Shown one piece after another: positions 1 to 64,000 of a stretch of DNA of 64,000 nt; position 1 is the stretch's first letter, and the number at the start of each line of letters is the position of its first letter. The position numbers and the translations under genes were made by a program. The notes beneath the pieces are model-generated. The model did no database searches, was not told the origin of the DNA, and saw only the letters and a list, made by a program, of their open reading frames with translations. This DNA comes from Tenggerimyces flavus. Its GTDB lineage: Bacteria; Actinomycetota; Actinomycetes; Propionibacteriales; Actinopolymorphaceae. The stretch is taken from positions 1 through 64,000 of the forward strand of contig NZ_JAFBCM010000001.1 in the NCBI RefSeq assembly GCF_016907715.1, written 5' to 3'.

Positions 1-238
1 GGTCGGTACGCCGGGCGAGTTCCTCGATCGTCTTGTCGACCTCGCCCCAGGACTTGTGCTCGCCGGCGTAGTCGAGCAGCGAGCTGTAGACGAACGTGTC
101 CGCGTCGATCGTGCGCGCGAACTCGCCGCGCAGCGCGCTGCTCGTACTCTGCGTGGTGAGCCACGCCGTGGCCGCGACCGCGCAGGCCGCGACCGCGAGG
201 GACAGTCCGAGCAACCGGAGCAACAGGCTACGACGCAT
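1..238 (-). CDS. Sensor histidine kinase, N-terminal part (cut by window edge)
   Basis: The reading frame starts at ATG 238 and runs off the left edge after 79 codons. The N-terminus (MRRSLLLRLLGLSLAVAACA) is a positively charged signal-anchor helix, followed by an extracytoplasmic segment with SALRGEFARTIDADTF and SLLDYAGEHKSW. The start overlaps the end of the OmpR-type regulator by 11 bases on the same strand, so the two form a regulator-sensor pair. The catalytic HisKA/HATPase part lies outside the window, so the kinase identity rests on the anchor sequence and the partner gene. Confidence 0.75.
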   Translation of the reverse strand, partial: MRRSLLLRLLGLSLAVAACAVAATAWLTTQSTSSALRGEFARTIDADTFVYSSLLDYAGEHKSWGEVDKTIEELARRTD

Positions 239-941
239 CGTCGGCGGCCTCCTGGAACGTGGGCGCCAGCTTGTAGCCGACGCCGTACACCGTGAGGAGG
301 TACCGCGGCCGGGACGGCAGCACCTCCAACTTCTTGCGCAGGTTGAGAACGTGCACGTCCACCGTCCGATCCAGCGCGTAGTGCTCGAACCCGAACGCCT
401 CCTCCAGCAGGTGCTGCCGGGTGAACGCCCGGCCGGGCGAGGCCGCGAGGCAGGCGAGGATCTTGAACTCCGCGGGCGTGGTCTCGACGAGTTCCCCGTC
501 CAGCTTGACCTCGTGCTGGATCGAGTCGATCACCAATCCACCCACGCGATAGACGTCGCCGTTCGTCCGACTGCGGGCCGCGCTGCGGCGCAGCACCGAC
601 CGCACCCGGGCGACGAGCTCGCGCGGGCTGTACGGCTTGGTGAGGTAGTCGTCCGCGCCGAGGTCCAGCCCCAGCAACAGGTCGTCCTCGGTCGAACGCG
701 CGGTGAGCATGATGATCGGTACGTCGCTGTCCGCCCGGAGCACGCGGCACACGTCGAGGCCGTCGACGCCGGGCATCATGATGTCGAGCACGAGCAGGTC
801 CGGCCGGCGCCGGCGCGACTCGTCGATCGCGGCACGACCGTCGTGCACGACCACGGTCGAGTGGCCCTCTCGTTCGAGGTATCGCCGGACGAGCTCCGCC
901 TGCTTGACGTCGTCCTCCGCGACCAGAATGCGCGCTCCCAC
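228..941 (-). CDS. OmpR/PhoB-family response regulator
   Basis: Two-component DNA-binding regulator of 237 residues. It has an N-terminal receiver domain (acidic EDD at about residues 9-11, phospho-acceptor Asp53 in LLVLDIMMPG, LTKPY switch lysine near 102) and a C-terminal winged helix with the family's DRTVDVHVLNLRKKLE recognition region. I chose GTG 941 because it leaves three residues before the first beta strand. The frame is open to 1061, but that adds 40 residues unlike the family. It is followed directly by its sensor kinase and is divergent from the lipoprotein/ABC operon, a probable target. Confidence 0.92.
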   Translation of the reverse strand: MGARILVAEDDVKQAELVRRYLEREGHSTVVVHDGRAAIDESRRRRPDLLVLDIMMPGVDGLDVCRVLRADSDVPIIMLTARSTEDDLLLGLDLGADDYLTKPYSPRELVARVRSVLRRSAARSRTNGDVYRVGGLVIDSIQHEVKLDGELVETTPAEFKILACLAASPGRAFTRQHLLEEAFGFEHYALDRTVDVHVLNLRKKLEVLPSRPRYLLTVYGVGYKLAPTFQEAADDAS

Positions 942-991
942 ATCTCGGGAGTATGCCTTGATCCGGTCAAGAAGCGATGAAGACAACCGCC

Positions 992-1073
992 GGTGACCTG
1001 CGCCGCTACGTACCGAAACGGCAACGAAAGAGCCAGAACGGTGACCTGACCGGATCTTCATCAGATCTTGACA
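992..1073. promoter_or_regulatory. Intergenic control region with GGTGACCTG direct repeats and a TTGACA box
   Basis: Between the divergent regulator and lipoprotein genes, GGTGACCTG occurs twice in direct orientation (992-1000 and 1040-1048). A consensus TTGACA lies at 1068-1073, just before the lipoprotein start. Direct repeats are typical of OmpR-type binding sites, so control by the adjacent regulator is plausible but inferred. Confidence 0.35.
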
Positions 1074-1096
1074 CGGGTTCCACCACGATGCCTGCC

Positions 1097-2257
1097 ATGA
1101 TCACACGTCGACCCACGGCATCACTGCGCGCTTGTCTATGGGGGATCAGTGCCATCGTCGGCGCCGCCCTCGTTCTCAGCTCCTGTGGCGGTCAGAGCCC
1201 GGACGGCAGCGGCTCCGACTCCGGATCCGGCGCCAAGAACGGCGAGGCCGCCGAGAAGACCCCGCTGGAGCCGTACCTCGGGCCGGGCGGGAGCGGCCTC
1301 GGGAGTGGCGGCACGATGATGCGCGCCGTCCGCGCCGGCGGCAACGAGGACAACGAGGCCGAACAAAAGGCCAAGCAGCGCAAGGTCGAGGCGGAAGTCG
1401 TTGCCTGCATGAAGGACGCCGGCTTCGACTACGTCGCGAACATCCCGAAGGACGACGTCGGCAAGGCGTTCGAAGAGGCGTACTCCCTGCCGCCGGACGA
1501 GTTCGCGAAGAAGTACGGCTACGGGGTCGCCACCCTCGACCACCTGATGCCGAGCGACGAGGCGTCGACGGACCCGAACCAGAAGATCCGCGAGAAGCTG
1601 AGCTCGCAGGCGCAGAAGGCGTACGACAAGGCGCTGTACGGCGCGGCCGCTGCCGGCGTCGTGGTGGACTCCGGAAGCGGCTCGACGACCAAGTCGAGCA
1701 AGCCGAGCCGCAAGGACATGGAGGCGGACCCCGGCTGCTACGGCAAGGCCTCGGAGAAGGTGTACGGCAAGCAGAAGCAGTTCGACGAGAACGCGTGGAA
1801 GAAGTTCGACTCGCTGTTCAAGGACCTCGAGGCGCTGCGGAAGCGGATGGAGAACGACCAGCGCGTCAAGGACGCGACGACGGCGTGGTCGGACTGCATG
1901 GCCGACCAGGGCTACCCGGACTTCAAGAAGCCCCAGGACGCCCAGTCCTCGGTGTGGGACAAGTTCTCCGACGCCTCCAAGCCGGCCGACGGTGGCGGCG
2001 AGGGCGAGAGCAGCGCGCCCGCGGCGAAGCCGATGCCGATGAAGCTCGATGCCGCCAAGCGCAAGGAGATTCGCGAGCTCGAGCTGAAGCTCGCTCCGAT
2101 CGACTACGAGTGCCAGCAGAAGACGTTCGTCAAGGCTGCCAAGGAAGTACAGATCGAGCTCGAGAAGGAGTTCCTCGAGCAGCACAAGACTCAGCTCGAA
2201 CAGTACCGCGACATGATGGCGGAGATGGGCATGAACGTCACGGGCGGAGTCGGCTGA
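1097..2257 (+). CDS. Putative lipoprotein, charged and helical, function unknown
   Basis: A 386-residue protein with an Arg-rich N-terminus, a hydrophobic stretch (about 13-27) and an LSSC lipobox with Cys30, so it is probably lipid-anchored on the outer face of the membrane. The rest is Lys/Glu-rich and probably helical, with scattered Cys (VACMKDAGFD, GCYGKASEKVYG, DCMADQGYPDF, YECQQKTF). Such conserved Cys pairs are common in secreted actinobacterial lipoproteins of unknown role. It is the first gene of a set with the fusion protein, ATPase and permease downstream (3 bases to the next start). ATG 1088 would add three residues. Confidence 0.8.
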   Translation: MITRRPTASLRACLWGISAIVGAALVLSSCGGQSPDGSGSDSGSGAKNGEAAEKTPLEPYLGPGGSGLGSGGTMMRAVRAGGNEDNEAEQKAKQRKVEAEVVACMKDAGFDYVANIPKDDVGKAFEEAYSLPPDEFAKKYGYGVATLDHLMPSDEASTDPNQKIREKLSSQAQKAYDKALYGAAAAGVVVDSGSGSTTKSSKPSRKDMEADPGCYGKASEKVYGKQKQFDENAWKKFDSLFKDLEALRKRMENDQRVKDATTAWSDCMADQGYPDFKKPQDAQSSVWDKFSDASKPADGGGEGESSAPAAKPMPMKLDAAKRKEIRELELKLAPIDYECQQKTFVKAAKEVQIELEKEFLEQHKTQLEQYRDMMAEMGMNVTGGVG

Positions 2258-2260
2258 CCG

Positions 2261-3787
2261 ATGCGGACACGTAGACGTACGTTGCTCATCACCGCGGGGG
2301 CAGCGGTAGCGTCGCTCGGAGTCGGCCTGTTCGCCGGCTCGCGCATGGAGTCCCCCGCCGACGCGGCGGCGAAGACCGCGCCGCCGAAGGCGTCGGACAT
2401 CACCGTCCCCGTGGAGAAACGCACGCTGAAGAGCCAGGTCGTCACCCGGGCGGACGCCTCGTACGCCGGCAGCGTCGACCTGAAGATCGAGGCCGGTGGC
2501 GGCGAGGGCGCGAGCCAGCCGATCGTCACCGGTCGCGTTCCCGCGGTGGGCTCGGAGATCAGGACCGGTCAGGTCGTGCTCGAGGTGACCGGCCGTCCGG
2601 TACTCGCGTTGGTCGGAGCGCTGCCGATGTACCGGTCGCTGCGGCCGGGCATGTCGGGGCCGGACGTTCAGCAGCTGGAGAAACTGCTCGACCAGCTCGG
2701 GCGGGATCCGGGCACGGTCGACAAGAAGTACACCGCCGCCACGGGACGCGCGGTCGCCGAGCTGTTCCGGCGGGCGGGGTACGAGCCGCCCGCCGCGGAC
2801 GAGCAGACCACGGCCGCCGTCGACACCGCCAAGCAGACCGTGAAGGGCGCGCAGGAAGCGGTGAACGGCGCGCGTTCGGCACTCCGGGCGGCGCAGAAGG
2901 GGCCGACCGAGGGCGAGAAGGTGCAAGCCCAGAACGCGGTCGACCAGGCGAAGCGGGCCCTGAGCGCGGCGAAGAGGGCCGGGGACGCCACCGCGATCGC
3001 CGACGCCGAAGACGCGCTGCGGTTGGCGAAAGCCCAGCTGCGGGACCTGCTGAAGCCGAAGGACGTCTCGAGCGAACGGGCCGCGTACAACTCCGCCACC
3101 GACGCGTTGGAGGAGGCGCAAGACGCGCTTGACGGGGCCGAGGAAGCGGCGGGAACTCCGTTGCCTGCCGCGGAAGTCGTCTTCGTTCCGAGCCTGCCCC
3201 GTCGGGTCGACAAGGTGACCGCGAAGGTCGGCCAGGCGGTCGGCGAGTCGCTCATGTCGGTCAGCGGGGCGACGCTCGTTCTCACCGCGAACGTCGACGC
3301 GGAGACCCGCGCGTTGTTGAAGGTCGGCATGAAGGCGACGCTCGGGCTCGGCGACGAGGACCTCCCCGCGACCATCTCGACCATCAGGGAAGCCGAGAGC
3401 ACCGACAACGGCGACAGCGGCGACGAGGGCGATGGTGGGGACGGCGGTGACGGGGGCGATGGCGGCGACGGAGGGGACGGCGAGGCGTCCGGGTTCGACG
3501 TCGTGCTCAAGCCCGGCAAGCTCAACCCGACGCAGGTGGAGCTGCTGCGCCAGGCCAACGTCAAGGTGACGATCCCGGTGAACAGCACCAAGGGTGACGT
3601 CCTGGTCGTTCCGGTCGCGGCACTGTCCGCGCGGCCGGACGGGGGGTCGCGCGTGCAGGTCAAGCGCGCGGACGGAACGGCCGAGGAGCTCCGCGTGTCC
3701 GTGGGCCTCGCGGCCGACGGGTATGCCGAGATCAGGCCGCTGCAAGGGAGCCTGAAAGAGGGCGACCTCGTCGTGGTGGGTCGATGA
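2261..3787 (+). CDS. HlyD/MacA-like membrane fusion protein with peptidoglycan-binding domain
   Basis: 508 residues. A twin-Arg, hydrophobic N-terminus (1-27) is a signal or anchor. Next come a beta-rich biotinyl-lipoyl-like half (about 45-125), a PG_binding_1-type domain (LRPGMSGPDVQQLEKLLDQL, about 127-175), an Ala-rich coiled-coil hairpin (about 186-300), then the second lipoyl half and a barrel. A Gly-Gly-Asp tandem repeat (about 390-408) interrupts the barrel. This architecture matches periplasmic adaptors paired with MacB-type ABC systems. The stop overlaps the ATPase start (ATGA). It probably links the pump to the cell wall or an exported substrate. Confidence 0.85.
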   Translation: MRTRRRTLLITAGAAVASLGVGLFAGSRMESPADAAAKTAPPKASDITVPVEKRTLKSQVVTRADASYAGSVDLKIEAGGGEGASQPIVTGRVPAVGSEIRTGQVVLEVTGRPVLALVGALPMYRSLRPGMSGPDVQQLEKLLDQLGRDPGTVDKKYTAATGRAVAELFRRAGYEPPAADEQTTAAVDTAKQTVKGAQEAVNGARSALRAAQKGPTEGEKVQAQNAVDQAKRALSAAKRAGDATAIADAEDALRLAKAQLRDLLKPKDVSSERAAYNSATDALEEAQDALDGAEEAAGTPLPAAEVVFVPSLPRRVDKVTAKVGQAVGESLMSVSGATLVLTANVDAETRALLKVGMKATLGLGDEDLPATISTIREAESTDNGDSGDEGDGGDGGDGGDGGDGGDGEASGFDVVLKPGKLNPTQVELLRQANVKVTIPVNSTKGDVLVVPVAALSARPDGGSRVQVKRADGTAEELRVSVGLAADGYAEIRPLQGSLKEGDLVVVGR

Positions 3788-4548
3788 GCACACACGACGA
3801 GGTCGCGTACCAGGGCGCGGGGAGCGACCTGCTGATCCGCGAGAAGACCGGTCCACGGCAATCGGCGGTCGTGGAGATGGTCGAGGTCAGCAGGTCGTTC
3901 CCCGGCCCACCCGAGGTCCAGGCCGTACGCGCGGTGGACCTGACGATCGAGAGCGGTGACTACATCTCGATCGTCGGTCCCTCCGGCTCCGGCAAGTCCA
4001 CGTTGCTGCACCTGTTGGGGCTGCTGGATCGCCCGTCCTCGGGGACGTACCGGCTCGACGGCGTCGACGTGAGCACGCTGTCCGAACGGCAGCGCGCCTC
4101 GCTGCGCGGCGAGCGGATCGGCTTTGTCTTCCAGGCCTTTCACCTGCTCGCGCATCGCACGGTGTTGGAGAACGTCGCGCTCTCGATGCTCTACTCGCGC
4201 GTCGGGCGGAAGGAGCGGCTGGACCGCGCCCGGACCGCGCTGGAACGGGTCGGGCTGGGGCATCGGATGGACTTCGAGCCGACCACGTTGTCCGGTGGCG
4301 AACGGCAGCGGGTGGCGATCGCTCGTGCGCTCGTCTCGCGACCCAGCCTGCTGCTCGCCGACGAGCCGACCGGCAACCTGGACAGCCAGAACGCGGAGGC
4401 GATCCTCGCCGTGTTCGACGAGCTGCATCGCGACGGCATCACGATCGCGGTCATCACCCACGACGTCGGGGTGAGCAACCACGCCCGCCGTCGGGTGCGG
4501 ATCGTCGACGGTCAACTCACCGAAGCGGTCGGAGGGGCAGTCGGATGA
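3784..4548 (+). CDS. ABC transporter ATP-binding protein (MacB/LolD type)
   Basis: 254 residues with a full nucleotide-binding domain: Walker A GPSGSGKST at about 64-72, Q-loop VFQAFHLL, signature LSGGERQRVAIARAL, Walker B LLLADEPTGNLD and the switch His in ITHD. The DEPTGNLDS motif is typical of the LolD/MacB/FtsE subgroup that powers FtsX-like permeases. It overlaps both neighbours by 4 bases (ATGA), so it is translationally coupled to the fusion protein and the permease. Confidence 0.95.
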   Translation: MSTHDEVAYQGAGSDLLIREKTGPRQSAVVEMVEVSRSFPGPPEVQAVRAVDLTIESGDYISIVGPSGSGKSTLLHLLGLLDRPSSGTYRLDGVDVSTLSERQRASLRGERIGFVFQAFHLLAHRTVLENVALSMLYSRVGRKERLDRARTALERVGLGHRMDFEPTTLSGGERQRVAIARALVSRPSLLLADEPTGNLDSQNAEAILAVFDELHRDGITIAVITHDVGVSNHARRRVRIVDGQLTEAVGGAVG

Positions 4549-5864
4549 GCCAGTTCGGGTTCAAGGTCGGGGGCGAACGCAAGCGCCGGTTGCCGCGGCC
4601 GTTCGGCTGGCTGCGAGCGAGGTTCGCCAACGCAAGCGGGACGAAGTCCAGCCGGCTGTCGATGCGGGACCTGTTCGACGAGGCGCTGTCGGGCATCGCG
4701 GCCAGGCCGGCGCGGCTCATCCTCACCACGGTCGGCACGGTGCTCGGCATCGCCGCGCTGGTGGCGACGATGGCCGTCGGGCAGACCGCGGCGGGGCAGA
4801 TCCAGGGCCGGTTCGACGCGGCCGCGGCGACGCGGATCGTGGTGAAGCCGGGTGAGCAGAGCGGGCCGGACGGTCAGACGCAGGCGGCCGGCAAGCTGCC
4901 ATGGGACGCGCCGGAGCGGGTGAAGCGGCTGAACGGCGTGGCCGCGTCCGGCACGGTGAGTGAGGTCAATCTCGACGGCGAGCTGACGCGGAGCCTGCCG
5001 TTCGTCGACCCGAAGAGCGACGACAAGCAGGACGTACCGATGCTCGCCTCGTCGGGTGGGACGTTCGACGCCGTGCACGCGAAGCTGCAGGGCGGCCGGT
5101 TCTTCGACGAGGGGCACGACAAGCGCGGCGACCCGGTCGCGCTGCTGGGCAAGTACGCGGCCAAACAGCTCGGGATCACCCGCGTGGACAACCAGCCGAC
5201 GATCTTCGTCGGGGACCAGCCGTTCGCGGTGATCGGCATCATCGACTCGGTGAGCGGACGCACCGACCTGCTCGACTCGATCATCGTGCCGAACGGGACG
5301 GCGCAGAAGCTGTACGGGCTGGAAACCCCTACGTCGTTGGAGGTTCGTACGGCGATCGGCGCGGCCCAGCTGATCGCGCGGCAGGCGGCGATCGCGGTCG
5401 ACCCGAACAAGCCCGCCTCGTTGGAGGTCGACGCGCCGCCGAAGCCCGGCGCGGTGCGCGACGACGTGAAGGCGGACGTGAACGCGCTGTTCCTCGTGCT
5501 CGGCGCGGTGGCCCTGGTAGTCGGCGGGCTGGGGATCGCGAACGTCACGTTGTTGTCGGTGCTGGAACGCGTCGGCGAGATCGGTCTGCGCCGGGCGATC
5601 GGAGCGGCGCGAAGACACATCGCGGCACAGTTCCTGGTCGAGTCGGTGCTGATGGGCTTGCTGGGTGGGCTGATCGGTACGGCGGCGGGGGTGCTCGTCA
5701 CCGTGACGGTGTCGGCGTTCCGCGACTGGACGCCGCTGCTCGATCCGCGGCTGGCGATCGCCGCGCCGCTGCTGGGCGCCGCGATCGGGCTGCTCGCGGG
5801 CACGTACCCCGCGTGGAAGGCGTCGGCCACCGAGCCCATCGCGGCACTCCGGGCCGGAGTGTAA
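4545..5864 (+). CDS. MacB-like FtsX-type ABC permease
   Basis: 439 residues: a cytoplasmic N-terminus, a first membrane helix (about 62-85, TTVGTVLGIAALVATMAVG), a large extracytoplasmic MacB periplasmic core domain, and a C-terminal FtsX block of three helices (LFLVLGAVALVVGGLGIANV onward). The GEIGLRRAIGA motif that contacts the ATPase is present. It completes a lipoprotein / adaptor / ATPase / permease operon. Substrates of such systems are typically peptides, antibiotics or lipoproteins; nothing here fixes the substrate. Confidence 0.93.
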   Translation: MSQFGFKVGGERKRRLPRPFGWLRARFANASGTKSSRLSMRDLFDEALSGIAARPARLILTTVGTVLGIAALVATMAVGQTAAGQIQGRFDAAAATRIVVKPGEQSGPDGQTQAAGKLPWDAPERVKRLNGVAASGTVSEVNLDGELTRSLPFVDPKSDDKQDVPMLASSGGTFDAVHAKLQGGRFFDEGHDKRGDPVALLGKYAAKQLGITRVDNQPTIFVGDQPFAVIGIIDSVSGRTDLLDSIIVPNGTAQKLYGLETPTSLEVRTAIGAAQLIARQAAIAVDPNKPASLEVDAPPKPGAVRDDVKADVNALFLVLGAVALVVGGLGIANVTLLSVLERVGEIGLRRAIGAARRHIAAQFLVESVLMGLLGGLIGTAAGVLVTVTVSAFRDWTPLLDPRLAIAAPLLGAAIGLLAGTYPAWKASATEPIAALRAGV

Positions 5865-5886
5865 AGCCGCCCGTAGGGTGGGGCGC

Positions 5887-6627
5887 ATGACGAGGACTGT
5901 GGTGGTGACCGGCGGTGGGACCGGGATCGGGCGCGCGACGGCTCTGCGCTTCGCGGCGGCTGGAGACGACGTCTACGTGACCGGGCGGCGGCCGGAGCCA
6001 TTGGCGGAGACCGTCGCGCTCGCGCTCAAGGCGGGCGCGACGGGGACCGTCGAGTCGGTGCTCTGCGACTCGTCGTCGGCCGAGCAGCTGCGGGCCCTGG
6101 TCGCCCAGCTGCCCGACACGGTAGACGTTCTGGTCAACAACGCGGGCGGCAACACCGACTTCGACGCCGCTGACGGCGAGGGGCTCGAGGCACTCGCGGA
6201 GACCTGGCTGACGAACTTCCGAGCGAACGTTCTCACCGCCGTCCTCACCACCGAGGCACTCGCGGACAAGCTCGCCGACAACGGCGCGGTGGTCTCGATC
6301 GGCTCGATCGCCGCGGACAAGGGCGCCGGTTCGTACGGGGCGGCCAAGGCCGCGCTCGCCTCCTGGAACGTCTACGTCGCCGGCGTCCTCGGCGAGCGCG
6401 GCATCACCGCGAACGTCGTCTCTCCGGGCTACATCGGCGAGACGGAGTTCTTCCGCGACCGGATGACCGCCCAGCGCCGCGAGACGCTGATCGCGGCGAC
6501 CAAGAACGGCCGCGCCGGCGAGCCCGACGACGTCGCGGAGACGATCTTCTTCCTCGCCTCTCCCGGCGGCCGGCACCTCAGCGCGCAGGTGCTGAACGTG
6601 AACGGCGGCGCGCAGACGACCAGGTGA
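5887..6627 (+). CDS. Short-chain dehydrogenase/reductase
   Basis: A 246-residue Rossmann oxidoreductase with the classical SDR signatures: TGGGTGIG cofactor loop near the N-terminus, NNAGG after beta 4, catalytic Ser in SIGSIA, and YGAAK with the catalytic Tyr and Lys. The C-terminal VLNVNGG is standard. Start ATG 5887 follows TAGGGT by seven bases, suggesting a leaderless message; GTG 5878 would add three residues. Substrate unknown. Confidence 0.9.
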   Translation: MTRTVVVTGGGTGIGRATALRFAAAGDDVYVTGRRPEPLAETVALALKAGATGTVESVLCDSSSAEQLRALVAQLPDTVDVLVNNAGGNTDFDAADGEGLEALAETWLTNFRANVLTAVLTTEALADKLADNGAVVSIGSIAADKGAGSYGAAKAALASWNVYVAGVLGERGITANVVSPGYIGETEFFRDRMTAQRRETLIAATKNGRAGEPDDVAETIFFLASPGGRHLSAQVLNVNGGAQTTR

Positions 6628-6630
6628 GCC

Positions 6631-6648
6631 GTACGTCCGCTGACGTAC
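6631..6648. promoter_or_regulatory. Perfect inverted repeat GTACGTC-N4-GACGTAC
   Basis: A 7-base perfect inverted repeat with a 4-base centre lies just after the dehydrogenase stop and 49 bases before the DUF1707 gene. There is no T tract, so an operator is more likely than a terminator. The binding protein is unknown. Confidence 0.35.
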
Positions 6649-6697
6649 GACAGGTGCCGTTCTCTGGCCGACGTCCCGGCGCCGCCGCGGCGGCACG

Positions 6698-7165
6698 ATG
6701 ACGGACATGACCACACCAGACCAGCCCGGGATCCGGGCATCGGACAGCGAACGAGACAAGGTCGCGTCCGCCATCCAGGCCGCGACGGCCGAGGGCCGGC
6801 TGACCATGGAGGAGGCCGACGAACGCCTCGAGCAGCTGTTCGCCACCAAGTTCCGCCACGAGCTGGCTCAGCTCACGTCGGATCTCCCGTCCGAAGCACC
6901 CACGCCGGAAGCGCCGCAGTCGGCGGACCGCAAACCGCCGCGCATGATCGGCCGCGTCCCGCTCGGCCTCGCCATCCACGGCGCGATCGTCGCGGTGTGG
7001 TCGGTGCTGCTGATCGTCCGCTGGTCGGCGATGGACGTGCCGTTCTTCTGGCCGATCTTCCCGATGTTCTGGATGGGCGTGAGCCTGCTGGTCCACGCCG
7101 CCATCCGCGGCCGGCGCAACCGCTGGCGGAACTGGGGCCCGCCTCGTGCCGCCGCGTCGTCCTGA
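6698..7165 (+). CDS. DUF1707 and 2TM domain membrane protein
   Basis: 155 residues. The N-terminal 60 match the actinobacterial DUF1707 pattern (IRASDSERDKVASAIQAA, then EGRLTMEEADERLEQLFATK), a small SHOCT-like helical domain. After a linker come two membrane helices (about 88-110 and 113-132) and a basic tail. DUF1707 proteins are common in actinomycetes, often near cell-envelope or signalling genes, and have no assigned reaction. An internal ATG at 6707 is an alternative start. Confidence 0.85.
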   Translation: MTDMTTPDQPGIRASDSERDKVASAIQAATAEGRLTMEEADERLEQLFATKFRHELAQLTSDLPSEAPTPEAPQSADRKPPRMIGRVPLGLAIHGAIVAVWSVLLIVRWSAMDVPFFWPIFPMFWMGVSLLVHAAIRGRRNRWRNWGPPRAAASS

Positions 7166-7170
7166 GCCGG

Positions 7171-8367
7171 CTAGAACTGCTCGAACAGGAACGGGGTCGC
7201 CGCCGGGAACAGCGTCCGTAGCGTGGCGGCGGCCTCGTTCGAAACCTCGCCGTACCCGCGCAGCGGCAGGTCGACCGGGTCGAGGACGCCGTACACCAGC
7301 GCCGCGAGCCCGTGCGAGGTCAGCTGCGCGCTCGGCGTACCGCCTTCCTTGACGTCGAGCACGCCGCCAGTCCCGGACAGCGTCCACGTCCCTCCGACGA
7401 ACGGGTCGTCGTCGATCTTGACCGTGATCGAGGCCGAGCCCGCCGACATCCCGGACAGTCCCGGCACCGAGAGCACCCGCCCCATCGGCGCGCTCATCGA
7501 CGGCGCCTGGATCCGGGTCTCGTCGGCGTACGCGAGGTCGGTGTACCAGACGTCGGGTCGGTCGTCCGGCGGCAGCGTGAACGTGAACGAGTCGAACTCC
7601 AGGTGCCGCGCCAGCCACTGCAGCAGCAGGGCTCGCCCGACCGGGGTGCGGTACAGGAACTCGCGGCCCGCGATCGTGGCGCCGTGCCCGAGCGTGCGGT
7701 ACCGGAACACCCCGACGACCTCGCCCTCGTGCCGGGCGAACACGAGCCATTCCTTGTCGTCGTCGCCGAGCTGCTGGGCGCTCTTGCGGCCGCGCCGACC
7801 GAAGCCATGTCGTTCGCCGAGCAGCAGCTCGGTCGCCGCGTAGTACTCGTCGAACGCCGCCCCGATCCGGTGGAACGTGATCTCGCCCGGCAGCTCGCGC
7901 TTCAGCAACGGCTGCAGGCCGTCCGTCCGGAGCCGGATCGAGCGCGCCTTTGGGAAGCCGACGTACCCGAACCGCTCGTAGAACGACTCGCTGAACGGGT
8001 ACAGCGTGCTCGTCACGTGGCCCGAGTCGCGCAGCTCGCCGTGCAGTTGGGTGAGCAACTTCCGTACGTGCCCCTGGCGCCGCGCGGCCGGATGCGTCGC
8101 GACGCCGCTGACGCCGAGCATCGGCACGACGAGGCCGCGGAGGTTCTGCCGCATGGGCATGCCGACGACAGCTGCCGCCGGCTCGCCCTTCACGAAGGCC
8201 GCGAGCCTCGTGTTGTCCTCGCGGTACTTCTCGCCTTCGCGCCAACTGTCCGATTGATCCGGTGCGGTTGGCGATTCGCCGAATGCGTAGCCGTGCAGGA
8301 GGACCGACAGCGAATGCCACTCCTCCGCGTCGACGTGCCGGATGTCAACGTTCGGGTCGTTGCTCAC
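7171..8367 (-). CDS. Eis-like GNAT N-acetyltransferase
   Basis: 398 residues with the layout of the Eis family: an N-terminal GNAT domain with the acetyl-CoA loop VATHPAARRQGHVRKLL (about 85-101), a second GNAT-like domain, and a C-terminal SCP2-like domain ending in the free carboxylate ...FLFEQF, which in Eis enzymes lies at the active site. GTG 8367 follows TACTGT by six bases, so leaderless initiation is likely. Eis relatives acetylate amines such as aminoglycosides or protein lysines; the substrate here is unknown. The stop is 5 bases from the convergent DUF1707 gene. Confidence 0.9.
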   Translation of the reverse strand: MSNDPNVDIRHVDAEEWHSLSVLLHGYAFGESPTAPDQSDSWREGEKYREDNTRLAAFVKGEPAAAVVGMPMRQNLRGLVVPMLGVSGVATHPAARRQGHVRKLLTQLHGELRDSGHVTSTLYPFSESFYERFGYVGFPKARSIRLRTDGLQPLLKRELPGEITFHRIGAAFDEYYAATELLLGERHGFGRRGRKSAQQLGDDDKEWLVFARHEGEVVGVFRYRTLGHGATIAGREFLYRTPVGRALLLQWLARHLEFDSFTFTLPPDDRPDVWYTDLAYADETRIQAPSMSAPMGRVLSVPGLSGMSAGSASITVKIDDDPFVGGTWTLSGTGGVLDVKEGGTPSAQLTSHGLAALVYGVLDPVDLPLRGYGEVSNEAAATLRTLFPAATPFLFEQF

Positions 8368-8387
8368 CCAGAGACAGTAGCGGGGGC

Positions 8388-9764
8388 CTACGCGGGCACG
8401 ACGTTCTGGTTCAGGCGGAAGACGTTGTCGGGGTCCCACGCCTTCTTGACCTGCTGCAGCCGCACGTAGGTCTCGGTCGGGTACGCGGTCTGCGCGCCCT
8501 CGTCGGTGAGGAAGTTGACGTACGTCCCGACGACCGGCGCCGGCAGCTTCTCCGCGCCGCCTCTCGCCCAGTCGCGGGCGGGGGTGGGGTCCTGGCCGGG
8601 GTGCCAGTCGGCGTGGAACTCGATCGCCCAGCTCGCCGACCGCGGCGCGTACGCCGTCGCTTCGACCGGGACGCGCGAGATCGCGCCGCCGACCGCGGTG
8701 AGCATCACCATGGCGAACGGCGTGGGCGCGGTCAGCTTGTGGTCGATCAGCATGTCGATCGTCGCGTCGTCGATGGTCTCGTGCAGCGAGGCCTTGAGGT
8801 AGCGCCCGACGCCGTGCTCGGACATCGGGTCGATCGTCTGCTGCAGGACCGGGTACGGCATCGCCTGGAACATGTCCATGAACGGCGTGACGCCGTTCTC
8901 GCGCAGCGGCGCCAGCACGCGCTCGCCCTCGTCGGCGGGACCGGCGTAGCAGGCGGCGAGGATCACGATCGGCTTGCCCTGGAGGTGCTCGGGGACGAAC
9001 GGCGCGGGCGGCGCGGTGCTGAAGACCAGGACCTGGCCGACCTCGTCCGGAGCGGTCTTGCCGAACTCGAGGTAGTGCCGGAACAGCGCGGGCGCGTCCT
9101 TGCCGTCGTACATCGCCGAGCCCGCGAAGACCACGGGGCCGAGCTCGTGCAGCTGGTAGGTGAACTTCGTGACGACGCCGAAGTTGCCCCCGCCGCCGCG
9201 GACGGCCCAGAACAGGTCGGGGTTCTCGTCCTTGTTGGCCGTGACGAGCTTGCCCTCGGCGGTGACGAGCTCGACCTCGAGCAGGTTGTCGCAGGCCAGG
9301 CCATGCTTGCGGGCGAGCCAGCCCATGCCGCCGCCGAGCGTCAGGCCGGCGATGCCGGTGTGGGAGACCAGGCCGCCGGTGGTCTGCAGGCCGTGCGCCG
9401 CCGTGGCGCCGTCGAGGTCGGCGAGCAGCGCGCCGCCTTCGGCGACGGCGATCTTGCGCTCGGCGTCGACGACGACCTTGCGCATCAGGCTGAGGTCGAC
9501 CACGACGCCGTCGTCGACCACGGACAGGCCGGGGATGCTGTGTCCGCCGCCGCGGATGGCGATCGGCAGGTCGTTTGCCCTGGCGAGGCGGAGGGCCGCG
9601 GCGACGTCGTCGGGCGTGGTGCAGCGGGCGATGAGCGCGGGGCGCCGGTCGATGGCTCCGTTCCAGACCTTGCGGACCTCGTCGTACGCGGGATCGCTGG
9701 CGAAGACCAGCTCTCCGGCGAACCCGTTCGCGGCTGCGCGCAGCTCTTCTTCTTTGACAGTCAT
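8388..9764 (-). CDS. FAD-binding oxidoreductase, berberine-bridge type
   Basis: 458 residues. An N-terminal FAD_binding_4 (PCMH) domain contains RGGGHS with His75, the usual covalent FAD attachment residue, and the LTLGGGMGWLARKHGL loop. The C-terminus has the BBE motif (AWDPDNVFRLNQNV). Such enzymes oxidise sugars, alkaloids or polyketides with O2. There is no signal peptide, so it is probably cytoplasmic. It is divergent from the methyltransferase-like gene across 159 bases. Substrate not deducible. Confidence 0.92.
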   Translation of the reverse strand: MTVKEEELRAAANGFAGELVFASDPAYDEVRKVWNGAIDRRPALIARCTTPDDVAAALRLARANDLPIAIRGGGHSIPGLSVVDDGVVVDLSLMRKVVVDAERKIAVAEGGALLADLDGATAAHGLQTTGGLVSHTGIAGLTLGGGMGWLARKHGLACDNLLEVELVTAEGKLVTANKDENPDLFWAVRGGGGNFGVVTKFTYQLHELGPVVFAGSAMYDGKDAPALFRHYLEFGKTAPDEVGQVLVFSTAPPAPFVPEHLQGKPIVILAACYAGPADEGERVLAPLRENGVTPFMDMFQAMPYPVLQQTIDPMSEHGVGRYLKASLHETIDDATIDMLIDHKLTAPTPFAMVMLTAVGGAISRVPVEATAYAPRSASWAIEFHADWHPGQDPTPARDWARGGAEKLPAPVVGTYVNFLTDEGAQTAYPTETYVRLQQVKKAWDPDNVFRLNQNVVPA

Positions 9765-9923
9765 GGTTTCGCGTTCCCCCTCTTGGTCGACTCCCCTCAG
9801 GATCGTAGGTCGTGTGGTTGGTCGCCATCGGCGGTTCTACGTAATCACGGAGGGTGTCCGGGGGCTGTTGTACGCAATTCCACCGATGCCGCTTGGCCCG
9901 TTCGCGCACCGATGATGCGCCTT

Positions 9924-10691
9924 ATGAGTGAGCCGCATCCCGAGACGTTCGCAGCTCTGCACGACGCCGTGGGGACGGCCGCGGTGCTGGACAGCGCGGT
10001 CCAGCTCGGCGTTCTGGCCCGGCTGGCGGAGGGCGCGGCGACGCCTGCCGAGGTCGCGCTTTCGTGTGAGCTTCCTGAGCGGCAGGCCCATGCGTTGGTG
10101 GTGGCGCTGGTGTCGATCGGGGTGGTGGTGCACGTACCGCCGGACCGGTTCCGCCCGGCGGTGGCGGGGATGCCCGCCGTGCACCGGCTGCTCGACGTGT
10201 GGCGGCGGTTGCCGCGGCAGTTGGGGCAGAACGGGTTGCCCACGGACCCGTACGACTTCGCCTCTTTGGACTCGGGAGCCGTCACTCGCGCGCGGGGCCT
10301 GCTTGCCCGTCCGGGCGACCGGTTGCTGGAGGTGTCCACCCCTTCGGTCGCCGCCGCGCCTGATTCGTACGATCTGATCCTGGTCGACAACGTGTGTCAC
10401 CTGCAGACGGAGCCGGAGAACCTGCGGTTGGTGGCACGGTTGGCTCCCGCTCTGCGGCTTGGTGGGCGGTTGGCGATCGTGGATGTGCTGCCTTCTTCTT
10501 CGTCCGCTCCGCCGATGTCTCTGGCTTTGTACGAGCTGTCGTTGGCCGTGCGGACTGCCGGGGGCCGACTGCATCCGGTGGCGGCGTACCGGCGGTGGCT
10601 GCACCTGGCGGGGTTGCTGGACGTGTCGGTGGTGCCTCTTGGTGGGCGGCTCCCGCATGCGCTTCTCACAGGTGCGCGTCCGAGCGCGTAG
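9924..10691 (+). CDS. O-methyltransferase-like protein with degenerate SAM region
   Basis: 255 residues. The N-terminal half resembles the winged-helix dimerisation domain of plant-type O-methyltransferases (VLDSAVQLGVLARLAEGAATPAEVA). The C-terminal half keeps the core strands YDLILVDNVCHL and LRLGGRLAIVDVLPSS. The usual glycine-rich SAM loop is not recognisable between them (GDRLLEVSTPSVAAAPDSYD is short), so activity is uncertain. ATG 9912 would add four residues. The next gene (PhzF family) follows after 24 bases. Confidence 0.65.
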   Translation: MSEPHPETFAALHDAVGTAAVLDSAVQLGVLARLAEGAATPAEVALSCELPERQAHALVVALVSIGVVVHVPPDRFRPAVAGMPAVHRLLDVWRRLPRQLGQNGLPTDPYDFASLDSGAVTRARGLLARPGDRLLEVSTPSVAAAPDSYDLILVDNVCHLQTEPENLRLVARLAPALRLGGRLAIVDVLPSSSSAPPMSLALYELSLAVRTAGGRLHPVAAYRRWLHLAGLLDVSVVPLGGRLPHALLTGARPSA

Positions 10692-10715
10692 TGACCAGTC
10701 CGTACGCTCTGCGGC

Positions 10716-11573
10716 ATGGCCGAGTTGACGTACGAGATCGTGGATGTCTTTACAGATCAGGCATTTGCGGGCAATCCGCTCGCTGTGGTGTTGGGTGCTG
10801 ACTCCCTGTCTGGCTCGCAGCTCCAGACATTGGCGCGGGAGTTCAACCTGTCCGAGACGGTCTTTCCGCTGCGTCCTACTGTGGCGGGCGCTGACTATCG
10901 GGTGCGGATCTTCACGCCTGCCGCGGAGTTGCCGTTCGCGGGGCACCCGTGCGTGGGTTGCGCCGTGACGTTGGCGCGGCTGGGCCTTCTCGAGCACGGG
11001 ACGCGGGTGCAGGAGTGCGGGGCGGGACTGATTCCCATGGAGGTGTTGGGGAACCAGGCGACGTTGAGCGGTGGCCCGGTGTCCGTGGGGCCTGAACTCT
11101 CACCTTCGCCACTGCTTTCCGTCGTGGGGCTTATGGAATCGGACTTCGTGGGGCCAGCGCCACGTACGACCTCGGCGGGAATCCCCCACACCTTCCTGTC
11201 CGTATCGCCGTCGTCCGTCTCGCGCGCTGTTCTCGATCTGGCGGCCTCGCGTGAGCACGACGTCCCGCGGGTGACGGTCTTCTCCTGGAACGCCGAAGCC
11301 CGCCGCTCCCACGCCCGCATGTTCGACCCCGGCCACGGCGTCCTCGAAGACCCCGCCACCGGCTCCAGCGCCCTAGCCTTCGGCGTCTACCTGGTCGCCT
11401 CCGGCCTCGTGCCCCCGTCCGGCGAAACGCCGTACGGCATCGACCAAGGAGCCGAAATGGGCCGCCCCTCCCTGCTCTGCTGCACAGTAGAAGCAGAGAA
11501 CGGCCTGGCCACCCGCACCACAGTCACCGGCCAAGTAGTCCCCATAGCCCGAGGCACCATCCGCATCCCCTGA
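10716..11573 (+). CDS. PhzF-family isomerase/epimerase-like protein
   Basis: 285 residues matching the PhzF fold. The N-terminus has VDVFTDQAFAGNPLAVV, then FNLSETVF with the catalytic Glu (about 46), FTPAAELPFAGHPCVG in domain 1, and DPATGSSALAFG in domain 2. The family has the diaminopimelate-epimerase fold and includes the phenazine enzyme PhzF, but most members are uncharacterised. Start ATG 10716 lies seven bases after TACGCT. It ends one base short of the convergent DUF6406-like gene. Confidence 0.92.
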   Translation: MAELTYEIVDVFTDQAFAGNPLAVVLGADSLSGSQLQTLAREFNLSETVFPLRPTVAGADYRVRIFTPAAELPFAGHPCVGCAVTLARLGLLEHGTRVQECGAGLIPMEVLGNQATLSGGPVSVGPELSPSPLLSVVGLMESDFVGPAPRTTSAGIPHTFLSVSPSSVSRAVLDLAASREHDVPRVTVFSWNAEARRSHARMFDPGHGVLEDPATGSSALAFGVYLVASGLVPPSGETPYGIDQGAEMGRPSLLCCTVEAENGLATRTTVTGQVVPIARGTIRIP

Positions 11574-11574
11574 G

Positions 11575-11832
11575 CTAGACCCTGACGACCCTGGCCAAAC
11601 GGTCGCCAGCGGCCGGCTCGTACACGCTCGACACCTTCCACGTCGCACCCGCGAACTCGAAGGTGTCGCCCTCCACGACCGACACGTCGCGATCGCCTGA
11701 CTCATCCCCCAGCCCGAGCTGAAGAACCCGACGCCCGCTCTCGTCGACATAGCGATGGCCCGCGACGTACGCATCGCCGACGTGCTCGAGAACCCCGTGG
11801 ACGATCTCGATGGTCTGCGGAAGCTCGGTCAT
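11575..11832 (-). CDS. DUF6406-like small protein, partner of calpain-like protease 1
   Basis: An 85-residue acidic, probably beta-rich protein with no signal or membrane segment. Its core (GHRYVDESGRRVLQLGL, VVEGDTFEFAGATWKV) is clearly paralogous to the product at 17595-17864, and both resemble the actinobacterial DUF6406 family as I recall it. The start is 6 bases downstream of the protease stop, so the genes are surely co-transcribed. Because the same pairing recurs 6 kb away, it probably works with the protease as inhibitor, immunity protein, chaperone or substrate. None of these is shown by the sequence. Confidence 0.85.
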   Translation of the reverse strand: MTELPQTIEIVHGVLEHVGDAYVAGHRYVDESGRRVLQLGLGDESGDRDVSVVEGDTFEFAGATWKVSSVYEPAAGDRLARVVRV

Positions 11833-11838
11833 GGTCGT

Positions 11839-13131
11839 CTACCTCAAAGTCGTGTAGGAGCCGTTGCGTGTGCCATCAGGGTTATACCGCTGGACGAGCT
11901 CGAGGAAGGTCCGCGCCTCCATCGCCGGCGGGTCGTGACCCTCACCCCACGGGTTCCGCAGGCGGATCTTGTCGCCATCGACGCTCGTGACCTCATAGAC
12001 GTGCCGGAACGCGAACACCGACGGGCTGAATGGCGCCGGCTCATGCTCCAGCGGACTTCGGGTGTTGACGAGAATCGGCTTGCCCTCTTCGAGTTTCGTG
12101 CGGAGCTCGGTGAGGAGCGTGTGATTGTCGCTCGGCAGCTTCCGTACCTCGGCCTCCTGCCCGGTGAGCGTCGCGAGGAGGTCCGCTCGGTCGCGGGGCG
12201 TGGAGCCCGCCTGGAGGCGGTCGTAGCCGGTGGGTCCGTCGTCGGGGGTGGGGTCGATGTTCTGCTTCGCTCGCTGGGCGTCGATGTCGCCCTTCCGGTC
12301 GGTGCGCCAGGTGTGATCCCAGCGCGCCTTCTGGCTGGCGTCCCAGGTTTGATCTTGCGCGGCGATGGCCTTCTCCAGCAGGGCCGGCCAGGCCACGACT
12401 TCGGCCTTCGCGCCGACCAGGTCTCGGGCGGGGTGGTCTTCGCGGACGGGAAGCTCGTCGGACAGGCGGATCGTTCTCGTGTTACCCGTCGGCCTCGCGA
12501 CCGGATCGAGGTGGCTGGCCGGCTTGATCTCGTGCACGGTGACCTCGTACTCGCCCTCGCCCACCTGCTTGATCGCGCGTTCGATGTCGCCCGGTCGATG
12601 CCCGGCAACGGCGCCGAAGGTGGCGAGCACGCCGCAGTCGCCGATGCGTCCCTGCGCGACGTCCTTGCGGGTGGGCTCGCCGTCGAAGGCGGGGATCGGC
12701 TTGTCCTGGTCGCGGACGAGGTAGCGCTCGTACGTGGCCTCGGGAAGCGCCTGGAAGTACCGCTGCGTGAGCGGCGGCTCGCGGACCTCGCGGACCTCGC
12801 GCGGCCCGTCCTTGCCCGGCGCCCCGGCATCCGGCGCACCGCCAGCGGGATTGCCGGCTACGTCGTCCTTGCCGCCGAACCGACGAGCGGCCTGGTCGGC
12901 GACTCGGCCACTCAGCGCCGCGAGCTCTGGGCGGATGGGTTGGACGACCTCGGGCTGCGGCCGCTCTACCCTCCCCGGCCCGACCTGCTCGGACGGGTCG
13001 TAAGCCTTTCGGTCCCCGGAACGCAGCTCGGCCAGCGCTTCCAGGCGACCGAACTCGGCCGACTCCGAGCGCGCCGGCTCGCCCTCGGCCGGAGTCTCCG
13101 ACTTGTCCACCTGCCCCCGCAGCTCGCTCAC
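11839..13131 (-). CDS. Calpain-like (C2 family) cysteine protease, copy 1
   Basis: 430 residues, no signal peptide. A low-complexity N-terminus (1-115) carries a motif shared with copy 2 (SAEFGRLEALAELRSGDRKAY, about 24-44). The protease core starts near 120. QGRIGDC gives oxyanion Gln160 and nucleophile Cys166. His377 in FRHVYEV and Asn393 in LRNPWG complete the calpain triad and the family's NPWG motif. No EF-hand or C2 domain is present. GTG 13131 lies six bases after CATTCT and starts SELRG exactly as in copy 2; ATG 13164 would place the start upstream of the shared promoter block. The DUF6406-like gene follows. Substrate and route out of the cell, if any, are unknown. Confidence 0.88.
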   Translation of the reverse strand: MSELRGQVDKSETPAEGEPARSESAEFGRLEALAELRSGDRKAYDPSEQVGPGRVERPQPEVVQPIRPELAALSGRVADQAARRFGGKDDVAGNPAGGAPDAGAPGKDGPREVREVREPPLTQRYFQALPEATYERYLVRDQDKPIPAFDGEPTRKDVAQGRIGDCGVLATFGAVAGHRPGDIERAIKQVGEGEYEVTVHEIKPASHLDPVARPTGNTRTIRLSDELPVREDHPARDLVGAKAEVVAWPALLEKAIAAQDQTWDASQKARWDHTWRTDRKGDIDAQRAKQNIDPTPDDGPTGYDRLQAGSTPRDRADLLATLTGQEAEVRKLPSDNHTLLTELRTKLEEGKPILVNTRSPLEHEPAPFSPSVFAFRHVYEVTSVDGDKIRLRNPWGEGHDPPAMEARTFLELVQRYNPDGTRNGSYTTLR

Positions 13132-13211
13132 CCGCCCAGAATGGCACGGTCCGCTCTTCACCACGCAAACCCTTCGCGCGGCTGTGGACAGCCCTGGTAG
13201 AGCTTGCGCCT
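13132..13211. promoter_or_regulatory. Shared bidirectional promoter block A with GCTGTGGACAGC near-palindrome
   Basis: The 80 bases between protease 1 (leftward) and the acetyltransferase (rightward) hold CATTCT on the minus strand (13138-13143), six bases before GTG 13131, and TAGAGC on the plus strand (13198-13203), eight bases before ATG 13212. Between them is GCTGTGGACAGC (13181-13192), an inverted repeat apart from its GG centre. The GCGGACCGTGCCATTCTGG stretch and the GCTGTGGACAGC element recur in blocks B and C. It is probably an operator-promoter unit. Confidence 0.6.
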
Positions 13212-13817
13212 ATGGACGAGGCTCGGCGGTTGTGGGAGGCGCAGCTTCGGCTGGAATGCAAGGCGCTCGACAGGACTGGTCGGATGGTCAGGATCGACGG
13301 CGACGAACCTGATCCCATCGCCACCTGCACGGTGGTCCGGTTCCGTGACGGCTACGCGATGGCCCTTGCCGGCGGCGCCGACGTCGTGGGCCTGGAGCCC
13401 GCGCACGCCTTCGACGATCAGGAGTCCGCGGCGGCGACGATCGGCGGAGGTCGCCCGACGCGGGTGGAGATCTACAGCACCTACGTGTTTCCGCACGTTG
13501 TGTCAGCCCCGGATCCCGCAGTGGTTCGCCAGGGGCGCGAGCAGTACGCCGTCGTGGTCAGCGGCCGCCAGGTGTCATGGGCGAGTTCGTCGCGTTCGAA
13601 CGAGGAGGCTGCCGAGCTGTGGGTACGGACCAGCGAGGACTCACGCGGCCACGGATACGCGACTCTGGCCACCCGCGCGTGGGCCGCGGAGGTCACCGGC
13701 GAAGGGAGAATCGCGTTCTACAGCCACCGCGACAGCAACACGCCCTCACGTCACCTCGCAACCAAGCTCGGCGTCGTGCCCGTCTTCGACCTGGCGAACC
13801 TCACGATCGAGGCTTGA
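13212..13817 (+). CDS. GNAT-family N-acetyltransferase, divergent
   Basis: 201 residues. The C-terminal third carries a GNAT acetyl-CoA site: ELWVRTSEDSRGHGYATLAT (R-G-H-G-Y-A loop) followed by FYSHRDSNTPSRHLATKLG, the usual N-T-x-S-R-x-L-A-x-K-L-G helix. The N-terminal 120 residues are not recognised and hold the acceptor site in this subfamily. It is divergent from protease 1 across promoter block A, which suggests shared control. It could modify a small molecule or a protein; a link to the protease cassette is inference. Confidence 0.8.
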   Translation: MDEARRLWEAQLRLECKALDRTGRMVRIDGDEPDPIATCTVVRFRDGYAMALAGGADVVGLEPAHAFDDQESAAATIGGGRPTRVEIYSTYVFPHVVSAPDPAVVRQGREQYAVVVSGRQVSWASSSRSNEEAAELWVRTSEDSRGHGYATLATRAWAAEVTGEGRIAFYSHRDSNTPSRHLATKLGVVPVFDLANLTIEA

Positions 13818-13881
13818 TCAGAGCTGTGCCCGATGACCGTCGCCGGCGGTGTCGCCCGCTCCGGGATCGCGTCCACCAAGC

Positions 13882-13955
13882 CCAGAATGGCACGATCCGC
13901 TCGCTAGCCGGCAAGGCAGTCGCGGGGCTGTGGACAGCGGTGATAGGGCTGGGGC
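13882..13955. promoter_or_regulatory. Shared promoter block B (third copy, ahead of the phosphotransferase)
   Basis: This repeats block A in the same orientation: CCAGAATGGCACGATCCGCTC at 13882-13902, GCTGTGGACAGC at 13927-13938 and TAGGGC at 13944-13949, six bases before GTG 13956. The leftward CATTCT box is intact, but no protease frame follows it; the acetyltransferase ends at 13817 instead. It is either a duplicated promoter or the remains of a lost cassette. Confidence 0.55.
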
Positions 13956-14801
13956 GTGGAGAGTACTTGGCGGCCCTTGTCGGAACGGGTTCGGGCGTGG
14001 GCTGAGGGGATTGTCGGGTCGATCCACGCCGTCGAGCGGCTGACGGGCGGCCTGACGGCTGACATCGATCGTCTCTCCGTTGGCGCTGTCGACGTCGTGC
14101 TCAGGCGGTGGGGCGATCGTCGGTGGGGGCGGGAGCTCGTGGCTCGCGAGGCGACCGGCCTGCGGGCTCTTGCCGGGCGGGGCGTTCCGGCGCCAGTGCT
14201 CGTCGCGGCGGACTCCGGTGAGGTGGCGGGTGAGCCGTGCCTGTTGATGACCGCCCTCCCTGGCCGCCAGCTGCTTCGATCCCCGAACATCGCCGAGTTG
14301 GCGACGACGCTCGCGCACGTTCACGACCTCGATCCCACCGGCCTCGCGGCGACCGATCCGCATGGGTTCGACGAGCGACGGGTCGACGGGTGGATCCGCG
14401 ACCCCGCTCTCGCCGAGACCGTCAAGCAAACGCTGGCGACAGAACTCGACGAGTCAGCGCCGGTCCTCGTCCACGGCGACTACCAGCTCCTCAACACCCT
14501 CTGGCGCAACGACGATCTCACCGGCGTCGTCGACTGGACCTACACCGGAAGCGGGAGGCGCGAGACGGACGTCGGGCTGTGCCGCGCCTCGCTGGCCGTA
14601 CTCGTCTCAGCGGACGCGGCCGACACGTTCCTCCGTCGCTACGAAGCCGAGGCCGGCGTACGCATCGATCCAAACGCCGACCTGCGAGCGCTGATGTCGT
14701 TCGGCCCGAGCTGGTTGGGGTTCCTGACCGACCAACTCGGCGCGCCGGCCCCGAACCAGCTCGAGGCCGTCGTCCTCAGAGCTGCTTCCAGGCTTGGGTG
14801 A
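13956..14801 (+). CDS. Aminoglycoside phosphotransferase-like kinase (APH family)
   Basis: 281 residues with the APH/choline-kinase fold. The N-lobe has VDVVLRRWG (ATP-binding Lys replaced by Arg) and an EATGLRAL helix. The catalytic loop is VHGDYQLLNTLW (H-G-D-x5-N), followed by GVVDWTYTGSGRRETD as the metal-binding region. Members phosphorylate aminoglycosides, sugars or amino alcohols; the substrate cannot be told. GTG 13956 follows promoter block B. The last 26 bases overlap the convergent aminotransferase. Confidence 0.85.
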   Translation: MESTWRPLSERVRAWAEGIVGSIHAVERLTGGLTADIDRLSVGAVDVVLRRWGDRRWGRELVAREATGLRALAGRGVPAPVLVAADSGEVAGEPCLLMTALPGRQLLRSPNIAELATTLAHVHDLDPTGLAATDPHGFDERRVDGWIRDPALAETVKQTLATELDESAPVLVHGDYQLLNTLWRNDDLTGVVDWTYTGSGRRETDVGLCRASLAVLVSADAADTFLRRYEAEAGVRIDPNADLRALMSFGPSWLGFLTDQLGAPAPNQLEAVVLRAASRLG

Positions 14802-16140
14802 GGGCCTCGCGGAGGATCTGTTCCATCTCGTCGAAGTGCGACTGGTCGCAGATCAACGGCGGGGACAGCTGGATCACGGGGTCGCCGCGGTCGTCGGCGC
14901 GGCAGTACAGGCCGGCTTCGAAGATGGCCTTCGACAGGTATCCGCGCAGCAGGCGCTCGGACTCCTCGTCGTTGAACGTCTCCTTCGTCGCCTTGTCCTT
15001 CACCAGCTCGATGCCGTAGAAGTACCCGGCCCCGCGGACGTCGCCGACGATCGGCAGGTCGTACAGCTTCTCCAGCGTCGAACGGAACGCGTCCTCGTTC
15101 GCCCGCACATGCTGCGGCAGCTGCTCGCGTTCGAAGACGTCGAGGTTCGCCAGCCCCACCGCGGTCGAGACGGGATGCCCGCCGAAGGTGTAGCCGTGCA
15201 CGAAGCTCGTGTGCCCCTTGAGGAACGGCTCCATCAGACGGTCGGTCGCGATCATCGCGCCGAGCGGCGAGTAGCCGGACGTGATGCCCTTCGCGCAGGT
15301 GATGATGTCCGGCTGGTACCCGTACCGCGTCGATCCGAAGATCTCGCCCAGCCGGCCGAACGCGCAGATCACCTCGTCAGAGACGAGCAGGACGTCGTTC
15401 TCGTCGCAGATCTCGCGTACCCGTTCGAAATACCCGGGCGGCGGCGGGAAACAGCCACCCGCATTTTGTACTGGCTCCAAAAATACAGCGGCTACAGTAT
15501 CCGCGCCCTCGTTCTCGATCGCGACGCCGATCTGGTCTGCGGCCCAGCGCCCGAACGCGACGGGGTCGTCGGCGTGGATCGGGGCGCGGTAGAGGTTGGT
15601 GTTCGCGACGTGGGACGTGCTGGGGACGAGCGGCTCGTACGGCGCCTTCAGGCCGGGCAGCCCAGTGATCGAGAGCGCGCCGTGCGTGGTGCCGTGGTAG
15701 GCGATCGAACGGCTGATGACCTTGTGCTTCGTCGGCCGGCCGGTGAGCTTGTAGTACTGCTTGGCGAGCTTCCACGCGCTCTCGACCGCTTCGCCGCCGC
15801 CGCTGGTGAAGAACACGCGGTTGAGGTCGCCCGGCGCGTACGCGGCGATGCGCTCGGCGAGCTCGATGGCGCTGGGGTGGGCGTACGACCAGAGCGGGAA
15901 GTACGCGAGCTCAGCCGCCTGCTTGGCGGCGGCCTGCGCGAGCTCGGCGCGGCCGTGCCCGACCTGGACGGTGAACAGGCCGGCGAGCCCGTCGAGGTAG
16001 CGCTTGCCGTTGCTGTCCCAGATGTACGGACCCTCGCCGCGGACGATCACGGGGATGTCGGCGTCCTGGTAGGGACCCATGCGGGTGAAGTGCATCCAGA
16101 GGTGATCGCGGGCGGACTGCTGCAGGTCTTCGTGGGACAT
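14776..16140 (-). CDS. Class III aminotransferase, probably putrescine/polyamine aminotransferase
   Basis: 454 residues, PLP-dependent fold type I: GGGEAVESAWKLAKQYY, SDEVICAFGRLG with the PLP Asp, and the Schiff-base lysine in CAKGITSGYSPLG (about 283). It closely resembles putrescine- or spermidine-pyruvate aminotransferases and omega-transaminases (EPVQNAGGCFPPPPGYF). A polyamine transporter and an Lrp regulator lie 1.7-6 kb away, supporting a role in polyamine catabolism. Odd point: codons around 15462-15515 (GTA TTT TTG ... CAA AAT) are AT-rich, unlike the rest of the gene. The gene is now separated from the transporter by protease cassette 2. Confidence 0.9.
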   Translation of the reverse strand: MSHEDLQQSARDHLWMHFTRMGPYQDADIPVIVRGEGPYIWDSNGKRYLDGLAGLFTVQVGHGRAELAQAAAKQAAELAYFPLWSYAHPSAIELAERIAAYAPGDLNRVFFTSGGGEAVESAWKLAKQYYKLTGRPTKHKVISRSIAYHGTTHGALSITGLPGLKAPYEPLVPSTSHVANTNLYRAPIHADDPVAFGRWAADQIGVAIENEGADTVAAVFLEPVQNAGGCFPPPPGYFERVREICDENDVLLVSDEVICAFGRLGEIFGSTRYGYQPDIITCAKGITSGYSPLGAMIATDRLMEPFLKGHTSFVHGYTFGGHPVSTAVGLANLDVFEREQLPQHVRANEDAFRSTLEKLYDLPIVGDVRGAGYFYGIELVKDKATKETFNDEESERLLRGYLSKAIFEAGLYCRADDRGDPVIQLSPPLICDQSHFDEMEQILREALTQAWKQL

Positions 16141-16213
16141 GTCGGTCAGTGTGCCTCAGGTCGAGCGAGGGCGGCAAGGGAATCCGTGGCCTTCCGGCGC
16201 CGAGGGTCGCGAT

Positions 16214-16245
16214 ATCGGTCGCCTTCAGCGCTGCGGGCGACCGAT
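16214..16245. promoter_or_regulatory. 10-base inverted repeat ATCGGTCGCC-N12-GGCGACCGAT
   Basis: A perfect 10-base inverted repeat sits in the divergent intergenic region, 74 bases upstream of the aminotransferase start and 73 bases before promoter-proximal base 16319 of protease 2. The spacing fits a dimeric regulator site. It is absent from blocks A and B, so it more likely serves the aminotransferase. Confidence 0.35.
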
Positions 16246-16268
16246 TCCATACCCTGTCGGCTGTCAGT

Positions 16269-16318
16269 GCTGTGGACAGCCGCGGCGGCGCGGACGCGGA
16301 TCATGCCATTCTGGACAA
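16269..16318 (+). promoter_or_regulatory. Promoter block C of calpain-like protease 2
   Basis: GCTGTGGACAGC (16269-16280) is followed by GCGGATCATGCCATTCTGG, with the -10-like CATTCT at 16307-16312, six bases before GTG 16319. Spacing to the start is identical to that of protease 1, while the sequence between the operator-like element and the -10 box differs. This points to selection on the promoter rather than simple recent duplication. Confidence 0.6.
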
Positions 16319-17581
16319 GTGAGCGAACTGCGCGGCCATCCGGACTCGCCCGACCCCAGTCCAGGCGCCGACCGCCCACGCCCAGAGTCCGCGGAGTTCA
16401 AGCAGCTCGAGTCCCTAGCCGAGCTACGCACCGGCGAGCGCAAGTCCTACGAGCCCTCAGACCACGCGCCCCCACCCCGCCGCGACCTGCCAACGGAGAC
16501 GCAGACCTTCGAACGCCCCGGCCTGATGGCCATGGGCAACCGCATCAAACAAGCCATCACCGACCGCTTCGGCGGCGGCTCCGACGCCGAGAAGCTGGCC
16601 GAGGCCGACGATCCTCGCGAGGTCCACGAGATCCAGCGGCCGCCCTACACGAAGAACTACTACACAGACCTGCCCAACACGGTCTACGACCGCTATCTGG
16701 TCCGAGACGCGAAGAGTCCGATCCCACTCTTCGACGGTCCGGCATCCCGAGACGACGTGCGGCAAGGAACGGTCGGCGACTGCGGCGTCCTCGCCACCCT
16801 TGGCGCGGTCGCTGGGCATCGGCCGGAGCTGATCCGCGATGCGGTCAGCCAGGTGGGCGAGCGGACGTATGAGGTCACTCTTCATCGGGTCTCACCCGCG
16901 ACACCCGGGGATCCAGTCGCACGACCGACGGGCGACACGGTCACGTATCGGGTCAACGACGAGTTGCCTGTTCGCCTCGATCGTTCCGGCGCGCCGCCCG
17001 CCGCCGCCAAGCCGGAGATCTGCGCGTGGCCCGCCCTGGTGGAGAAGGCGCTCGCCGGCCAGGACCAGACCTGGGGTCCGGTCCGTCAGATGCTGTGGAA
17101 CCAGGACTGGGCGATGGGTGCCCGAGACGGTGTCGACAAGCAACGGCTAAAGGCCCACGAGGGACCGGCGCCCAACGACCCACCGACCGGCTACGACCGT
17201 CTCAACGTCGGGTCGACGTCCCTGATGCGGGCCGATCTGCTCACCGAGCTGACTGGTGAAGAGGCTGAGGTACGTCCGATCCCCAGCATTCACAACGGCG
17301 AGCAAGCATTGCTGGACGAGTTCCGCGACCAACTCGACGATGGAAAGCCCGTCCTCGTCGGCTCGAGGGGGGACAAGTCAAACGAGCCGATCCCCTTCGC
17401 CGGCCATGAGTTCGGGCATGTGTACGAGGTGACCGACGTCTCGGACGGCAAGATCAAGCTGAGGAATCCGTGGGGAGACGACTTCAGCCCGGACCCCATG
17501 GACGTCAAGACGTTCTGCGAGTATTTCCGCAACATCTACCCGGATGGCTCCCGCGGCGGTTTCTATACAACCCTCAAGTGA
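16319..17581 (+). CDS. Calpain-like (C2 family) cysteine protease, copy 2
   Basis: 420 residues, paralogous along its whole length to the product of 11839-13131. The same N-terminal motif (SAEFKQLESLAELRTGERKSY) precedes a variable linker (50-105). The core has QGTVGDC (Gln149, Cys155), His367 in FGHVYEV and Asn383 in LRNPWG. Between them lie shared blocks such as WPALVEKALAGQDQTWG and PPTGYDRLNVGST. No signal peptide or membrane segment. The DUF6406-like partner starts 13 bases after the stop. The pair sits between the polyamine aminotransferase and the pot-type operon, which suggests insertion there. Confidence 0.88.
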   Translation: MSELRGHPDSPDPSPGADRPRPESAEFKQLESLAELRTGERKSYEPSDHAPPPRRDLPTETQTFERPGLMAMGNRIKQAITDRFGGGSDAEKLAEADDPREVHEIQRPPYTKNYYTDLPNTVYDRYLVRDAKSPIPLFDGPASRDDVRQGTVGDCGVLATLGAVAGHRPELIRDAVSQVGERTYEVTLHRVSPATPGDPVARPTGDTVTYRVNDELPVRLDRSGAPPAAAKPEICAWPALVEKALAGQDQTWGPVRQMLWNQDWAMGARDGVDKQRLKAHEGPAPNDPPTGYDRLNVGSTSLMRADLLTELTGEEAEVRPIPSIHNGEQALLDEFRDQLDDGKPVLVGSRGDKSNEPIPFAGHEFGHVYEVTDVSDGKIKLRNPWGDDFSPDPMDVKTFCEYFRNIYPDGSRGGFYTTLK

Positions 17582-17594
17582 GAAGTGAGCAAGG

Positions 17595-17864
17595 ATGAGC
17601 GAAGGTCTCCCGGCGAGTCTGATTCTGATGAAGCGGATGCTCGAGCGCGTCGACGAGGCGGGGATATCTGGCCATAGCTACGTTGACGAGCAGGGACGTT
17701 GGGTCCTGCAGCTGCAGATCTCTGACGGCGGTCGCGCTCAGCTCGTCAGTGTCTTCGAGGGAGACTCCGTCGAGTTCGCCGGAACAACGTGGACGGTGAG
17801 TGAGGTCCTCGAGCCCACGACAGTGGAACGAGGCAAAGTGGCGACTCTTACGCGGGTTGGATAG
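17595..17864 (+). CDS. DUF6406-like small protein, partner of calpain-like protease 2
   Basis: 89 residues, paralogue of the product at 11575-11832. Shared core: GHSYVDEQGRWVLQLQI, SVFEGDSVEFAGTTWTVSEV. Acidic, soluble, probably beta-rich, with one low-complexity helix at the start. A purine-rich AGTGAGCAAGG precedes ATG 17595. Its last 17 bases overlap the end of the convergent permease gene. Consistent pairing with the protease suggests a regulator, inhibitor or client, but the role is unknown. Confidence 0.85.
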   Translation: MSEGLPASLILMKRMLERVDEAGISGHSYVDEQGRWVLQLQISDGGRAQLVSVFEGDSVEFAGTTWTVSEVLEPTTVERGKVATLTRVG

Positions 17865-18639
17865 CTCGTCGGCGGCGGGTGAGTTCGGGGATGGCTACTA
17901 GGAGCAGGGCTATGAGGAACATGGCTGTGCCGATGACGTTTACCTGGGGTGGGATGCCTCGCTGGGCTGCTCCCCACACGAACATGGGGAACGTCACGGT
18001 CTGACCTGAGTTGAAGTTCGTGATGATGAAGTCGTCGAACGACAGTGAGAACGAGAGCATCGCCGCGGAGACGATGCCGGGCAACACCAACGGCAACGTG
18101 ACCAAGCGGAACGTCTGCCACTCGTTCGCGTAGAGGTCCATCGCTGCCTGTTCCAGCCGCGAGTCCAGGCCTGCCAAGCGGGCCTTGACGGTCACCACCA
18201 CGAACGACAGGCAGAACATCACGTGGGTGATGAAGATCGTCCAGAAGCCCAGGGACACCCCCGAGGCTACGAACAGGGTGAGCAAAGACGAGCCCAGGAC
18301 GACTTCCGGTGTGGCCATCGGCAGGAAGATCAGCAGCGACGTCCCGGACCGCCCCCGGAAGCGATGCCGCACCAACGCGAAGGCCATCAAGGACCCCAGT
18401 CCGGTCGCCACCAGCGTCGCCAAGAAGCCGATCTGCAACGACGTCAAGACCGTCTGGCACATGTCCGGCGCCCCGCACGGGTGCAGCCAGTTGTCCAACG
18501 TGAACGCGTTGAACTCGTACGCCAACCGCGACGACGGCCGGTTGAACGAGAACAACACCACCACGAAGATCGGCAGGAACATATACAGCAACACCAGCAG
18601 CGCAAAGAGGAGCACCAGGTGCGAGCGAAGCCATCTCAC
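17848..18639 (-). CDS. potC: Polyamine ABC transporter permease, PotC-like
   Basis: 263 residues, about six membrane helices, with the binding-protein-dependent permease loop EQAAMDLYANEWQTFRLVTLPLVLPG (EAA motif) that docks the ATPase. The first helix (HLVLLFALLVLLYMFLPIFV) follows the GTG start at 18639, which overlaps the PotB stop (GTGA). The N-terminal RPSS and FSLSFDDFIITNF segments are typical of PotC. It is last in the four-gene operon and needs the partner permease, ATPase and lipoprotein for putrescine/spermidine uptake. Confidence 0.9.
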   Translation of the reverse strand: MRWLRSHLVLLFALLVLLYMFLPIFVVVLFSFNRPSSRLAYEFNAFTLDNWLHPCGAPDMCQTVLTSLQIGFLATLVATGLGSLMAFALVRHRFRGRSGTSLLIFLPMATPEVVLGSSLLTLFVASGVSLGFWTIFITHVMFCLSFVVVTVKARLAGLDSRLEQAAMDLYANEWQTFRLVTLPLVLPGIVSAAMLSFSLSFDDFIITNFNSGQTVTFPMFVWGAAQRGIPPQVNVIGTAMFLIALLLVAIPELTRRRRAIQPA

Positions 18640-19562
18640 AGCAGCTCCTCCGTCCCCGCCCGCCGCACATACAGCAACACCAGCACGAGAATCGACGCCA
18701 TCAGCACGAACGACAGGGCCGGCGCGTGCGCGTAGTCTCGCACCTGCAACAGCAGCCCGTCGATCACGTTCCCGACCATGTACTGGTTCGGCGTCCCCAG
18801 CAACTGCGCATTGACATAGTCGCCCGTCGCCGGGATGAACGTCAGCAACGTCCCCGCCACCACGCCCGGCATCGACAGCGGCAGCGTCACTCGCCGGAAC
18901 GTCGTCCACGCGCTCGCGTACAGGTCCGAAGCCGCCTCCAGCAACCGCCGGTCGATCTTCTCCAAGCTGGCATACAAAGGCAGCGTCATGAACGGCAGGA
19001 AGTTGTACGTCAAACCCGTCACCACAGCGAACGACGTCGCCAGCAGCCGCCCGTTCGACCCCAACAGACCGATGTCGCGCAGCACGGAGACGATGAAGCC
19101 GTTGTCCGACAGGATCGACTTCCACGCCAGCGTCCGCACCAGGAAGCTCGTGAAGAACGGTGCGATCACCAACACCAGCAGGATGTTCCGCCACCGCCCG
19201 GCCTTGAACGCGATCGCGTACGCCAACGGATACCCGAGCAGCAGCGCCAGCAACGTCGCCACCCCGCCGTACAGGAACGAGCGCAACAGGTGCGGCCCGT
19301 ACTGCCCGAAAACGTCGCCATAGTTGGAGAAAGCGAACGCCACCCGATACCCGAGCTCCAACGACCCCGCCGGATCGTACAGCGAAGCCCCCGCCAGCTG
19401 CACCATCGGAACGACGAAGAACACCAGCAGCCACAAGGCCCCCGGCAACAGCAACAGGTACCCGATCCGCCGCCGCCCCCGCCGGGCCCCCTCCAAACCC
19501 GGCGGAGAGACCGGAGCAGAAGCAGTCAGCGGCCCTCCACCAGGCCGAGCGAGAGCGCTCAC
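18636..19562 (-). CDS. potB: Polyamine ABC transporter permease, PotB-like
   Basis: 308 residues: a Pro/Arg-rich cytoplasmic head (1-30), then six membrane helices and the EAA loop EAASDLYASAWTTFRRVTLPLSMPG. FIPATGDYVNAQLLG is characteristic of the PotB branch. GTG 19562 overlaps the ATPase stop and its own stop overlaps PotC, so translation is coupled throughout. It pairs with PotC in the membrane. Confidence 0.9.
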   Translation of the reverse strand: MSALARPGGGPLTASAPVSPPGLEGARRGRRRIGYLLLLPGALWLLVFFVVPMVQLAGASLYDPAGSLELGYRVAFAFSNYGDVFGQYGPHLLRSFLYGGVATLLALLLGYPLAYAIAFKAGRWRNILLVLVIAPFFTSFLVRTLAWKSILSDNGFIVSVLRDIGLLGSNGRLLATSFAVVTGLTYNFLPFMTLPLYASLEKIDRRLLEAASDLYASAWTTFRRVTLPLSMPGVVAGTLLTFIPATGDYVNAQLLGTPNQYMVGNVIDGLLLQVRDYAHAPALSFVLMASILVLVLLYVRRAGTEELL

Positions 19563-20731
19563 GACGAAACCCCCACAGCGGAAGCGGGCTCCTCCTCGCG
19601 TTCCACACCGGCCGACGAGTCCTGCGCCGCGTCGAGCAGGAACGAGTGCGCCGAAGCCCAGTGCAGGTCCACCAGAGTCCCACTCGTCAGTACGTCCCGA
19701 GCCCCCGTGTTCTGCTCGAAGACCACCAGTTCCTGCCCCCAGGGCATCGCGACGAAGTACTGCGTCGACACCCCCACGAAGCACACGTCCCGAACGATCC
19801 CGCCAGCAAGCAGGTTCGCACCGCTACGAGCCTCGGTCCCCGCCCGCGACAGGAAGACCTTCTCCGGCCGCACCCCGATCCACACCTCGTCCGACCGCGT
19901 ATGCACCCGCGCGGCAGGCGCCGTCAGCCGCGACCCATGCGCGTCCACCGCCAGCAGATCCGACGTACGGCGCGTCACCCGAGCCCGCACGAGGTTGGAC
20001 TGCCCGAGGAAGTTCGCCACGTACGTCGTCCGCGGGTTCTCGTAGAGCCCAGCCGGAGCACCGAGCTGGTCGATCACACCGCTGTTCATCACCGCGATCG
20101 TGTCGGCCATCGTCATGGCCTCTTCCTGGTCGTGCGTCACGTGCACGAACGTGATCCCGACCTCGGTCTGGATCCGCTTCAGCTCGATCTGCATCTGCCG
20201 CCGCAGCTTCAGATCCAACGCACCCAACGGCTCGTCGAGCAGCAACACCTGCGGCCGGTTGATCAACGCCCGCGCCAACGCCACCCGCTGCTGCTGGCCA
20301 CCCGACAGCTGAGCAGGCCGCCGGCGGGCAAACGAACCGAGCTCCACCAGATCGAGCATCTCCGAGACCTTCGCGCGGACGTCCTTCACCCCACGACGCC
20401 GCAACCCGAAAGCCACGTTCTCGAAGATGTCCAGGTGCGGAAACAGCGCGTAGTTCTGGAAGACCGTGTTGACCGGCCGCTTGTACGGGCGCAGCCCGGT
20501 GATCGACGACGACCCGAGCCGAATCTCGCCCCGAGATGGCTCCTCCAACCCCGCGATCATCCGCAACGTCGTCGTCTTCCCGCACCCAGATGGCCCGAGC
20601 AGCGCGAAGAACGACCCCGCTGGCACTGTCAAGTCGAGGTTGTCAACGGCGGTGAAGCTGCCGAACGACTTCGTGACCCCGACCAGGTGAAGGTCATCGG
20701 CGGCAGCCTGCTCCGGATCAGCCATCGTCAT
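19559..20731 (-). CDS. potA: Polyamine ABC transporter ATP-binding protein, PotA-like
   Basis: 390 residues. Nucleotide-binding domain with Walker A GPSGCGKTT (about 42-50), Q-loop VFQNYALFPH, signature LSGGQQQRVALARAL, Walker B VLLLDEPLGALD and VTHDQEEA. A C-terminal TOBE_2 regulatory domain (about 290-375, IGVRPEKVFLS) is typical of PotA and of spermidine, iron or maltose ATPases. ATG 20731 overlaps the PotD stop; a second ATG at 20725 is possible. Confidence 0.93.
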   Translation of the reverse strand: MTMADPEQAAADDLHLVGVTKSFGSFTAVDNLDLTVPAGSFFALLGPSGCGKTTTLRMIAGLEEPSRGEIRLGSSSITGLRPYKRPVNTVFQNYALFPHLDIFENVAFGLRRRGVKDVRAKVSEMLDLVELGSFARRRPAQLSGGQQQRVALARALINRPQVLLLDEPLGALDLKLRRQMQIELKRIQTEVGITFVHVTHDQEEAMTMADTIAVMNSGVIDQLGAPAGLYENPRTTYVANFLGQSNLVRARVTRRTSDLLAVDAHGSRLTAPAARVHTRSDEVWIGVRPEKVFLSRAGTEARSGANLLAGGIVRDVCFVGVSTQYFVAMPWGQELVVFEQNTGARDVLTSGTLVDLHWASAHSFLLDAAQDSSAGVEREEEPASAVGVSS

Positions 20732-21894
20732 GCTCCAATCACCTGCTGGAACTGGATCTCGAAGTTCCGCTCCTGGGTCTCGGTCAGATTCATCAGCCCG
20801 ACCGCCTTCTTCAGCAAGGCGTCGTCCGGGAAGATCAGCGGGTTGTCGACGAGCTCGGGATCGATCTTCTCCATCGCCGCACGCGCGCCCTCGACGGGGC
20901 AGATGTAGTTGACCCACGCCGCGACCTCGGCCGCGACCTCCGGCTCGTAGTAGTAGTTCAGCAACAGCTCCGCGTTCGCCTTGTGCGAAGCCTTGTTCGG
21001 GATCATCGCGTTGTCGCTCCAGATCCCCAACCCCTCTTCGGGAACGACGAACTTGATGTCCGGGTTCTCGAACTGCAGCTGGATCACGTCGCCGGACCAG
21101 GCCATGCACGCGGCGACGTCGCCGTTCGCGAGATCCTGCGTGTAGTCGTTTCCGGTGAAACGCCGGATCTGCCCCGAGGCAACCGCTTTCTCCAGCTTCT
21201 CGATGCCCGTGGAGAAGTCGTCCTGCGAGACCTCGATCGGGTTCTTGCCCAACGACATCAGGACCATCTGCATCGAGTCCTGCATGCCGGCGAGCATCGT
21301 GACCCGGCCCTTCAGGTCCGGCCGGTTGAGCAGGTCGTCGAGCGTACGGATCTCCTTGGTGAGTTTCGCGTTGTACGCAAGGCCAGTCAGGCCGCTCTGC
21401 CAAGGAACACTGTACTTGCGATCGGGATCCCAGCCCGGAGCCTCGAGGCTGGGAATCAACTGCGCCTTGACGTTCGGCAGTTTGTCGTGGTCGAGCTCCT
21501 GCAGCCACCGATAGCGAACGACGCGCGCCGCCATCCAGTCGGTGAGCACGAAGAGGTCCCGCCCACACGGCCGGCAGGCGGCGAGCTGGTTGCGGATCTT
21601 GCTGAAGAACGGCGAGTTGTCGTTGACGTCCTCGGTGTACTTGACCTGGATCCCGGTCTCCTGCACGAACCGGTCCAGCGTCGGACGGCTCTTCTCGTCC
21701 TCGCTCACGTCGATGTACTGCGGCCAGTTGGAGAACACGACCTGCTTCTCCGTGCCGGACAGGTCGGTGCTCTCGCAGCTGCCCTCGGCGATCAGGCTGC
21801 CCTTGATCCCGCAACCGGACAAAGCGGCCAGCGCGGCGGCGGCGCCGGTCGTACGAAGTAGTCGCCTTCTGGAGAACCGTCGGCGGTCGGTCAT
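20728..21894 (-). CDS. potD: Polyamine-binding lipoprotein, PotD/PotF-like
   Basis: 388 residues. A twin-Arg-like signal (RRRFSRRRLLRTTGAAAALAALSGC) ends at a lipobox Cys, so it may be a Tat-exported lipoprotein. The SBP_bac fold follows with VVFSNWPQYIDV, the typical strand 1 of PotD-type proteins, and WSGDVIQLQF near the hinge. ATG 21894 is preceded by GGAGGGTGAG, a good ribosome site. First gene of the operon; divergent from the Lrp regulator across 157 bases. Confidence 0.92.
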   Translation of the reverse strand: MTDRRRFSRRRLLRTTGAAAALAALSGCGIKGSLIAEGSCESTDLSGTEKQVVFSNWPQYIDVSEDEKSRPTLDRFVQETGIQVKYTEDVNDNSPFFSKIRNQLAACRPCGRDLFVLTDWMAARVVRYRWLQELDHDKLPNVKAQLIPSLEAPGWDPDRKYSVPWQSGLTGLAYNAKLTKEIRTLDDLLNRPDLKGRVTMLAGMQDSMQMVLMSLGKNPIEVSQDDFSTGIEKLEKAVASGQIRRFTGNDYTQDLANGDVAACMAWSGDVIQLQFENPDIKFVVPEEGLGIWSDNAMIPNKASHKANAELLLNYYYEPEVAAEVAAWVNYICPVEGARAAMEKIDPELVDNPLIFPDDALLKKAVGLMNLTETQERNFEIQFQQVIGA

Positions 21895-22014
21895 CTCACC
21901 CTCCGACACTCAGCGCGACTGGCTCGCTCATGCTGAGCCCTCCTCCCTGCGTACGCCATGGATCCTGACAGAGAGTTTCGGCCTGGACAAGCGATTCCGT
22001 TGTCGCGATCATTC

Positions 22015-22027
22015 ATTTCGACGAAAT
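22015..22027. promoter_or_regulatory. Palindrome ATTTCG-A-CGAAAT upstream of the Lrp gene
   Basis: A perfect 13-base palindrome, AT-rich for this genome, lies 25 bases before the Lrp/AsnC start and 121 bases upstream of the potD start. Lrp-family regulators usually bind AT-rich palindromes in their own promoters, so this is a good candidate operator for autoregulation and control of the pot operon. Confidence 0.5.
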
Positions 22028-22051
22028 CCCTACGACATCCCGGGATGCAGC

Positions 22052-22570
22052 ATGACGCGCCCTGAACGGCCCGAAACCGACGGAGTCCGGCGTCCCCGCC
22101 CGGATCGGCAACCCACGACCGTCCCGCTGGACGACGTGTCGAAGGGGATCATCGAACAGCTTCAGCAGGACGGGCGGCGGCCGTACGCGGCGATCGGCAA
22201 GGCCGTCGGGCTGTCCGAGGCCGCGGTACGGCAGCGCGTGCAGCGCCTGCTCGACCACGGCGTGATGCAGATCGTCGCGGTGACGGATCCGCTGCAGCTG
22301 GGCTTTCCACGGCAGGCGATGATCGGGATCCGCGTCGAGGGCGAGCTCGAGCCGGTGGCGGATCGCCTGGCGGACATGGAGGAAATCGAGTACGTCGTGA
22401 TCACGGCGGGCTCGTTCGACATCCTGGCCGAGGTGCTGTGCGAGGGCGACGACCACCTGCTCGAGGTGTTGTCACACCAGATTCGCGCGATCCCCGGCGT
22501 ACGCAGCACCGAGACGTTCGTCTATCTCAAGCTGCGGAAGCAGACGTACTCGTGGGGCGTCCGCTGGTAG
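22052..22570 (+). CDS. Lrp/AsnC-family transcriptional regulator
   Basis: 172 residues. After a 28-residue basic tail comes the AsnC-type helix-turn-helix (DVSKGIIEQLQQDGRRPY, then VGLSEAAVRQRVQRLLDHGV), followed by the RAM ligand domain (GFPRQAMIGIRVEGEL, ITAGSFDILAEVLCE). Relatives beside pot operons and polyamine aminotransferases sense amino acids or polyamines. Divergent from the potD-like gene; likely regulates it and possibly the aminotransferase. Confidence 0.92.
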   Translation: MTRPERPETDGVRRPRPDRQPTTVPLDDVSKGIIEQLQQDGRRPYAAIGKAVGLSEAAVRQRVQRLLDHGVMQIVAVTDPLQLGFPRQAMIGIRVEGELEPVADRLADMEEIEYVVITAGSFDILAEVLCEGDDHLLEVLSHQIRAIPGVRSTETFVYLKLRKQTYSWGVRW

Positions 22571-22589
22571 CGAACGCCCCACAAGAGGT

Positions 22590-23036
22590 TCACCAGCCGC
22601 GCCGACCGTTCGTCCGCGACGGATCGGCCGAGGCCGGCTGGTCGGTGGGGCCAGCGTTGGTGGAGCCATTGGTGTGCCGGCCGTGCCGAAGGTTGCGGTC
22701 CGATTCGTCGGCTTCGTCGGTCACGTCCGGGTCCAGCTCGTCCGCTTCCCGGACCCGCTCAGCGGCCTTGGTCTGCGAGGACTGGGCGGCCGCGCGTTGC
22801 GACTCGGCCTGAGCCTGCGCCTGCCGCGCCTGGGCGGCCAGCTCGTCCGCGCGGGCACCCTGGTGCTCGGCGCGCTGGGCCAGTCGTTCGGCTTTCTCTC
22901 GTTCGGCCGCGGCGTTCTCACGGCGTTCCTGCTCTCGTCGTGCCTGGTTGCGCGTCGACGCCAGGACGACGAAGGCGACGATCAGCGCTGCCACCACGAC
23001 GATCGCGATGATCAGCACGAGTGTGCTGGTATCCAT
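22590..23036 (-). CDS. Small membrane-anchored coiled-coil protein
   Basis: 148 residues: one N-terminal membrane helix (LVLIIAIVVVAALIVAFVVL, about 6-25), then a long Ala/Glu/Gln/Arg coiled coil (about 32-95) and a polar Asp/Thr/Gly tail. ATG 23036 follows AGGAGGAAA. No family recognised. It is 60 bases downstream of a second small membrane-protein gene on the same strand and could be co-transcribed with it. Confidence 0.75.
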   Translation of the reverse strand: MDTSTLVLIIAIVVVAALIVAFVVLASTRNQARREQERRENAAAEREKAERLAQRAEHQGARADELAAQARQAQAQAESQRAAAQSSQTKAAERVREADELDPDVTDEADESDRNLRHGRHTNGSTNAGPTDQPASADPSRTNGRRGW

Positions 23037-23095
23037 GGGTTTCCTCCTATCAAGGAAGGCGAAACCCCCGTGTGGCCAGACCGCGGTCCCAGGGA

Positions 23096-23368
23096 CTAGG
23101 GAGCCGGCGGCGCGCCGCGGTCGCGGTAGACCTCTTCCTCAGTGACGGTCGTCGGAGTGCCGTCCTCGTACGTCCGCTGCTGAGTCACGGTCCGCGCCCG
23201 GCGGCGCTTCGACCAGATGGTGAGGGTCAGGGCAAGGGTCGCGAGCCCGGCAAGGATCAGGACCCAGCCGACCACGTTGATGTTCAGCCAGCCAACGATG
23301 TCAGCTCGCACGCCGAACGCGAGGATCGCTCCGACCACGATCAAGAAGATGCTTCCACCGATGCTCAT
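23096..23368 (-). CDS. Two-helix membrane protein, DUF6458-like
   Basis: 90 residues: MSIGGSIFLIVVGAILAF and NINVVGWVLILAGLATLALTLT form two membrane helices, followed by a basic RRRR cytoplasmic segment and a Thr-rich acidic tail. The pattern matches small actinobacterial proteins annotated DUF6458, as I recall. No known function. Confidence 0.8.
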   Translation of the reverse strand: MSIGGSIFLIVVGAILAFGVRADIVGWLNINVVGWVLILAGLATLALTLTIWSKRRRARTVTQQRTYEDGTPTTVTEEEVYRDRGAPPAP

Positions 23369-23405
23369 GCGACCGGCGTACCCGCGTCAGGCGCGGATAC
23401 ACACC

Positions 23406-24260
23406 TCAGCCGGTGAGAGCTCGCAACGAGCGAGGCTGCCGCCCGACGACGCGATCCAGCGCCTCGCTCGAGGCGGCGTCGGCGGGCAGGTAGACGACCA
23501 GCGTCTGGTCGTCCGCGTCCGGCAGAGCGAGGTGCTCGAACGACAACCGCAGCTCCCCCACGGCCGGGTGATCCAGCCGCAGCACGCCCGTACGTCGCGG
23601 CAGGGTCACCGCACCAGTCATCCGCGACGTGAAGGAAGCACCTGCCACGACCGTCAGCTCGTCGACCAGCAGCTCGGTGTGCTCGTCGCCGCACCCGGCC
23701 TGGGATCGCAGCAGAGCGGCCGCGTCGTCCGCGACCAACTCCCAGTCGGGGAAGGCCGAACGCGACTGCGGAGTCGCGAAGACGTACACCGGGAGGTTCA
23801 CGTGCGAGCCGTCCAGTAGCCCCAACGGCGCGAAGAGGGCCCGAAATCCTTCGGTGTAGGCGAGAACGTCGCCCAGCCTGTTCTGCACGAACGCCGGCGA
23901 CGGCTCCATCCGCTCCAGCAACGACCGAACGGTCGCGCGCACCGCCTGCCCCGGCGGCACCGGGCCCGGGCAGATCCCCGTTCCACCCGTGGCCTTGACG
24001 ATCCGCATCAGCAACATCCGGTCGTCGGTCGACATCCGCAACGCGTCGGCCAGCGCCCCGAGCACCTGCGACGACGGATGCCGGTCGCGGCCCTGCTCGA
24101 TGCGGGTGAGGTACTCCACGCTGATCCCCGCCAGCACGGCGAGCTCGGAGCGGCGCAGCCCAGGCGTACGCCGCCGCGGTCCGGTCGGCAGACCGACCTC
24201 CGCGGGCGTGATCGCCTCCCGGCGGGAGCGCAGGAACCCGCCGATCTCGCTCTCGTCCAT
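23406..24260 (-). CDS. XRE-family regulator with MmyB-like ligand domain
   Basis: 284 residues. An N-terminal XRE helix-turn-helix (FLRSRREAITPAEVGL, LRRSELAVLAGISVEYLTRIEQGR, about 8-70) is followed by an MLTR ligand-binding domain (about 105-270) with the typical RALFAP and WELVADDAAALLR stretches. This architecture is very common in actinomycetes, often divergent from a dehydrogenase it represses. Here a short-chain dehydrogenase lies divergently 102 bases away, the likely target. Confidence 0.92.
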   Translation of the reverse strand: MDESEIGGFLRSRREAITPAEVGLPTGPRRRTPGLRRSELAVLAGISVEYLTRIEQGRDRHPSSQVLGALADALRMSTDDRMLLMRIVKATGGTGICPGPVPPGQAVRATVRSLLERMEPSPAFVQNRLGDVLAYTEGFRALFAPLGLLDGSHVNLPVYVFATPQSRSAFPDWELVADDAAALLRSQAGCGDEHTELLVDELTVVAGASFTSRMTGAVTLPRRTGVLRLDHPAVGELRLSFEHLALPDADDQTLVVYLPADAASSEALDRVVGRQPRSLRALTG

Positions 24261-24362
24261 GCCTGCCAGCTTACCCAGCCGCCCGATCCGGAGGGTGTCC
24301 CTGCGAAGGCCACTCTGAGCGCGGCCTCCCTGGTCAGCGCCGAAGCGAGCAGCGTGGACGAC

Positions 24363-25109
24363 ATGGATCTAGGACTCAACGAACGCACTGTCATCGTCAC
24401 CGGCGCAGGCGGCGGCATCGGCCGCCGGCTCGCCCGGACGTTCGCCGCCGAGGGCGCCCACGTCGTGCTCGGCTACCGGAACAACAAGGACGAGGCCGAG
24501 CTGATCGCCAAGGAGATCGGCGAACGAGCCCTGCCCGTACGGTTCGACCTCGCCGACGAAGCGAGCACGCACGCCCTCGTCGACGCCACGCTCGAGTGGA
24601 CCGGACGCGTCGACGTGCTGGTGAACAACGCCGTCAGCTGGGGCGCGGACCCGAGCACGTGGGAGCTCGGCTTCGAGAACGTGGACGACTGGCAGGACGC
24701 GCTCCGTACCAACATCGAAGGCACGATCGCGCTGACGAGGGCCGTGGCGCCGACCATGCGCCAGCAGCGCTGGGGCCGGCTGCTGCATGTGTCAACCTCG
24801 TTGGTGACCGACGGCTCGGCGGGCGCGGAGTACTACGTCGCCGCGAAGGCCGCCCTGCACGGGTTCAGCCGTTCGGTGGCGTTCGCCCTCGGCAAGGACG
24901 GCGACATCCTGTCGAACGTCGTGATGCCAGGGCTCACGTTGACCGACACGAACGGGTTCATCACCGACTCGTTCGGCAAGGAGTACGCCGCGCGCTCCCC
25001 CATCGCCCGGCTGCTCACGGCCGACGAGGTCGCGCGGTCGATCGTCTACCTCGCCTCGGCCGCGAACACCGGCATCAACGGGCAGGTCATCAGCGTCAAC
25101 GGCGGTTAG
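24363..25109 (+). CDS. Short-chain dehydrogenase/reductase
   Basis: 248 residues with the classical SDR signature: TGAGGGIG (about 12-19), NNAVSWG in place of NNAG, catalytic Ser in STSLVTDGS, and YYVAAK with Tyr and Lys. The C-terminal GQVISVNGG is standard. Start ATG 24363 is chosen because the fold begins six residues later. It probably belongs to the regulon of the divergent XRE protein. The last 14 bases overlap the convergent multicopper oxidase. Confidence 0.9.
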   Translation: MDLGLNERTVIVTGAGGGIGRRLARTFAAEGAHVVLGYRNNKDEAELIAKEIGERALPVRFDLADEASTHALVDATLEWTGRVDVLVNNAVSWGADPSTWELGFENVDDWQDALRTNIEGTIALTRAVAPTMRQQRWGRLLHVSTSLVTDGSAGAEYYVAAKAALHGFSRSVAFALGKDGDILSNVVMPGLTLTDTNGFITDSFGKEYAARSPIARLLTADEVARSIVYLASAANTGINGQVISVNGG

Positions 25110-26970
25110 GAGAGGTCACGCCCTCGTACTCCAGGTGCAGCATCATCCCCTGGTCCGCGTGCGGAAGGTTGTGGCAGTGGTTCATCCAGAGCCCGGGGTT
25201 CGTCGCACGGAACGCGACCTGCCACACCTCCCCCGGACGTACCTCGAACGTGTCGAGCAGCAAGGGACTTCCGGTCGGCACCCGACCGTTCCCGGAGATG
25301 ATCTGCACCGTGTGTCCGTGCAGGTGCCAAGGATGGTTGTCCAAACCCCGGTTGACGATCGTCATCAACACGAGGTCGCCTTCCTTGACCTGTTGCACCG
25401 GCACGTCGGGGTACGCGCGGCCGTCCACGGTGTAGGCGTACTTCGGCAGCCCGCCGGCGACCGCGAGCGTGCGGTCGACCACGAGCGTGAACCGGCGGTC
25501 GAACGGGCTCGACCCGTCGATCCCCGTCGAGCGAGGCTTGCCGTACGACAGCAGGTCGAGCTGCTTCCAGCCGGCCGTTTCGTCAACGCCCACGTACGAT
25601 GCGGACCCGGAGCCCTCCGGTGAGAACGTCCGCCCCAGAGTGGTCAGCCCGTCGACGTACAGTGCCACACCGCGCGACGGCATCGTGAACGTCACGTCGT
25701 TCCGCCCGCCGGCCGCGATCACCAATGACTGCTCGGAGATCTCGCCCGGCTCGTTGAGGTCCCGGCCGTCCACCGCGGCGACCCGGAACGGCGTTCCCGC
25801 CAAGGCGAAACGGTGCGGTGTGCTGTCGGTGTTGATCAGCCGGACCCGCACCGGCGTCCCCGGCCGGAAGCGGTGGTCGAGGACCTCGTCCGACGAGCCC
25901 AGCACCATCGCGCCGGAGAACGTGTGCACCGGAAGGACGACCTCGGCGCCCGCGGGCTTCGGGCCCTTCGGCGACACGATCAGCGTTCCGTACAAGCCCA
26001 TGCGCACGCCCGTGTCGGAGACCTGGTGCGTGTGGTACCAGTACGTCCCGACCTGCGTGGCCCGGAAGCGATAGACGAACTCCCCGCCCGGCATGACCGC
26101 GTCCTGCGTGACACCGGGCGCGCCGTCCTCGCGGTTGGGCACGTCGTAGCCGTGCCAGTGCAGCGTCACGCCGCGGTCGATGTCGGCGTTGCGCAGCTTG
26201 ACCTCGATCAGATCGCCTTCTGTGGCGGTGAGTTCAGGCCCCGGCAGCTTGCCGTTGTACAGCCAGGCGTCGAGCTTCTGGCCGGACGGCAACGTCGCGG
26301 TGGACTTGCGCGCGGTCAGCTCGTACCGCCGTACCGGCACGCCCGGCGGAACGGCTGCCGGCCCGGCGAGGTCCGCGACCGAACGCGTCTCGCCGCCGGC
26401 GCTGTGCGCGTGCCCGCCGCCGGTGTCGATCGCCGCCACCGGGAGGAAGCCGGTCGCGATCCCCGCGACGCCGACCGCCGCCGCACCGCCGACGATCGCC
26501 AGCCGCGAGCGGGACCGGCCGGGAACGAGCATCCGCCAGGTCACCAAGGCCGCCACCCCGACCAGCGCGGTCGCCACCAGCGCGACCGAGATCCGGAGCG
26601 GATAGCCGAACAGGAACGTCACGACCAGCGCCGCCGCGGCGGCGTAGCCAGCGGTCAGAAGCACCAGCGGAACGACCGGCGACTCCTGCCCCCGCAGCAA
26701 CGGCCGGAACGCCACAATCCAAGCCAGCAAGGCGAACAGCACCGCGAGCGGGAGCCCGAACAACACCTTCTCCTGCACGAACCACCAGCCGTTGCCGGCC
26801 AGCGCGACCGTCGTTCCCACCCGAGCGAGCGTGCAGATCGACGCTCCGACGAACACCAGCAGCGCGATCCGCGGCCGCCGTACGGCCGCCGTCACACCCG
26901 CGCCGATCCACGCCGCCGCCGCGACCACTGCCAGCAGCAGGTCGACGATCAGCAGCGCGCCGGCGGTCAC
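25096..26970 (-). CDS. Membrane-anchored multicopper oxidase
   Basis: 624 residues. Six N-terminal membrane helices (about 1-185) precede cupredoxin domains from about residue 220. All copper motifs are present: HWHGYD and WYHTHQ in the first domain, HPWHLHGH and HCHNLPHADQGM in the last, giving type 1 and trinuclear sites with the type 1 Cys in HCH. GTG 26970 overlaps the stop of the upstream membrane gene. The fused multi-helix domain is unusual, since most such oxidases carry a Tat signal. Probable roles are Cu(I) oxidation or phenol oxidation outside the membrane. Confidence 0.9.
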   Translation of the reverse strand: MTAGALLIVDLLLAVVAAAAWIGAGVTAAVRRPRIALLVFVGASICTLARVGTTVALAGNGWWFVQEKVLFGLPLAVLFALLAWIVAFRPLLRGQESPVVPLVLLTAGYAAAAALVVTFLFGYPLRISVALVATALVGVAALVTWRMLVPGRSRSRLAIVGGAAAVGVAGIATGFLPVAAIDTGGGHAHSAGGETRSVADLAGPAAVPPGVPVRRYELTARKSTATLPSGQKLDAWLYNGKLPGPELTATEGDLIEVKLRNADIDRGVTLHWHGYDVPNREDGAPGVTQDAVMPGGEFVYRFRATQVGTYWYHTHQVSDTGVRMGLYGTLIVSPKGPKPAGAEVVLPVHTFSGAMVLGSSDEVLDHRFRPGTPVRVRLINTDSTPHRFALAGTPFRVAAVDGRDLNEPGEISEQSLVIAAGGRNDVTFTMPSRGVALYVDGLTTLGRTFSPEGSGSASYVGVDETAGWKQLDLLSYGKPRSTGIDGSSPFDRRFTLVVDRTLAVAGGLPKYAYTVDGRAYPDVPVQQVKEGDLVLMTIVNRGLDNHPWHLHGHTVQIISGNGRVPTGSPLLLDTFEVRPGEVWQVAFRATNPGLWMNHCHNLPHADQGMMLHLEYEGVTSPNRR

Positions 26971-27407
26971 GACGTTGCCGGCGCGACGGCCCCGGTCTCG
27001 GCGGTTCCGGAGGCCAGCTTGCGTCCCTCGCTGAACAACGCTCCGGCCACGCCGCCGATCGCGAGCCCGTTCAGGGCGTGCAGGCCGAAGATGATCAGGC
27101 TGGCGGTGTTCGTCGTGCCGGTGTCGCCGGCGACGGCCCGCGCGATCGCGGCGATCACGATCTGCAGGATCACCAGGCCGAGCGGCAGCAGCGAGAGCCC
27201 GATCAGCCGGCCGCCGCCCTTGCTCAGCGCGGCGAAGACCGCCATCAGGATCGACAGCACCGGGATCACCATCATCCCGATGATGCGGTGGATGTCGTAG
27301 GTGTGATCGGTCCGCGGCTTGGCGAAGGATCCGTAGCCCGCGAAGAAGAACTGCGCCACGGCTGCGGCGAGGAGTAGTACGGCGAGTCCAAAGAAGACCC
27401 TGCGCAT
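26967..27407 (-). CDS. Four-helix membrane protein, DUF6220-like
   Basis: 146 residues: MRRVFFGLAVLLLAAAVAQFFFAGYG is the first helix, then a TYDIHRIIG segment and three further helices, with conserved His residues (DHTYDIHR, GLHALNG) that could bind metal or heme. It resembles actinobacterial DUF6220 proteins. ATG 27407 has a GGAAGGA ribosome site. Coupled by GTGA overlap to the multicopper oxidase, so it probably serves the same membrane redox function. Confidence 0.8.
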   Translation of the reverse strand: MRRVFFGLAVLLLAAAVAQFFFAGYGSFAKPRTDHTYDIHRIIGMMVIPVLSILMAVFAALSKGGGRLIGLSLLPLGLVILQIVIAAIARAVAGDTGTTNTASLIIFGLHALNGLAIGGVAGALFSEGRKLASGTAETGAVAPATS

Positions 27408-27495
27408 GGTGCGTTCCTTCCAGGTCGGATGACGGCCACGACGATAGTGGCTGCCCGACCCGGAAGGAGTCATCGCACGCCGGGAGACGCCGAAC

Positions 27496-27513
27496 GTACT
27501 CCCCAGGGAGTAC
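27496..27513. promoter_or_regulatory. 18-base palindrome GTACTCCC-CA-GGGAGTAC
   Basis: A perfect 8+8 inverted repeat overlaps the stop codon of the SRPBCC gene and lies 89 bases upstream of the DUF6220/multicopper oxidase operon. The GTAC ends and C/G-rich core recall metal-sensor operators (CsoR or MerR type). With no T tract, it is more likely an operator than a terminator. Confidence 0.45.
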
Positions 27514-28214
27514 TACAGCTGGTAGTTGTTACTCCACGCAGCTCCCCAACCCTCGCCGAGCGCTGCGAGCTCGGCGTCGGAGCGGCCGTACGTGCTGAGG
27601 ATCGCCATCGCCGCGGACTTCGCCGGGTTGTACGCGACGACGAGCAGCCCGTCGCCCCAGCCCTCGACGGTGAGTCCGAGCTGGTGCTCGGTCCGGAACC
27701 ACACCTCGCCGCCGATCGCCTTGCCGGCGAGCTCGGCGTCGTACCGCTTGCCGACCTCGTTCTCCGCGACGCCGGTCAGGCCGAGCGCCTCGAGCGGCTC
27801 CTGGCCGGTACTGGTGAAGAACAGCGTGCGGCGTTCGTCGCCGTCGTGACGCTCGAGCAGGAACCTGAGCTGCTGCGCGAACGACGTCCAGCCCTGGGTG
27901 ATGTCGTCGTAGTACTCGTCCCACTCGCCACCGGTCTTGGCGCCGCGGGTGATCCGGAGCCGGGAGCCGCCCGGAACCTCCTCGATCGTGAACGTGTCGC
28001 CGCTGCCGAGCGCGAGCCGGCGGGCGACCGGGTCCTCGGTCAGTTCGGAGAAGAAGATCGTGTCGATCTCGGCGTCGAGGCCGCCGTTCTCCGGGTAGTC
28101 CCAGCCGTGCCAGCGGCGCAGCTGGTCCTTGTCCCGGAGCGCGTGCCAGACGGCGTCGGCGGGGGCGGCGATCGTCACCTCGATGACAGGGCGGTCGGTG
28201 TCTCCCATGCTCAT
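27513..28214 (-). CDS. SRPBCC/AHSA1-domain protein
   Basis: 233 residues with the START/Bet v 1-like fold pattern: IEVTIAAPADAVWHALRDKDQLRRWHGWD at the N-terminus and TQGWTSFAQQLRFLLERH in the C-terminal helix region, followed by an extra 80-residue tail (about 150-233). Starts inside the stop of the upstream ArsR-like gene (ATGA overlap, AGGAGA ribosome site). Proteins of this type regularly sit behind ArsR regulators; ligand unknown. Confidence 0.88.
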   Translation of the reverse strand: MSMGDTDRPVIEVTIAAPADAVWHALRDKDQLRRWHGWDYPENGGLDAEIDTIFFSELTEDPVARRLALGSGDTFTIEEVPGGSRLRITRGAKTGGEWDEYYDDITQGWTSFAQQLRFLLERHDGDERRTLFFTSTGQEPLEALGLTGVAENEVGKRYDAELAGKAIGGEVWFRTEHQLGLTVEGWGDGLLVVAYNPAKSAAMAILSTYGRSDAELAALGEGWGAAWSNNYQL

Positions 28215-28807
28215 TCTCCTGCGGGTCTCGGTGTGGGCCTTGGTGTCGGATGGCCGCCGACGACGAGGCGGTACGGGCGTCCGGTCGGGGCGTCGAAGGC
28301 CTCGACCGTGCGGCGGATCGCCTCGGCGAGGGCGTCGGTGAAGCGGTGCACGTCGCCCGGCTCGGCGAAGCGCACCTCGGTCTCGATCGTGAACGTGAGC
28401 AGGCGGGTCCCGGCCTCGGCCGCGCTGGCCTGCATGCGCGCGACGTCGGTCACGGTGTCGGCGGCGACCTCGACGAGATGGTCGGCGGCGTACTGGTCCT
28501 GGATCTTGGCGAACGAGCGCTCAGTGCCCATCACACCGGGATCGACGACGAACGCGTTGGCCTTGGCGCGGAGGATGCGTTCGATGCAGCCACGTCGTCG
28601 CCTTTCCTCAACCAACTCGAGCAGATCTGCCTTCTCGAGCGCGCGCAAGTGGTAGTTGACACGTTGCCTCGGCAGGTCCAGCTCGAGGGCGAGCTGCGAC
28701 GCCGAGGCGGGCTCGCGGAGCCGCGCGAGCAGCTGGCGGCGGATCGGTGTCAGCGCCGTCCGGACGCGTTCGGGGTCCTCGATCACGGTGAGGTCGGCGG
28801 CTGGCAT
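28211..28807 (-). CDS. ArsR-like winged-helix regulator
   Basis: 198 residues. An N-terminal winged helix (RRQLLARLREPASASQLALELDLPRQRVNYHLRALEKADLL, about 20-60) resembles the HTH_20/ArsR group; the C-terminal 110 residues are a ligand or dimer domain with TFTIETEVRFAEPGDV. ATG 28807 lies six bases after CATCAT, with TTGACA 18 bases upstream. Operon with the SRPBCC gene; divergent from a second ArsR-SRPBCC pair. Confidence 0.85.
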   Translation of the reverse strand: MPAADLTVIEDPERVRTALTPIRRQLLARLREPASASQLALELDLPRQRVNYHLRALEKADLLELVEERRRRGCIERILRAKANAFVVDPGVMGTERSFAKIQDQYAADHLVEVAADTVTDVARMQASAAEAGTRLLTFTIETEVRFAEPGDVHRFTDALAEAIRRTVEAFDAPTGRPYRLVVGGHPTPRPTPRPAGE

Positions 28808-28833
28808 GACCCCATGATGCGATTCGACAGTTT

Positions 28834-28885
28834 CATTTGTCAAATGGCGTAGGCCTTGACAGGCATATACGTTCGTCGGCATATT
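28834..28885. promoter_or_regulatory. Divergent promoters with operator-like palindrome CATTTG-T-CAAATG
   Basis: The 13-base perfect palindrome at 28834-28846 overlaps the leftward TTGACA (minus strand of 28840-28845 region) used by the ArsR-like gene at 28807. Rightward, TTGACA (28856-28861) and CATATT (28880-28885) are spaced 18 bases apart, and GTG 28893 follows the -10 box by seven bases. A repressor at the palindrome could control both directions. Confidence 0.55.
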
Positions 28886-28892
28886 CGGCGAT

Positions 28893-29207
28893 GTGCTAGC
28901 TGACCCGTTCACCGTGCTCGCCGAGCCGACTCGGCGCCGCATCCTCGACGAGCTCCGTACGTCGAGCCACAGCGTCAACGAGCTCGTCGAGGTGCTGAAC
29001 GTCAGCCAACCGACGATGTCCAAGCATCTGAAGGTGCTGCGCGACGCCGGCTTCGTGTCGGTCCGGACCGCGGCACAGCAACGCATCTATCGAATCGAGG
29101 TGCGACCGCTCGTGGAGCTCGACGCCTGGCTGCAGCCCTATCGCGAGCTGTGGGACCAGCACCTGGACGCCCTCGAACGACACCTCGACAACCAGGAGGA
29201 GGACTAG
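28893..29207 (+). CDS. ArsR-family transcriptional regulator
   Basis: 104 residues, almost entirely a winged helix: FTVLAEPTRRRILDELR, then VNELVEVLNVSQPTMSKHLKVLRDAGFVSVR, the signature of the ArsR subgroup that partners SRPBCC proteins. No metal-binding Cys pair. GTG 28893 appears leaderless. The stop TAG is followed immediately by the ATG of the SRPBCC gene, so translation is coupled. Confidence 0.93.
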   Translation: MLADPFTVLAEPTRRRILDELRTSSHSVNELVEVLNVSQPTMSKHLKVLRDAGFVSVRTAAQQRIYRIEVRPLVELDAWLQPYRELWDQHLDALERHLDNQEED

Positions 29208-29762
29208 ATGAGCTTCAATCCAGGGCCGTTGGCCTCGGTCGGATACCGCCCGAACGCAGACCGGTGGACGCTGGTCTTCACCCGCGACCTCCGGCACGCG
29301 CCGGCGAAGGTGTGGGGGTCGCTGACCGAGCCCGAGCAGCTGCGCGCCTGGGCCCCGTTCACCGCCGACCGCAACCTCGGCAGCGTGGGCAAGGCGACGT
29401 TGACGATGGTCGACGGCTCCGACGAGTCGCTGGCGGGCGAGGTGACGATCGCGAATCCCCCGTCCCTGTTGGAGTACGAGTGGGGCGGCGACGTGCTGCG
29501 CTGGTCGGTCGAGCCGACCGCTGGCGGCAGCCGGCTGACGCTCGAGCACACCGTGAAGGAACGCGAGTCGGTCCCGCAGCTGGCCGCCGGCTGGCACCTG
29601 TGCCTGCTCGTCGCCGATTCGTTGCTGGACGGTCAGCCGATCGGCCCGATCCGCGGCCACGAGGCGATGAACTACGGCTGGGCGGAGCTGAACGAGGCGT
29701 ACGCGAAGAAGCTCGACCTTCCGGTCAGCACCAGCCACGCGGACAAGGCCGCGGAGAACTGA
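29208..29762 (+). CDS. SRPBCC/AHSA1-domain protein
   Basis: 184 residues; LVFTRDLRHAPAKVWGSLTEPEQLRAWAPF is the hallmark N-terminal strand and helix of the AHSA1-like START fold. The core includes LEYEWGGDVLRWSVEP and LTLEHTV. Directly downstream of an ArsR repressor, the usual genomic pairing. Likely binds a hydrophobic ligand or acts as a small hydrolase-like protein; ligand unknown. Confidence 0.9.
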   Translation: MSFNPGPLASVGYRPNADRWTLVFTRDLRHAPAKVWGSLTEPEQLRAWAPFTADRNLGSVGKATLTMVDGSDESLAGEVTIANPPSLLEYEWGGDVLRWSVEPTAGGSRLTLEHTVKERESVPQLAAGWHLCLLVADSLLDGQPIGPIRGHEAMNYGWAELNEAYAKKLDLPVSTSHADKAAEN

Positions 29763-29825
29763 CCTTTGTCGGTGGCCTTCCCTACGCTGTCCGCACGTGC
29801 ATGGGACCGCGTGAAAGGGGAGGCC

Positions 29826-30575
29826 ATGGCGAAGTTCACCGGGTCGGACGACCTGCAGGGCGCGGAGTTCCGCGGCGTCAACCTCAGTGGCGCCCGGTTC
29901 GTCGCGTGTGACCTGTCCGGAGCCGTCGTGCGCGGCGTCGACGTGACCGGGGCGGAGATCGACGCGCCGTGGCTCGCCGACGGCGGTGCCAGCTTCTTCG
30001 TCAACGGCATCGACGTGGTCCCGTACGTCGAGGCCGAGCTCGACCGCCGCTTCCCCGGCCGCGGCGACAAGTTCGCCAGGGAGCCGGAGAAGCTACGCGA
30101 GGCGTTCGCCGCGCTGCATCGCACCTGGGCTGGCACCCTCGAGCGGGTCGCGGCGATGCCTCCCGGCACGGTCGACGTGTCGGTGGCCGACGAGTGGACG
30201 TTCACGCAGACGCTGCGGCACCTGATCCTGGCGACGGACATGTGGTTCGGCCGGGGCGTGCTGGAGAAGGAGCAGCCGTTCCATCCGCTCGGGCTCATCG
30301 ACCGGGGTTCTCGCGAGGGCTTCGACTTCTCGGTCTTCCGGACCGACGAGCCGACGTACGCCGAGGTGGTGGAGGCGCGAGCGGGTCGGGTCGCGATGGT
30401 GCGCGATTTCCTCGCCACCGCCACCGTCGACGTGCTGGCCGAGACCCGCAAGAATCCGCACAACCCCGAGCATGCGGAGACCACGCTGTCCTGCGTGCAC
30501 GTGATCCTCGAGGAGGAGTGGGAGCACCACCGCTACGCCGTGCGGGACCTGGACGCGATCGAGGCGCGCGGCTAG
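29826..30575 (+). CDS. DinB-like protein with pentapeptide-repeat N-terminus
   Basis: 249 residues. Residues 6-40 hold pentapeptide-type repeats (LQGAEFRGVNLSGARFVACDL, then SGAVVRGVDVTGAEI). Residues about 80-245 form a DinB_2 four-helix bundle with candidate metal ligands: His in LRHLILATDMWF and EEEWEHHRYAV near the C-terminus. ATG 29826 has AAAGGGGAGG upstream. DinB-type proteins include thiol-dependent transferases; the substrate is unknown. Confidence 0.85.
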   Translation: MAKFTGSDDLQGAEFRGVNLSGARFVACDLSGAVVRGVDVTGAEIDAPWLADGGASFFVNGIDVVPYVEAELDRRFPGRGDKFAREPEKLREAFAALHRTWAGTLERVAAMPPGTVDVSVADEWTFTQTLRHLILATDMWFGRGVLEKEQPFHPLGLIDRGSREGFDFSVFRTDEPTYAEVVEARAGRVAMVRDFLATATVDVLAETRKNPHNPEHAETTLSCVHVILEEEWEHHRYAVRDLDAIEARG

Positions 30576-30615
30576 GACCGCCGCCTTGGCTGTCATGGGG
30601 GTGGTGTCCGGAACG

Positions 30616-32391
30616 ATGGGGTCCGTGCCCCTTCCTGGACAACAGAGCCCAGAAGCCCTCGTCGCCGGTTCGCCGGTCGCGGTGGCCGTCGTGCCCGGGG
30701 TGGGCATCGGGCTGGCGTTCGGTGGGCAGCGGTGGTCGTTGGCGGGCGATCCGGCGTCGCTCGTCCGGCAGCTGACGGAGAGGCACCGGCCGCGCTGGGT
30801 CTGGTGGGACGCCGCGACGACGGCGCGGGAGCTGGTGGACGTACGGCTGGCGAGCTGTTGGGACCTCGCCGCCGTGCACCGGCTGCTGTACGGAGGGCAC
30901 CGCGCCGATCCGGCCGCGGTGTGGGCGGCAGCCCACGAACTGGCCGAGCCGGAGCCACGGCGGCGTGGTGAGCCGACCTTGTTCGACGAGCCGACGCCGC
31001 CTCCGGACTCCCCTGTTCTGCCCGATGGACAGCTGCATCCGGAGTGGTGCGATCAGGAGTTCGAGTCGCCGGATCACGCGGCCCAGTGGGCTTCGCTCGC
31101 GCTGGAGGTGCACGAGAGCCAGCGGCGGATCCTCGCGCGGCTTGGCGATCCGCGGCCGGTGCCGCGTTCGCCCAAGCTCTGCCTGCTGACGGCGTACGCG
31201 GAGTCGGCGGCGGCGTTGATCGCCGTCGAGCTCGAGCACGACGGGCTCCCGCTCGACCGTGCGGCGGCCGAGGAGTGCATCGCGGGCTACGTCGGGCCGC
31301 GCCCCGCGGACGCCGCGGAGGAGACCGCGCTGCGAGTACGGCGCGACCAGGAGGTACTCGCCCATTGGCGCGAGGGGACGACCGCCGACCTGCGCAACCC
31401 CGCACAGGTCAACGAGCTGCTCGCCAAGATCGGCATCGTCGTCCCGGACACGCGGTCCTGGCGGCTGGAACCGTTCCGCGCCACCCACGCCGGCGTGGCC
31501 GCGCTGCTGGACTGGCGCAAGGCGGAGCGGGTGCTCACGACGTACGGGTACCGCTGGCTGGACCGGCACGTCGGGGCGGACGGCCGGCTGCGCGGCGGTT
31601 GGGGCGCGGCGGACGGCGGCGCGGGGCGGATGACCGCGCAGGCGGGGCTGCACAACCTGCCCTCGTCGCATCGCGTCGCGGTACGCGCGGAGCCGGGGCA
31701 TGTGCTCGTCCGCGCGGACCTGGGGCAGATCGAGCCGCGCGTGCTGGCGGCGGTGTCGGGTGATGCGGGGCTGACCGCGGCGACACAGTCGGACGACCTC
31801 TACGCACCGGTGGCCGCGCAGATCGGAACGGACCGTCCGACGGCCAAGGTCGCGGTGCTCGCGGCGATGTACGGGCAGACGTCGGGCTCGGCCGGCGCGG
31901 CGCTGAAGCGAATGGAACGCGCGTACCCGCACGCGCTCGCCTACCTGCGCGCCGCCGAGGAGGCGGGCCGCGCGGGGCGGGACATCCGTACGTACGGCGG
32001 CCGGCGGATCCGGCTCGGGTCGGGGGCGGTCGATCCCGCATCGGTGTCGCCGCTGCGGGTGGACGCGGAGCTGCTCGCCGCGGGCGCGGTGCAGGGCCTG
32101 GTGACGGGGGCGGGGCGCTTCGCCCGTAACGCGGTGATCCAAGGCGCGGCGGCAGAGCTGTTCAAGGCCTGGGCCGCCAGCGTGCGCGCGGCCCTGGTGC
32201 CGCTAGGCGGGCGGATCGTGCTGTGCCTGCACGACGAGCTGCTCGTCCACGTCCCCGCTGTCCACGCCGAGACCGCGGCTGCGGTCGTGACCGGCTCGCT
32301 CGCGACGACCACCGCCTGGTGGGCCGCCGGCAGCGGCGTCCACTTCGTCGCCGACGTGTCCGTGGTGGACCGGTGGTCGGATGCCAAGTAA
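30616..32391 (+). CDS. Family A DNA polymerase-like protein (exonuclease-domain remnant plus polymerase domain)
   Basis: About 591 residues, matching actinobacterial 'bifunctional 3'-5' exonuclease/DNA polymerase' proteins. The N-terminal 200 residues correspond to the exonuclease region, but no clear DxE motif is seen. The polymerase part has motif A RADLGQIEPRVLA (Asp kept, usual Tyr-Ser replaced), motif B RPTAKVAVLAAMYGQ (Arg, Lys and Tyr kept; O-helix Phe replaced by Leu) and motif C LCLHDELLVHVP (HDE kept). So polymerase activity is plausible. ATG 30595 is an alternative start. Distinct from replicative PolA, with no 5' nuclease domain. Confidence 0.88.
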   Translation: MGSVPLPGQQSPEALVAGSPVAVAVVPGVGIGLAFGGQRWSLAGDPASLVRQLTERHRPRWVWWDAATTARELVDVRLASCWDLAAVHRLLYGGHRADPAAVWAAAHELAEPEPRRRGEPTLFDEPTPPPDSPVLPDGQLHPEWCDQEFESPDHAAQWASLALEVHESQRRILARLGDPRPVPRSPKLCLLTAYAESAAALIAVELEHDGLPLDRAAAEECIAGYVGPRPADAAEETALRVRRDQEVLAHWREGTTADLRNPAQVNELLAKIGIVVPDTRSWRLEPFRATHAGVAALLDWRKAERVLTTYGYRWLDRHVGADGRLRGGWGAADGGAGRMTAQAGLHNLPSSHRVAVRAEPGHVLVRADLGQIEPRVLAAVSGDAGLTAATQSDDLYAPVAAQIGTDRPTAKVAVLAAMYGQTSGSAGAALKRMERAYPHALAYLRAAEEAGRAGRDIRTYGGRRIRLGSGAVDPASVSPLRVDAELLAAGAVQGLVTGAGRFARNAVIQGAAAELFKAWAASVRAALVPLGGRIVLCLHDELLVHVPAVHAETAAAVVTGSLATTTAWWAAGSGVHFVADVSVVDRWSDAK

Positions 32392-33168
32392 CTAGAGACG
32401 GTCGTCGATCCAGCTCACCGCGGCGGCTCCGATCGAGGGCCAGTCCGACGGGAGGCCAGGCGTGTCGCGCAACCACGCGGCCAGCGACCTCGCCGACGCG
32501 CGCATCGCCGGAACGAGCTCGGCGCGCTCCCGTTCGGTGAGCCGGTAGCCGTCGACGAGGTCCGCCATCGCGGCTCGGAAAGACTGCTCCCGCTCGTCCG
32601 GCCTGGCGACCACCCAGAGCACCTGGTCGACCAGGTAACGGGCGACGTCATGGACGCGCGGCGCGTAGCAGAGGTTGGCGAAGTCGACGAAACCCGTCAC
32701 CGCGCCGTCGGACACCAACACGTTGCCGCCGTGGAAGTCACCGTGAACCAGCTGGAGCGGCAGCTGGCCGTGCGGCATCGAGTAGGTCTCGATGCGGGCG
32801 GGGAAGTCGGCGAGAGCGCCGTGCAGTTGAGCGAGAGCGCGGCCGATCGCACCGGCGTCACCGATGGTCGGCGCAGCACCCGGGAGTGCGGGCGCAAGCG
32901 TGTACGCGCCATCCCCCACCAGCCGCCCGTCATCGGTAGGCACCGGCACCGCGACGGGCACCTCGCGCTCGGCCAGGTGCCTCAGCACGCGCTGCTCCTG
33001 GTCGAGCCGGTCGAGCGACTCGTGCCGCTTCAGCACGTAGGACCGACCGCCCGACGTCACCCGCCAGACGGCACCCAGTGCAGAGTGCAGCTCGGTCACC
33101 GTGGGCGAAGGAACGACCCGACTCCAGTGGCGAACGACGGCCAAGATCACGGGTACCACGCTAGTCAT
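32392..33168 (-). CDS. Phosphotransferase/homoserine kinase-like (APH family)
   Basis: 258 residues. N-lobe with SYVLKRHESLDRLDQEQRVL (ATP-binding Lys and helix Glu), catalytic loop LVHGDFHGGNVLV (HGD-x4-N) and metal-binding VDFANLCYAPRVHD. It resembles the homoserine/choline kinase branch rather than antibiotic kinases, but the substrate is not determinable. The stop is directly adjacent to the convergent polymerase stop. The start at ATG 33168 lies 9 bases from the iron box, so it might be iron-influenced. Confidence 0.83.
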   Translation of the reverse strand: MTSVVPVILAVVRHWSRVVPSPTVTELHSALGAVWRVTSGGRSYVLKRHESLDRLDQEQRVLRHLAEREVPVAVPVPTDDGRLVGDGAYTLAPALPGAAPTIGDAGAIGRALAQLHGALADFPARIETYSMPHGQLPLQLVHGDFHGGNVLVSDGAVTGFVDFANLCYAPRVHDVARYLVDQVLWVVARPDEREQSFRAAMADLVDGYRLTERERAELVPAMRASARSLAAWLRDTPGLPSDWPSIGAAAVSWIDDRL

Positions 33169-33176
33169 CGACACGT

Positions 33177-33195
33177 TTAGGCTAGCCTCACTTAA
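33177..33195. promoter_or_regulatory. IdeR/DmdR-type iron box
   Basis: The 19-base TTAGGCTAGCCTCACTTAA matches the actinobacterial DtxR/IdeR consensus TTAGGTTAGGCTAACCTAA at 15 of 19 positions and ends one base before the ATG of the siderophore-binding protein. It overlaps a likely -10 box (TAGCCT), so iron-loaded repressor would block transcription. Confidence 0.85.
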
Positions 33196-33196
33196 C

Positions 33197-34234
33197 ATGC
33201 GTAGACGTACCGTCGTGGCGGGAATCGCCGCGCTCACGTTGGCCGCCGCGGGTTGTGGCAGTGGCGGCGGAGGCCAGGCCAGCATCGACGACAAGCCCAC
33301 CGCCACGACGGACAGCGCGGGCGGGGGTGGCGGGTTCCCGGTCACGATCGAGCACGCCAAGGGCAAGACCACGATCGAGGCCAAGCCGGAACGGGTCGTC
33401 ACCGTCGGCTACACCGACCAGGAGCCCTTGCTCGCGCTCGGCATCAAGCCCGTCGGCGTCATGGACTGGTTCGGCGAACGCCCGTACGGCGACTGGCCGT
33501 GGGAGAAGCCGCTCTGGGGCGGCACTCAGCCCGACATCATCGGAGGCGGCGGCGAGAAGCCCAGCCTGGAGAAGATCGCCGCGCTCGACCCGGACCTGAT
33601 CATCGGCCTGTACTCCGGCGGCGACGACGTCGACAAGACGTTCTACGACAAGCTCACCGCGATCGCGCCGACCGTGCTGAACGACGCCAAGTACGCCGAC
33701 TACACCACGCCCTGGCAGGAGATGACGCTCGTCGCGGGCAAGGCGACCGGCCAGGAGGACAAGGCGAAGCAGCTCATCAAGGACATCGAGGACAGGTTCG
33801 CCAAGGTCCGCCAGGAGCACCCCGAGTTCGCCGAGCAGACCGCGGCCGTCGTCGACGCGGGGAACTCGCCGAAGTCGTACTACCCGTTCGCCAGCACTGA
33901 CCCACGCGGCCAGTTCATGACCAACCTCGGGTTCAAGCCGTCGACCGAGCTCGACGCGAAGATCGGCAAGCAGTTCGGCATCGAGCTGAGCCCCGAGCAG
34001 CTCCAACTGCTCGAGGTCGACCGCCTCGTGCTGCTGATCAACCCCAAGCAGGCCGAAGCCCTGAAGAAGAACCAGCTCTTCCAGCAGCTGAAGGTCGCCA
34101 AGGAAGGCCGCGTGATCTACCTGCCGTACGACGAACAGGACAAGGTCGGCGCCTCGCTCGCGTTCAACTCCGTCCTGAGCATCCCATACGGCATCGACAA
34201 GCTGGTCCCGCTGCTCACGGCCAAGACGGGCTAG
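33197..34234 (+). CDS. Iron-siderophore ABC transporter substrate-binding lipoprotein
   Basis: 345 residues. Signal with lipobox AAAGC (Cys about 19), a Gly-rich linker, then a class III (FecB/FhuD-type) binding fold: PERVVTVGYTDQEPLLALGIKPVGVMDW and ALDPDLIIGLYSG, with the long central helix implied. An iron box abuts the start codon. No permease or ATPase genes are adjacent, so it is an orphan receptor that would use a transporter encoded elsewhere. Confidence 0.93.
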   Translation: MRRRTVVAGIAALTLAAAGCGSGGGGQASIDDKPTATTDSAGGGGGFPVTIEHAKGKTTIEAKPERVVTVGYTDQEPLLALGIKPVGVMDWFGERPYGDWPWEKPLWGGTQPDIIGGGGEKPSLEKIAALDPDLIIGLYSGGDDVDKTFYDKLTAIAPTVLNDAKYADYTTPWQEMTLVAGKATGQEDKAKQLIKDIEDRFAKVRQEHPEFAEQTAAVVDAGNSPKSYYPFASTDPRGQFMTNLGFKPSTELDAKIGKQFGIELSPEQLQLLEVDRLVLLINPKQAEALKKNQLFQQLKVAKEGRVIYLPYDEQDKVGASLAFNSVLSIPYGIDKLVPLLTAKTG

Positions 34235-34333
34235 CCGGGTGCCGCGGTGCTTTCCTCCCCGGCCTGCTACCGAACTGGACATAAACGGCAGCCATTGGAC
34301 GGGGAGGAAGGCACCGCGTTCAAAGCACCCGGC
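34234..34333. repeat. Large composite inverted repeat (possible structured RNA or terminator)
   Basis: Starting in the stop codon of the binding-protein gene, two nested inverted repeats form an imperfect 100-base palindrome: GCCGGGTGC (34234-34242) with GCACCCGGC (34325-34333), and a 19-base arm CGCGGTGCTTTCCTCCCCG (34243-34261) with its complement at 34300-34318 (one mismatch). The 38-base loop is less GC-rich. There is no T tract. It is longer than an ordinary terminator. Confidence 0.6.
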
Positions 34334-34387
34334 TCGGAGCGCGGAGCGCGACCATGGGACTAGCAATGCCCGGCTAACCTCGACGAC

Positions 34388-36043
34388 ATGAGCTTGCCGA
34401 TCCTCCTGACCGTCGACGACGACCCGTCGGTCTCCCGTACCGTCGCCAGGGATCTGCGGCGCCAGTACGGGGAGCACTACCGCATCATGCGCGCCGACTC
34501 CGGGATGGACGCCCTGGAAGCGCTGCGCGAGGTGAAGCTGCGCGGCGGCACCGTCGCCGCGATCCTCGCCGACTACCGGATGCCGCAGATGGACGGCATC
34601 CAGTTCCTCGAGCAGGCGATGGACCTGTTCCCGCACGCCCGCCGCGCGCTGCTCACCGCGTACGCCGACACCGAGGCCGCGATCCAGGCGATCAACGTCG
34701 TCGACGTCGACCACTACCTGCTCAAGCCGTGGGACCCGCCGGAGGAGAAGCTCTACCCGGTCGTCGACGCGCTCGTCGAGACCTGGAAGGCGGTCGGCGA
34801 GCAGGAGGTCGCGGAGACCAAGATCGTCGGCCACCGCTGGTCGGCGCGGTCGTACGAGGTCCGCGAGTTCCTCGCCCGCAACTCCGTTCCGTACCGCTGG
34901 TACTCCGCTGACGAGCCCGAGGGCGCCCGGCTGCTCGAGGCCGCCGGCGCGACGCCCGAGGACGTGCCCGTCGTGATCACGCCGGACGGCGAGGCGCTGC
35001 GCAGCCCGTCCGGCCCGGAGGTCGCGGCCGCGGTCGGCCTGAACACCACGCCGGCCGAGGACTTCTACGACCTGATCGTCATCGGCGGCGGGCCCGCCGG
35101 CCTCGGCGCGGCCGTCTACGGAGCGAGCGAGGGCCTGCGTACGGTGATCGTCGAACGCGACGCCACCGGCGGGCAGGCCGGGCAGAGCTCGCGGATCGAG
35201 AACTACCTCGGCTTCCCCGACGGCGTCTCCGGCACCCAGCTGACCGACCGGGCCCGCCGGCAGGCACAACGGTTCGGCGCGGAGGTCCTCACCGCCCGCG
35301 ACGTGATGGGGCTGGAGGCCCGCGGGTCGAGCCGGGTCGTGAAGTTCGGCGACGGCACGGAGATCGCCGCGCACTCCGTCGTCCTCGCGACCGGCGTCTC
35401 GTACCGAGCCCTCGCCGCGGGCGGTTCGGAGGACTTGACCGGGCGCGGCATCTACTACGGCGCGGCCTCGACCGAGGCGCCGAACTGCTCCGGGCAGGAC
35501 GCGTACGTCGTCGGCGGCGCCAACTCGGCCGGCCAGGCGGCGGTCTACCTGTCCCGTTTCGCCAAGTCCGTCACGCTGTTGGTCCGCGGCGAGTCGCTCG
35601 AACGGTCGATGTCGCACTACCTGATCGAGCAGCTGCGCGGGATCGACAACGTGAACGTACGACTCCGTACGACCGTCGAGGAGACGCACGGCGAGGAGCA
35701 CCTGGAGCGCCTCACGATCTGCGAGGGCGACGGGTTCACCGAGGCCGTGGCGACCAACCACCTGTTCGTGTTCATCGGCGCCGCGCCGCGGACGGAGTGG
35801 CTGGACGGGACGATCTCCCGCGACCAGAACGGCTTCGTGCTCACCGGTCCCGACCTGCTGGTCGACGGCCGGCGGCCGCGGGCCTGGCGGCCAGACCGCG
35901 ACCCGTACTACCTGGAGTCGTCGATTCCGGGCGTCTTCGTCGCCGGCGACGTACGCTCACAGTCGGTGAAACGAGTGGCCTCGGCCGTCGGCGAAGGCGC
36001 CATGGCGGTCACTCTCGTCCACCGGTACCTGGAGGACCGATGA
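34388..36043 (+). CDS. Response-regulator receiver fused to thioredoxin-reductase-like flavoprotein
   Basis: 551 residues in three parts. Residues 1-125: receiver domain with DDD (10-12), Asp62 in ILADYRMPQMDG and LLKPWD. Residues about 145-215: a thioredoxin/glutaredoxin-like segment (RSYEVREFLARNSVPYRWYS, VPVVITPDGEALRSPSG). Residues 220-551: a pyridine nucleotide-disulfide oxidoreductase with FAD loop IGGGPAGLGAAVYGAS, NADPH loop VGGANSAGQAA and GVFVAGDVR. The redox-active CxxC of thioredoxin reductase is absent. ATG 34388 follows TAACCT by seven bases. Overlaps the next gene, a histidine kinase, by 4 bases. Confidence 0.92.
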   Translation: MSLPILLTVDDDPSVSRTVARDLRRQYGEHYRIMRADSGMDALEALREVKLRGGTVAAILADYRMPQMDGIQFLEQAMDLFPHARRALLTAYADTEAAIQAINVVDVDHYLLKPWDPPEEKLYPVVDALVETWKAVGEQEVAETKIVGHRWSARSYEVREFLARNSVPYRWYSADEPEGARLLEAAGATPEDVPVVITPDGEALRSPSGPEVAAAVGLNTTPAEDFYDLIVIGGGPAGLGAAVYGASEGLRTVIVERDATGGQAGQSSRIENYLGFPDGVSGTQLTDRARRQAQRFGAEVLTARDVMGLEARGSSRVVKFGDGTEIAAHSVVLATGVSYRALAAGGSEDLTGRGIYYGAASTEAPNCSGQDAYVVGGANSAGQAAVYLSRFAKSVTLLVRGESLERSMSHYLIEQLRGIDNVNVRLRTTVEETHGEEHLERLTICEGDGFTEAVATNHLFVFIGAAPRTEWLDGTISRDQNGFVLTGPDLLVDGRRPRAWRPDRDPYYLESSIPGVFVAGDVRSQSVKRVASAVGEGAMAVTLVHRYLEDR

Positions 36044-37473
36044 GCGCGGAGATGCCGACCCGCGAAGACCTGCGCACCCTCTTCCTGTTCGAGAGCCTCG
36101 ACGAGGAGCAGCTCGACTGGATCATGGAGCACGCCGAGGTCAAGGAGTACGACGAGGGCGACACGGTCGCGTCCGAGGGCAAGACCGGCGACTGGTTCTA
36201 CGTCCTGCTGAGCGGCACGTTGCGGATGTGCCGCAAGGTCCGCGGCGAAGAGGTCGAGGTCAACCGCACCGACCAGCGCGGCGTCTACTTCGGGACCACG
36301 CAGATCTTCCTCGACGAGGAGGTGCACCGGATCGGCGCGAGCGTGTACGCGCTGACGCCGATGACCGTTCTCGCGCTGCCGGACGCCGAGTTCTCCCATC
36401 AGTTCCGCGAGTGGTTCCCGCTGGCGACGCACCTGCTGCAGGGCATGTGGCTGAGCGTGCGCAACAACGACGCCACGGTGGGACAGCGCGAACGCCTGCT
36501 CGCGCTCGGCTCGCTGTCGGCCGGCCTGACGCACGAGCTCAACAACCCCGCCGCCGCGGCCGTACGCGCGACCGCGCAGCTGCGCGAACGCGTCGCCGGC
36601 ATGCGGCAGAAGCTCGCGATGCTGGCCAAGCACGACATCAACCCGGACCTGCTCGAGCAGCTGATCGAGATCCAGGAACGCCTCGTCAAGAAGGTCGCGT
36701 CCGCGCCGAAGCTCACTGCCATGCAGGAGTCCGAGCGCGAGGACGAGATGTCGGACTGGATGGACGACCACGACGTGCAGAACGGCTTCAACCTCGCGCC
36801 GACGTTCGTCGAGGCTGGCCTGACGGCCGACGATCTCGCGGACGTACACGAGTCCGTCGGCGACGACTTCCTCGACGGCGCGCTGCGGTGGATCGCGTAC
36901 GCGGTCGAGACCGAGTCGCTGATGGGCGAGATCGAGGACAGCACGACGCGGATCTCGACGTTGATCGGAGCGGCCAAGCAGTACTCGCAGATGGACCGCG
37001 CTCCGCATCAGGTGATCGACGTGCACGACGGACTCAAGGCCACCTTGGTCATGCTGGGTGGGAAGTTCGGCTCGGGCATCCAGGTCGTGAAGGAGTTCGA
37101 TCGTTCGCTGCCGCAAATCCCCGCGTACGCCGGCGAGCTCAACCAGGTGTGGACCAACCTCATCGACAACGCGGTCCAGGCGATGGACGGCCAAGGCACG
37201 TTGACGATTCGTACGCGCATGTCGGAGGACGACCGCGTCGTCGTGGAGATCTGCGATACCGGCAAGGGCATTCCGCCGGAGAACAAGCAGCGCATCTTCG
37301 AGCCGTTCTTCACCACGAAGCCGGTCGGCGAGGGGACGGGCCTCGGGCTGGACATCTCGTACCGCATCGTCGTCAGCCGCCACGGCGGCGACATGCGGGT
37401 GGAGTCCGAGCCCGGCGACACCCGCTTCCAGGTGTTGCTGCCTCTGCACGAGCAGCCGCAGGCGGAGGGATAG
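36040..37473 (+). CDS. Histidine kinase with N-terminal cyclic-nucleotide-binding-type domain
   Basis: 477 residues, soluble. Residues 8-130 form a cNMP-binding beta barrel (GDTVASEGKTGDWFYVLLSGTLRM); the family's phosphate-binding Arg-Ala motif is not evident. A dimerisation region has LSAGLTHELNNPAAAA (phospho-His in the H-box, about 168), a long insert, then HATPase motifs: N-box WTNLIDNAVQAM, G1 DTGKGIP, F-box FEPFFTTK, G2 GTGLGL. The start overlaps the flavoprotein stop (ATGA), so the two are a signalling pair in which the flavoprotein's receiver is the likely partner. Confidence 0.92.
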   Translation: MSAEMPTREDLRTLFLFESLDEEQLDWIMEHAEVKEYDEGDTVASEGKTGDWFYVLLSGTLRMCRKVRGEEVEVNRTDQRGVYFGTTQIFLDEEVHRIGASVYALTPMTVLALPDAEFSHQFREWFPLATHLLQGMWLSVRNNDATVGQRERLLALGSLSAGLTHELNNPAAAAVRATAQLRERVAGMRQKLAMLAKHDINPDLLEQLIEIQERLVKKVASAPKLTAMQESEREDEMSDWMDDHDVQNGFNLAPTFVEAGLTADDLADVHESVGDDFLDGALRWIAYAVETESLMGEIEDSTTRISTLIGAAKQYSQMDRAPHQVIDVHDGLKATLVMLGGKFGSGIQVVKEFDRSLPQIPAYAGELNQVWTNLIDNAVQAMDGQGTLTIRTRMSEDDRVVVEICDTGKGIPPENKQRIFEPFFTTKPVGEGTGLGLDISYRIVVSRHGGDMRVESEPGDTRFQVLLPLHEQPQAEG

Positions 37474-37485
37474 GGTCGCTGTCGC

Positions 37486-37545
37486 TGTCGAAATCCGTCG
37501 CCCGGCTCCGACGTCTCTGTCGAGAGGCATCGAGACGGTGTCGGA
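37486..37545 (+). promoter_or_regulatory. Candidate ECF42-type promoter(s) with TGTCGA boxes
   Basis: TGTCGA at 37486-37491 is followed 17 bases later by CGAC (37509-37512), and a second TGTCGA lies at 37518-37523. As I recall, ECF42 sigma factors recognise TGTCGA at -35 and CGAC/CGTC at -10. This lies just upstream of the DGPF protein and its sigma gene, consistent with autoregulation. Confidence 0.5.
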
Positions 37546-37563
37546 CATCGAGGGAGTGACGAC

Positions 37564-37953
37564 GTGAAGTATCTGCTGCTGATCTACGCGAACCCGACCA
37601 CCTGGGCGCACCCGATCTACCTGTACAACCAGGACGGGCTGACGCCGGAGAAGCGTTCCGCCCTGCTGGCGCAGGGGAACGGGCTGCTGGAGGAGATCCG
37701 CGAGTCGGGCGAGCTGTTGACGGCGGGGCCGCTGGCCGATCCGTCGACGACGAAGACGACGCGGCTGGTGGACGACGAGCTGCGGACGATGGACGGGCCG
37801 TACGCTGAGGCGAAGGAGCAGCTGGCCGGGTACTTCGTACTCGAGACCGAGACGGAGGAGCGGGCGATGGAGATCGCGCAGCGGTTCCCGGACGCTCGGT
37901 ACGGTGCCGTCGAGCTGCGGCCGATCATGGACCTGTCCGGCCAGGAGATGTGA
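37564..37953 (+). CDS. YCII/DGPF-domain protein (ECF42 partner)
   Basis: 129 residues with the YCII-related fold: KYLLLIYANP at the N-terminus, the DGPYAEAKEQLAGYFVLE motif in the middle (about 77-95) and the closing VELRPIMDL. These small proteins are genetically tied to ECF42 sigma factors, with no proven biochemical role. GTG 37564 is preceded by GAGGGAG. The stop overlaps the sigma factor's GTG (GTGA). Confidence 0.92.
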   Translation: MKYLLLIYANPTTWAHPIYLYNQDGLTPEKRSALLAQGNGLLEEIRESGELLTAGPLADPSTTKTTRLVDDELRTMDGPYAEAKEQLAGYFVLETETEERAMEIAQRFPDARYGAVELRPIMDLSGQEM

Positions 37954-39200
37954 GCTTGGGCGAGCCCCCTGCCATCGAGGACCTGCTGCGCCCACTGGCG
38001 CCGCAGGTCCTCGGCGCGTTGATCCGGCGGTACGGGCATTTCGACGCGTGTGAGGACGCCGTTCAGGAAGCCCTGCTGGCGGCTTCGCAGCAATGGCCCT
38101 CGGAGGGGGTGCCGTCGAACCCGCGCGGGTGGCTGGTGACGGTGGCGTCGCGGCGGTTGACGGACCTGTTGCGGAGCGACTCGGCGCGGCGGCGGCGCGA
38201 GGAGACGATGGCGTCGCTGACTCCGGCGGACGAGTTCGTGGAGTCGGGGCCGGACGGATCGTCGTCGTTCGAGGACGACACGTTGACGTTGCTGTTCCTG
38301 TGTTGCCATCCGGCGTTGTCGCCGGCGTCCCAGGTGGCGTTGACGTTGCGGGCGGTGGGCGGTCTGACGACCGTGCAGATCGCGCGGGCTTTCCTCGTAC
38401 CGGACTCGACGATGGGGCAGCGGATCTCGCGGGCCAAGCAGGCGATCAAGGCTGCTGGGTCTTCGTTCGAGCTGCCGCCGGCTGCCGAGCGGGCGGAGCG
38501 GCTGGCGGTGGTGTTGCACGTTCTGTACCTGATCTTCAACGAGGGTTACACGACGACCTCGGGGCCGTCGTTGTCGCGGACCGACCTGACGGCGGAGGCG
38601 ATCCGGCTGACGCGGGCGGTGCACCGGCTGTTGCCTGCTGACGGTGAGGTCGCCGGGTTGTTGGCGTTGATGCTGCTGACGGATGCCCGCCGGCTGGCGC
38701 GTGCCACGGCTGACGGCGAGCTGGTGCCGCTGGCGGAGCAGGACCGGTCCCTGTGGAACGGCGCGTTCATCGCCGAGGGCGTCGCTCTGGTGTCGGAGAC
38801 CCTGGCGCGTGCGCCGCTGGGGCCGTACCAACTGCAGGCCGCGATCGCGGCGCTGCACGACGAGGCCGCGTCGGCGGAGTCGACGGACTGGCCGCAGATC
38901 CTGGCGTTGTACGAGTTGCTGTCCAAGCTCTCGGCGAACCCCGTCGTGACCCTCAACCACGCCGTCGCGTTGGCGATGGTGGAGGGCCCGCGAGCGGGGC
39001 TGGACCTGCTCGCGCCCCTTGACTCCGACGACCGCCTGTCCAGCCACCACCGCTTGCATGCGGTGCGCGCGCACCTGCTGGAGATGGCGGGAGACCTCGC
39101 GGGAGCCCGGGCGTCGTACCAACGCGCGGCGTCCCAGACGACCAGCGCACCCGAGCAGCACTACCTCACCCAACGCGCCGCCGCCCTCCCCTCGGAGTAG
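37950..39200 (+). CDS. ECF42-type RNA polymerase sigma factor with C-terminal TPR-like extension
   Basis: 416 residues. Sigma-2 (FDACEDAVQEALLAASQQWP, then NPRGWLVTVASRRLTDLLR) and sigma-4 (LRAVGGLTTVQIARAFLVPDSTMGQRISRAKQ) lie in the first 185 residues. The remaining 230 form the long helical (SnoaL-free, TPR-like) extension found only in this ECF group, with LYLIFNEGYT at its start. The extension is needed for function in studied members, and there is no anti-sigma gene nearby. Paired with the DGPF gene upstream. Confidence 0.92.
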   Translation: MSLGEPPAIEDLLRPLAPQVLGALIRRYGHFDACEDAVQEALLAASQQWPSEGVPSNPRGWLVTVASRRLTDLLRSDSARRRREETMASLTPADEFVESGPDGSSSFEDDTLTLLFLCCHPALSPASQVALTLRAVGGLTTVQIARAFLVPDSTMGQRISRAKQAIKAAGSSFELPPAAERAERLAVVLHVLYLIFNEGYTTTSGPSLSRTDLTAEAIRLTRAVHRLLPADGEVAGLLALMLLTDARRLARATADGELVPLAEQDRSLWNGAFIAEGVALVSETLARAPLGPYQLQAAIAALHDEAASAESTDWPQILALYELLSKLSANPVVTLNHAVALAMVEGPRAGLDLLAPLDSDDRLSSHHRLHAVRAHLLEMAGDLAGARASYQRAASQTTSAPEQHYLTQRAAALPSE

Positions 39201-39219
39201 CCCCACCTCGGCGACGAGG

Positions 39220-39263
39220 TTGACATCCTCGGCTCGGCCGTAATACTTAGTCATATGCCTAAG
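39220..39263 (+). promoter_or_regulatory. ArsR promoter with CTTAG-N8-CTAAG palindrome over the start codon
   Basis: TTGACA (39220-39225) and AATACT (39242-39247) are 16 bases apart, and ATG 39255 begins seven bases after the -10 box. An inverted repeat CTTAG (39246-39250) / CTAAG (39259-39263) brackets the start codon, a typical place for an ArsR autorepressor to bind. Confidence 0.5.
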
Positions 39264-39608
39264 CATTCGGACGAGACCGACGGTGAGCTCGACCGGATGT
39301 TTCGCGCACTGGCCGACGGCACCCGCCGGGCGATGGTCGCCCGGCTGGTCCACGGGCCGGCGTCGGTGAGCCAGCTCGCCGAACCGTTCGGCATGGCGCT
39401 GCCCACCGTCGTCCAGCACCTCCGGGTGCTCGAGGAGGCGCGGATCGTCTCGTCGGAGAAGGTCGGCCGGGTACGCACGTACCAACTCGTGCCCGACGCG
39501 CTGGTCCCAGCCAACGCCTGGATCGTGGCCCACCGCCGCCCGCGGGAAAGCCAGCTCGACCGCCTGGGCGACTACCTCACCCACCGTCAACCGACACAGG
39601 AGGACTGA
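39255..39608 (+). CDS. ArsR-family transcriptional regulator
   Basis: 117 residues: FRALADGTRRAMVARLVHGPASVSQLAEPFGMALPTVVQHLRVLEEARIV forms the winged helix, and EKVGRVRTYQLVPDAL the wing. No Cys-based metal site. Separated by one base from the downstream SRPBCC gene, the common repressor-AHSA1 pairing. Leaderless start likely. Confidence 0.92.
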   Translation: MPKHSDETDGELDRMFRALADGTRRAMVARLVHGPASVSQLAEPFGMALPTVVQHLRVLEEARIVSSEKVGRVRTYQLVPDALVPANAWIVAHRRPRESQLDRLGDYLTHRQPTQED

Positions 39609-39609
39609 C

Positions 39610-40095
39610 ATGACCGACCGCGCCCAGACCCACGCCACGTTCGTGCTCGAGCGCGAGTACCCGGTTCCGGTCGACCGCGTGTGGGCCGCGTTCGCGGACC
39701 CCGAGGTCAAGCGCAAGTGGTTCGGCAGCGACGCCTTCGACTGCGTCGAGCGCAGCGACGACTTCCGGGTCGGCGGCGTGGTGATCGACGACGGGCGTCA
39801 CGGGAACGGCGGCCCGCTGTCCCGGTACCACGCCACGTACACCGACATCACGCCGAACGAGCGGATCGTCTACACGTACGACATGTGGCTCGACGGGGCG
39901 CACGCCTCGACGTCGATCGCCACGATCGTGCTCGCACCGACTGACGACGGCGCCCCGGGGACTCGGCTCACGTTCACCGAGCAGGGCGTCCACCTCGACG
40001 GCGTCCACGGTCCCGGGCCGGATGCCGCGGCAGGTCGCGAGGCCGGCATCGCCGGCCAACTCGACGCGATCGGGAAGCTGCTCGCGAACGGGTAG
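39610..40095 (+). CDS. SRPBCC/AHSA1-domain protein
   Basis: 161 residues. FVLEREYPVPVDRVWAAFADPEVKRKWFG is the typical first strand and helix; EVKRKWFGSDAF, IVYTYDMWLDG and TRLTFTEQG follow the Bet v 1-like core. Preceded by an ArsR repressor one base away, with AGGAGG as ribosome site. Role presumed to be ligand binding; unknown. Confidence 0.92.
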   Translation: MTDRAQTHATFVLEREYPVPVDRVWAAFADPEVKRKWFGSDAFDCVERSDDFRVGGVVIDDGRHGNGGPLSRYHATYTDITPNERIVYTYDMWLDGAHASTSIATIVLAPTDDGAPGTRLTFTEQGVHLDGVHGPGPDAAAGREAGIAGQLDAIGKLLANG

Positions 40096-40478
40096 GCGCA
40101 GGCCCGCCACCCCTCGCGTCACGTCCGTCAACCTCACCTTGACACCTCCGTCCGTTACCCGTCTGACCTGCTAAAATCGACCAAGGCCGTTCGTACGCCC
40201 GGCCCGCACAGGGCGGGCCCTTCCCAAGGGTCGCTCCGCTGAGTTGAGGGCCCCTTCCCCTGCCTTTCCCAACCAAGCGTCGCCCGGGTCGGCCGAACCA
40301 CGCGCAGCGAGGGGCCAAGCCGGCCACGGGCTGGTGCGACCCGACCCGCGGCTATAGGCGACTGACTCAAGCGTCGCCGAACCCGCAACCCAACGCCCGG
40401 CCCAGCCGCCCAGCTGTGGACAACCCGCCAAGATCCGAAGCTGTGGAGGAATCGCTGCCCCCGGCTAGCGTGATCGGC
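40096..40478. other. 383-base intergenic region without a recognisable gene
   Basis: No convincing coding frame was seen. It contains TTGACA (40139-40144), a TAAAAT box (40172-40177), the hairpin GGCCCGC/GCGGGCC (40201-40219), and TAGCGT (40466-40471), seven bases before the azlC start. A single DnaA-box-like TGTGGACAA (40415 region) is present. A small RNA starting after TAAAAT is possible, but the boxes are 27 bases apart, too far for one standard promoter. Confidence 0.4.
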
Positions 40479-41141
40479 ATGGTTCTCGACGATCGCCTGG
40501 GTTCGGACCTGCGCCAGGCCGCCCCGCTGTTCCTGCCCACCGCCGCCATCGGGGTCACGTTCGGCGCCCTCGCCGAGCCCGTCATGGGTCCGTGGGCGCC
40601 GATCGTGATGTCCGTCGTGGTGTTCGCCGGTTCCGCCCAGTTCGCCGCGCTCAGCGTGCTCGCCGCCGGGGGTGGGTTCGCGCCGGCGACGCTGGCCGGG
40701 CTGCTGATGAACGCGAGGTTCCTGCCCATGGGCCTCGCGGTCGCCTCCAGCTTCAGGGGCAACCGGTTCGCCCGCGTGCTCCAGGGCCAGACGATCGTCG
40801 ACGCCTCGTTCGCGCTCGCGAGTGCCGGCGACGGTACGTTCGACCGCCGGCGCCTCTTCACCGCCACCGCCGTGCAGGGCGCCGGCTGGTGGTTGGGCAC
40901 CGTCACCGGCGTCCTCGTCGGCGCCAGCATCCCCGCGCCCGAGGCGTTCGGCCTCGACGTGATCTTCCCCGCGTTCTACCTCGCGCTGCTCTGGCCGGAG
41001 CTCAAAACCCCAGTACGCAAGGTCATCGCGCTCCTCGGTGCCGCCCTCACCCTCGTCCTGACGCCGGTCCTTCCCGCCGGCCTCCCCATCCTCGCCGCCG
41101 GCCTCGCCGCGCTGGTCGGACTGAAGTGGGCCGACCGATGA
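40479..41141 (+). CDS. azlC: AzlC-family branched-chain amino acid exporter subunit
   Basis: 220 residues, about six to eight membrane helices. AAPLFLPTAAIGVTFGALA at the N-terminus and VFAGSAQFAALSVLAAGG with LLMNARFLPMGLAVA are hallmark AzlC segments. AzlC is the large subunit of the AzlCD exporter of branched-chain amino acids or analogues. ATG 40479 lies seven bases after TAGCGT. The stop overlaps azlD. Confidence 0.93.
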   Translation: MVLDDRLGSDLRQAAPLFLPTAAIGVTFGALAEPVMGPWAPIVMSVVVFAGSAQFAALSVLAAGGGFAPATLAGLLMNARFLPMGLAVASSFRGNRFARVLQGQTIVDASFALASAGDGTFDRRRLFTATAVQGAGWWLGTVTGVLVGASIPAPEAFGLDVIFPAFYLALLWPELKTPVRKVIALLGAALTLVLTPVLPAGLPILAAGLAALVGLKWADR

Positions 41142-41449
41142 ACGCCACCTGGATCACGATCATCCTGCTGGCCGTCGGCACGTTCCTCATCAAGGCGGCC
41201 GGCCCGCTCGTCCTCGGCGAACGCGAGCTGCCGGAACGGCTGCGCTCCTTGATCGCGCTGCTCGTTCCGGCACTGCTCGCCGCGCTCATCGTCACCGAGG
41301 TGTTCGCCGGCGACGACCGGCAGCTGCACCTCGACTTCCGCCTCGTCGGCCTCGGCGTCGCGGCCCTCGCGCTGTTTCTACGGCTGCCGATGATCGCGGT
41401 GATCCTGCTCGCCGCGGGCGCAACAGCTCTTGCCCGCTTGCTGTTCTAG
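41138..41449 (+). CDS. azlD: AzlD-domain membrane protein
   Basis: 103 residues with four hydrophobic segments: ITIILLAVGTFLIKAAGPLVL, LRSLIALLVPALLAALIVTEVF and two C-terminal helices. The size and pattern match AzlD, the small partner of AzlC. ATG 41138 overlaps the azlC stop (ATGA); its end overlaps the convergent MFS gene by 4 bases. Confidence 0.92.
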   Translation: MNATWITIILLAVGTFLIKAAGPLVLGERELPERLRSLIALLVPALLAALIVTEVFAGDDRQLHLDFRLVGLGVAALALFLRLPMIAVILLAAGATALARLLF

Positions 41450-42924
41450 GCACCGATCGGTGGTACGTGCCGGAGCTGCCGGGCGATCAGTACAGCGACC
41501 GCCACGAACACCGCCGCGCTCACCCACGCCACCACGTGCACCCCGCTGGCGAACGCGTCCCGAGCCACCGCGACGTACTCGGGATCCGTCACCGACGTCA
41601 CCCCGTTCTCGGCGGGAACGCCGTGCAGGTTGGCGCGGTAGACCACCGTCCCCAGCGTGCCGAGCAAGGCGACACCGAGCGCGAACCCGAGCTCGTTGAA
41701 CGTCTGCGAGATCGACGCCGCGGCACCGGCGCGCTCGGGCGGCGCCGAGCCGATGACCAGGTTGGTGCCCAGGGTGACCAGCGGGCCGGCGCCGAGGTTG
41801 ATGAGGACGAAGCCGATGACGATCGGCGCCAGGCTGTTCGCCTGGGTGATGGTCAGGAGCCCCGCGGTCGAGATGGCGAGGCCCGCGGGGATCAGCCTGG
41901 CAGGCCGGATCCGGCGCGCGAGCAGCGGCGAGACCTGGAAGCTGACGATGCCGGCGGCGACGGCGGGCAGCATCCACAGGCCGGACTCGAGCGGCGAGTA
42001 CCCCAACACCAGTTGGAAGAACTGCGTGATGAACACCATCACCGCGCCGGCGAGCATCGTGTTGGCGAGCATGCTGACGAGTGCGGTGGTGAACGAACGG
42101 TCGGCGAACAGCTTCAGATCGACCAGCGGGTGCTCGAGTCGCCGCTGCCGTTGGAGGAACGCGGCGCCGAGGGCGAGGCCGGCGAGCAGGCTGGCGATGG
42201 GGAGGGGTTGCGCACCGTTCTTGGCCAGCTCCTTGATGCCGTAGATGACCGGGAGGATCGCGACGAAGGAGAGGACGACGCTGGGCAGGTCGATGCGGCC
42301 GGCGTGCTCCGAGCGGTACTCGGGCAGGTACCGCGGGCCGACGATCAGCAGCACGACCATCGCGGGAACGGCGAGCAGGAAGACCGAGCCCCACCAGAAG
42401 TGCTCGAGCATGATGCCGCCGACGAGCGGGCCGGTGGCGCTGCCGGAGATCATGCTGACCAGCCAGACGCCGATGGCGAGGGAGCGCTGCTTCTCGTCGC
42501 GGAACATGTTGCCGATCAGCGCGAGCGTGGACGGCGCGAGCGTGGCGCCGGCGACGCCGAGCAGGGCGCGGGCGAGGATGAGCAGCTCGGGCGTGGGGGC
42601 GAAGGCGGCGAGGATCGAGGCGAGGCCGAACGCCGTACCGCCGATCAGCAGCAGCTTGCGCCTCCCGATGCGGTCGCCGAGGTTGCCCATCGTGACGAGG
42701 AAGCCGGAGAGCAGGAACCCGTAGCTGTCCAGGATCCAGAGCTGCTCGTTGCTGGTGGCGCCGAGGTCCCGGCTGAGCTGCGGGAGGGCGAGCAGGAGGA
42801 CGAACAGGTCGACGGAGACGAGCGCCGAGGGTACGGCGAGCGCGACGAGTCCGATCCACTCGCGCCTGGTGGCTCGTGCCGGGACCGGGTGGGTGGCGGG
42901 CGGCGGGACTGTCTGGGCGGTCAT
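41446..42924 (-). CDS. MFS drug-exporter, DHA2 (14-helix) family
   Basis: 492 residues with 14 predicted helices. DHA2 motifs: LDSYGFLLSGFLVTMGNLGDRIGRRKLLLIGG (motif A region) and LIGNMFRDEKQRSLAIGVW, with motif C-like GSATGPLVGG. Close to SmvA/QacA-type proton-driven exporters of lipophilic cations. ATG 42924 has GAGGAAGGA upstream. No adjacent regulator gene, but a strong hairpin lies between it and the upstream DoxX gene. Confidence 0.93.
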   Translation of the reverse strand: MTAQTVPPPATHPVPARATRREWIGLVALAVPSALVSVDLFVLLLALPQLSRDLGATSNEQLWILDSYGFLLSGFLVTMGNLGDRIGRRKLLLIGGTAFGLASILAAFAPTPELLILARALLGVAGATLAPSTLALIGNMFRDEKQRSLAIGVWLVSMISGSATGPLVGGIMLEHFWWGSVFLLAVPAMVVLLIVGPRYLPEYRSEHAGRIDLPSVVLSFVAILPVIYGIKELAKNGAQPLPIASLLAGLALGAAFLQRQRRLEHPLVDLKLFADRSFTTALVSMLANTMLAGAVMVFITQFFQLVLGYSPLESGLWMLPAVAAGIVSFQVSPLLARRIRPARLIPAGLAISTAGLLTITQANSLAPIVIGFVLINLGAGPLVTLGTNLVIGSAPPERAGAAASISQTFNELGFALGVALLGTLGTVVYRANLHGVPAENGVTSVTDPEYVAVARDAFASGVHVVAWVSAAVFVAVAVLIARQLRHVPPIGA

Positions 42925-43038
42925 CTCGAGTCCTTCCTCGTGGGTGCTTACACGAGGGGGTCGGACCTCGAACGGGGATCTCGACATCTTGCTGGCCAGG
43001 ATTTTCCACACAGTTTCGAGATCGGGACGGGAACGTGA

Positions 43039-43083
43039 TCGTGGCCGAGTTCGACGCCCTGGAGCGCGCGAACTCGGCCACGA
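43039..43083 (-). terminator. 15-base perfect hairpin after the DoxX gene
   Basis: The arms 43039-43053 and 43069-43083 (core GTGGCCGAGTTCG / CGAACTCGGCCAC) are perfectly complementary around a 15-base loop. It begins 14 bases past the DoxX stop, so it probably terminates that transcript, though no T run follows. It could also act in the leader of the MFS gene. Confidence 0.55.
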
Positions 43084-43096
43084 CCGACCGAACCAA

Positions 43097-43582
43097 CTAG
43101 GCCACCTTGGTAGCCGACGGAACGAACCGCGCACCCAGCGCCTTCGCTCCGATCACCAGGCCAGCCGCGGCCAGCACGATGTCCTTGAACACGTACTGGG
43201 CAGCCAGCGTCGGCGTCCCGGTCGGGAACAGCTCGCCGAACGAGATCACCAGCGGCGACATGATCCCCACCAGTGCCACGGCCAGCACGACCAGCCCGGT
43301 CTTCAGCAGCTTGCCGCTCACCAGCGTGAGACCGATGAACGTCTCCATCGCCGCCGTCAGCAGCAGTGCGGCGTCTCCGGACACGATGCCGAACGTCAGC
43401 TTCTCGATTGTCTCCACGGCCAGTGCGGCCGCCGGACTCGCTCCGGGAATGAATTTCAAGACCCCGAAGCAGATGAACACCAGGCCCAGGCTGACCCGCA
43501 TGATGTCGATGCTGTAGCGCGACAGGATCTCGGTCGCCTTGTTCTTCAGCTCGGCAACGTTCTGAACGGTGATGGCAGACAT
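43097..43582 (-). CDS. DoxX-like membrane protein
   Basis: 161 residues, four helices. DIMRVSLGLVFICFGVLKFIPG matches the DoxX N-terminal helix; AAMETFIGLTLVSGKLLKTG and AAQYVFKDIVLAAAGLVIG are the later signature segments. DoxX proteins are small quinone- or thiosulfate-linked membrane subunits, or oxidative-stress membrane proteins. Function here unknown. Divergent from the two-component system across 222 bases, a likely regulatory relation. Confidence 0.88.
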   Translation of the reverse strand: MSAITVQNVAELKNKATEILSRYSIDIMRVSLGLVFICFGVLKFIPGASPAAALAVETIEKLTFGIVSGDAALLLTAAMETFIGLTLVSGKLLKTGLVVLAVALVGIMSPLVISFGELFPTGTPTLAAQYVFKDIVLAAAGLVIGAKALGARFVPSATKVA

Positions 43583-43804
43583 TTCTCAAACCCTCCGACG
43601 AAAGCGTGAACTCGACTGCGAAAAGCCTCGTCTGGACAGGGGTTCTGTGAATCCGCTGGAAAGCGGCACTGCTGCTAGGTTGACGGGCGTACGTCGAAGG
43701 CCTCGCGGGCGGGCCGAACGACGCTCGCCTACGTCAGCAGACGTACGCCAGGCGTCGCTTGCCAGCGGACGTTCCGGCGAGGCCGACCAACGAGCATTGA
43801 GCGC

Positions 43805-44941
43805 ATGAGCATGATGAGGTCACGAATGCCTATGAGGGGCGCGAGGTCGCAGGTCTTCGACGTGATCGTGGCCCTCCTGTTGACGGTCGTCGCGATGGGA
43901 TCGTCCGGCGCGCTCAGCAGATGGACCCACCCGGACCACCCGATGGACGCAGTGGGCTTCGTCCTGGCGGCCGGGACCGGGCTCAGCCTGATCTTCCGGC
44001 GCCGCTGGCCGCTGCCCTCGTTGGCGATCTGCGCGGCGTTCCTGGCGACGTACCTCATCATCGGCTACCCGTACAGCCTGATCTTCCTGCCGTTCGTGGT
44101 CGCCGTGTACACCGCCGCCCGCTACCTGCCGCTGGCGCAGGCCGCGCCCGCGAGCTTCCTCGTACTGCTCGCGCTGCTGGCGCACCTGTTCACGAACGAC
44201 GCGGCACTGAACAGCTTCGCCGGCCTCGGCCCGGCGACCGCCTGGGTGGTCGTCCCGTTCGCGCTCGGCACGACGATCCGCATCTACCGGGAGAACCAGA
44301 CCCGCGAACGCGCCGAGTCGCTCAGACAGCGGGTCGACGACGAACGGCTCCGGGTCGCGCAGGAGGTGCACGACATCGTCGGCCACGGCCTCGCCGCGAT
44401 CAAGATGCAGGCGGACGTCGCGCTGCACGTGCTGGCGAAGAAGCCGGAGCAGGCGCAGACCGCGCTGGAGGCGATCAGCCGCACGAGCGGGGACGCGCTC
44501 GAGGAGCTCCGCGCCACGCTGGCCGTCGTCCGCCGCACCGGTGACGACGACCGCTCCCCCACGCCGAGCCTCAGCCGGCTGAACGGTCTGCTCAAGCGGA
44601 TGGACGACGCGGGCGTACGCATCGAGCTCTCGACGTCGGGTGACGAGCGCCCGCTGCCCGATCTCGTCGACCTCACCGGGTACCGGATCGTCCAGGAGGC
44701 GTTGACGAACGTTCTGCGCCACTCCGGGGCCGACCGCGCGAAGCTGGGCCTGACGTACGAGACTGGTGCCGTGACGATCGTGATCAGCAACCCGGTGAAC
44801 GGTGCCCCGTCGCCCGGCAGCGGCAGTGGTATCCCCGGCATGCGCGAGCGCGTGACCAGCCTGGGCGGAACGTTCGCCGCGGGCCCGGACGCCGAGGGCT
44901 TCGCGGTGACCGCGACGCTGCCCACTGGGAGGAACTCGTGA
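43805..44941 (+). CDS. NarL-system sensor histidine kinase
   Basis: 378 residues. About five N-terminal helices (15-150), a short coiled linker, then HisKA_3 with VAQEVHDIVGHGLAAIKMQADVALHVL (phospho-His, about 193) and a HATPase_c with YRIVQEALTNVLRHSGADRAK and GSGIPGMRERV. This is the DesK/LiaS-type arrangement common in actinomycetes. The stop overlaps the regulator's GTG. The membrane domain has few extracytoplasmic residues, so it probably senses the membrane itself. Confidence 0.94.
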   Translation: MSMMRSRMPMRGARSQVFDVIVALLLTVVAMGSSGALSRWTHPDHPMDAVGFVLAAGTGLSLIFRRRWPLPSLAICAAFLATYLIIGYPYSLIFLPFVVAVYTAARYLPLAQAAPASFLVLLALLAHLFTNDAALNSFAGLGPATAWVVVPFALGTTIRIYRENQTRERAESLRQRVDDERLRVAQEVHDIVGHGLAAIKMQADVALHVLAKKPEQAQTALEAISRTSGDALEELRATLAVVRRTGDDDRSPTPSLSRLNGLLKRMDDAGVRIELSTSGDERPLPDLVDLTGYRIVQEALTNVLRHSGADRAKLGLTYETGAVTIVISNPVNGAPSPGSGSGIPGMRERVTSLGGTFAAGPDAEGFAVTATLPTGRNS

Positions 44942-45591
44942 CGTCTGTCGCCGTCGTGGACGACCAGGACCTGGTACGCATCGGGCTGCGGACGTTGGTG
45001 GAGAACGAGGACGACCTGACGTTCGCCGGCGAGGCCGCGGACGGGCTCGCGGCGGTCGCGCTGGCGGAGTCGGCCCGGCCGGACGTGATGCTGATGGACA
45101 TCCGCATGCCGGGGGTCGACGGGCTGGTCGCGACGCAGCGGATCACGGCGAACCCGGAGCTGGTGGACACCAAGGTGATCGTGCTGACGACGTTCGAGCT
45201 GGACGAGTACGTCTTCGACGCACTGCGCTTCGGTGCGAGCGGCTTCCTGCTGAAGGACACCAAGCCCGCCGAGCTGCTGCGCGCGATCCGGCTGGTGGCC
45301 GAAGGCGGAGCACTGCTCTCGCCGTCGATCACGCGGAAGCTGGTGGCGGAGTTCGTGTCCCAGTCGCCGCGCTCGCCCAAGCCGCACCCGCAGTTGAACA
45401 CATTGACGGACCGGGAACGCGAAGTGCTCGCGCTGGTGGGCGAAGGGCTGAGCAACGACGAGATCGCCGAACGCCTGGTGGTCTCGCCCGCGACCGCGCG
45501 TACGCACGTGTCGCGGGCGATGATCAAGCTCTCCGCCCGCGACCGTGCGCAGCTGGTCGTCTTCGCCTACCAATCTGGCCTCGCCGGTTAG
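44938..45591 (+). CDS. NarL/LuxR-type response regulator
   Basis: 217 residues: receiver domain (DDQD at 7-10, phospho-Asp in VMLMDIRMPGVDG about 56, LLKDT switch) and a C-terminal LuxR helix-turn-helix (LTDREREVLALVGEGLSNDEIAERLVVSPATARTHVSRAM). Coupled by GTGA overlap to the kinase. Overlaps the convergent membrane protein gene by 4 bases. Confidence 0.95.
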   Translation: MTSVAVVDDQDLVRIGLRTLVENEDDLTFAGEAADGLAAVALAESARPDVMLMDIRMPGVDGLVATQRITANPELVDTKVIVLTTFELDEYVFDALRFGASGFLLKDTKPAELLRAIRLVAEGGALLSPSITRKLVAEFVSQSPRSPKPHPQLNTLTDREREVLALVGEGLSNDEIAERLVVSPATARTHVSRAMIKLSARDRAQLVVFAYQSGLAG

Positions 45592-46112
45592 GCCGCGACC
45601 TTCTCGCGTACCAGCTTGGCTGCCTGGCGACGGCCCAGCCAGGTGCGGGACCAGGGCTTGTAGGTCGACAGCACCGTTGCCGCGATCAGCATCAGCACGT
45701 GGGTGATCGTCAACGCGAGCAGTGCTCTCAAAGGCGCCTCCTGCACGCCGTTCTGCATGAGAGCGGTGATACGGGGGCCGATCTGGACCGAGGTGATGAT
45801 CACCGCGATCGAGAGCAGCAGCTTGGTGGCGACCCAGTAGTAGCGCAGTAGGCCGTACTTCGTGCACAGCGACAGCACCACGCCGCTGATCAGCGTCGAG
45901 ACCGCGGTGACGGGGAACACGATGTTGATCGCGTCCATCGCGAGGAACAGCGCGTCCGCGCGCTCCTGGGTGTCCGCGGCCTCGATCATCAGGCCGATCG
46001 CGAGCTTGGAGGCGGCCACCCCGAGCCAGCTCACGCTGACCGCGACGTGCGTCGTCAGCAGCAGCTTGTACAGGCCGGGCGACACGCGGCGGGTACGAGT
46101 CGTGGTTGGCAT
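45588..46112 (-). CDS. Four-helix membrane protein, CopD/DUF2269-like
   Basis: 174 residues; helices at about 15-40 (LLLTTHVAVSVSWLGVAASK), 60-85, 92-112 and 130-150. The THVAVSVSWLG pattern with an early His and WLG resembles the CopD/DUF2269 group of small membrane proteins. Function not known. Ends in convergent overlap with the NarL regulator. Confidence 0.75.
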   Translation of the reverse strand: MPTTTRTRRVSPGLYKLLLTTHVAVSVSWLGVAASKLAIGLMIEAADTQERADALFLAMDAINIVFPVTAVSTLISGVVLSLCTKYGLLRYYWVATKLLLSIAVIITSVQIGPRITALMQNGVQEAPLRALLALTITHVLMLIAATVLSTYKPWSRTWLGRRQAAKLVREKVAA

Positions 46113-46189
46113 GCCCGCAACGATGCCGGGAGCCGGCCCGCGAATCGTCCGCTACGCAACGGCATTCGACGTACGCAGCGGAACGTACG

Positions 46190-46723
46190 TCAGGCCGAGG
46201 TCAGTCGACGCACGGACCGCTTCGGGCCGAGCTTCGTCGGGCTGATGGTCTCCCGCAGGTACTCCTCGTTCGACGGCCACTGAGCCACATGCTGCGCGCC
46301 GGTCGCCTCGTCATAACCGACGTACGTCAGCGAGTCGAGCTCGATCGCGAACAGCGCGAAGTGCCCGACGACCGGCTGCCACCCGGCCGTGGCGGCCATC
46401 GCCGTCGCGTAGCGTTCGTGGATCTCGCGGTCCTCCACCAGGCGCACAGTGCCGCGGAGCTTGACCTCGCCAGCCGCCTCGGGTCCGGTGACGATGCTGT
46501 GGATCGTGATCCGCGGGTCCCGGTAGAGGTCGAGCGCCTTCGTCGAACGCTGCATCATCGACAGGTACAGCTCGCCGTCCAGCACCAGCGGTTCGACGCC
46601 GCTCACGCGGGCGGAGCCGTCCTTGCGCACGGTGCCGACCAGCAGGACGCCGGGCTTCACCAGCTTGTCGTGGGCGAGCGCGGCGAGGGTGGGTTGGCCT
46701 CGGGCCAGGTCGTTCCATTTCAT
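46190..46723 (-). CDS. Pyridoxamine 5'-phosphate oxidase-family (FMN/F420-binding) protein
   Basis: 177 residues with the split-barrel pattern: PGVLLVGTVRKDGSARVSGVEPLVLDGELYLSM, then DPRITIHSIVTGPEAAGEVKLRGTVRLVED. The family includes FMN oxidases and F420-dependent reductases, and the cofactor cannot be told from this. ATG 46723 lies six bases after TAGGCA, so leaderless. The C-terminal 40 residues extend the barrel. Confidence 0.87.
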   Translation of the reverse strand: MKWNDLARGQPTLAALAHDKLVKPGVLLVGTVRKDGSARVSGVEPLVLDGELYLSMMQRSTKALDLYRDPRITIHSIVTGPEAAGEVKLRGTVRLVEDREIHERYATAMAATAGWQPVVGHFALFAIELDSLTYVGYDEATGAQHVAQWPSNEEYLRETISPTKLGPKRSVRRLTSA

Positions 46724-46754
46724 GAGTCCTGCCTACAACAGCCCACCGACAGAA

Positions 46755-47273
46755 TCAGTGCGGTTCGGTAGGAGGGTCGTCGCCGCAGGCCAGGGGGCGC
46801 TGCACCCAGGCGACGTCGTGCCAGGCGCCGAGCTTCCAGCCGATCCTCCGGTAGACGCCGATGGGCTCGAAGCCCAGCGCCTTGTGCAGGCCCTCGCTTG
46901 CTTCGTTCGGCAATGTCATGCCCGCGATCGCGGTGCAGTAGCCGCGCTCGGCGAGCCGGGCGAGCAGTGCCTCGTACAGCAGCCGGCCGCCGCCGGTCCG
47001 GCGCCGGCCGAGCTCGAGGTAGACCGAGACCTCGCAGGACCAGCGGTACGCCGCCCGCTCCTTCATCGGTCCGCCGTACGCATAGCCGATGACCTGGCCG
47101 GCGTCCTCGAGCACCAGCCACGCGTGCGTGTGCATGACCCGGGCGATCCGGCGCGCCATCTCGGCAGCCGAGGGCGGCGAGGTCTCGAACGAGATCGCGG
47201 TCTCGCGGACGTACGGCGCGTAGATCGCCGCGCAGGCCTCGGCGTCGCCCAGCCCCGCTTCCCTCAGCAGCAT
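46755..47273 (-). CDS. GNAT acetyltransferase, phosphinothricin-acetyltransferase type
   Basis: 172 residues. Motifs of the Pat/YncA/MddA group: AEACAAIYAPYVRETAISFETSPPS at the N-terminus, YAYGGPMKERAAYRWSCEVSVYLE, the acetyl-CoA loop GRRRTGGGRLLYEAL and LPNEASEGLHKALGF. Enzymes of this kind acetylate phosphinothricin, methionine sulfoximine or related amino acids; substrate here untested. ATG 47273 lies seven bases after TACTAT. Divergent from the XRE-cupin gene. Confidence 0.9.
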   Translation of the reverse strand: MLLREAGLGDAEACAAIYAPYVRETAISFETSPPSAAEMARRIARVMHTHAWLVLEDAGQVIGYAYGGPMKERAAYRWSCEVSVYLELGRRRTGGGRLLYEALLARLAERGYCTAIAGMTLPNEASEGLHKALGFEPIGVYRRIGWKLGAWHDVAWVQRPLACGDDPPTEPH

Positions 47274-47300
47274 GTAGCCGATAGTAGCGACTTCTGCTCC

Positions 47301-47306
47301 TATAAT
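47301..47306 (+). promoter_or_regulatory. Consensus -10 box TATAAT of the XRE-cupin gene
   Basis: A perfect TATAAT, rare in this GC-rich window, ends six bases before ATG 47313. On the opposite strand TACTAT serves the acetyltransferase at 47273, so the 39-base gap holds two back-to-back leaderless promoters. Confidence 0.65.
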
Positions 47307-47312
47307 CGACAG

Positions 47313-47873
47313 ATGCCCGACGAGCTCTCCGCCAGCCTCGCCACCGCCCTCCGCGACGCCAGGCAGGACCGCGACCTGTCCGCCAACGCGCTCGCCGACC
47401 GTTCCGGCGTCTCGCGCGCGATGATCGGCAAGATCGAACGAGGCGAGGCGCAGCCCACCGCCGTCCTGCTCGGCCGGCTCACCGCCGCGCTCGGCATGAC
47501 GCTGTCGGAGCTGATCGCCCGCGCCGAGGGCGAGCGCCGCTTCGTCCGCGCCGAGGAGCAGGTCGTCTGGACCGACCCGGAGACCGGGTATATCCGCCGC
47601 GCGCTCTCCCCCACCACGACCGGCCCGCTCGAGCTGGTCGAGGTCGAGCTGCCGGCCGGAACGCGGATCGCGTTCCCGGCCGACGCCTACACGTTCAAGC
47701 ACCAGCAGCTCTGGATGCTCGACGGCCAGCTGCACTTCACCGACGGCGACGTCACGCACGCCCTGGAGCGCGGCGACTGCCTCGAGCTCGGTCCGCCCGC
47801 CCCCACGGTGTTCCACAACCGCACCCCGAAGACCTGCCGCTACCTGGTCGCGCTGGCCAAGCGACGCAGCTGA
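47313..47873 (+). CDS. XRE-family regulator with C-terminal cupin domain
   Basis: 186 residues. Helix-turn-helix (LSANALADRSGVSRAMIGKIERGEAQPTAVLLGRLTAALG, about 21-60) plus a cupin (about 110-180, QLWMLDGQLHFTDGDVTHALERGDCLEL). This architecture is the PuuR/SutR type, sensing small metabolites. It may repress the divergent acetyltransferase. Its stop codon TGA lies inside the first TGACGTCA element. Confidence 0.92.
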   Translation: MPDELSASLATALRDARQDRDLSANALADRSGVSRAMIGKIERGEAQPTAVLLGRLTAALGMTLSELIARAEGERRFVRAEEQVVWTDPETGYIRRALSPTTTGPLELVEVELPAGTRIAFPADAYTFKHQQLWMLDGQLHFTDGDVTHALERGDCLELGPPAPTVFHNRTPKTCRYLVALAKRRS

Positions 47874-47917
47874 CGTCATCCGTGGCTTGACATGACGTCA
47901 TGATGACGTCATAGTGG
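47871..47917. promoter_or_regulatory. TGACGTCA operator cluster and promoter of the small-peptide gene
   Basis: TGACGTCA occurs at 47871-47878, 47893-47900 and 47904-47911; the last two form tandem ATGACGTCAT palindromes 11 bases apart. CATAGT (47910-47915) is a likely -10 box reading rightward. A further copy spans the small gene's stop (48115-48122). The same elements precede the hydrolase gene at 59302. Confidence 0.6.
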
Positions 47918-47955
47918 TGGTCATCAGCAAGCAACAAGACCACAAGGAGTCAGAG

Positions 47956-48117
47956 ATGAACGAGTACACCCACACCAAGCTCGCCACCTGCCGCAACGCC
48001 GAGCTCGCCGCCAAGGCTCGTAAGGCCCGTCTGACCAGCAAGAACGCCGCGAAGGCCACCCGCACCAGCTGGTTCGACCGGATCGCCAAGCCGCTGACGC
48101 TCGCCGACGTCAGGTGA
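47956..48117 (+). CDS. Small basic protein of 53 residues
   Basis: ATG 47956 is preceded by AAGGAG at good spacing. The product is rich in Lys/Arg/Ala (AAKARKARLTSKNAAKATR) and ends WFDRIAKPLTLADVR, with no membrane helix or signal. It could bind nucleic acid or a membrane. The strong ribosome site and the operator-like promoter make it a real gene in my view. No family recognised. Confidence 0.65.
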   Translation: MNEYTHTKLATCRNAELAAKARKARLTSKNAAKATRTSWFDRIAKPLTLADVR

Positions 48118-48263
48118 CGTCAGTGGGGCGGCGATCGAACGTCACCGCAGCATGAAGATCCCGAACTGGTGCAGGTTGTCGAGCAGCGGAGCACCGGGAA
48201 CGTATGACAGCGTGAGCAGCGGCCAGACCAACATAGGCCGGACAGGCGGCGCCGCTCGCAGAA

Positions 48264-49052
48264 CTAGTCTTGAAACATCCCGCTGGACACATTCAGCCAG
48301 GTGCCCGTGATCGCGCCCGCGTCGTCGGAGGCGAGGAACGCCGCGGTGGCAGCGACCTCGGCGAGGCGCGGTGACTTCTTCGTCGCCCGCATCGAGTCGA
48401 GCTGCTGGTACAGAGCCTGCAGCCCCGCCTCGTCCAGCTGCATGGTCGAGTTCACCGCGTTCAGCCGTTCGAGGGTGAACGTCTCGGGCAGTCCTGCCGT
48501 CCAGATCCCCAGCACGCGGACGCCGCGCGGGCCGAGCTCGTGGGCGAGGTTGCGGACGAGGATGTCGGTCGCGGCGTCGACGGGACCGGTGCTCCCCATC
48601 ATCGGGCTGCCGTGCGCCGAACCGCTGTTCAGCGCGAGGATCACCCCCGAACCCTGCTTGACCATCTGCCGCGCGGCCGCCCGCGAGGTGATGAAGTTCG
48701 TCGTCAGCCCGTTCGACACCGCGCGCAGCAGGTCCGCCGTCGTCATGTCGATCAACGGGATGCCCTGCACGTCGCCGCGGCTGATCAGGTTGATCGAGAC
48801 GTCGATGCTGCCCGCTTGGTCGACGACGGTCTGCGCGTGCTGGTCGACCGCGGCCTCGTCGAGCGCGTCGACCACGGCCACGGACGCCTGGCCACCGGCC
48901 TCGGCGATCTGCGCCGCCACCTTCTCCAGCGTCTCCTGGGTCCTTCCGACCAGGAAGACGCGCGCGCCCTCCCGGGCGAACTTGCGAGCGACCTCGCCGC
49001 CGATGAAGCCGCCGGCGCCGTAGACGATCGCGTTCTTGTTCTGCAGGGACAT
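48264..49052 (-). CDS. SDR-fold protein lacking the catalytic Tyr-Lys pair
   Basis: 262 residues with a Rossmann start (VYGAGGFIGGEVARKFAREGARV) and the usual SDR spacing, including DVSINLISRG where NNAG is expected. In the catalytic region, NSGSAHGSPMMGSTGPVDAAT has Ser but neither Tyr nor Lys of YxxxK. The protein ends in TGTWLNVSSGM. It may be a non-catalytic binding protein or a divergent reductase. Divergent from the LuxR regulator across 112 bases. Confidence 0.85.
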   Translation of the reverse strand: MSLQNKNAIVYGAGGFIGGEVARKFAREGARVFLVGRTQETLEKVAAQIAEAGGQASVAVVDALDEAAVDQHAQTVVDQAGSIDVSINLISRGDVQGIPLIDMTTADLLRAVSNGLTTNFITSRAAARQMVKQGSGVILALNSGSAHGSPMMGSTGPVDAATDILVRNLAHELGPRGVRVLGIWTAGLPETFTLERLNAVNSTMQLDEAGLQALYQQLDSMRATKKSPRLAEVAATAAFLASDDAGAITGTWLNVSSGMFQD

Positions 49053-49164
49053 CTTGGTGTTCCTCAGCTCTCTTGTCTCGGATGACCACGACGTTAGGCG
49101 CGTCCGCCGAGGGGCGAATCCGCACTGGCATCAGTACTTCCGCCGCTCCGGGTAGGGTCGGCCC

Positions 49165-51867
49165 GTGTTGCGCGGTCGCGAGAACGAACAGGCAGCGATC
49201 GACGCGTTACTCGACGGAGCGCGCGCGGGTACGAGTGGCGCGTTGGTCCTTCGTGGCGAGCCGGGCATCGGCAAGACCGCCCTGCTGCGGTACGCCGCCG
49301 ACCGGGCCGATGGCCTGCGGGTGTTGCGCGGGAGCGGTACGGAGTTCGAGTCGGAGCTGCCTTTCGCCGGCCTGCACCTGTTGCTGCGGCCGGCGCTGGA
49401 CCGGCTCGACGCGCTCCCCGCCCGGCAGCGCGAGGCGTTGACGAGCGCGTTCGGCCTCGGCGAGGTCGGCGCCGTCGACCGGTTCATGATCGGCGCGGGC
49501 GTGCTGTCGCTGTTGGCCGAGCTGGCGGAGAACGAACCCGTCGTCTGCCTCGTCGACGACGCGCACTGGCTGGACCGGGCGTCGGCCGAGGCTTTGCGGT
49601 TCGCGGCGAGGCGGCTGGATCGCGAGGGCGTCGTGCTGCTGTTCGCGATCCGCGAGCACGCGACCACGTTCGCGAGCGGTGCTCTCGCGGAGCTTCGCCT
49701 CGCCGGCCTCGACACGGCTAGCGCCGGAGCACTGCTCGACGAACGGAACGCCGATCTCCCCGCCGAGGTCCGGCAACGGCTGATCGACGACACCCGCGGC
49801 AACCCGCTCGCGCTGCTCGAGCTGCCGGCCGTCCTCGCCAGCTCCGGCGCCCCGCCCGGCCCGATGCCGCTGACCAACCGCGTGCTCGATGCCTTCCACC
49901 AGCAGGTACGCAACCTGCCCGCCACCACCCAGACCTGGCTGCTGCTCGCCGCCGCCGACGACACCGGCGAGCTCGCCGTGCTCCGGCCGGCCGGGACAGC
50001 GCTCCAGGTCGAGATCACCGATCTCCAACCGGCCCAGGACAGCGGGATGCTCTCGCTCGAGAGCGGTGCTCTCGTCTTCCGCCACCCGCTGCTCCGCGCC
50101 GCCGCGTACCACGGAGCACCGCTCGCACCGAGGATCGCCGCTCACCAGGCCCTCGCCACCGCCTACCGGGATCGCGGCGACGTCGACCGCGAGGCCTGGC
50201 AGCTCGCGTTCGTCGCGACCGGTCCGGACGAACGGGTCGCCGCCGGGCTCGAACACGCCGCCGACCGCGCGCTCAGGCGCAGCGGGTACGTGGCCGCCGC
50301 GACGGCGTACGAACGGTCCGCCCAGCTCAGCGAGTCCACCGAGCAGGCCGTGCGCCGGCTCGCGCTCGCCTGCGAGGCCGGCGCGAACGGCGGCCAGCTC
50401 GACTGGGCCCGAGCGCGAGCCGAACGCGCGAGCCGCGACGCCACCGAATCGGAGCTGACCGCCCGGCTCGTCGAGGTCCAGGCGAGCGCCGACTTCGCCC
50501 AGGGGGAGCTCGGCCGGGCGCACACGCTTCTGACCACAGGCGCCCGCGCGATCGCCGCCGAGGACACCGATCGCGCGTTCTGGATGCTGATGCGCGCCCT
50601 GCACTGTGCCTGGGCGACCCCGACCGACGAACGGCTGCTCGCGGACTCACTCGACGCGTTCGACACCCTTCAGCTCCCCGCCGACGACCCACGGCTCGCG
50701 CTGGTCTGGCTGGCCCGGTGGGGCATGGCCGTGCCGCTGGGTCGCGACGTCGACGGCTACCCGCCGCTGGAGGACGTGGTCGCCCGCGCGACCGCCGCGG
50801 CGAAGGGTCCGACCGGGCGCATCGAGGTGACGAGCCGGGCGTTCATCTGCGGCCTCGACGACGAGGGGATCGAGGCCGCCATGGCGCTGGTCGCCGAGGC
50901 GCGGAACACCGGCGTGATCTACGCGCTACCGGCCGGGCTCGGCTACCTCGCGCTGCTGCACGCGGTGCTGGGCAACCGGCGCGAGGCGCGCATCGCCGCC
51001 ACCGAGGGGATCGCGATCGCGCGCGACACCGGGCAGCCGCTGTGGGTGAGCTACGCGTCCGGCGCGCTGGCGTACGTCGCAGCGATGCAGGGCGACGAGG
51101 TCGCCTGCCAGCGGCACACCGAGGAGGCCGGGCTGCGACTGTCGTTGGGCGTGACGGCCGCGGGCGCGACCTGGGCGCAGTTCGCGCAGGCGTTGCTCGA
51201 CCTCGGACTCGGACGGATCCAGGGCGCGTTCGATCGCTTGCAGGCTTTGGCATCCGGGCCGACGCGACACCAGAACGCCAACCTGCGCGCCGTTCCCGAC
51301 CTGGTGGAGGCCGCGACGCGGCTCGGCCGGGTCGAGGAGGTGACGGCGTCGCTCGAGCTGTACGGCCGGTACGCGAAGGCCATGCGCCGGCCGTGGATCG
51401 AGGCCCTGTACGCGCGCTGTCTGGCGCTGACCGAGCAGGACGCCGAGCCACACTTCCAACGTGCGTTGACGTTGCACGACGACAAGTCGCGGTTGTTCGA
51501 ACGAGCGCGGACCGAGCTGCTGTACGGCGAATGGTTGCGCCGCGCGCGCCGGCGGACCGACGCCCGCGAGCAGCTGACGTCGGCGTTGCAGGCGTTCGAG
51601 GAGCTCAGCGCCGGGCCCTGGGCGGCGCGGGCGCGCAGCGAGCTGAGCGCGGCGGGTGCGGCGGTCACGCGGACGGCGGCGTCCGACGTACTCGCGGCGT
51701 TGACGCCACAGGAGCTGCAGATCAGCCAGCTCGCCGCGCAAGGGATGTCGAACAACGACATCGCCGCGCAGCTGTTCCTCAGCTCGCGAACGGTCGCGTA
51801 CCACCTGTACAAGGCGTACCCGAAGCTCGGCATCAGCTCGCGGTCGGAGCTCGCGGCCCTACTGTGA
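49165..51867 (+). CDS. Large ATP-binding LuxR-family regulator (LAL type)
   Basis: 900 residues. N-terminal AAA/STAND ATPase: LRGRENEQAAIDALLDGA, Walker A GEPGIGKTA (about 30-38), Walker B VVCLVDDAHWLD. A long TPR-like middle follows, and a C-terminal LuxR helix-turn-helix (LTPQELQISQLAAQGMSNNDIAAQLFLSSRTVAYHLYKAYPKL). GTG 49165 lies six bases after TAGGGT. Codon 15 is TTA (49207-49209), the codon read by the bldA tRNA in streptomycetes, suggesting developmental control. It might regulate the divergent SDR-fold gene. Confidence 0.92.
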   Translation: MLRGRENEQAAIDALLDGARAGTSGALVLRGEPGIGKTALLRYAADRADGLRVLRGSGTEFESELPFAGLHLLLRPALDRLDALPARQREALTSAFGLGEVGAVDRFMIGAGVLSLLAELAENEPVVCLVDDAHWLDRASAEALRFAARRLDREGVVLLFAIREHATTFASGALAELRLAGLDTASAGALLDERNADLPAEVRQRLIDDTRGNPLALLELPAVLASSGAPPGPMPLTNRVLDAFHQQVRNLPATTQTWLLLAAADDTGELAVLRPAGTALQVEITDLQPAQDSGMLSLESGALVFRHPLLRAAAYHGAPLAPRIAAHQALATAYRDRGDVDREAWQLAFVATGPDERVAAGLEHAADRALRRSGYVAAATAYERSAQLSESTEQAVRRLALACEAGANGGQLDWARARAERASRDATESELTARLVEVQASADFAQGELGRAHTLLTTGARAIAAEDTDRAFWMLMRALHCAWATPTDERLLADSLDAFDTLQLPADDPRLALVWLARWGMAVPLGRDVDGYPPLEDVVARATAAAKGPTGRIEVTSRAFICGLDDEGIEAAMALVAEARNTGVIYALPAGLGYLALLHAVLGNRREARIAATEGIAIARDTGQPLWVSYASGALAYVAAMQGDEVACQRHTEEAGLRLSLGVTAAGATWAQFAQALLDLGLGRIQGAFDRLQALASGPTRHQNANLRAVPDLVEAATRLGRVEEVTASLELYGRYAKAMRRPWIEALYARCLALTEQDAEPHFQRALTLHDDKSRLFERARTELLYGEWLRRARRRTDAREQLTSALQAFEELSAGPWAARARSELSAAGAAVTRTAASDVLAALTPQELQISQLAAQGMSNNDIAAQLFLSSRTVAYHLYKAYPKLGISSRSELAALL

Positions 51868-53073
51868 CGCGCGGCCCTCGAGGTAGCGCTGCTCCGGTGC
51901 TGAGAGTGTTGCCTTGGCAGCAAGGCGATAGTGCACCCGCGCGGCCTCGTGGTCGCCGGCGAGGTCGAGCAGATGCGCGCGGACGGCCTCCACGCGATGG
52001 TGCCCGGCGAGCGCGGGCTCGTTCTCCACATCGGCGAGTTTCTCCAACCCCGCAAGGGGTCCTTGCACCATCGCGAGCGCGACGATGCGGTTGAGCGTGA
52101 CCATCGGACCGGGCGCGAGCAGGTCGAGGATGTCGTACAGCCCGAGGATCTGCTCCCAGTCGGTGTCGTCGTACGTCGCCGCTTCGTCATGTACGGCGGC
52201 GATCGCGGCCTGCAGCTGGTACGGGCCGGGCATCGCGGTCGGCAGCGTCGCCTCGATCAGCGCGATGCCCTCGGCGATCGCCGCGCGGTCCCACAACGCG
52301 CGGTCCTGCTCGGCGAGCGCGACCAGATCGCCTTCTGGCGTGGTGCGTGCGGGCCGCCGCGCATCGGTGAGCAGCAGCAACGCGAGCAGACCGACGACCT
52401 CGCCCTCGTCGGGCAGCTGAGCCCACAGCTGGCGGGCCAGCCGGATCGCCTCACCGCTCAGCTCGACCCGGTTGAGCGCGGCGCCGGAGCTGGCGGTGTG
52501 GCCCTCGTTGAAGATCAGGTACAGAACGTGCAGCACCGACGCCAGCCGTTCGGGCAGCTCCGCGTTCGGCGGCAGCCGGAACTCCGCGCCGCTCGCCTTG
52601 ATCCGCGCCTTCGCGCGCGAGATCCGCTGGGCGATCGTCGCCTCGGGCACGAGATACGCGCGGGCGATCTCCGCCGTCGTCAGGCCACCCACCGCACGCA
52701 ACGTCAGCGCGACCTGCGAAGGGCTGGTGAGCTCGGGATGGCAACACAGCAAGAGCAAAAGCAGCGTGTCGTCAACGGACGACACGTTGGCCACCTCGGT
52801 GGGCGCGAGCGCCGCGACCGCCTCCTCGCGGCGCACCCGAGCGGCCTCACTCCGCCAGACCTCGATCCGGCGGCGCGAGGCCACGGTGATCAACCAGCCT
52901 TTGGGATTCGCGGGCACCCCTTCGGAAGGCCACTGCGTGGCGGCCGCGAGTAGCGCCTCCTGCACCGCGTCCTCGCAGGCGTCGAAGTCGCCATGGTGGC
53001 GGACGACCGCGGCGAGCACCTGCGGCGCGAGCTCGCGGAGCTGCCCCTCGACGTACCCACCCTCGATGGTCAC
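51859..53073 (-). CDS. ECF42-type RNA polymerase sigma factor (second copy)
   Basis: 404 residues, paralogous to the sigma factor at 37950-39200. Sigma-2 FDACEDAVQEALLAAATQWP with NPKGWLITVASRRRIEVWR; sigma-4 LRAVGGLTTAEIARAYLVPEATIAQRISRAKARI; then the long helical extension beginning LYLIFNEGHTASSG. GTG 53073 overlaps the DGPF gene stop. Ends in a 9-base convergent overlap with the LuxR regulator. Confidence 0.92.
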   Translation of the reverse strand: MTIEGGYVEGQLRELAPQVLAAVVRHHGDFDACEDAVQEALLAAATQWPSEGVPANPKGWLITVASRRRIEVWRSEAARVRREEAVAALAPTEVANVSSVDDTLLLLLLCCHPELTSPSQVALTLRAVGGLTTAEIARAYLVPEATIAQRISRAKARIKASGAEFRLPPNAELPERLASVLHVLYLIFNEGHTASSGAALNRVELSGEAIRLARQLWAQLPDEGEVVGLLALLLLTDARRPARTTPEGDLVALAEQDRALWDRAAIAEGIALIEATLPTAMPGPYQLQAAIAAVHDEAATYDDTDWEQILGLYDILDLLAPGPMVTLNRIVALAMVQGPLAGLEKLADVENEPALAGHHRVEAVRAHLLDLAGDHEAARVHYRLAAKATLSAPEQRYLEGRASQ

Positions 53074-53444
53074 AGCCCGATCGCGCTGAGATCCAGGATC
53101 GGGCGAACCTCGACCATGCCCCACTCCGCCTCGGGCAGCATCCCGGCGTACTCGATCGCGCGTTGCTCGCTCTCGCACTCGATCAGGTAGAACCCGGCGA
53201 GGAACTCCTTGACCTCCGCGTACGGCCCGTCGGTCGCCGACGTCGCGGTGACCTGACCGTCGCGTACGGAGACCCGCTTGCCCGCATCGGGCCCGGGCAG
53301 CGCCTCGGACACGATCAACGCGCCGGTCTCGTTGAGCTTCTGGATCAGCTCGTGATGCCCGCCCGCGGTCCGTTGGTCCTCCGGGATCGACATCCAGTAG
53401 TCCCGCAGCGCTTGGTTGGAGTAGAGCATGATCAGATACTTCAC
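53070..53444 (-). CDS. YCII/DGPF-domain protein (second ECF42 partner)
   Basis: 124 residues: KYLIMLYSNQALRDYW, DGPYAEVKEFLAGFYLIECES and VEVRPILDL define the YCII/DGPF fold. GTG 53444 lies seven bases after GACAAT. Coupled by GTGA overlap to its sigma factor, as in the first pair. No TGTCGA box was found upstream here, so control may differ. Confidence 0.9.
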   Translation of the reverse strand: MKYLIMLYSNQALRDYWMSIPEDQRTAGGHHELIQKLNETGALIVSEALPGPDAGKRVSVRDGQVTATSATDGPYAEVKEFLAGFYLIECESEQRAIEYAGMLPEAEWGMVEVRPILDLSAIGL

Positions 53445-53516
53445 GGGCCCGATTGTCTCACCGAACCAGATGTAGGCAGCTGGCTCGCCGACATGGGCAG
53501 GTGTTGCCGATGCTCG

Positions 53517-53643
53517 GGCCTTGGCTTGGGGCGCACTCTTGAACGTGTCGAGGGACCGCCGCGCCGGGGTCCGTGCCCTAAAACGATCCCGCCCCGGCGC
53601 GGCGCTTGGCCGGCCTTGGCTCCCACCCAAGCCAGGGCCGGCC
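53517..53643. repeat. Nested inverted repeats / terminator structures
   Basis: This intergenic stretch folds several ways. GGCCGGCCTTGGCT (53608-53621) pairs with AGCCAGGGCCGGCC (53630-53643), a strong hairpin just past the stop of the sialidase-like gene. CGCCGCGCCGGGG (53557-53569) pairs perfectly with 53592-53604 around a loop holding CCTAAAACG. An outer 14-base repeat (53517-53530 with 53626-53639, one mismatch) encloses both. At least one is probably the terminator of the leftward secreted-enzyme gene. Confidence 0.6.
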
Positions 53644-53646
53644 GGA

Positions 53647-55398
53647 CTACTTCGGGGTCACCTCGACGTTGCGGTACGACGCCGTGCCCGCGTGGTTGCG
53701 GAGTCCGGCCATCCCGGTGGGGAACGAGTCGTACGGATCGGTGAACGTGGCCGTCGTCGCCTCCCCACCCGCAGAAGGGCGCAGCGTCGCGGTCAGCCGA
53801 CTCCCGTCGACCCGCAACGACAGCCGATACCAGTCGCCGGATCGCACCCCGCCCCTGACCGGCACCGAGACGAACGGCACGTACGCGTACTCCTGCCGCG
53901 CGATCGTCAGCTGCTGCGAGGCGAGGTCGACGAACGCGTGGTACCCGTGGTGCGAGTCCGCGCCGTCGGACGGATCGCTCACGCGGGCGAGCACTCCGGC
54001 GTTCCCTGCCGCCGACGTGATCCGTACGTCCGCGCTGATCGTGTAGTTCGCCCAGCCCGTCGAACCGGTCAGCGCCTTCGGGCCGACCCCGCCGCCGCAG
54101 GACTCGACGTACGTCCCCGCGTCGACGGCCCAGCACCCGCCGTAGGTGTTCCAGCCGGCGTCCCCGTTCGTGGCGAACGCGTCGGTGAACGGGAGCACGC
54201 CGACGCTCGCCGTCCCGGTCGCCTCGCCGCACGGGCCGGACGCGCCGGTGCTCGTCGGGGCGCTGAGCCGGAGCACGCCCGGTGCGCCGTCGGGCATCAG
54301 CGCCGGGCTGTAGTTGGCGTTACAGCTGGGCGAGGCGTTCGAGATCCGCCACGGCGCCGGCGCCCAGTCCCGCCGGCCGGTGCCGTCGCCGGTGTTGAGA
54401 AGGACGGCGCGATAGTCCTCGCCGGTCAGGTCGTCGCCGACCGTGGAGAAGACGTGCTGGCCCGCGAGGACGAGCTGGCCGCGGCCCCCACCGGTCGGCA
54501 CCCAGGTGACGTACGGGCTGTGGCCGAGGTAGCGGCCGTCCGACGACTCGGGGCGAAGGCCGAGGTCGGTGGCGGGCGACCAGCGCGCACCGTCGTTCGA
54601 GAACTTCAGCCGCACCTCGCAGTGCGGCCGCCCGCAGACCTCGAACGCGAGCACGTACCGCCGCTTGTCGCCGAGCTTGACCACGGTCGGCATGCCCGGC
54701 CGATCGCCGGCCACGGCGCTCGCGACGTCGCGGACGACCGGGCCCCACGTCTCGCCCCCGTCGGTCGAGACGGTGTGCACGATCATCTGGCTGTGGTCGG
54801 GTGCGTCGCGCTCGTCGGCGAAGTACATGAGCAGCCGGCCACGGTCGTCGAGGGTGAGGAACGGTTCCCAGATCCCGCGCCCGAACGTCCCGCCCCGCTG
54901 CACCTCCCCGATCGGCGTCCAGGTGACGCCGTGGTCGGTGGAGCGCCAGGCGAAGAACTCGGTGTACGAGCCGTCCGCCGGGACCTTGTTGCCGACGAGC
55001 AGCAGCGTGCCGGCCGGGTAGCCGGCGATCGCGCGCGGGAACTCGAACAGGTACGGCTGCCACATCCGCGCGACCGGGTGGCCCGGCCCGGTCTCGTCGT
55101 CGCCGACGCGGGCGAGGGTCGACCAGGTCGCGCCGTCGTCTTTGCTGGAACGGATGACGAACTCCGACGCCCGGCCGTCCTCGAACCAGTGCTCGAACGT
55201 CCCCAGCAGCTGCCCGTTCTGCGCCCCGGCGTGCCGCAGCCGGATCATCCGCGCGTACGCGTTGGACTCCGCGGACGTCTCGGGTGTGTAGAAGAGGTTG
55301 CCGGGCGAGTCGGCCACGGCCACTCCTGGAGGTTCGACGGCCACCGTGAGGCTGGCCAGGGTCACGAGCGGAACGAGCAGGCGAAGGAGCCGTCGCAC
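53647..55398 (-). CDS. Secreted sialidase-superfamily (BNR-repeat) glycoside hydrolase
   Basis: 583 residues with a Sec signal (about 1-29, AVADS cleavage). A six-bladed propeller core carries Asp boxes (SSKDDGATWS, STDHGVTWT, STDGGETWG). The C-terminal 190 residues are a lectin-like jelly roll (WANYTISADVRITSAAGNAGVLARVSD). It could be a sialidase, a GH93-like exo-arabinanase or a related enzyme; the catalytic Arg triad was not assigned. GTG 55398 has GGGAGG upstream. Followed by a strong terminator-like hairpin. Confidence 0.82.
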   Translation of the reverse strand: MRRLLRLLVPLVTLASLTVAVEPPGVAVADSPGNLFYTPETSAESNAYARMIRLRHAGAQNGQLLGTFEHWFEDGRASEFVIRSSKDDGATWSTLARVGDDETGPGHPVARMWQPYLFEFPRAIAGYPAGTLLLVGNKVPADGSYTEFFAWRSTDHGVTWTPIGEVQRGGTFGRGIWEPFLTLDDRGRLLMYFADERDAPDHSQMIVHTVSTDGGETWGPVVRDVASAVAGDRPGMPTVVKLGDKRRYVLAFEVCGRPHCEVRLKFSNDGARWSPATDLGLRPESSDGRYLGHSPYVTWVPTGGGRGQLVLAGQHVFSTVGDDLTGEDYRAVLLNTGDGTGRRDWAPAPWRISNASPSCNANYSPALMPDGAPGVLRLSAPTSTGASGPCGEATGTASVGVLPFTDAFATNGDAGWNTYGGCWAVDAGTYVESCGGGVGPKALTGSTGWANYTISADVRITSAAGNAGVLARVSDPSDGADSHHGYHAFVDLASQQLTIARQEYAYVPFVSVPVRGGVRSGDWYRLSLRVDGSRLTATLRPSAGGEATTATFTDPYDSFPTGMAGLRNHAGTASYRNVEVTPK

Positions 55399-55431
55399 GA
55401 TGAACCTCCCACGGGTGGAGGACGCATTACA

Positions 55432-55447
55432 ACGTGGCTTACCACGT
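55432..55447. promoter_or_regulatory. Inverted repeat ACGTGG-N4-CCACGT ahead of the sialidase-like gene
   Basis: A perfect 6-base inverted repeat lies 34 bases upstream of GTG 55398, next to a minus-strand TGTAAT that could be the -10 box. Position and symmetry fit a sugar-responsive repressor site, but the binding protein is unknown. Confidence 0.35.
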
Positions 55448-55504
55448 CGTAACGGCCGCGCGACACCCCGCCGACCGCAATCGGCTAGGAGGGTGTGGAC
55501 CCGC

Positions 55505-56320
55505 TCAGACCGTGAGGAAGAAGCCGCGGATGCCGCCGCCGGCCCAGGTGGGCCAGATGTGGGCGCCGCTGTGTTGGCACCAGTACACCCGGCGGGTCAC
55601 GCCCGGCCAGCGGACGCACGGCGCCGGTTTGGTCGCGATCGGGTCGGTGCCCTGATACTCGCTCATGTGCAGCCAGTACTCCAGGCTCCACCGCCCGGCC
55701 TCGATCTTCACCACTTGGTCCGCCGAGCCGTGCACGATCATCGCCGCGATGCCCTGCCGGCACGAGGACGTCTGCGGCCCACCGCCGGCCACCGGCGCGA
55801 TCGCGCGGAACATGCCCGGCCGGTAGCAGGCGAGCGAGTTCACCATGAACCCGCCGTTGCTCTTGCCCGCCGCGAAGAACCGGGCCGGGTCCACGCAGTG
55901 CTTCGCCTTGAGCTCGGCGACCAGCGCGTCGAAGTACGGGAAGTCGACGCCCGCCGGGTCGACGTTCCAGCCCACGCCACCGGCCTCGGGCCAGTACGGC
56001 GCCTGCGGGTAGACGTAGAGCGCGGGATAGCTGTTCGTCAAGCCCATATAGCGATTCGCGTTCTGCGCAGTGTCGCTGCCGCCGTGCAGCCCCATGATCA
56101 CCGGCACCGGCGTGGACGGCTTGACGCTCGCGGGGATCGCGATCAGGTACGTGCGTTTGACGCCGTTCACCGTGATGCTCCGGTTGAACGTGCCGGGCGT
56201 CACCGCCTTGCCGCAGCCAGCCGATCCGGCCGCGTTCGCTACGGGTGCCGCGACGAGGGCGGCGAGGAGGACACCGAGGACAACTACGACGGACGCAACG
56301 GACCGGGTCGTTTGAGGCAC
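55505..56320 (-). CDS. Secreted esterase, PHB-depolymerase/feruloyl-esterase type
   Basis: 271 residues. Sec signal (VVVLGVLLAALVAAPVANA) then an alpha/beta-hydrolase of the CE1/LpqC kind: TYLIAIPASVKP, MGLHGG oxyanion region, nucleophile elbow AAGKSNGGFM (Ser about 155), HGSADQVVKIEAG with the acid Asp, and HIWP with the catalytic His. Probably cleaves ester side chains of plant polysaccharides. GTG 56320 lies five bases after CATACT. Fits beside the secreted glycosidase. Confidence 0.87.
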   Translation of the reverse strand: MPQTTRSVASVVVVLGVLLAALVAAPVANAAGSAGCGKAVTPGTFNRSITVNGVKRTYLIAIPASVKPSTPVPVIMGLHGGSDTAQNANRYMGLTNSYPALYVYPQAPYWPEAGGVGWNVDPAGVDFPYFDALVAELKAKHCVDPARFFAAGKSNGGFMVNSLACYRPGMFRAIAPVAGGGPQTSSCRQGIAAMIVHGSADQVVKIEAGRWSLEYWLHMSEYQGTDPIATKPAPCVRWPGVTRRVYWCQHSGAHIWPTWAGGGIRGFFLTV

Positions 56321-56350
56321 GCCGCAGTATGAACCCCGAACGCTGCCGAG

Positions 56351-58075
56351 TCAGGACATCCCGTCCTGAACCGGCCAGTTCCGTACCCGATGCGTCCCGT
56401 CCGGCAGCCGACCGGTCCGGCCCTGCTTGTGCAGCAGCTCGAGCAACGGGAGCGCGACGCGTCGGGTGGTGCCGAGCGCCTCGCGCGCCTGGCTGAGCGT
56501 GAACGGTTGCGGCAGCTCGCCGAGCATCTCGAGCGCGCGGTCGAGCGCGGTGGGCAGCAGCACGACGGTGTCGGCGAGCCGCACCAGCCGGCCGGCGCGG
56601 GCGGCGACCGCCAGCTCCCGTGGCCCGAGCGCGAGCTCGGCCAGCCGATCGGCGGTCGGCGCCGCGAACGGGTCCGCGACGAGCTCGCGCTCGACGATGC
56701 GGACGAGCACGTCGAGTTCGCGCGGGAGACCCTTCGCCTCGGTCAGGCCGGCCTCGTCGATGAGTTCGGGCACGACCTCGGCGGGAACGTCGAGCTGCTG
56801 ACGCAGCACCTCGATCGGGATCCCGCCGGCGAGCGGGTTTTCGCCTTGCCAGCTTGCGAATTCCGTTCTTGCCCGGTCCAAGAGTCGCGACCACGCCTCG
56901 GAATCGACGAGCCAGTCACCGGCGAGCTGCCGGCCGGTGGGTTCGAGGCCCATGGCGCGCAGCTCGGCGGCGCGCACGAAGGTCCGGTCGCGCAGCTGCG
57001 ACGCCGCGGCGTCGAACTCGGCCAGCGCGGCGGCCCGTTCGATGGCGGCACCGCGTCGCCGCAGCGCCGGTGGGTGAACGTCGAGCACCTCGAGCCCCGC
57101 GGCGATGAGATGCCGGCCGGGATCGCGGAGCAGCGCCCGGTCACCGACCCGCAGCGGCAACGGCTTGGCGAGCTGAAGCCGCGCGGTGGTCGCGTCGAGT
57201 GGTCGTACCCGCGCCGGCACGGCCGCGGAGCCGAGGTGGAGGACGAGCTCGCGCGGGAGGTCTTCGAACGTCCGCAGCCGAACGTCGATCGTGTCCGTGG
57301 TCCACCAGGAGTCCGGGGTGAGGAGCGCGTCACCACGGCCGACCGCCGAACGTTCGAGGCCGCGGAGGTTGACCGCCACGCGCGCGACGGCCGTCGCCAC
57401 GTCGACCTCGCTCTCGAGCGACTGCAGCCCGCGCACCATCACGCGCTCGCCGTGCAGCTCGAGCTCGTCGCCGACCCGCAACGTTCCCGCGGCGAGCGTG
57501 CCGGTGACCACGGTGCCGACGCCCCGTACCGAGAACGACCGGTCGACCCACAGCCGCACGTCGGCAGCAGCATCGGGAACGGGCAGCCGGAGCGAAGCGA
57601 GCGCAGCCCGAACGTCGGAGATCCCCGCGCCGGTCTTCGCGCTCACCGCGACCGAGGGAATGTCGGCCAGAGACGTCCCAGCGAGGTGCCGTCTCGCCTG
57701 CTCCAGTGCGGAGTCCGGCTCCGCGAGGTCGCACCGGGAGATCACCAACAGCCCGTGGCCGACCGCCAGCGCGTCCAGCGCCGCGAGGTGCTCAGCGGAC
57801 TGCGGCATCCAGCCCTCGTCGGCCGCGACGACGAACACGCAGGCCGGGACGGGCCCGACGCCGGCGAGCATGTTCGGGACGAACCGTTCGTGCCCCGGAA
57901 CGTCGACGAACGCGAGCTGCTTGCCCGTCGACAGCGTGGTCCAGGCGAACCCGAGGTCGATGGTGAGCCCGCGCCGCCGTTCCTCCGCCCACCGGTCCGG
58001 CTCCATCCCGGTGAGCGCCCGGACCAGCGTGGACTTGCCGTGGTCGACGTGCCCGGCGGTGGCTACGACCTGCAT
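56351..58075 (-). CDS. selB: Selenocysteine-specific elongation factor SelB
   Basis: 574 residues. EF-Tu-like G domain: GHVDHGKSTL (G1), RRRGLTIDLGFAW (G2), DVPGHERFVPNML (G3), SRCDL for the N/TKxD box and SAKTG. Then barrel domains and C-terminal winged helices (FTLSQAREALGTTRRVALPLLELLHKQGRTGRLPDG) that bind the SECIS hairpin. It delivers Sec-tRNA to UGA codons. tRNA-Sec lies 18 bases upstream on the same strand. selA and selD are not in the window. Confidence 0.96.
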   Translation of the reverse strand: MQVVATAGHVDHGKSTLVRALTGMEPDRWAEERRRGLTIDLGFAWTTLSTGKQLAFVDVPGHERFVPNMLAGVGPVPACVFVVAADEGWMPQSAEHLAALDALAVGHGLLVISRCDLAEPDSALEQARRHLAGTSLADIPSVAVSAKTGAGISDVRAALASLRLPVPDAAADVRLWVDRSFSVRGVGTVVTGTLAAGTLRVGDELELHGERVMVRGLQSLESEVDVATAVARVAVNLRGLERSAVGRGDALLTPDSWWTTDTIDVRLRTFEDLPRELVLHLGSAAVPARVRPLDATTARLQLAKPLPLRVGDRALLRDPGRHLIAAGLEVLDVHPPALRRRGAAIERAAALAEFDAAASQLRDRTFVRAAELRAMGLEPTGRQLAGDWLVDSEAWSRLLDRARTEFASWQGENPLAGGIPIEVLRQQLDVPAEVVPELIDEAGLTEAKGLPRELDVLVRIVERELVADPFAAPTADRLAELALGPRELAVAARAGRLVRLADTVVLLPTALDRALEMLGELPQPFTLSQAREALGTTRRVALPLLELLHKQGRTGRLPDGTHRVRNWPVQDGMS

Positions 58076-58093
58076 GGCGCTCGCCTCGAGAGG

Positions 58094-58188
58094 TGGCGGA
58101 GGCGGACGGGAATCGAACCCGCCAGCGACAGCTGCTGCCGCTCACCGGTGTTGAAGACCGGGCCGGCCACCAGACCGGAGACGCCTCC
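58094..58188 (-). tRNA. selC: tRNA-Sec (anticodon TCA)
   Basis: 95 bases including encoded CCA. The acceptor GGAGGCG pairs with CGCCTCC, the anticodon loop CTTCAAC holds TCA between CCGGT/ACCGG stems, there is a long variable arm (GCGGCAGCAGCTGTCGC), and the T-arm is GGCGGGTTCGATTCCCGTC. The extended arm and TCA anticodon identify selenocysteine tRNA. Just upstream of selB. The 5' 47 bases overlap the end of a membrane-protein reading frame. Confidence 0.95.
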
Positions 58189-59143
58189 CTGCATCGGCCC
58201 ATTCTGTCGGCTCGTCCTGGGGCACGGCGTGGACCGGCTTGGTGAGCAGGTAGTACGACAGCGCGGCGACCAGCAGGCCGACGCCCCAGACCGTGTAGCC
58301 GCCGATGACCGCGAACGCCCACCACACCGGGTACACGCCGACGCCCTGGGTGATCGTCGAATGGATGCCGGCGAGGCCGAAGTAGCCAGTCATGCCACCG
58401 CCCACGAGCAGAGCGGGCACAATGACCAGCCAGCGCGGCACGTTCCGGCCGGCGAACGGGAGCACCCACCGCGGCCAGATCCGCCCCCAGCGATGCACGA
58501 GCGCGAGCGGCAGCAACGTCCCCGCGACGAACATCAGGAACGCGAACACCGTGAACGGGTTGACCAGTGGCGTGAACAGCGCGCTGACGTCCTGTCCCGG
58601 GAAGCCGGTGATCGCCTGCGCGCCGAAGCGGGACAGGCAGCCGGCCATCGCCGCGTACCCGGCGACCCACCCCCACCACGGCGTCGGCGAGATGCGGCTT
58701 TCCGGCGAACGGCCGTGCACCCGGCCGCACTCGGCGCATGCGCCCCGCGCCTGCCGTTGGGCATCGATCGCGACGAGGATCGTGAGCACCCCGGCGACCA
58801 CACCAGAACCGCGGGCGACCAGCCCGACGACGTCGGTCCCCCACTGGATCAGCACGGAGGCGAGGTTCAGCGCGAACAGGAACGAGTACGCGACCAGCCC
58901 CGCGCCGGCGAGCCACCCGAGGATCGCGCTGACCCACGGCGACCGACCACGGACCGCGAGGACGCTCGCCACCGTCGCGCCCACGGCGAGCCCCACCGGC
59001 AGCCACGGCGCGTCGAAGTACGACTCCCGGTCGATCACCTGGAACGTCGGCGCGTGCCCGAGCGCCCACCACGCCCGCACCGCGCCGTACCCGACCACCC
59101 AGACCACCGCGACGTACGGCACCCAACTCCGCCAGTTCTTCAT
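58142..59143 (-). CDS. Multi-helix membrane protein whose frame ends inside tRNA-Sec
   Basis: 333 residues with about eight membrane helices from VPYVAVVWVVGYGAVRAWWAL onward and a CAECGRVHG loop with a Cys pair near the middle. No family recognised. The frame has no stop before the tRNA: the last 15 codons (GRRLRSGGRPGLQHR) are read from the tRNA-Sec sequence, and the TGA at 58142-58144 lies inside the tRNA variable-arm region. ATG 59143 is chosen over 59182. tRNA processing from the same transcript would remove the mRNA 3' end. Confidence 0.75.
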   Translation of the reverse strand: MKNWRSWVPYVAVVWVVGYGAVRAWWALGHAPTFQVIDRESYFDAPWLPVGLAVGATVASVLAVRGRSPWVSAILGWLAGAGLVAYSFLFALNLASVLIQWGTDVVGLVARGSGVVAGVLTILVAIDAQRQARGACAECGRVHGRSPESRISPTPWWGWVAGYAAMAGCLSRFGAQAITGFPGQDVSALFTPLVNPFTVFAFLMFVAGTLLPLALVHRWGRIWPRWVLPFAGRNVPRWLVIVPALLVGGGMTGYFGLAGIHSTITQGVGVYPVWWAFAVIGGYTVWGVGLLVAALSYYLLTKPVHAVPQDEPTEWADAGRRLRSGGRPGLQHR

Positions 59144-59249
59144 AGCTCGAGCTTGGCCGGAAGGCCGGCAAGCCGACTCCACCGAACGGGTGAAGGCTCG
59201 CGCAGCGCAGGCGAAAGCCTCAGCCGTTCGGGCTACCGAGTCCGGACTT

Positions 59250-59294
59250 TGACGTCAGTATGACCTTGACCTGACGTCGTATTGACGTCATAGT
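59250..59294 (+). promoter_or_regulatory. TGACGTCA operator cluster and leaderless promoter of the hydrolase
   Basis: TGACGTCA at 59250-59257 and 59283-59290, with TGACGTCG at 59272-59279, precede CATAGT (59289-59294), a likely -10 box seven bases before ATG 59302. The stretch GACGTCATAGTG is identical to that at 47906-47917, so the same regulator probably controls both genes. Confidence 0.6.
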
Positions 59295-59301
59295 GCCGTG
59301 C

Positions 59302-60645
59302 ATGACCGATCCCAGCTTCGTGCCCGCGATCGAAGAGTCCCGCAAAGCGTTCGGCGTCCCGGGCGTGAGCTGGGCGGTGATCGACGGCGGCGAGATCGCC
59401 CTCCAGGGCCAGCTCGGCGTGCAGACCAACGGCGACCCGACGCCGGTCAGCGCCCGGACCCGGTTCCAGGCGTGCTCGATCAGCAAGCCGATCGCCGCGC
59501 TCGCGATGCTGCGGCTGGTCGACCGCGGGTTGCTCGACCTGGACGAGGACATCAACGCCAAGCTAACGTCCTGGCGGCTCCCCCGCAACTCCGACTGGCA
59601 GCCCGTCGTCACCCTGCGGCACCTCACCAGCCACTCGGCCGGGCTCACCACCTCCGGGTTCCCCGGCTACAAGCGCACCGACCAGCTCCCCACCACCGTG
59701 CAGATCCTGACCGGCGTCGACCCCGCCAACACCTTCGGCGTCCGCGTCGACACTATCCCCGGTACCCAGTTCCGCTACTCCGGCGGCGGCACGCTCACCA
59801 TGCAGCTCCTGCTCGAGGACGTCACCAGGACGCCGTTCGCCGACCTCATGCGCGAGCTCGTGCTCGACCCGCTGGGCATGACCGACAGCGACTACACCCA
59901 GCCCGCGCCGAAGGACGTCCACGACGTCCTCGCCACCGCGCACCACCAGGATGGCGACCCGGTCGAGGGCGGCTGGCACGTCTACCCCGAGCAGGCGACC
60001 GCCGGCCTCTGGACGACCCCGGTCGACCTCTGCAAGTACGCCCAGGCCGTCCGCGCCGCGTACGCGGGCGCCGACGGCGCGCTGATCTCCCAGCGGCTGG
60101 CCACCGAGATGCTCACCCCGCAGGTGATCGCGTCCGACCGGATCGGTGGGCTGAACGCGCTCGGGCTCGGGCCGTTCCTCACCACCGACGGCGCGCCGAG
60201 GTTCGGGCACAGCGGCGGGAACGAGGGCTTCCGCTGCCACCTGCTCGCCTACCGCGACGAGGGCCTCGGCGCCGCGGTGATGACGAACTCCGACAACGGC
60301 GGCTGGGTCGTCCAGCGCGCGTACGTCGCCATCGCCGCCGCCCAGGGCTGGCCCGACTACCCCACCGAGCTCGACGAGCCGGACCCGCCGCACGACGACG
60401 AGCTCGCCGCCTGCTCCGGCACGTTCCGACTCCGAGCCGGCTTCGAGTTCACCGTCGAGCCCGCCGACACCGCGCTGAGCGTCACGTTCGCCGGCCAGGC
60501 ACCGATGGACTTCAGCCCGCTCGGCCACACCAAGGACGGCGCGTTCCAGTTCGGCGCGAACGAGACCGAGACCATGCTGCGCCTCGCGAACGGCGAGCTC
60601 ACGTTTGTGCAGAACGGCCAGGACGTCGCCTGCGAGAAGCTCTAA
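59302..60645 (+). CDS. Serine hydrolase of the beta-lactamase/CubicO (class C-like) family
   Basis: 447 residues, no signal peptide. Catalytic SxxK in ACSISKP (Ser about 56, Lys 59); YSGGG stands in for the YxN motif; HSGGNEGF replaces KTG. LRHLTSHSAGL and MRELVLDPLGMTDSDY are typical of CubicO/esterase-type members. A 100-residue C-terminal beta domain (DUF3471-like position) follows. It probably acts as an esterase or peptidase in the cytoplasm. Likely controlled through the TGACGTCA elements. Confidence 0.9.
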   Translation: MTDPSFVPAIEESRKAFGVPGVSWAVIDGGEIALQGQLGVQTNGDPTPVSARTRFQACSISKPIAALAMLRLVDRGLLDLDEDINAKLTSWRLPRNSDWQPVVTLRHLTSHSAGLTTSGFPGYKRTDQLPTTVQILTGVDPANTFGVRVDTIPGTQFRYSGGGTLTMQLLLEDVTRTPFADLMRELVLDPLGMTDSDYTQPAPKDVHDVLATAHHQDGDPVEGGWHVYPEQATAGLWTTPVDLCKYAQAVRAAYAGADGALISQRLATEMLTPQVIASDRIGGLNALGLGPFLTTDGAPRFGHSGGNEGFRCHLLAYRDEGLGAAVMTNSDNGGWVVQRAYVAIAAAQGWPDYPTELDEPDPPHDDELAACSGTFRLRAGFEFTVEPADTALSVTFAGQAPMDFSPLGHTKDGAFQFGANETETMLRLANGELTFVQNGQDVACEKL

Positions 60646-61127
60646 CTGTCCAGGTGCCGAGCGAACCACTCGGTCGCGAGCCGCTCCACCGCCGCCGCGT
60701 CCGCGGTCTGCGGACCCGTCCAGCGCGGCGAGCCCCCGCCGAGCGAGCCGCCGAGCAACCCGAGCGGACCCGCCTCGATCCCGTACTCGGACCGCACAGT
60801 GGCCAACGCCGGCCCGAACTCCGCCACCGCCTGCGTCGAAACCGGCCCGTGCACGCGCAACACGGCGTCGTCCAGGATGAGCTCCATCAGGCCGTCCAGC
60901 CCACCATTCGGGAGGCGCTTCCCGGAGAGCGGGAGCCCGACGTAGAACCGCCACGCGTCGACGCCGTCCAACGGCAACGCGGCGGCGAGCGCGGTCTCCG
61001 AACGCGGCGGATCGAACGGGTGCCAGGCCACGATCATGGGTGCGTTTGGTCGCGCTCCGCCAGCGGGAGGGAACGCAACGTACGGCACTCCGGCGGCGTT
61101 TCCGGCCAAGGGCTCTACGGCGGGCAT
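60642..61127 (-). pseudogene. Alpha/beta-hydrolase with probable internal deletion
   Basis: 161 residues in one open frame. The N-terminal 130 match a small alpha/beta-hydrolase family (PMIVAWHPFDPPRSETALAAALPL, then nucleophile elbow LLGGSLGG). The sequence then jumps directly to WTGPQTADAAAVERLATEWFARHL, the usual extreme C-terminus. About 80-90 residues carrying the acid Asp and catalytic His appear to be missing, in frame. Stop overlaps the hydrolase at 60645 by 4 bases. Probably inactive; could be a real short protein. Confidence 0.65.
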
Positions 61128-61293
61128 GGCGGCAAGACTAGGAAAGAATCGTCAAGCAGCACGGAGAATTCTGCTCACAGCCGAAACGACCGCGCGATAG
61201 GGAACCGATCCCACATCAATCCCGTCCTGCGGGAACTTTCCGACGAACGATTGCGCCTTGCCGAGAGATGGTTACCGGAGTAGACATGCGCCC

Positions 61294-61668
61294 ATGGTCG
61301 AGTTACCTGGGGGCTCGACTCCGACCCAAAACCGCTGTGGCGTGTGCGGGCGGAGCGTGACTGCGGACGGGATTCGCGAGGTGGTGCAGGACTCTTCGTT
61401 CCTGCATCCGACCGATCCACTCCAAGACGGCCTTCGCACGTTGGTCGCCTGCGACAAGGACCACTTCAACGAGCTCGCCGCGCCGATTCGGGAACGGGCG
61501 TACGCCGACGAGGAGCTCTGGGCGGGCAAGGTGTCGCGCGCGGTCCAGCAGGCCTGGCCGGGCGGTGTCTGGGGCGAGGAGCTCGAACGCGCGACCGGGC
61601 TCACGGCGAAGCAGATCGTCCGCGCCGCCGATTGGAACAAGGCCCGGACCAGACACCTGGGCCTCTAG
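61294..61668 (+). CDS. Small CxxC protein with a TTA codon, unknown function
   Basis: 124 residues. CGVCGRSV near the N-terminus (about 17-24) and CDKDHF (about 53) suggest a single metal site with Cys/Asp/His ligands. The rest is helical, with a possible helix-turn-helix (ATGLTAKQIVRAADWNKARTR). ATG 61294 lies seven bases after TAGACA. Codon 4 is TTA (61303-61305), otherwise rare in this window, suggesting bldA-like control. No family assigned. Confidence 0.7.
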   Translation: MVELPGGSTPTQNRCGVCGRSVTADGIREVVQDSSFLHPTDPLQDGLRTLVACDKDHFNELAAPIRERAYADEELWAGKVSRAVQQAWPGGVWGEELERATGLTAKQIVRAADWNKARTRHLGL

Positions 61669-61680
61669 AAGCAAGCCGAG

Positions 61681-63114
61681 CTAGGGCCGGTGCACGGCCA
61701 GGATGCAGATGTCGTCCTGGTTCGGCTGGTCGATCGCCGCGTTCAAGGCTTGACCGCACAGCTGGTCGATCGGCAGCTCCGGCCGATCCATCAACTCCCG
61801 CAGCGCTTCCAGCCCCTCGTCGATCGAGCGATCTCGCCGTTCGATCAGCCCGTCGGTGTAGAGCAGCAACGTCGACCCGTGCTCCAACCGCGTCTCGTGG
61901 CTCGGCCGGATGATCTCGGCGCCGACGATGCCCGTACCGAGCGGCACCGAGAGCCCGTCGGTCAGCAGGAACGGCCGCCGCGCGCTCGGCACGGTCACCA
62001 GCGGCGGCGGATGCCCGGCGTTCGCGTACACGAGCCGGCCGTCAGGCTCGAGGATCGCGTAGATCACGGTCGCGATCCGCTCGCCGCCGATCGCGGGGAT
62101 CAGCCGGTCGGTGCGGTCGAGCACCTCCGACGGCGCGTGCCCCTCGGTCGCGTACGCGCGCATCGCCACCTTGAGCTGGCCCATGAACGCGGCCGCGCCG
62201 ACGCCGTGCCCCATCACGTCGCCGATCACCAGTCCGGTACGCCCACCGGGCAGTTGGATCACGTCGCACCAGTCGCCGCCGACGCCGCTGTGCGCGCTGC
62301 TCGGCTTGTACTCCATCGTGATGTTGAGCCCGTTCGGCGACGGCACCTTGGCCGGCATCAGCGACTGCTGCAGCGTCAGCGCGGTGTTGTGCTCGCGTTC
62401 GTACAGCAGCGTGTTGCCCAGCGAGGCCGCCGCGAGCTGCCCGAACTGCGCGAAGACAGCCTCCTCGAACGCGGTGTACGGAGTCCGCCGCCAGACGGCG
62501 AACAAGCCGTCGTGCGCGGCCGCCGCCAGCCAGTAGAGGTACGGCTCCTGGTCGTCCCAGATGCCTCGCGCGGTGTCGGCCCCGGGGAGCTTGGGGAAGC
62601 CTTCGGTGCGCGGCGGGATGTCGCCGACGGTCGCTTCCTGGTTGCTCAGCTGCACGGTGGCGCCGTCCGCGGACAGCAGCTGGGCGCCGCTCTTGGCGAG
62701 CTGCAGGAGCCGCTCACCCACCGGCACCTCGACCGACGCGTCGACGAACGACTGCGCGAGCGCGTGCAGGTGGCTGACGTGCGCCCGCTCGACCTTGATC
62801 CGTTCCGCCGCCTCGACGAAGCCGCGGGTCGCCATGTCCAGCGCGGCGAGGCTCTGCAGCAGGAACGGCAGCGCCGCCTCCCAGATCGCCGCGGCGTCGG
62901 CCCCCGACGGAGCCTCGCGGACGAGCCGGGAGATCGTCCGGTGGTGCAGCTCGGAGATGTCGAGCACGGACAAGTTGTCGGCCAGCGCCTGCCGGCCGAG
63001 CTCGTGCGCTCGTTCGAGGCTCTCCTCGTCGTGCGCGCCGTCTGTGGTGTCGCGTACGTACACGGCGAGCGCGGTCTCGTACGCGGTCTCGAACGCCAGC
63101 GACTCGAGCGTCAT
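61681..63114 (-). CDS. RsbU-like PP2C (SpoIIE) phosphatase with GAF-type sensor
   Basis: 477 residues. N-terminal helical bundle like the RsbU/RsbT-activated domain (1-115, ADNLSVLDISELHHRTISRLV), a GAF-like region (about 130-260) and a SpoIIE phosphatase domain (about 270-475) with metal Asp in GGDWCDVIQLPGGRTGLVIGDVMGHGVGAAA, TDGLIERRDR and QPNQDDICILAV. It would dephosphorylate an anti-sigma antagonist. ATG 63114 overlaps the upstream phosphatase stop (ATGA). Confidence 0.9.
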   Translation of the reverse strand: MTLESLAFETAYETALAVYVRDTTDGAHDEESLERAHELGRQALADNLSVLDISELHHRTISRLVREAPSGADAAAIWEAALPFLLQSLAALDMATRGFVEAAERIKVERAHVSHLHALAQSFVDASVEVPVGERLLQLAKSGAQLLSADGATVQLSNQEATVGDIPPRTEGFPKLPGADTARGIWDDQEPYLYWLAAAAHDGLFAVWRRTPYTAFEEAVFAQFGQLAAASLGNTLLYEREHNTALTLQQSLMPAKVPSPNGLNITMEYKPSSAHSGVGGDWCDVIQLPGGRTGLVIGDVMGHGVGAAAFMGQLKVAMRAYATEGHAPSEVLDRTDRLIPAIGGERIATVIYAILEPDGRLVYANAGHPPPLVTVPSARRPFLLTDGLSVPLGTGIVGAEIIRPSHETRLEHGSTLLLYTDGLIERRDRSIDEGLEALRELMDRPELPIDQLCGQALNAAIDQPNQDDICILAVHRP

Positions 63115-63734
63115 CGGGCGAGGCCCCGGTAGCGCGCGGCGAGCACCAGCGCGTCGTCGGTTTCCTTCCGGCAACGGATCAGGATGTCGTCCGCCAGACT
63201 CGGCACCTCCTGGGCGAGCGGCGGATCCTCGATGAAATGCGGGCGCAGGCCGTCGGTTCCGAGTAGCAGCACATCGCCAGGATGCATGGTCACGCCACGG
63301 ATGTGCATGGTGGGCGGCAACTGATGTCCGACGATGCCGGCGCCGACGAGCGCGACCGCGAGGCTCGTCGAGCCCACCGGCGCGTTCCGCAGCACCGCGC
63401 CGAGCACGTTGCCGACGCCGAGCCAGGTGAGCTCACCGTCGTCGAGAGAGAACCTGGCGAGCGTCATCGCGACCCCGCGGGTCTCGGCCAGCGACTGGTG
63501 ACACAGGTACATGAGCGCGTCGAGCGGCTCGCCGCCGTTCGCGTTGAGCACCTTGATCGCCTCGAACGCCGCCTCCGCCGCGACCGGGCCGTGCCCGAGC
63601 CCGTCGATCACGGCGAGCAACGCGGAGTCGCCCGCGTCGACCACGACGTACTGGTCCCCGGAGACGTCCTGGCCGGGCATCGGCCGTCCCGCGATCGCCC
63701 ACTCGATCGCGCCGACCTGCCCCGAGTCACGCAT
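63111..63734 (-). CDS. RsbX-like PP2C phosphatase
   Basis: 207 residues, a minimal PP2C domain: PGQDVSGDQYVVVDAGDSALLAVIDGLGHGPVAAEAA (metal Asp residues), LTWLGVGNVLGAVL and VLLLGTDGLRPHF. The size and DGLGHG motif match RsbX, the feedback phosphatase that resets RsbS/RsbR in stressosome cascades. Sits between the RsbT-like kinase and the RsbU-like phosphatase, overlapping both. Confidence 0.88.
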   Translation of the reverse strand: MRDSGQVGAIEWAIAGRPMPGQDVSGDQYVVVDAGDSALLAVIDGLGHGPVAAEAAFEAIKVLNANGGEPLDALMYLCHQSLAETRGVAMTLARFSLDDGELTWLGVGNVLGAVLRNAPVGSTSLAVALVGAGIVGHQLPPTMHIRGVTMHPGDVLLLGTDGLRPHFIEDPPLAQEVPSLADDILIRCRKETDDALVLAARYRGLAR

Positions 63735-64000
63735 GTCGGGGTGCCCACATCCGCATGGTCACGGTGGTGCCCTGGCCCACGATCGAGTCGATAATGAACT
63801 CGTCCATCACGCGGCGCGCTCCGGGCAGTCCGAGGCCCAGGCCACCGCCGGAGGAGTAACCGTCCTGCAGCGCCTGGTCGGTGTTCGCGATGCCGGGGCC
63901 GGAGTCGACGGCCTTGACCTCGAGCATGCTGCGACCGGCCCGCTGCACTATCGACAACCGGATCTCGCCGTGGTCGGCGTAGCTGGTGATGTTGCGCGCC
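63727..64000 (-). CDS. RsbT-like serine kinase, C-terminal part (cut by window edge)
   Basis: The frame enters from the right edge with ARNITSYADHGEIRLSIV, then DSGPGIANTDQALQDGYSSGGGLGLGLPGARRVMDEF. These are the N-box, G1 and ATP-lid motifs of the GHKL fold in RsbT. RsbT switches between the stressosome and the RsbU phosphatase. Overlaps the RsbX-like gene by 8 bases, giving the order T-X-U. The missing N-terminus, and probably rsbR/rsbS genes, lie beyond the window. Confidence 0.9.
   Translation of the reverse strand, partial: ARNITSYADHGEIRLSIVQRAGRSMLEVKAVDSGPGIANTDQALQDGYSSGGGLGLGLPGARRVMDEFIIDSIVGQGTTVTMRMWAPRHA

Follow-up and report, generated by a model that had tools for sequence, protein, structure and literature searches.

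Two-component systems with an enzyme as their output are a minority. In Streptomyces coelicolor, SCO7298 and SCO7297 are listed as a response regulator–histidine kinase pair of class TrxB, unnamed and uncharacterised (PMC9739842, Table 1). SCO7298 is strongly upregulated in acid shock in this organism (PMC2631018) and, under the name trxB3, is induced by polysulfide; the authors of the latter study grouped trxB3 with thioredoxin reductases and overexpressed only trxA, trxA3/C, trxA4 and trxB (PMC9952706). The TrxB class of response regulators has also been counted in thermophilic cyanobacteria (PMC9953108). Our searches of the open literature found no biochemical study or activity for any member of such a pair, and nothing useful on the fused protein under NCBI-style names or on UBP with thioredoxin reductase (TrxR).

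The stretch of Tenggerimyces flavus DNA analysed here (64,000 nucleotides, hereafter the window) holds a two-component pair of this catalogued kind, its regulator being of the TrxB type. Its first gene encodes a 551-residue fusion of receiver, glutaredoxin-like and TrxR-like flavoprotein domains (positions 34388..36043; ORF, Pfam and AlphaFold, AF2), and its second a soluble histidine kinase of 477 residues with an ATG start and an N-terminal domain resembling a cyclic-nucleotide-binding (CNB) fold (36040..37473). All features described below lie, like these two, on the + strand. A sequence-only reading of the window had proposed the three-part fusion lacking a CxxC, a four-base overlap of the two genes and a soluble kinase with a cyclic-nucleotide-binding fold. 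These were borne out, respectively, by Pfam, hhalign and residue reading, by the start/stop ATGA at 36040..36043, and by Pfam matches to cNMP_binding and HATPase_c. As the pair with its TrxB-type regulator is already catalogued, its novelty is lower than that reading implied; the double dithiol loss, the exchangeable inputs, the insert in the kinase DHp hairpin and the link to UBP proteins are features that we have not seen described before.

Compared by architecture, SCO7298/SCO7297 resembles the window pair in having a receiver on a TrxB-type output followed by its own kinase, and SCO7298 is a probable orthologue, judging from this architecture, its genus and the Streptomyces loci in our set, L122 and L048 among them. 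The P2CS/P2RP class 'TrxB' likewise joins a receiver (REC) to a pyridine-nucleotide-disulphide oxidoreductase output, but the label is silent on the double dithiol loss, the degenerate glutaredoxin domain and the dedicated CNB kinase. The same CxxC-less glutaredoxin-like–TrxR core, with the cysteine C367 discussed below and a UBP neighbour, occurs in a Rhodococcus pyridinivorans protein (L057) that NCBI names 'cyclic nucleotide-binding domain-containing thioredoxin-disulfide reductase'; it differs in carrying a fused CNB domain in the receiver's place, in having no kinase and in belonging to a dnaK-grpE-J-cbpM-clpB-trxA-UBP operon. Fusions of a WCPDC glutaredoxin with a CATC TrxR (L200–L203) share the domain order, but both of their dithiols are intact and no regulatory domain is present. 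AhpF also has a TrxR module with N-terminal thioredoxin-fold domains, two in number, but it keeps its CxxC motifs and is without a receiver. The bacillithiol disulfide reductase YpdA/Bdr is a CxxC-less TrxR-like flavoprotein acting through one cysteine, at a different position from C367, and the window flavoprotein scores only 62 bits against TIGR04018 (cut-off 340).

Results

The receiver domain of the flavoprotein (residues 1–125, 34388..34762) was matched by Pfam Response_reg at residues 7–118 (E 2.9e-14). Its residues D10–D12, T90, K113 and D62, the phosphoacceptor (codon 34571-34573), were identical in 81/81 close relatives. At the other end of the protein, an FAD/NAD(P)H module of TrxR type (residues 225–549, 35060..36034; assigned by Pyr_redox_2, sub-cut-off TIGR01292 and Foldseek) contained a Pyr_redox_2 match at residues 227–537 (E 2.8e-31). 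Receiver Asp, Thr and Lys together with a Pyr_redox output make the protein a TrxB-class response regulator.

Between these two parts lies a glutaredoxin-like domain (residues 143–218, 34814..35041) with no Pfam match of its own. An end-to-end hhalign alignment of 78 columns (probability 99.5%, E 2e-22) relates it to the glutaredoxin domain of the WCPDC-bearing glutaredoxin–TrxR fusions, a domain that is itself matched by PF00462, and in the AlphaFold model its fold order is beta-alpha-beta-alpha-beta-beta-alpha, so that both homology and fold identify it as a glutaredoxin domain. Neither a CPxC nor a CxxS active site is present: W-S-A-R-S occupies the site (34838-34852), CPxC occurred in 0/81 close relatives, and serine was found at the first position in 77 and at the fourth in 78 of the 81. 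The second dithiol is missing as well. At the former CxxC site of the TrxR-like module, where L200–L203 have CATC, the window protein reads G-A-A-S-T (residues 358–362, 35459..35473), and CxxC was absent from all 81 close relatives and from an entire clade of 78 aligned rows described below. The FAD and NAD(P)H Rossmann motifs expected of a TrxR, GGGPAGL and VVGGANSAGQAA, are conserved, with GGGPAGL and GGANSAGQA near-invariant among close relatives. With NCBIfam, TIGR01292 gave 216.6 bits and did not reach its cut-off of 343.45.

E363, at the general acid position, is strongly conserved, and C367 (35486..35488) is the only invariant cysteine of the flavoprotein (81/81 close relatives). In ordinary TrxR its place, shortly behind the CxxC, is taken by an aromatic residue; C367 is also found in most CNB-fused and standalone forms. 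As its position holds valine in Deinococcus aetherius and the cysteine is mostly missing in the kinase-less clade, a mechanism through C367 cannot apply to all members, and we dropped it as a universal catalytic residue.

The best PDB matches of the flavoprotein were thioredoxin reductases, and Foldseek superposed the TrxR-like module on TrxR with a TMt of 0.86–0.90 for the best-superposed entries. Of two TrxR conformations, FR is the NADPH-to-flavin one, and in FO the dithiol is presented to the flavin; the latter would serve no purpose in a dithiol-less flavoprotein. Against Lactococcus lactis TrxR the AlphaFold model was closer to FR (5mh4, TMt 0.88) than to FO (5mjk, 0.59), which is weak evidence given the shallow alignment (55 sequences; mean pLDDT 79) and a poorly predicted FAD loop (residues 259–282, pLDDT <50).

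The partner kinase begins with a CNB-like sensor domain (residues 7–125, 36058..36414), matched by Pfam cNMP_binding at residues 35–120 (E 9e-11; 42 bits against a cut-off of 27.5), as were 52/52 members of the kinase family at E ≤ 0.01. Its phosphate-binding cassette is non-canonical: the position of the canonical Glu holds alanine in 76/80 relatives and threonine in the window kinase, that of the canonical Arg is mostly glutamine among the 80 relatives, and none of the diverse cassettes aligned has both canonical residues (by eye). This weakens the cyclic-nucleotide interpretation of the domain; we marked down cAMP as the kinase's ligand, and to judge from the cassette the direct ligand may be another molecule.

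The remainder of the protein contains the H-box, N-box, G-boxes and HATPase_c domain of a histidine kinase. H165 (codon 36532..36534), in the H-box GLTHELNNP, is identical in 80/80 relatives; HATPase_c covers residues 366–470 (37135..37449; Pfam, E 9e-27); N373/N377, D406/G408/G410 and G430–G436 are conserved; and no membrane segment was evident by eye. The DHp hairpin is not of the continuous HisKA type, and HisKA was matched only weakly, in 11/52 members. According to AF2, a four-helix insert of ~80 residues (~198–277, 36631..36870; helices 202–220, 227–243, 249–258 and 263–273) splits the DHp helices (127–197 and 278–319), with pLDDT mostly 85–96. Across 32 diverse kinases the spacing from H165 to I305 was 136–147 residues and the insert core (E234, W240, P254, G260) was conserved; Pfam gave no match for the insert. 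Since it sits on the bundle where receivers dock, it is plausible from the model that the insert touches part of the flavoprotein.

We then asked how regularly the two proteins occur together. In the best 80 loci from a scan of species genomes, a kinase relative lay downstream of the flavoprotein gene in 80/80, with a gap within 200 nt in 78 and within 4 kb in the other two, an arrangement far beyond chance. Among 296 sampled genomes of the phylum, 37 had a strong full-length flavoprotein, 36 had the kinase and 35 had both (Fisher p 6e-42, a statistic that ignores relatedness). The loci of the two flavoprotein carriers without a kinase were near contig ends, and in the single kinase carrier without a strong flavoprotein match a broken flavoprotein gene adjoined. 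The pair was also found across four phyla, on replicons of Streptomyces, Tsukamurella, Deinococcus, Nostoc, Gloeothece and Caballeronia. D62, T90 and K113 were all intact in 26/26 kinase-linked rows from these four phyla versus 2/25 kinase-less rows, a comparison behind which stand few independent events because most of the kinase-less rows form one clade; in the kinase-less relatives the T90 position is mostly V, I or L. Decay of the receiver residues where the kinase is missing is the pattern expected if the kinase were the phosphodonor. Taken together, gene order, co-occurrence and the retention of Asp62, Thr90 and Lys113 mostly only where the kinase is present make it well supported that the kinase would act as the dedicated phosphodonor of the receiver, with transfer to D62.

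To place the window protein among its relatives, a tree was built from 83 aligned glutaredoxin–TrxR cores; a single ordinary TrxR served as outgroup, which leaves the root less certain than the clades. All dithiol-less cores fell into one clade (78 rows, SH-aLRT 99*), which is defined by the loss of the glutaredoxin CPxC as well as of the TrxR CxxC, and whose sister was the group of dithiol-bearing fusions L200–L203. Within it, kinase-linked receivers formed one clade (support 90, not starred) and most kinase-less receivers another (99*), CNB-fused forms lay in at least two places, and some cores had no regulatory domain at all. The core may therefore carry a receiver with a kinase, a decayed receiver without one, a CNB domain or nothing, which indicates that the core is the conserved part and the input is exchangeable.

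One pass over the gene neighbourhoods relied on a crude gene caller in high-GC DNA, and we used only neighbours confirmed by Pfam or annotation, save for DnaK/ClpB in L043–L047. A UBP zinc-finger gene directly followed the kinase in 41/80 named loci; such genes also adjoined CNB-fused forms, bare cores and one decayed-receiver form (L183), and were the only recurrent non-regulatory neighbour common to REC, CNB and bare forms. The one UBP gene of the window genome is elsewhere, beside a Na+/H+ antiporter-like gene, so that the link is not local in T. flavus. Actinobacterial CNB-fused forms stand at the end of a dnaK-grpE-J-cbpM-clpB-trxA operon (annotated copy L057); L043–L047 have a similar chaperone gene order by eye, their DnaK/ClpB calls resting on L057. 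A class III adenylate/guanylate cyclase gene adjoins the flavoprotein in five kinase-less loci (L037, L040, L206 and L207 by Pfam; L038 as a close relative by sequence), and these neighbours, together with the CNB domains, hint at cyclic-nucleotide signalling around the core.

A scan for promoters and terminators gave no result, Rfam returned no match, and no relative of the kinase turned up in viral contigs. PADLOC matched neither protein of the pair, giving no evidence of a phage-defence role.

Discussion

We favour, with roughly even confidence, the reading that the pair is a phosphorylation-gated NAD(P)H flavoprotein system and not a thioredoxin reductase, with a protein activity and not transcription as its output. 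The CNB-like domain, as putative sensor, would set autophosphorylation of the kinase at H165, and the phosphate would pass to D62; the phosphorylated receiver would then alter interdomain coupling and so gate the attached FAD/NAD(P)H module. This module appears to descend from a glutaredoxin–TrxR fusion whose relay from flavin to CxxC to glutaredoxin CPxC has been dismantled, so that it would not reduce thioredoxin in the usual way; on the residues present, the classical reaction is excluded. Hydride transfer from NAD(P)H to FAD most likely still occurs, and electrons would be passed on directly from FAD, perhaps by way of C367 or close beside it. Their acceptor would be a small molecule (e.g. 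persulfide, polysulfide, quinone or O2) or a protein bound to the module, for which the UBP zinc-finger protein is the leading candidate.

The sequence-only reading had held that phosphotransfer controls a redox enzyme rather than transcription. The second half of that claim stands, since the flavoprotein has no DNA-binding domain and its output is thus not ordinary transcription. The first half is less secure: with both dithiol centres missing, 'redox enzyme' has to be deduced from the conserved FAD and NAD(P)H sites, which make redox catalysis a plausible output.

The main rival, which we consider unlikely, is that a catalytically idle TrxR serves as a redox or nucleotide sensor, its FAD/NAD(P)H occupancy being read by the kinase or a partner protein; the receiver would be a docking site or phosphate sink, and the output would consist in binding another protein, such as the UBP zinc-finger protein. 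Such a role agrees with the loss of both redox dithiols while the nucleotide sites stay, with the recurrence of UBP genes beside REC, CNB and bare forms, and with the retention of the core in kinase-less relatives despite a decayed receiver. However, E363 and C367 are conserved more strongly than a pure sensor would need, and the position of CNB-fused forms in a chaperone operon beside thioredoxin points to redox work.

Far less probable is a ferredoxin/flavodoxin-NADP reductase (FNR)-like enzyme whose electron acceptor is a small iron-sulfur or flavin protein. FNRs of the TrxR type are CxxC-free, belong to the same superfamily and were among the PDB matches, but the flavoprotein is nearer to TrxR than to FNR (153 vs 67 bits) and no ferredoxin or flavodoxin gene adjoined it in the annotated loci examined. 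We give slightly less credence still to an ordinary thioredoxin reductase governed by a two-component system, the identity that NCBI-style names imply: the PDB matches favour it, as do the CNB-fused relatives that are named thioredoxin-disulfide reductase and adjoin trxA, but the CxxC is missing from every close relative and from the whole 78-row clade, TIGR01292 stays below its cut-off, and elsewhere in the window genome, at C1:1.05 Mb, a conventional TrxR (CATC) is encoded with thioredoxin after it. Co-transcription without phosphotransfer, the kinase having its true target elsewhere, is the most improbable of these alternatives, for although a kinase relative on a Paraburkholderia sp. PGU19 plasmid has no flavoprotein gene within 7 kb, 36/36 kinase genomes carry that gene (one broken) and the receiver decays where the kinase is missing.

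If the favoured reading of a phosphorylation-gated flavoprotein is true, a gated flavoprotein without redox cysteines would couple sensing to redox state in a new manner, with no wait for transcription. The comparison also yields testable residues and partners (D62 and C367, the insert in the DHp hairpin, the UBP protein) and corrects a common database name, as proteins of the dithiol-less clade called 'thioredoxin-disulfide reductase' cannot use the thioredoxin-reductase mechanism. More tentatively, and with rather less than even confidence, we suggest that the dithiol-less NAD(P)H flavoprotein family derived from the glutaredoxin–TrxR fusion is a general bacterial signalling output, its core plugged either into phosphorylation, through a receiver and one to three tandem CNB-sensor kinases, or directly into a CNB domain, and that, jointly with chaperones and UBP zinc-finger proteins, it may act in a non-transcriptional stress response. 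In several genomes (L169–L172), two or three such kinases with differing CNB cassettes stand in tandem after one flavoprotein gene, so that a single output may be fed by several inputs.

Genomic neighbourhoods of related genes

At five loci (L037, L038, L040, L206 and L207), REC-TrxR genes lacking a kinase adjoin genes for class III adenylate/guanylate cyclases, and at L169–L172 and L052 a single REC-TrxR gene is flanked by two or three kinases with a cyclic-nucleotide-binding-like (CNB) domain, the CNB cassettes being divergent. A CNB-fused relative of the dithiol-less TrxR closes a dnaK-grpE-J-cbpM-clpB-trxA-UBP operon on a Rhodococcus pyridinivorans plasmid (L057) and, with the gene order read by eye, at loci L043–L047; one case is carried by a plasmid typed as mobilizable, and the whole may possibly constitute a transferable stress-chaperone module. 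Fusions of glutaredoxin (WCPDC) to TrxR (CATC) without a regulatory domain, found at L200–L203, are apparently the dithiol-bearing sister of the dithiol-less Grx-TrxR family.

Other features of the window and its genome

A strong intergenic hairpin with 22-nt arms (MFE −58.8 kcal/mol, z −6.9) lies upstream of the flavoprotein gene, at 34235–34330. Three further copies occur in the same genome (76–81% identity), and differences in the arms look compensatory; an Rfam search returned no match. Inspected by eye, the ORF at 30586–32391 carries motifs like those of family A DNA polymerases and apparently lacks the classical N-terminal exonuclease. Elsewhere in the genome (L217), its sole UBP zinc-finger gene (7165–7425) adjoins a gene read by eye as Na+/H+ antiporter-like (7422–9941).
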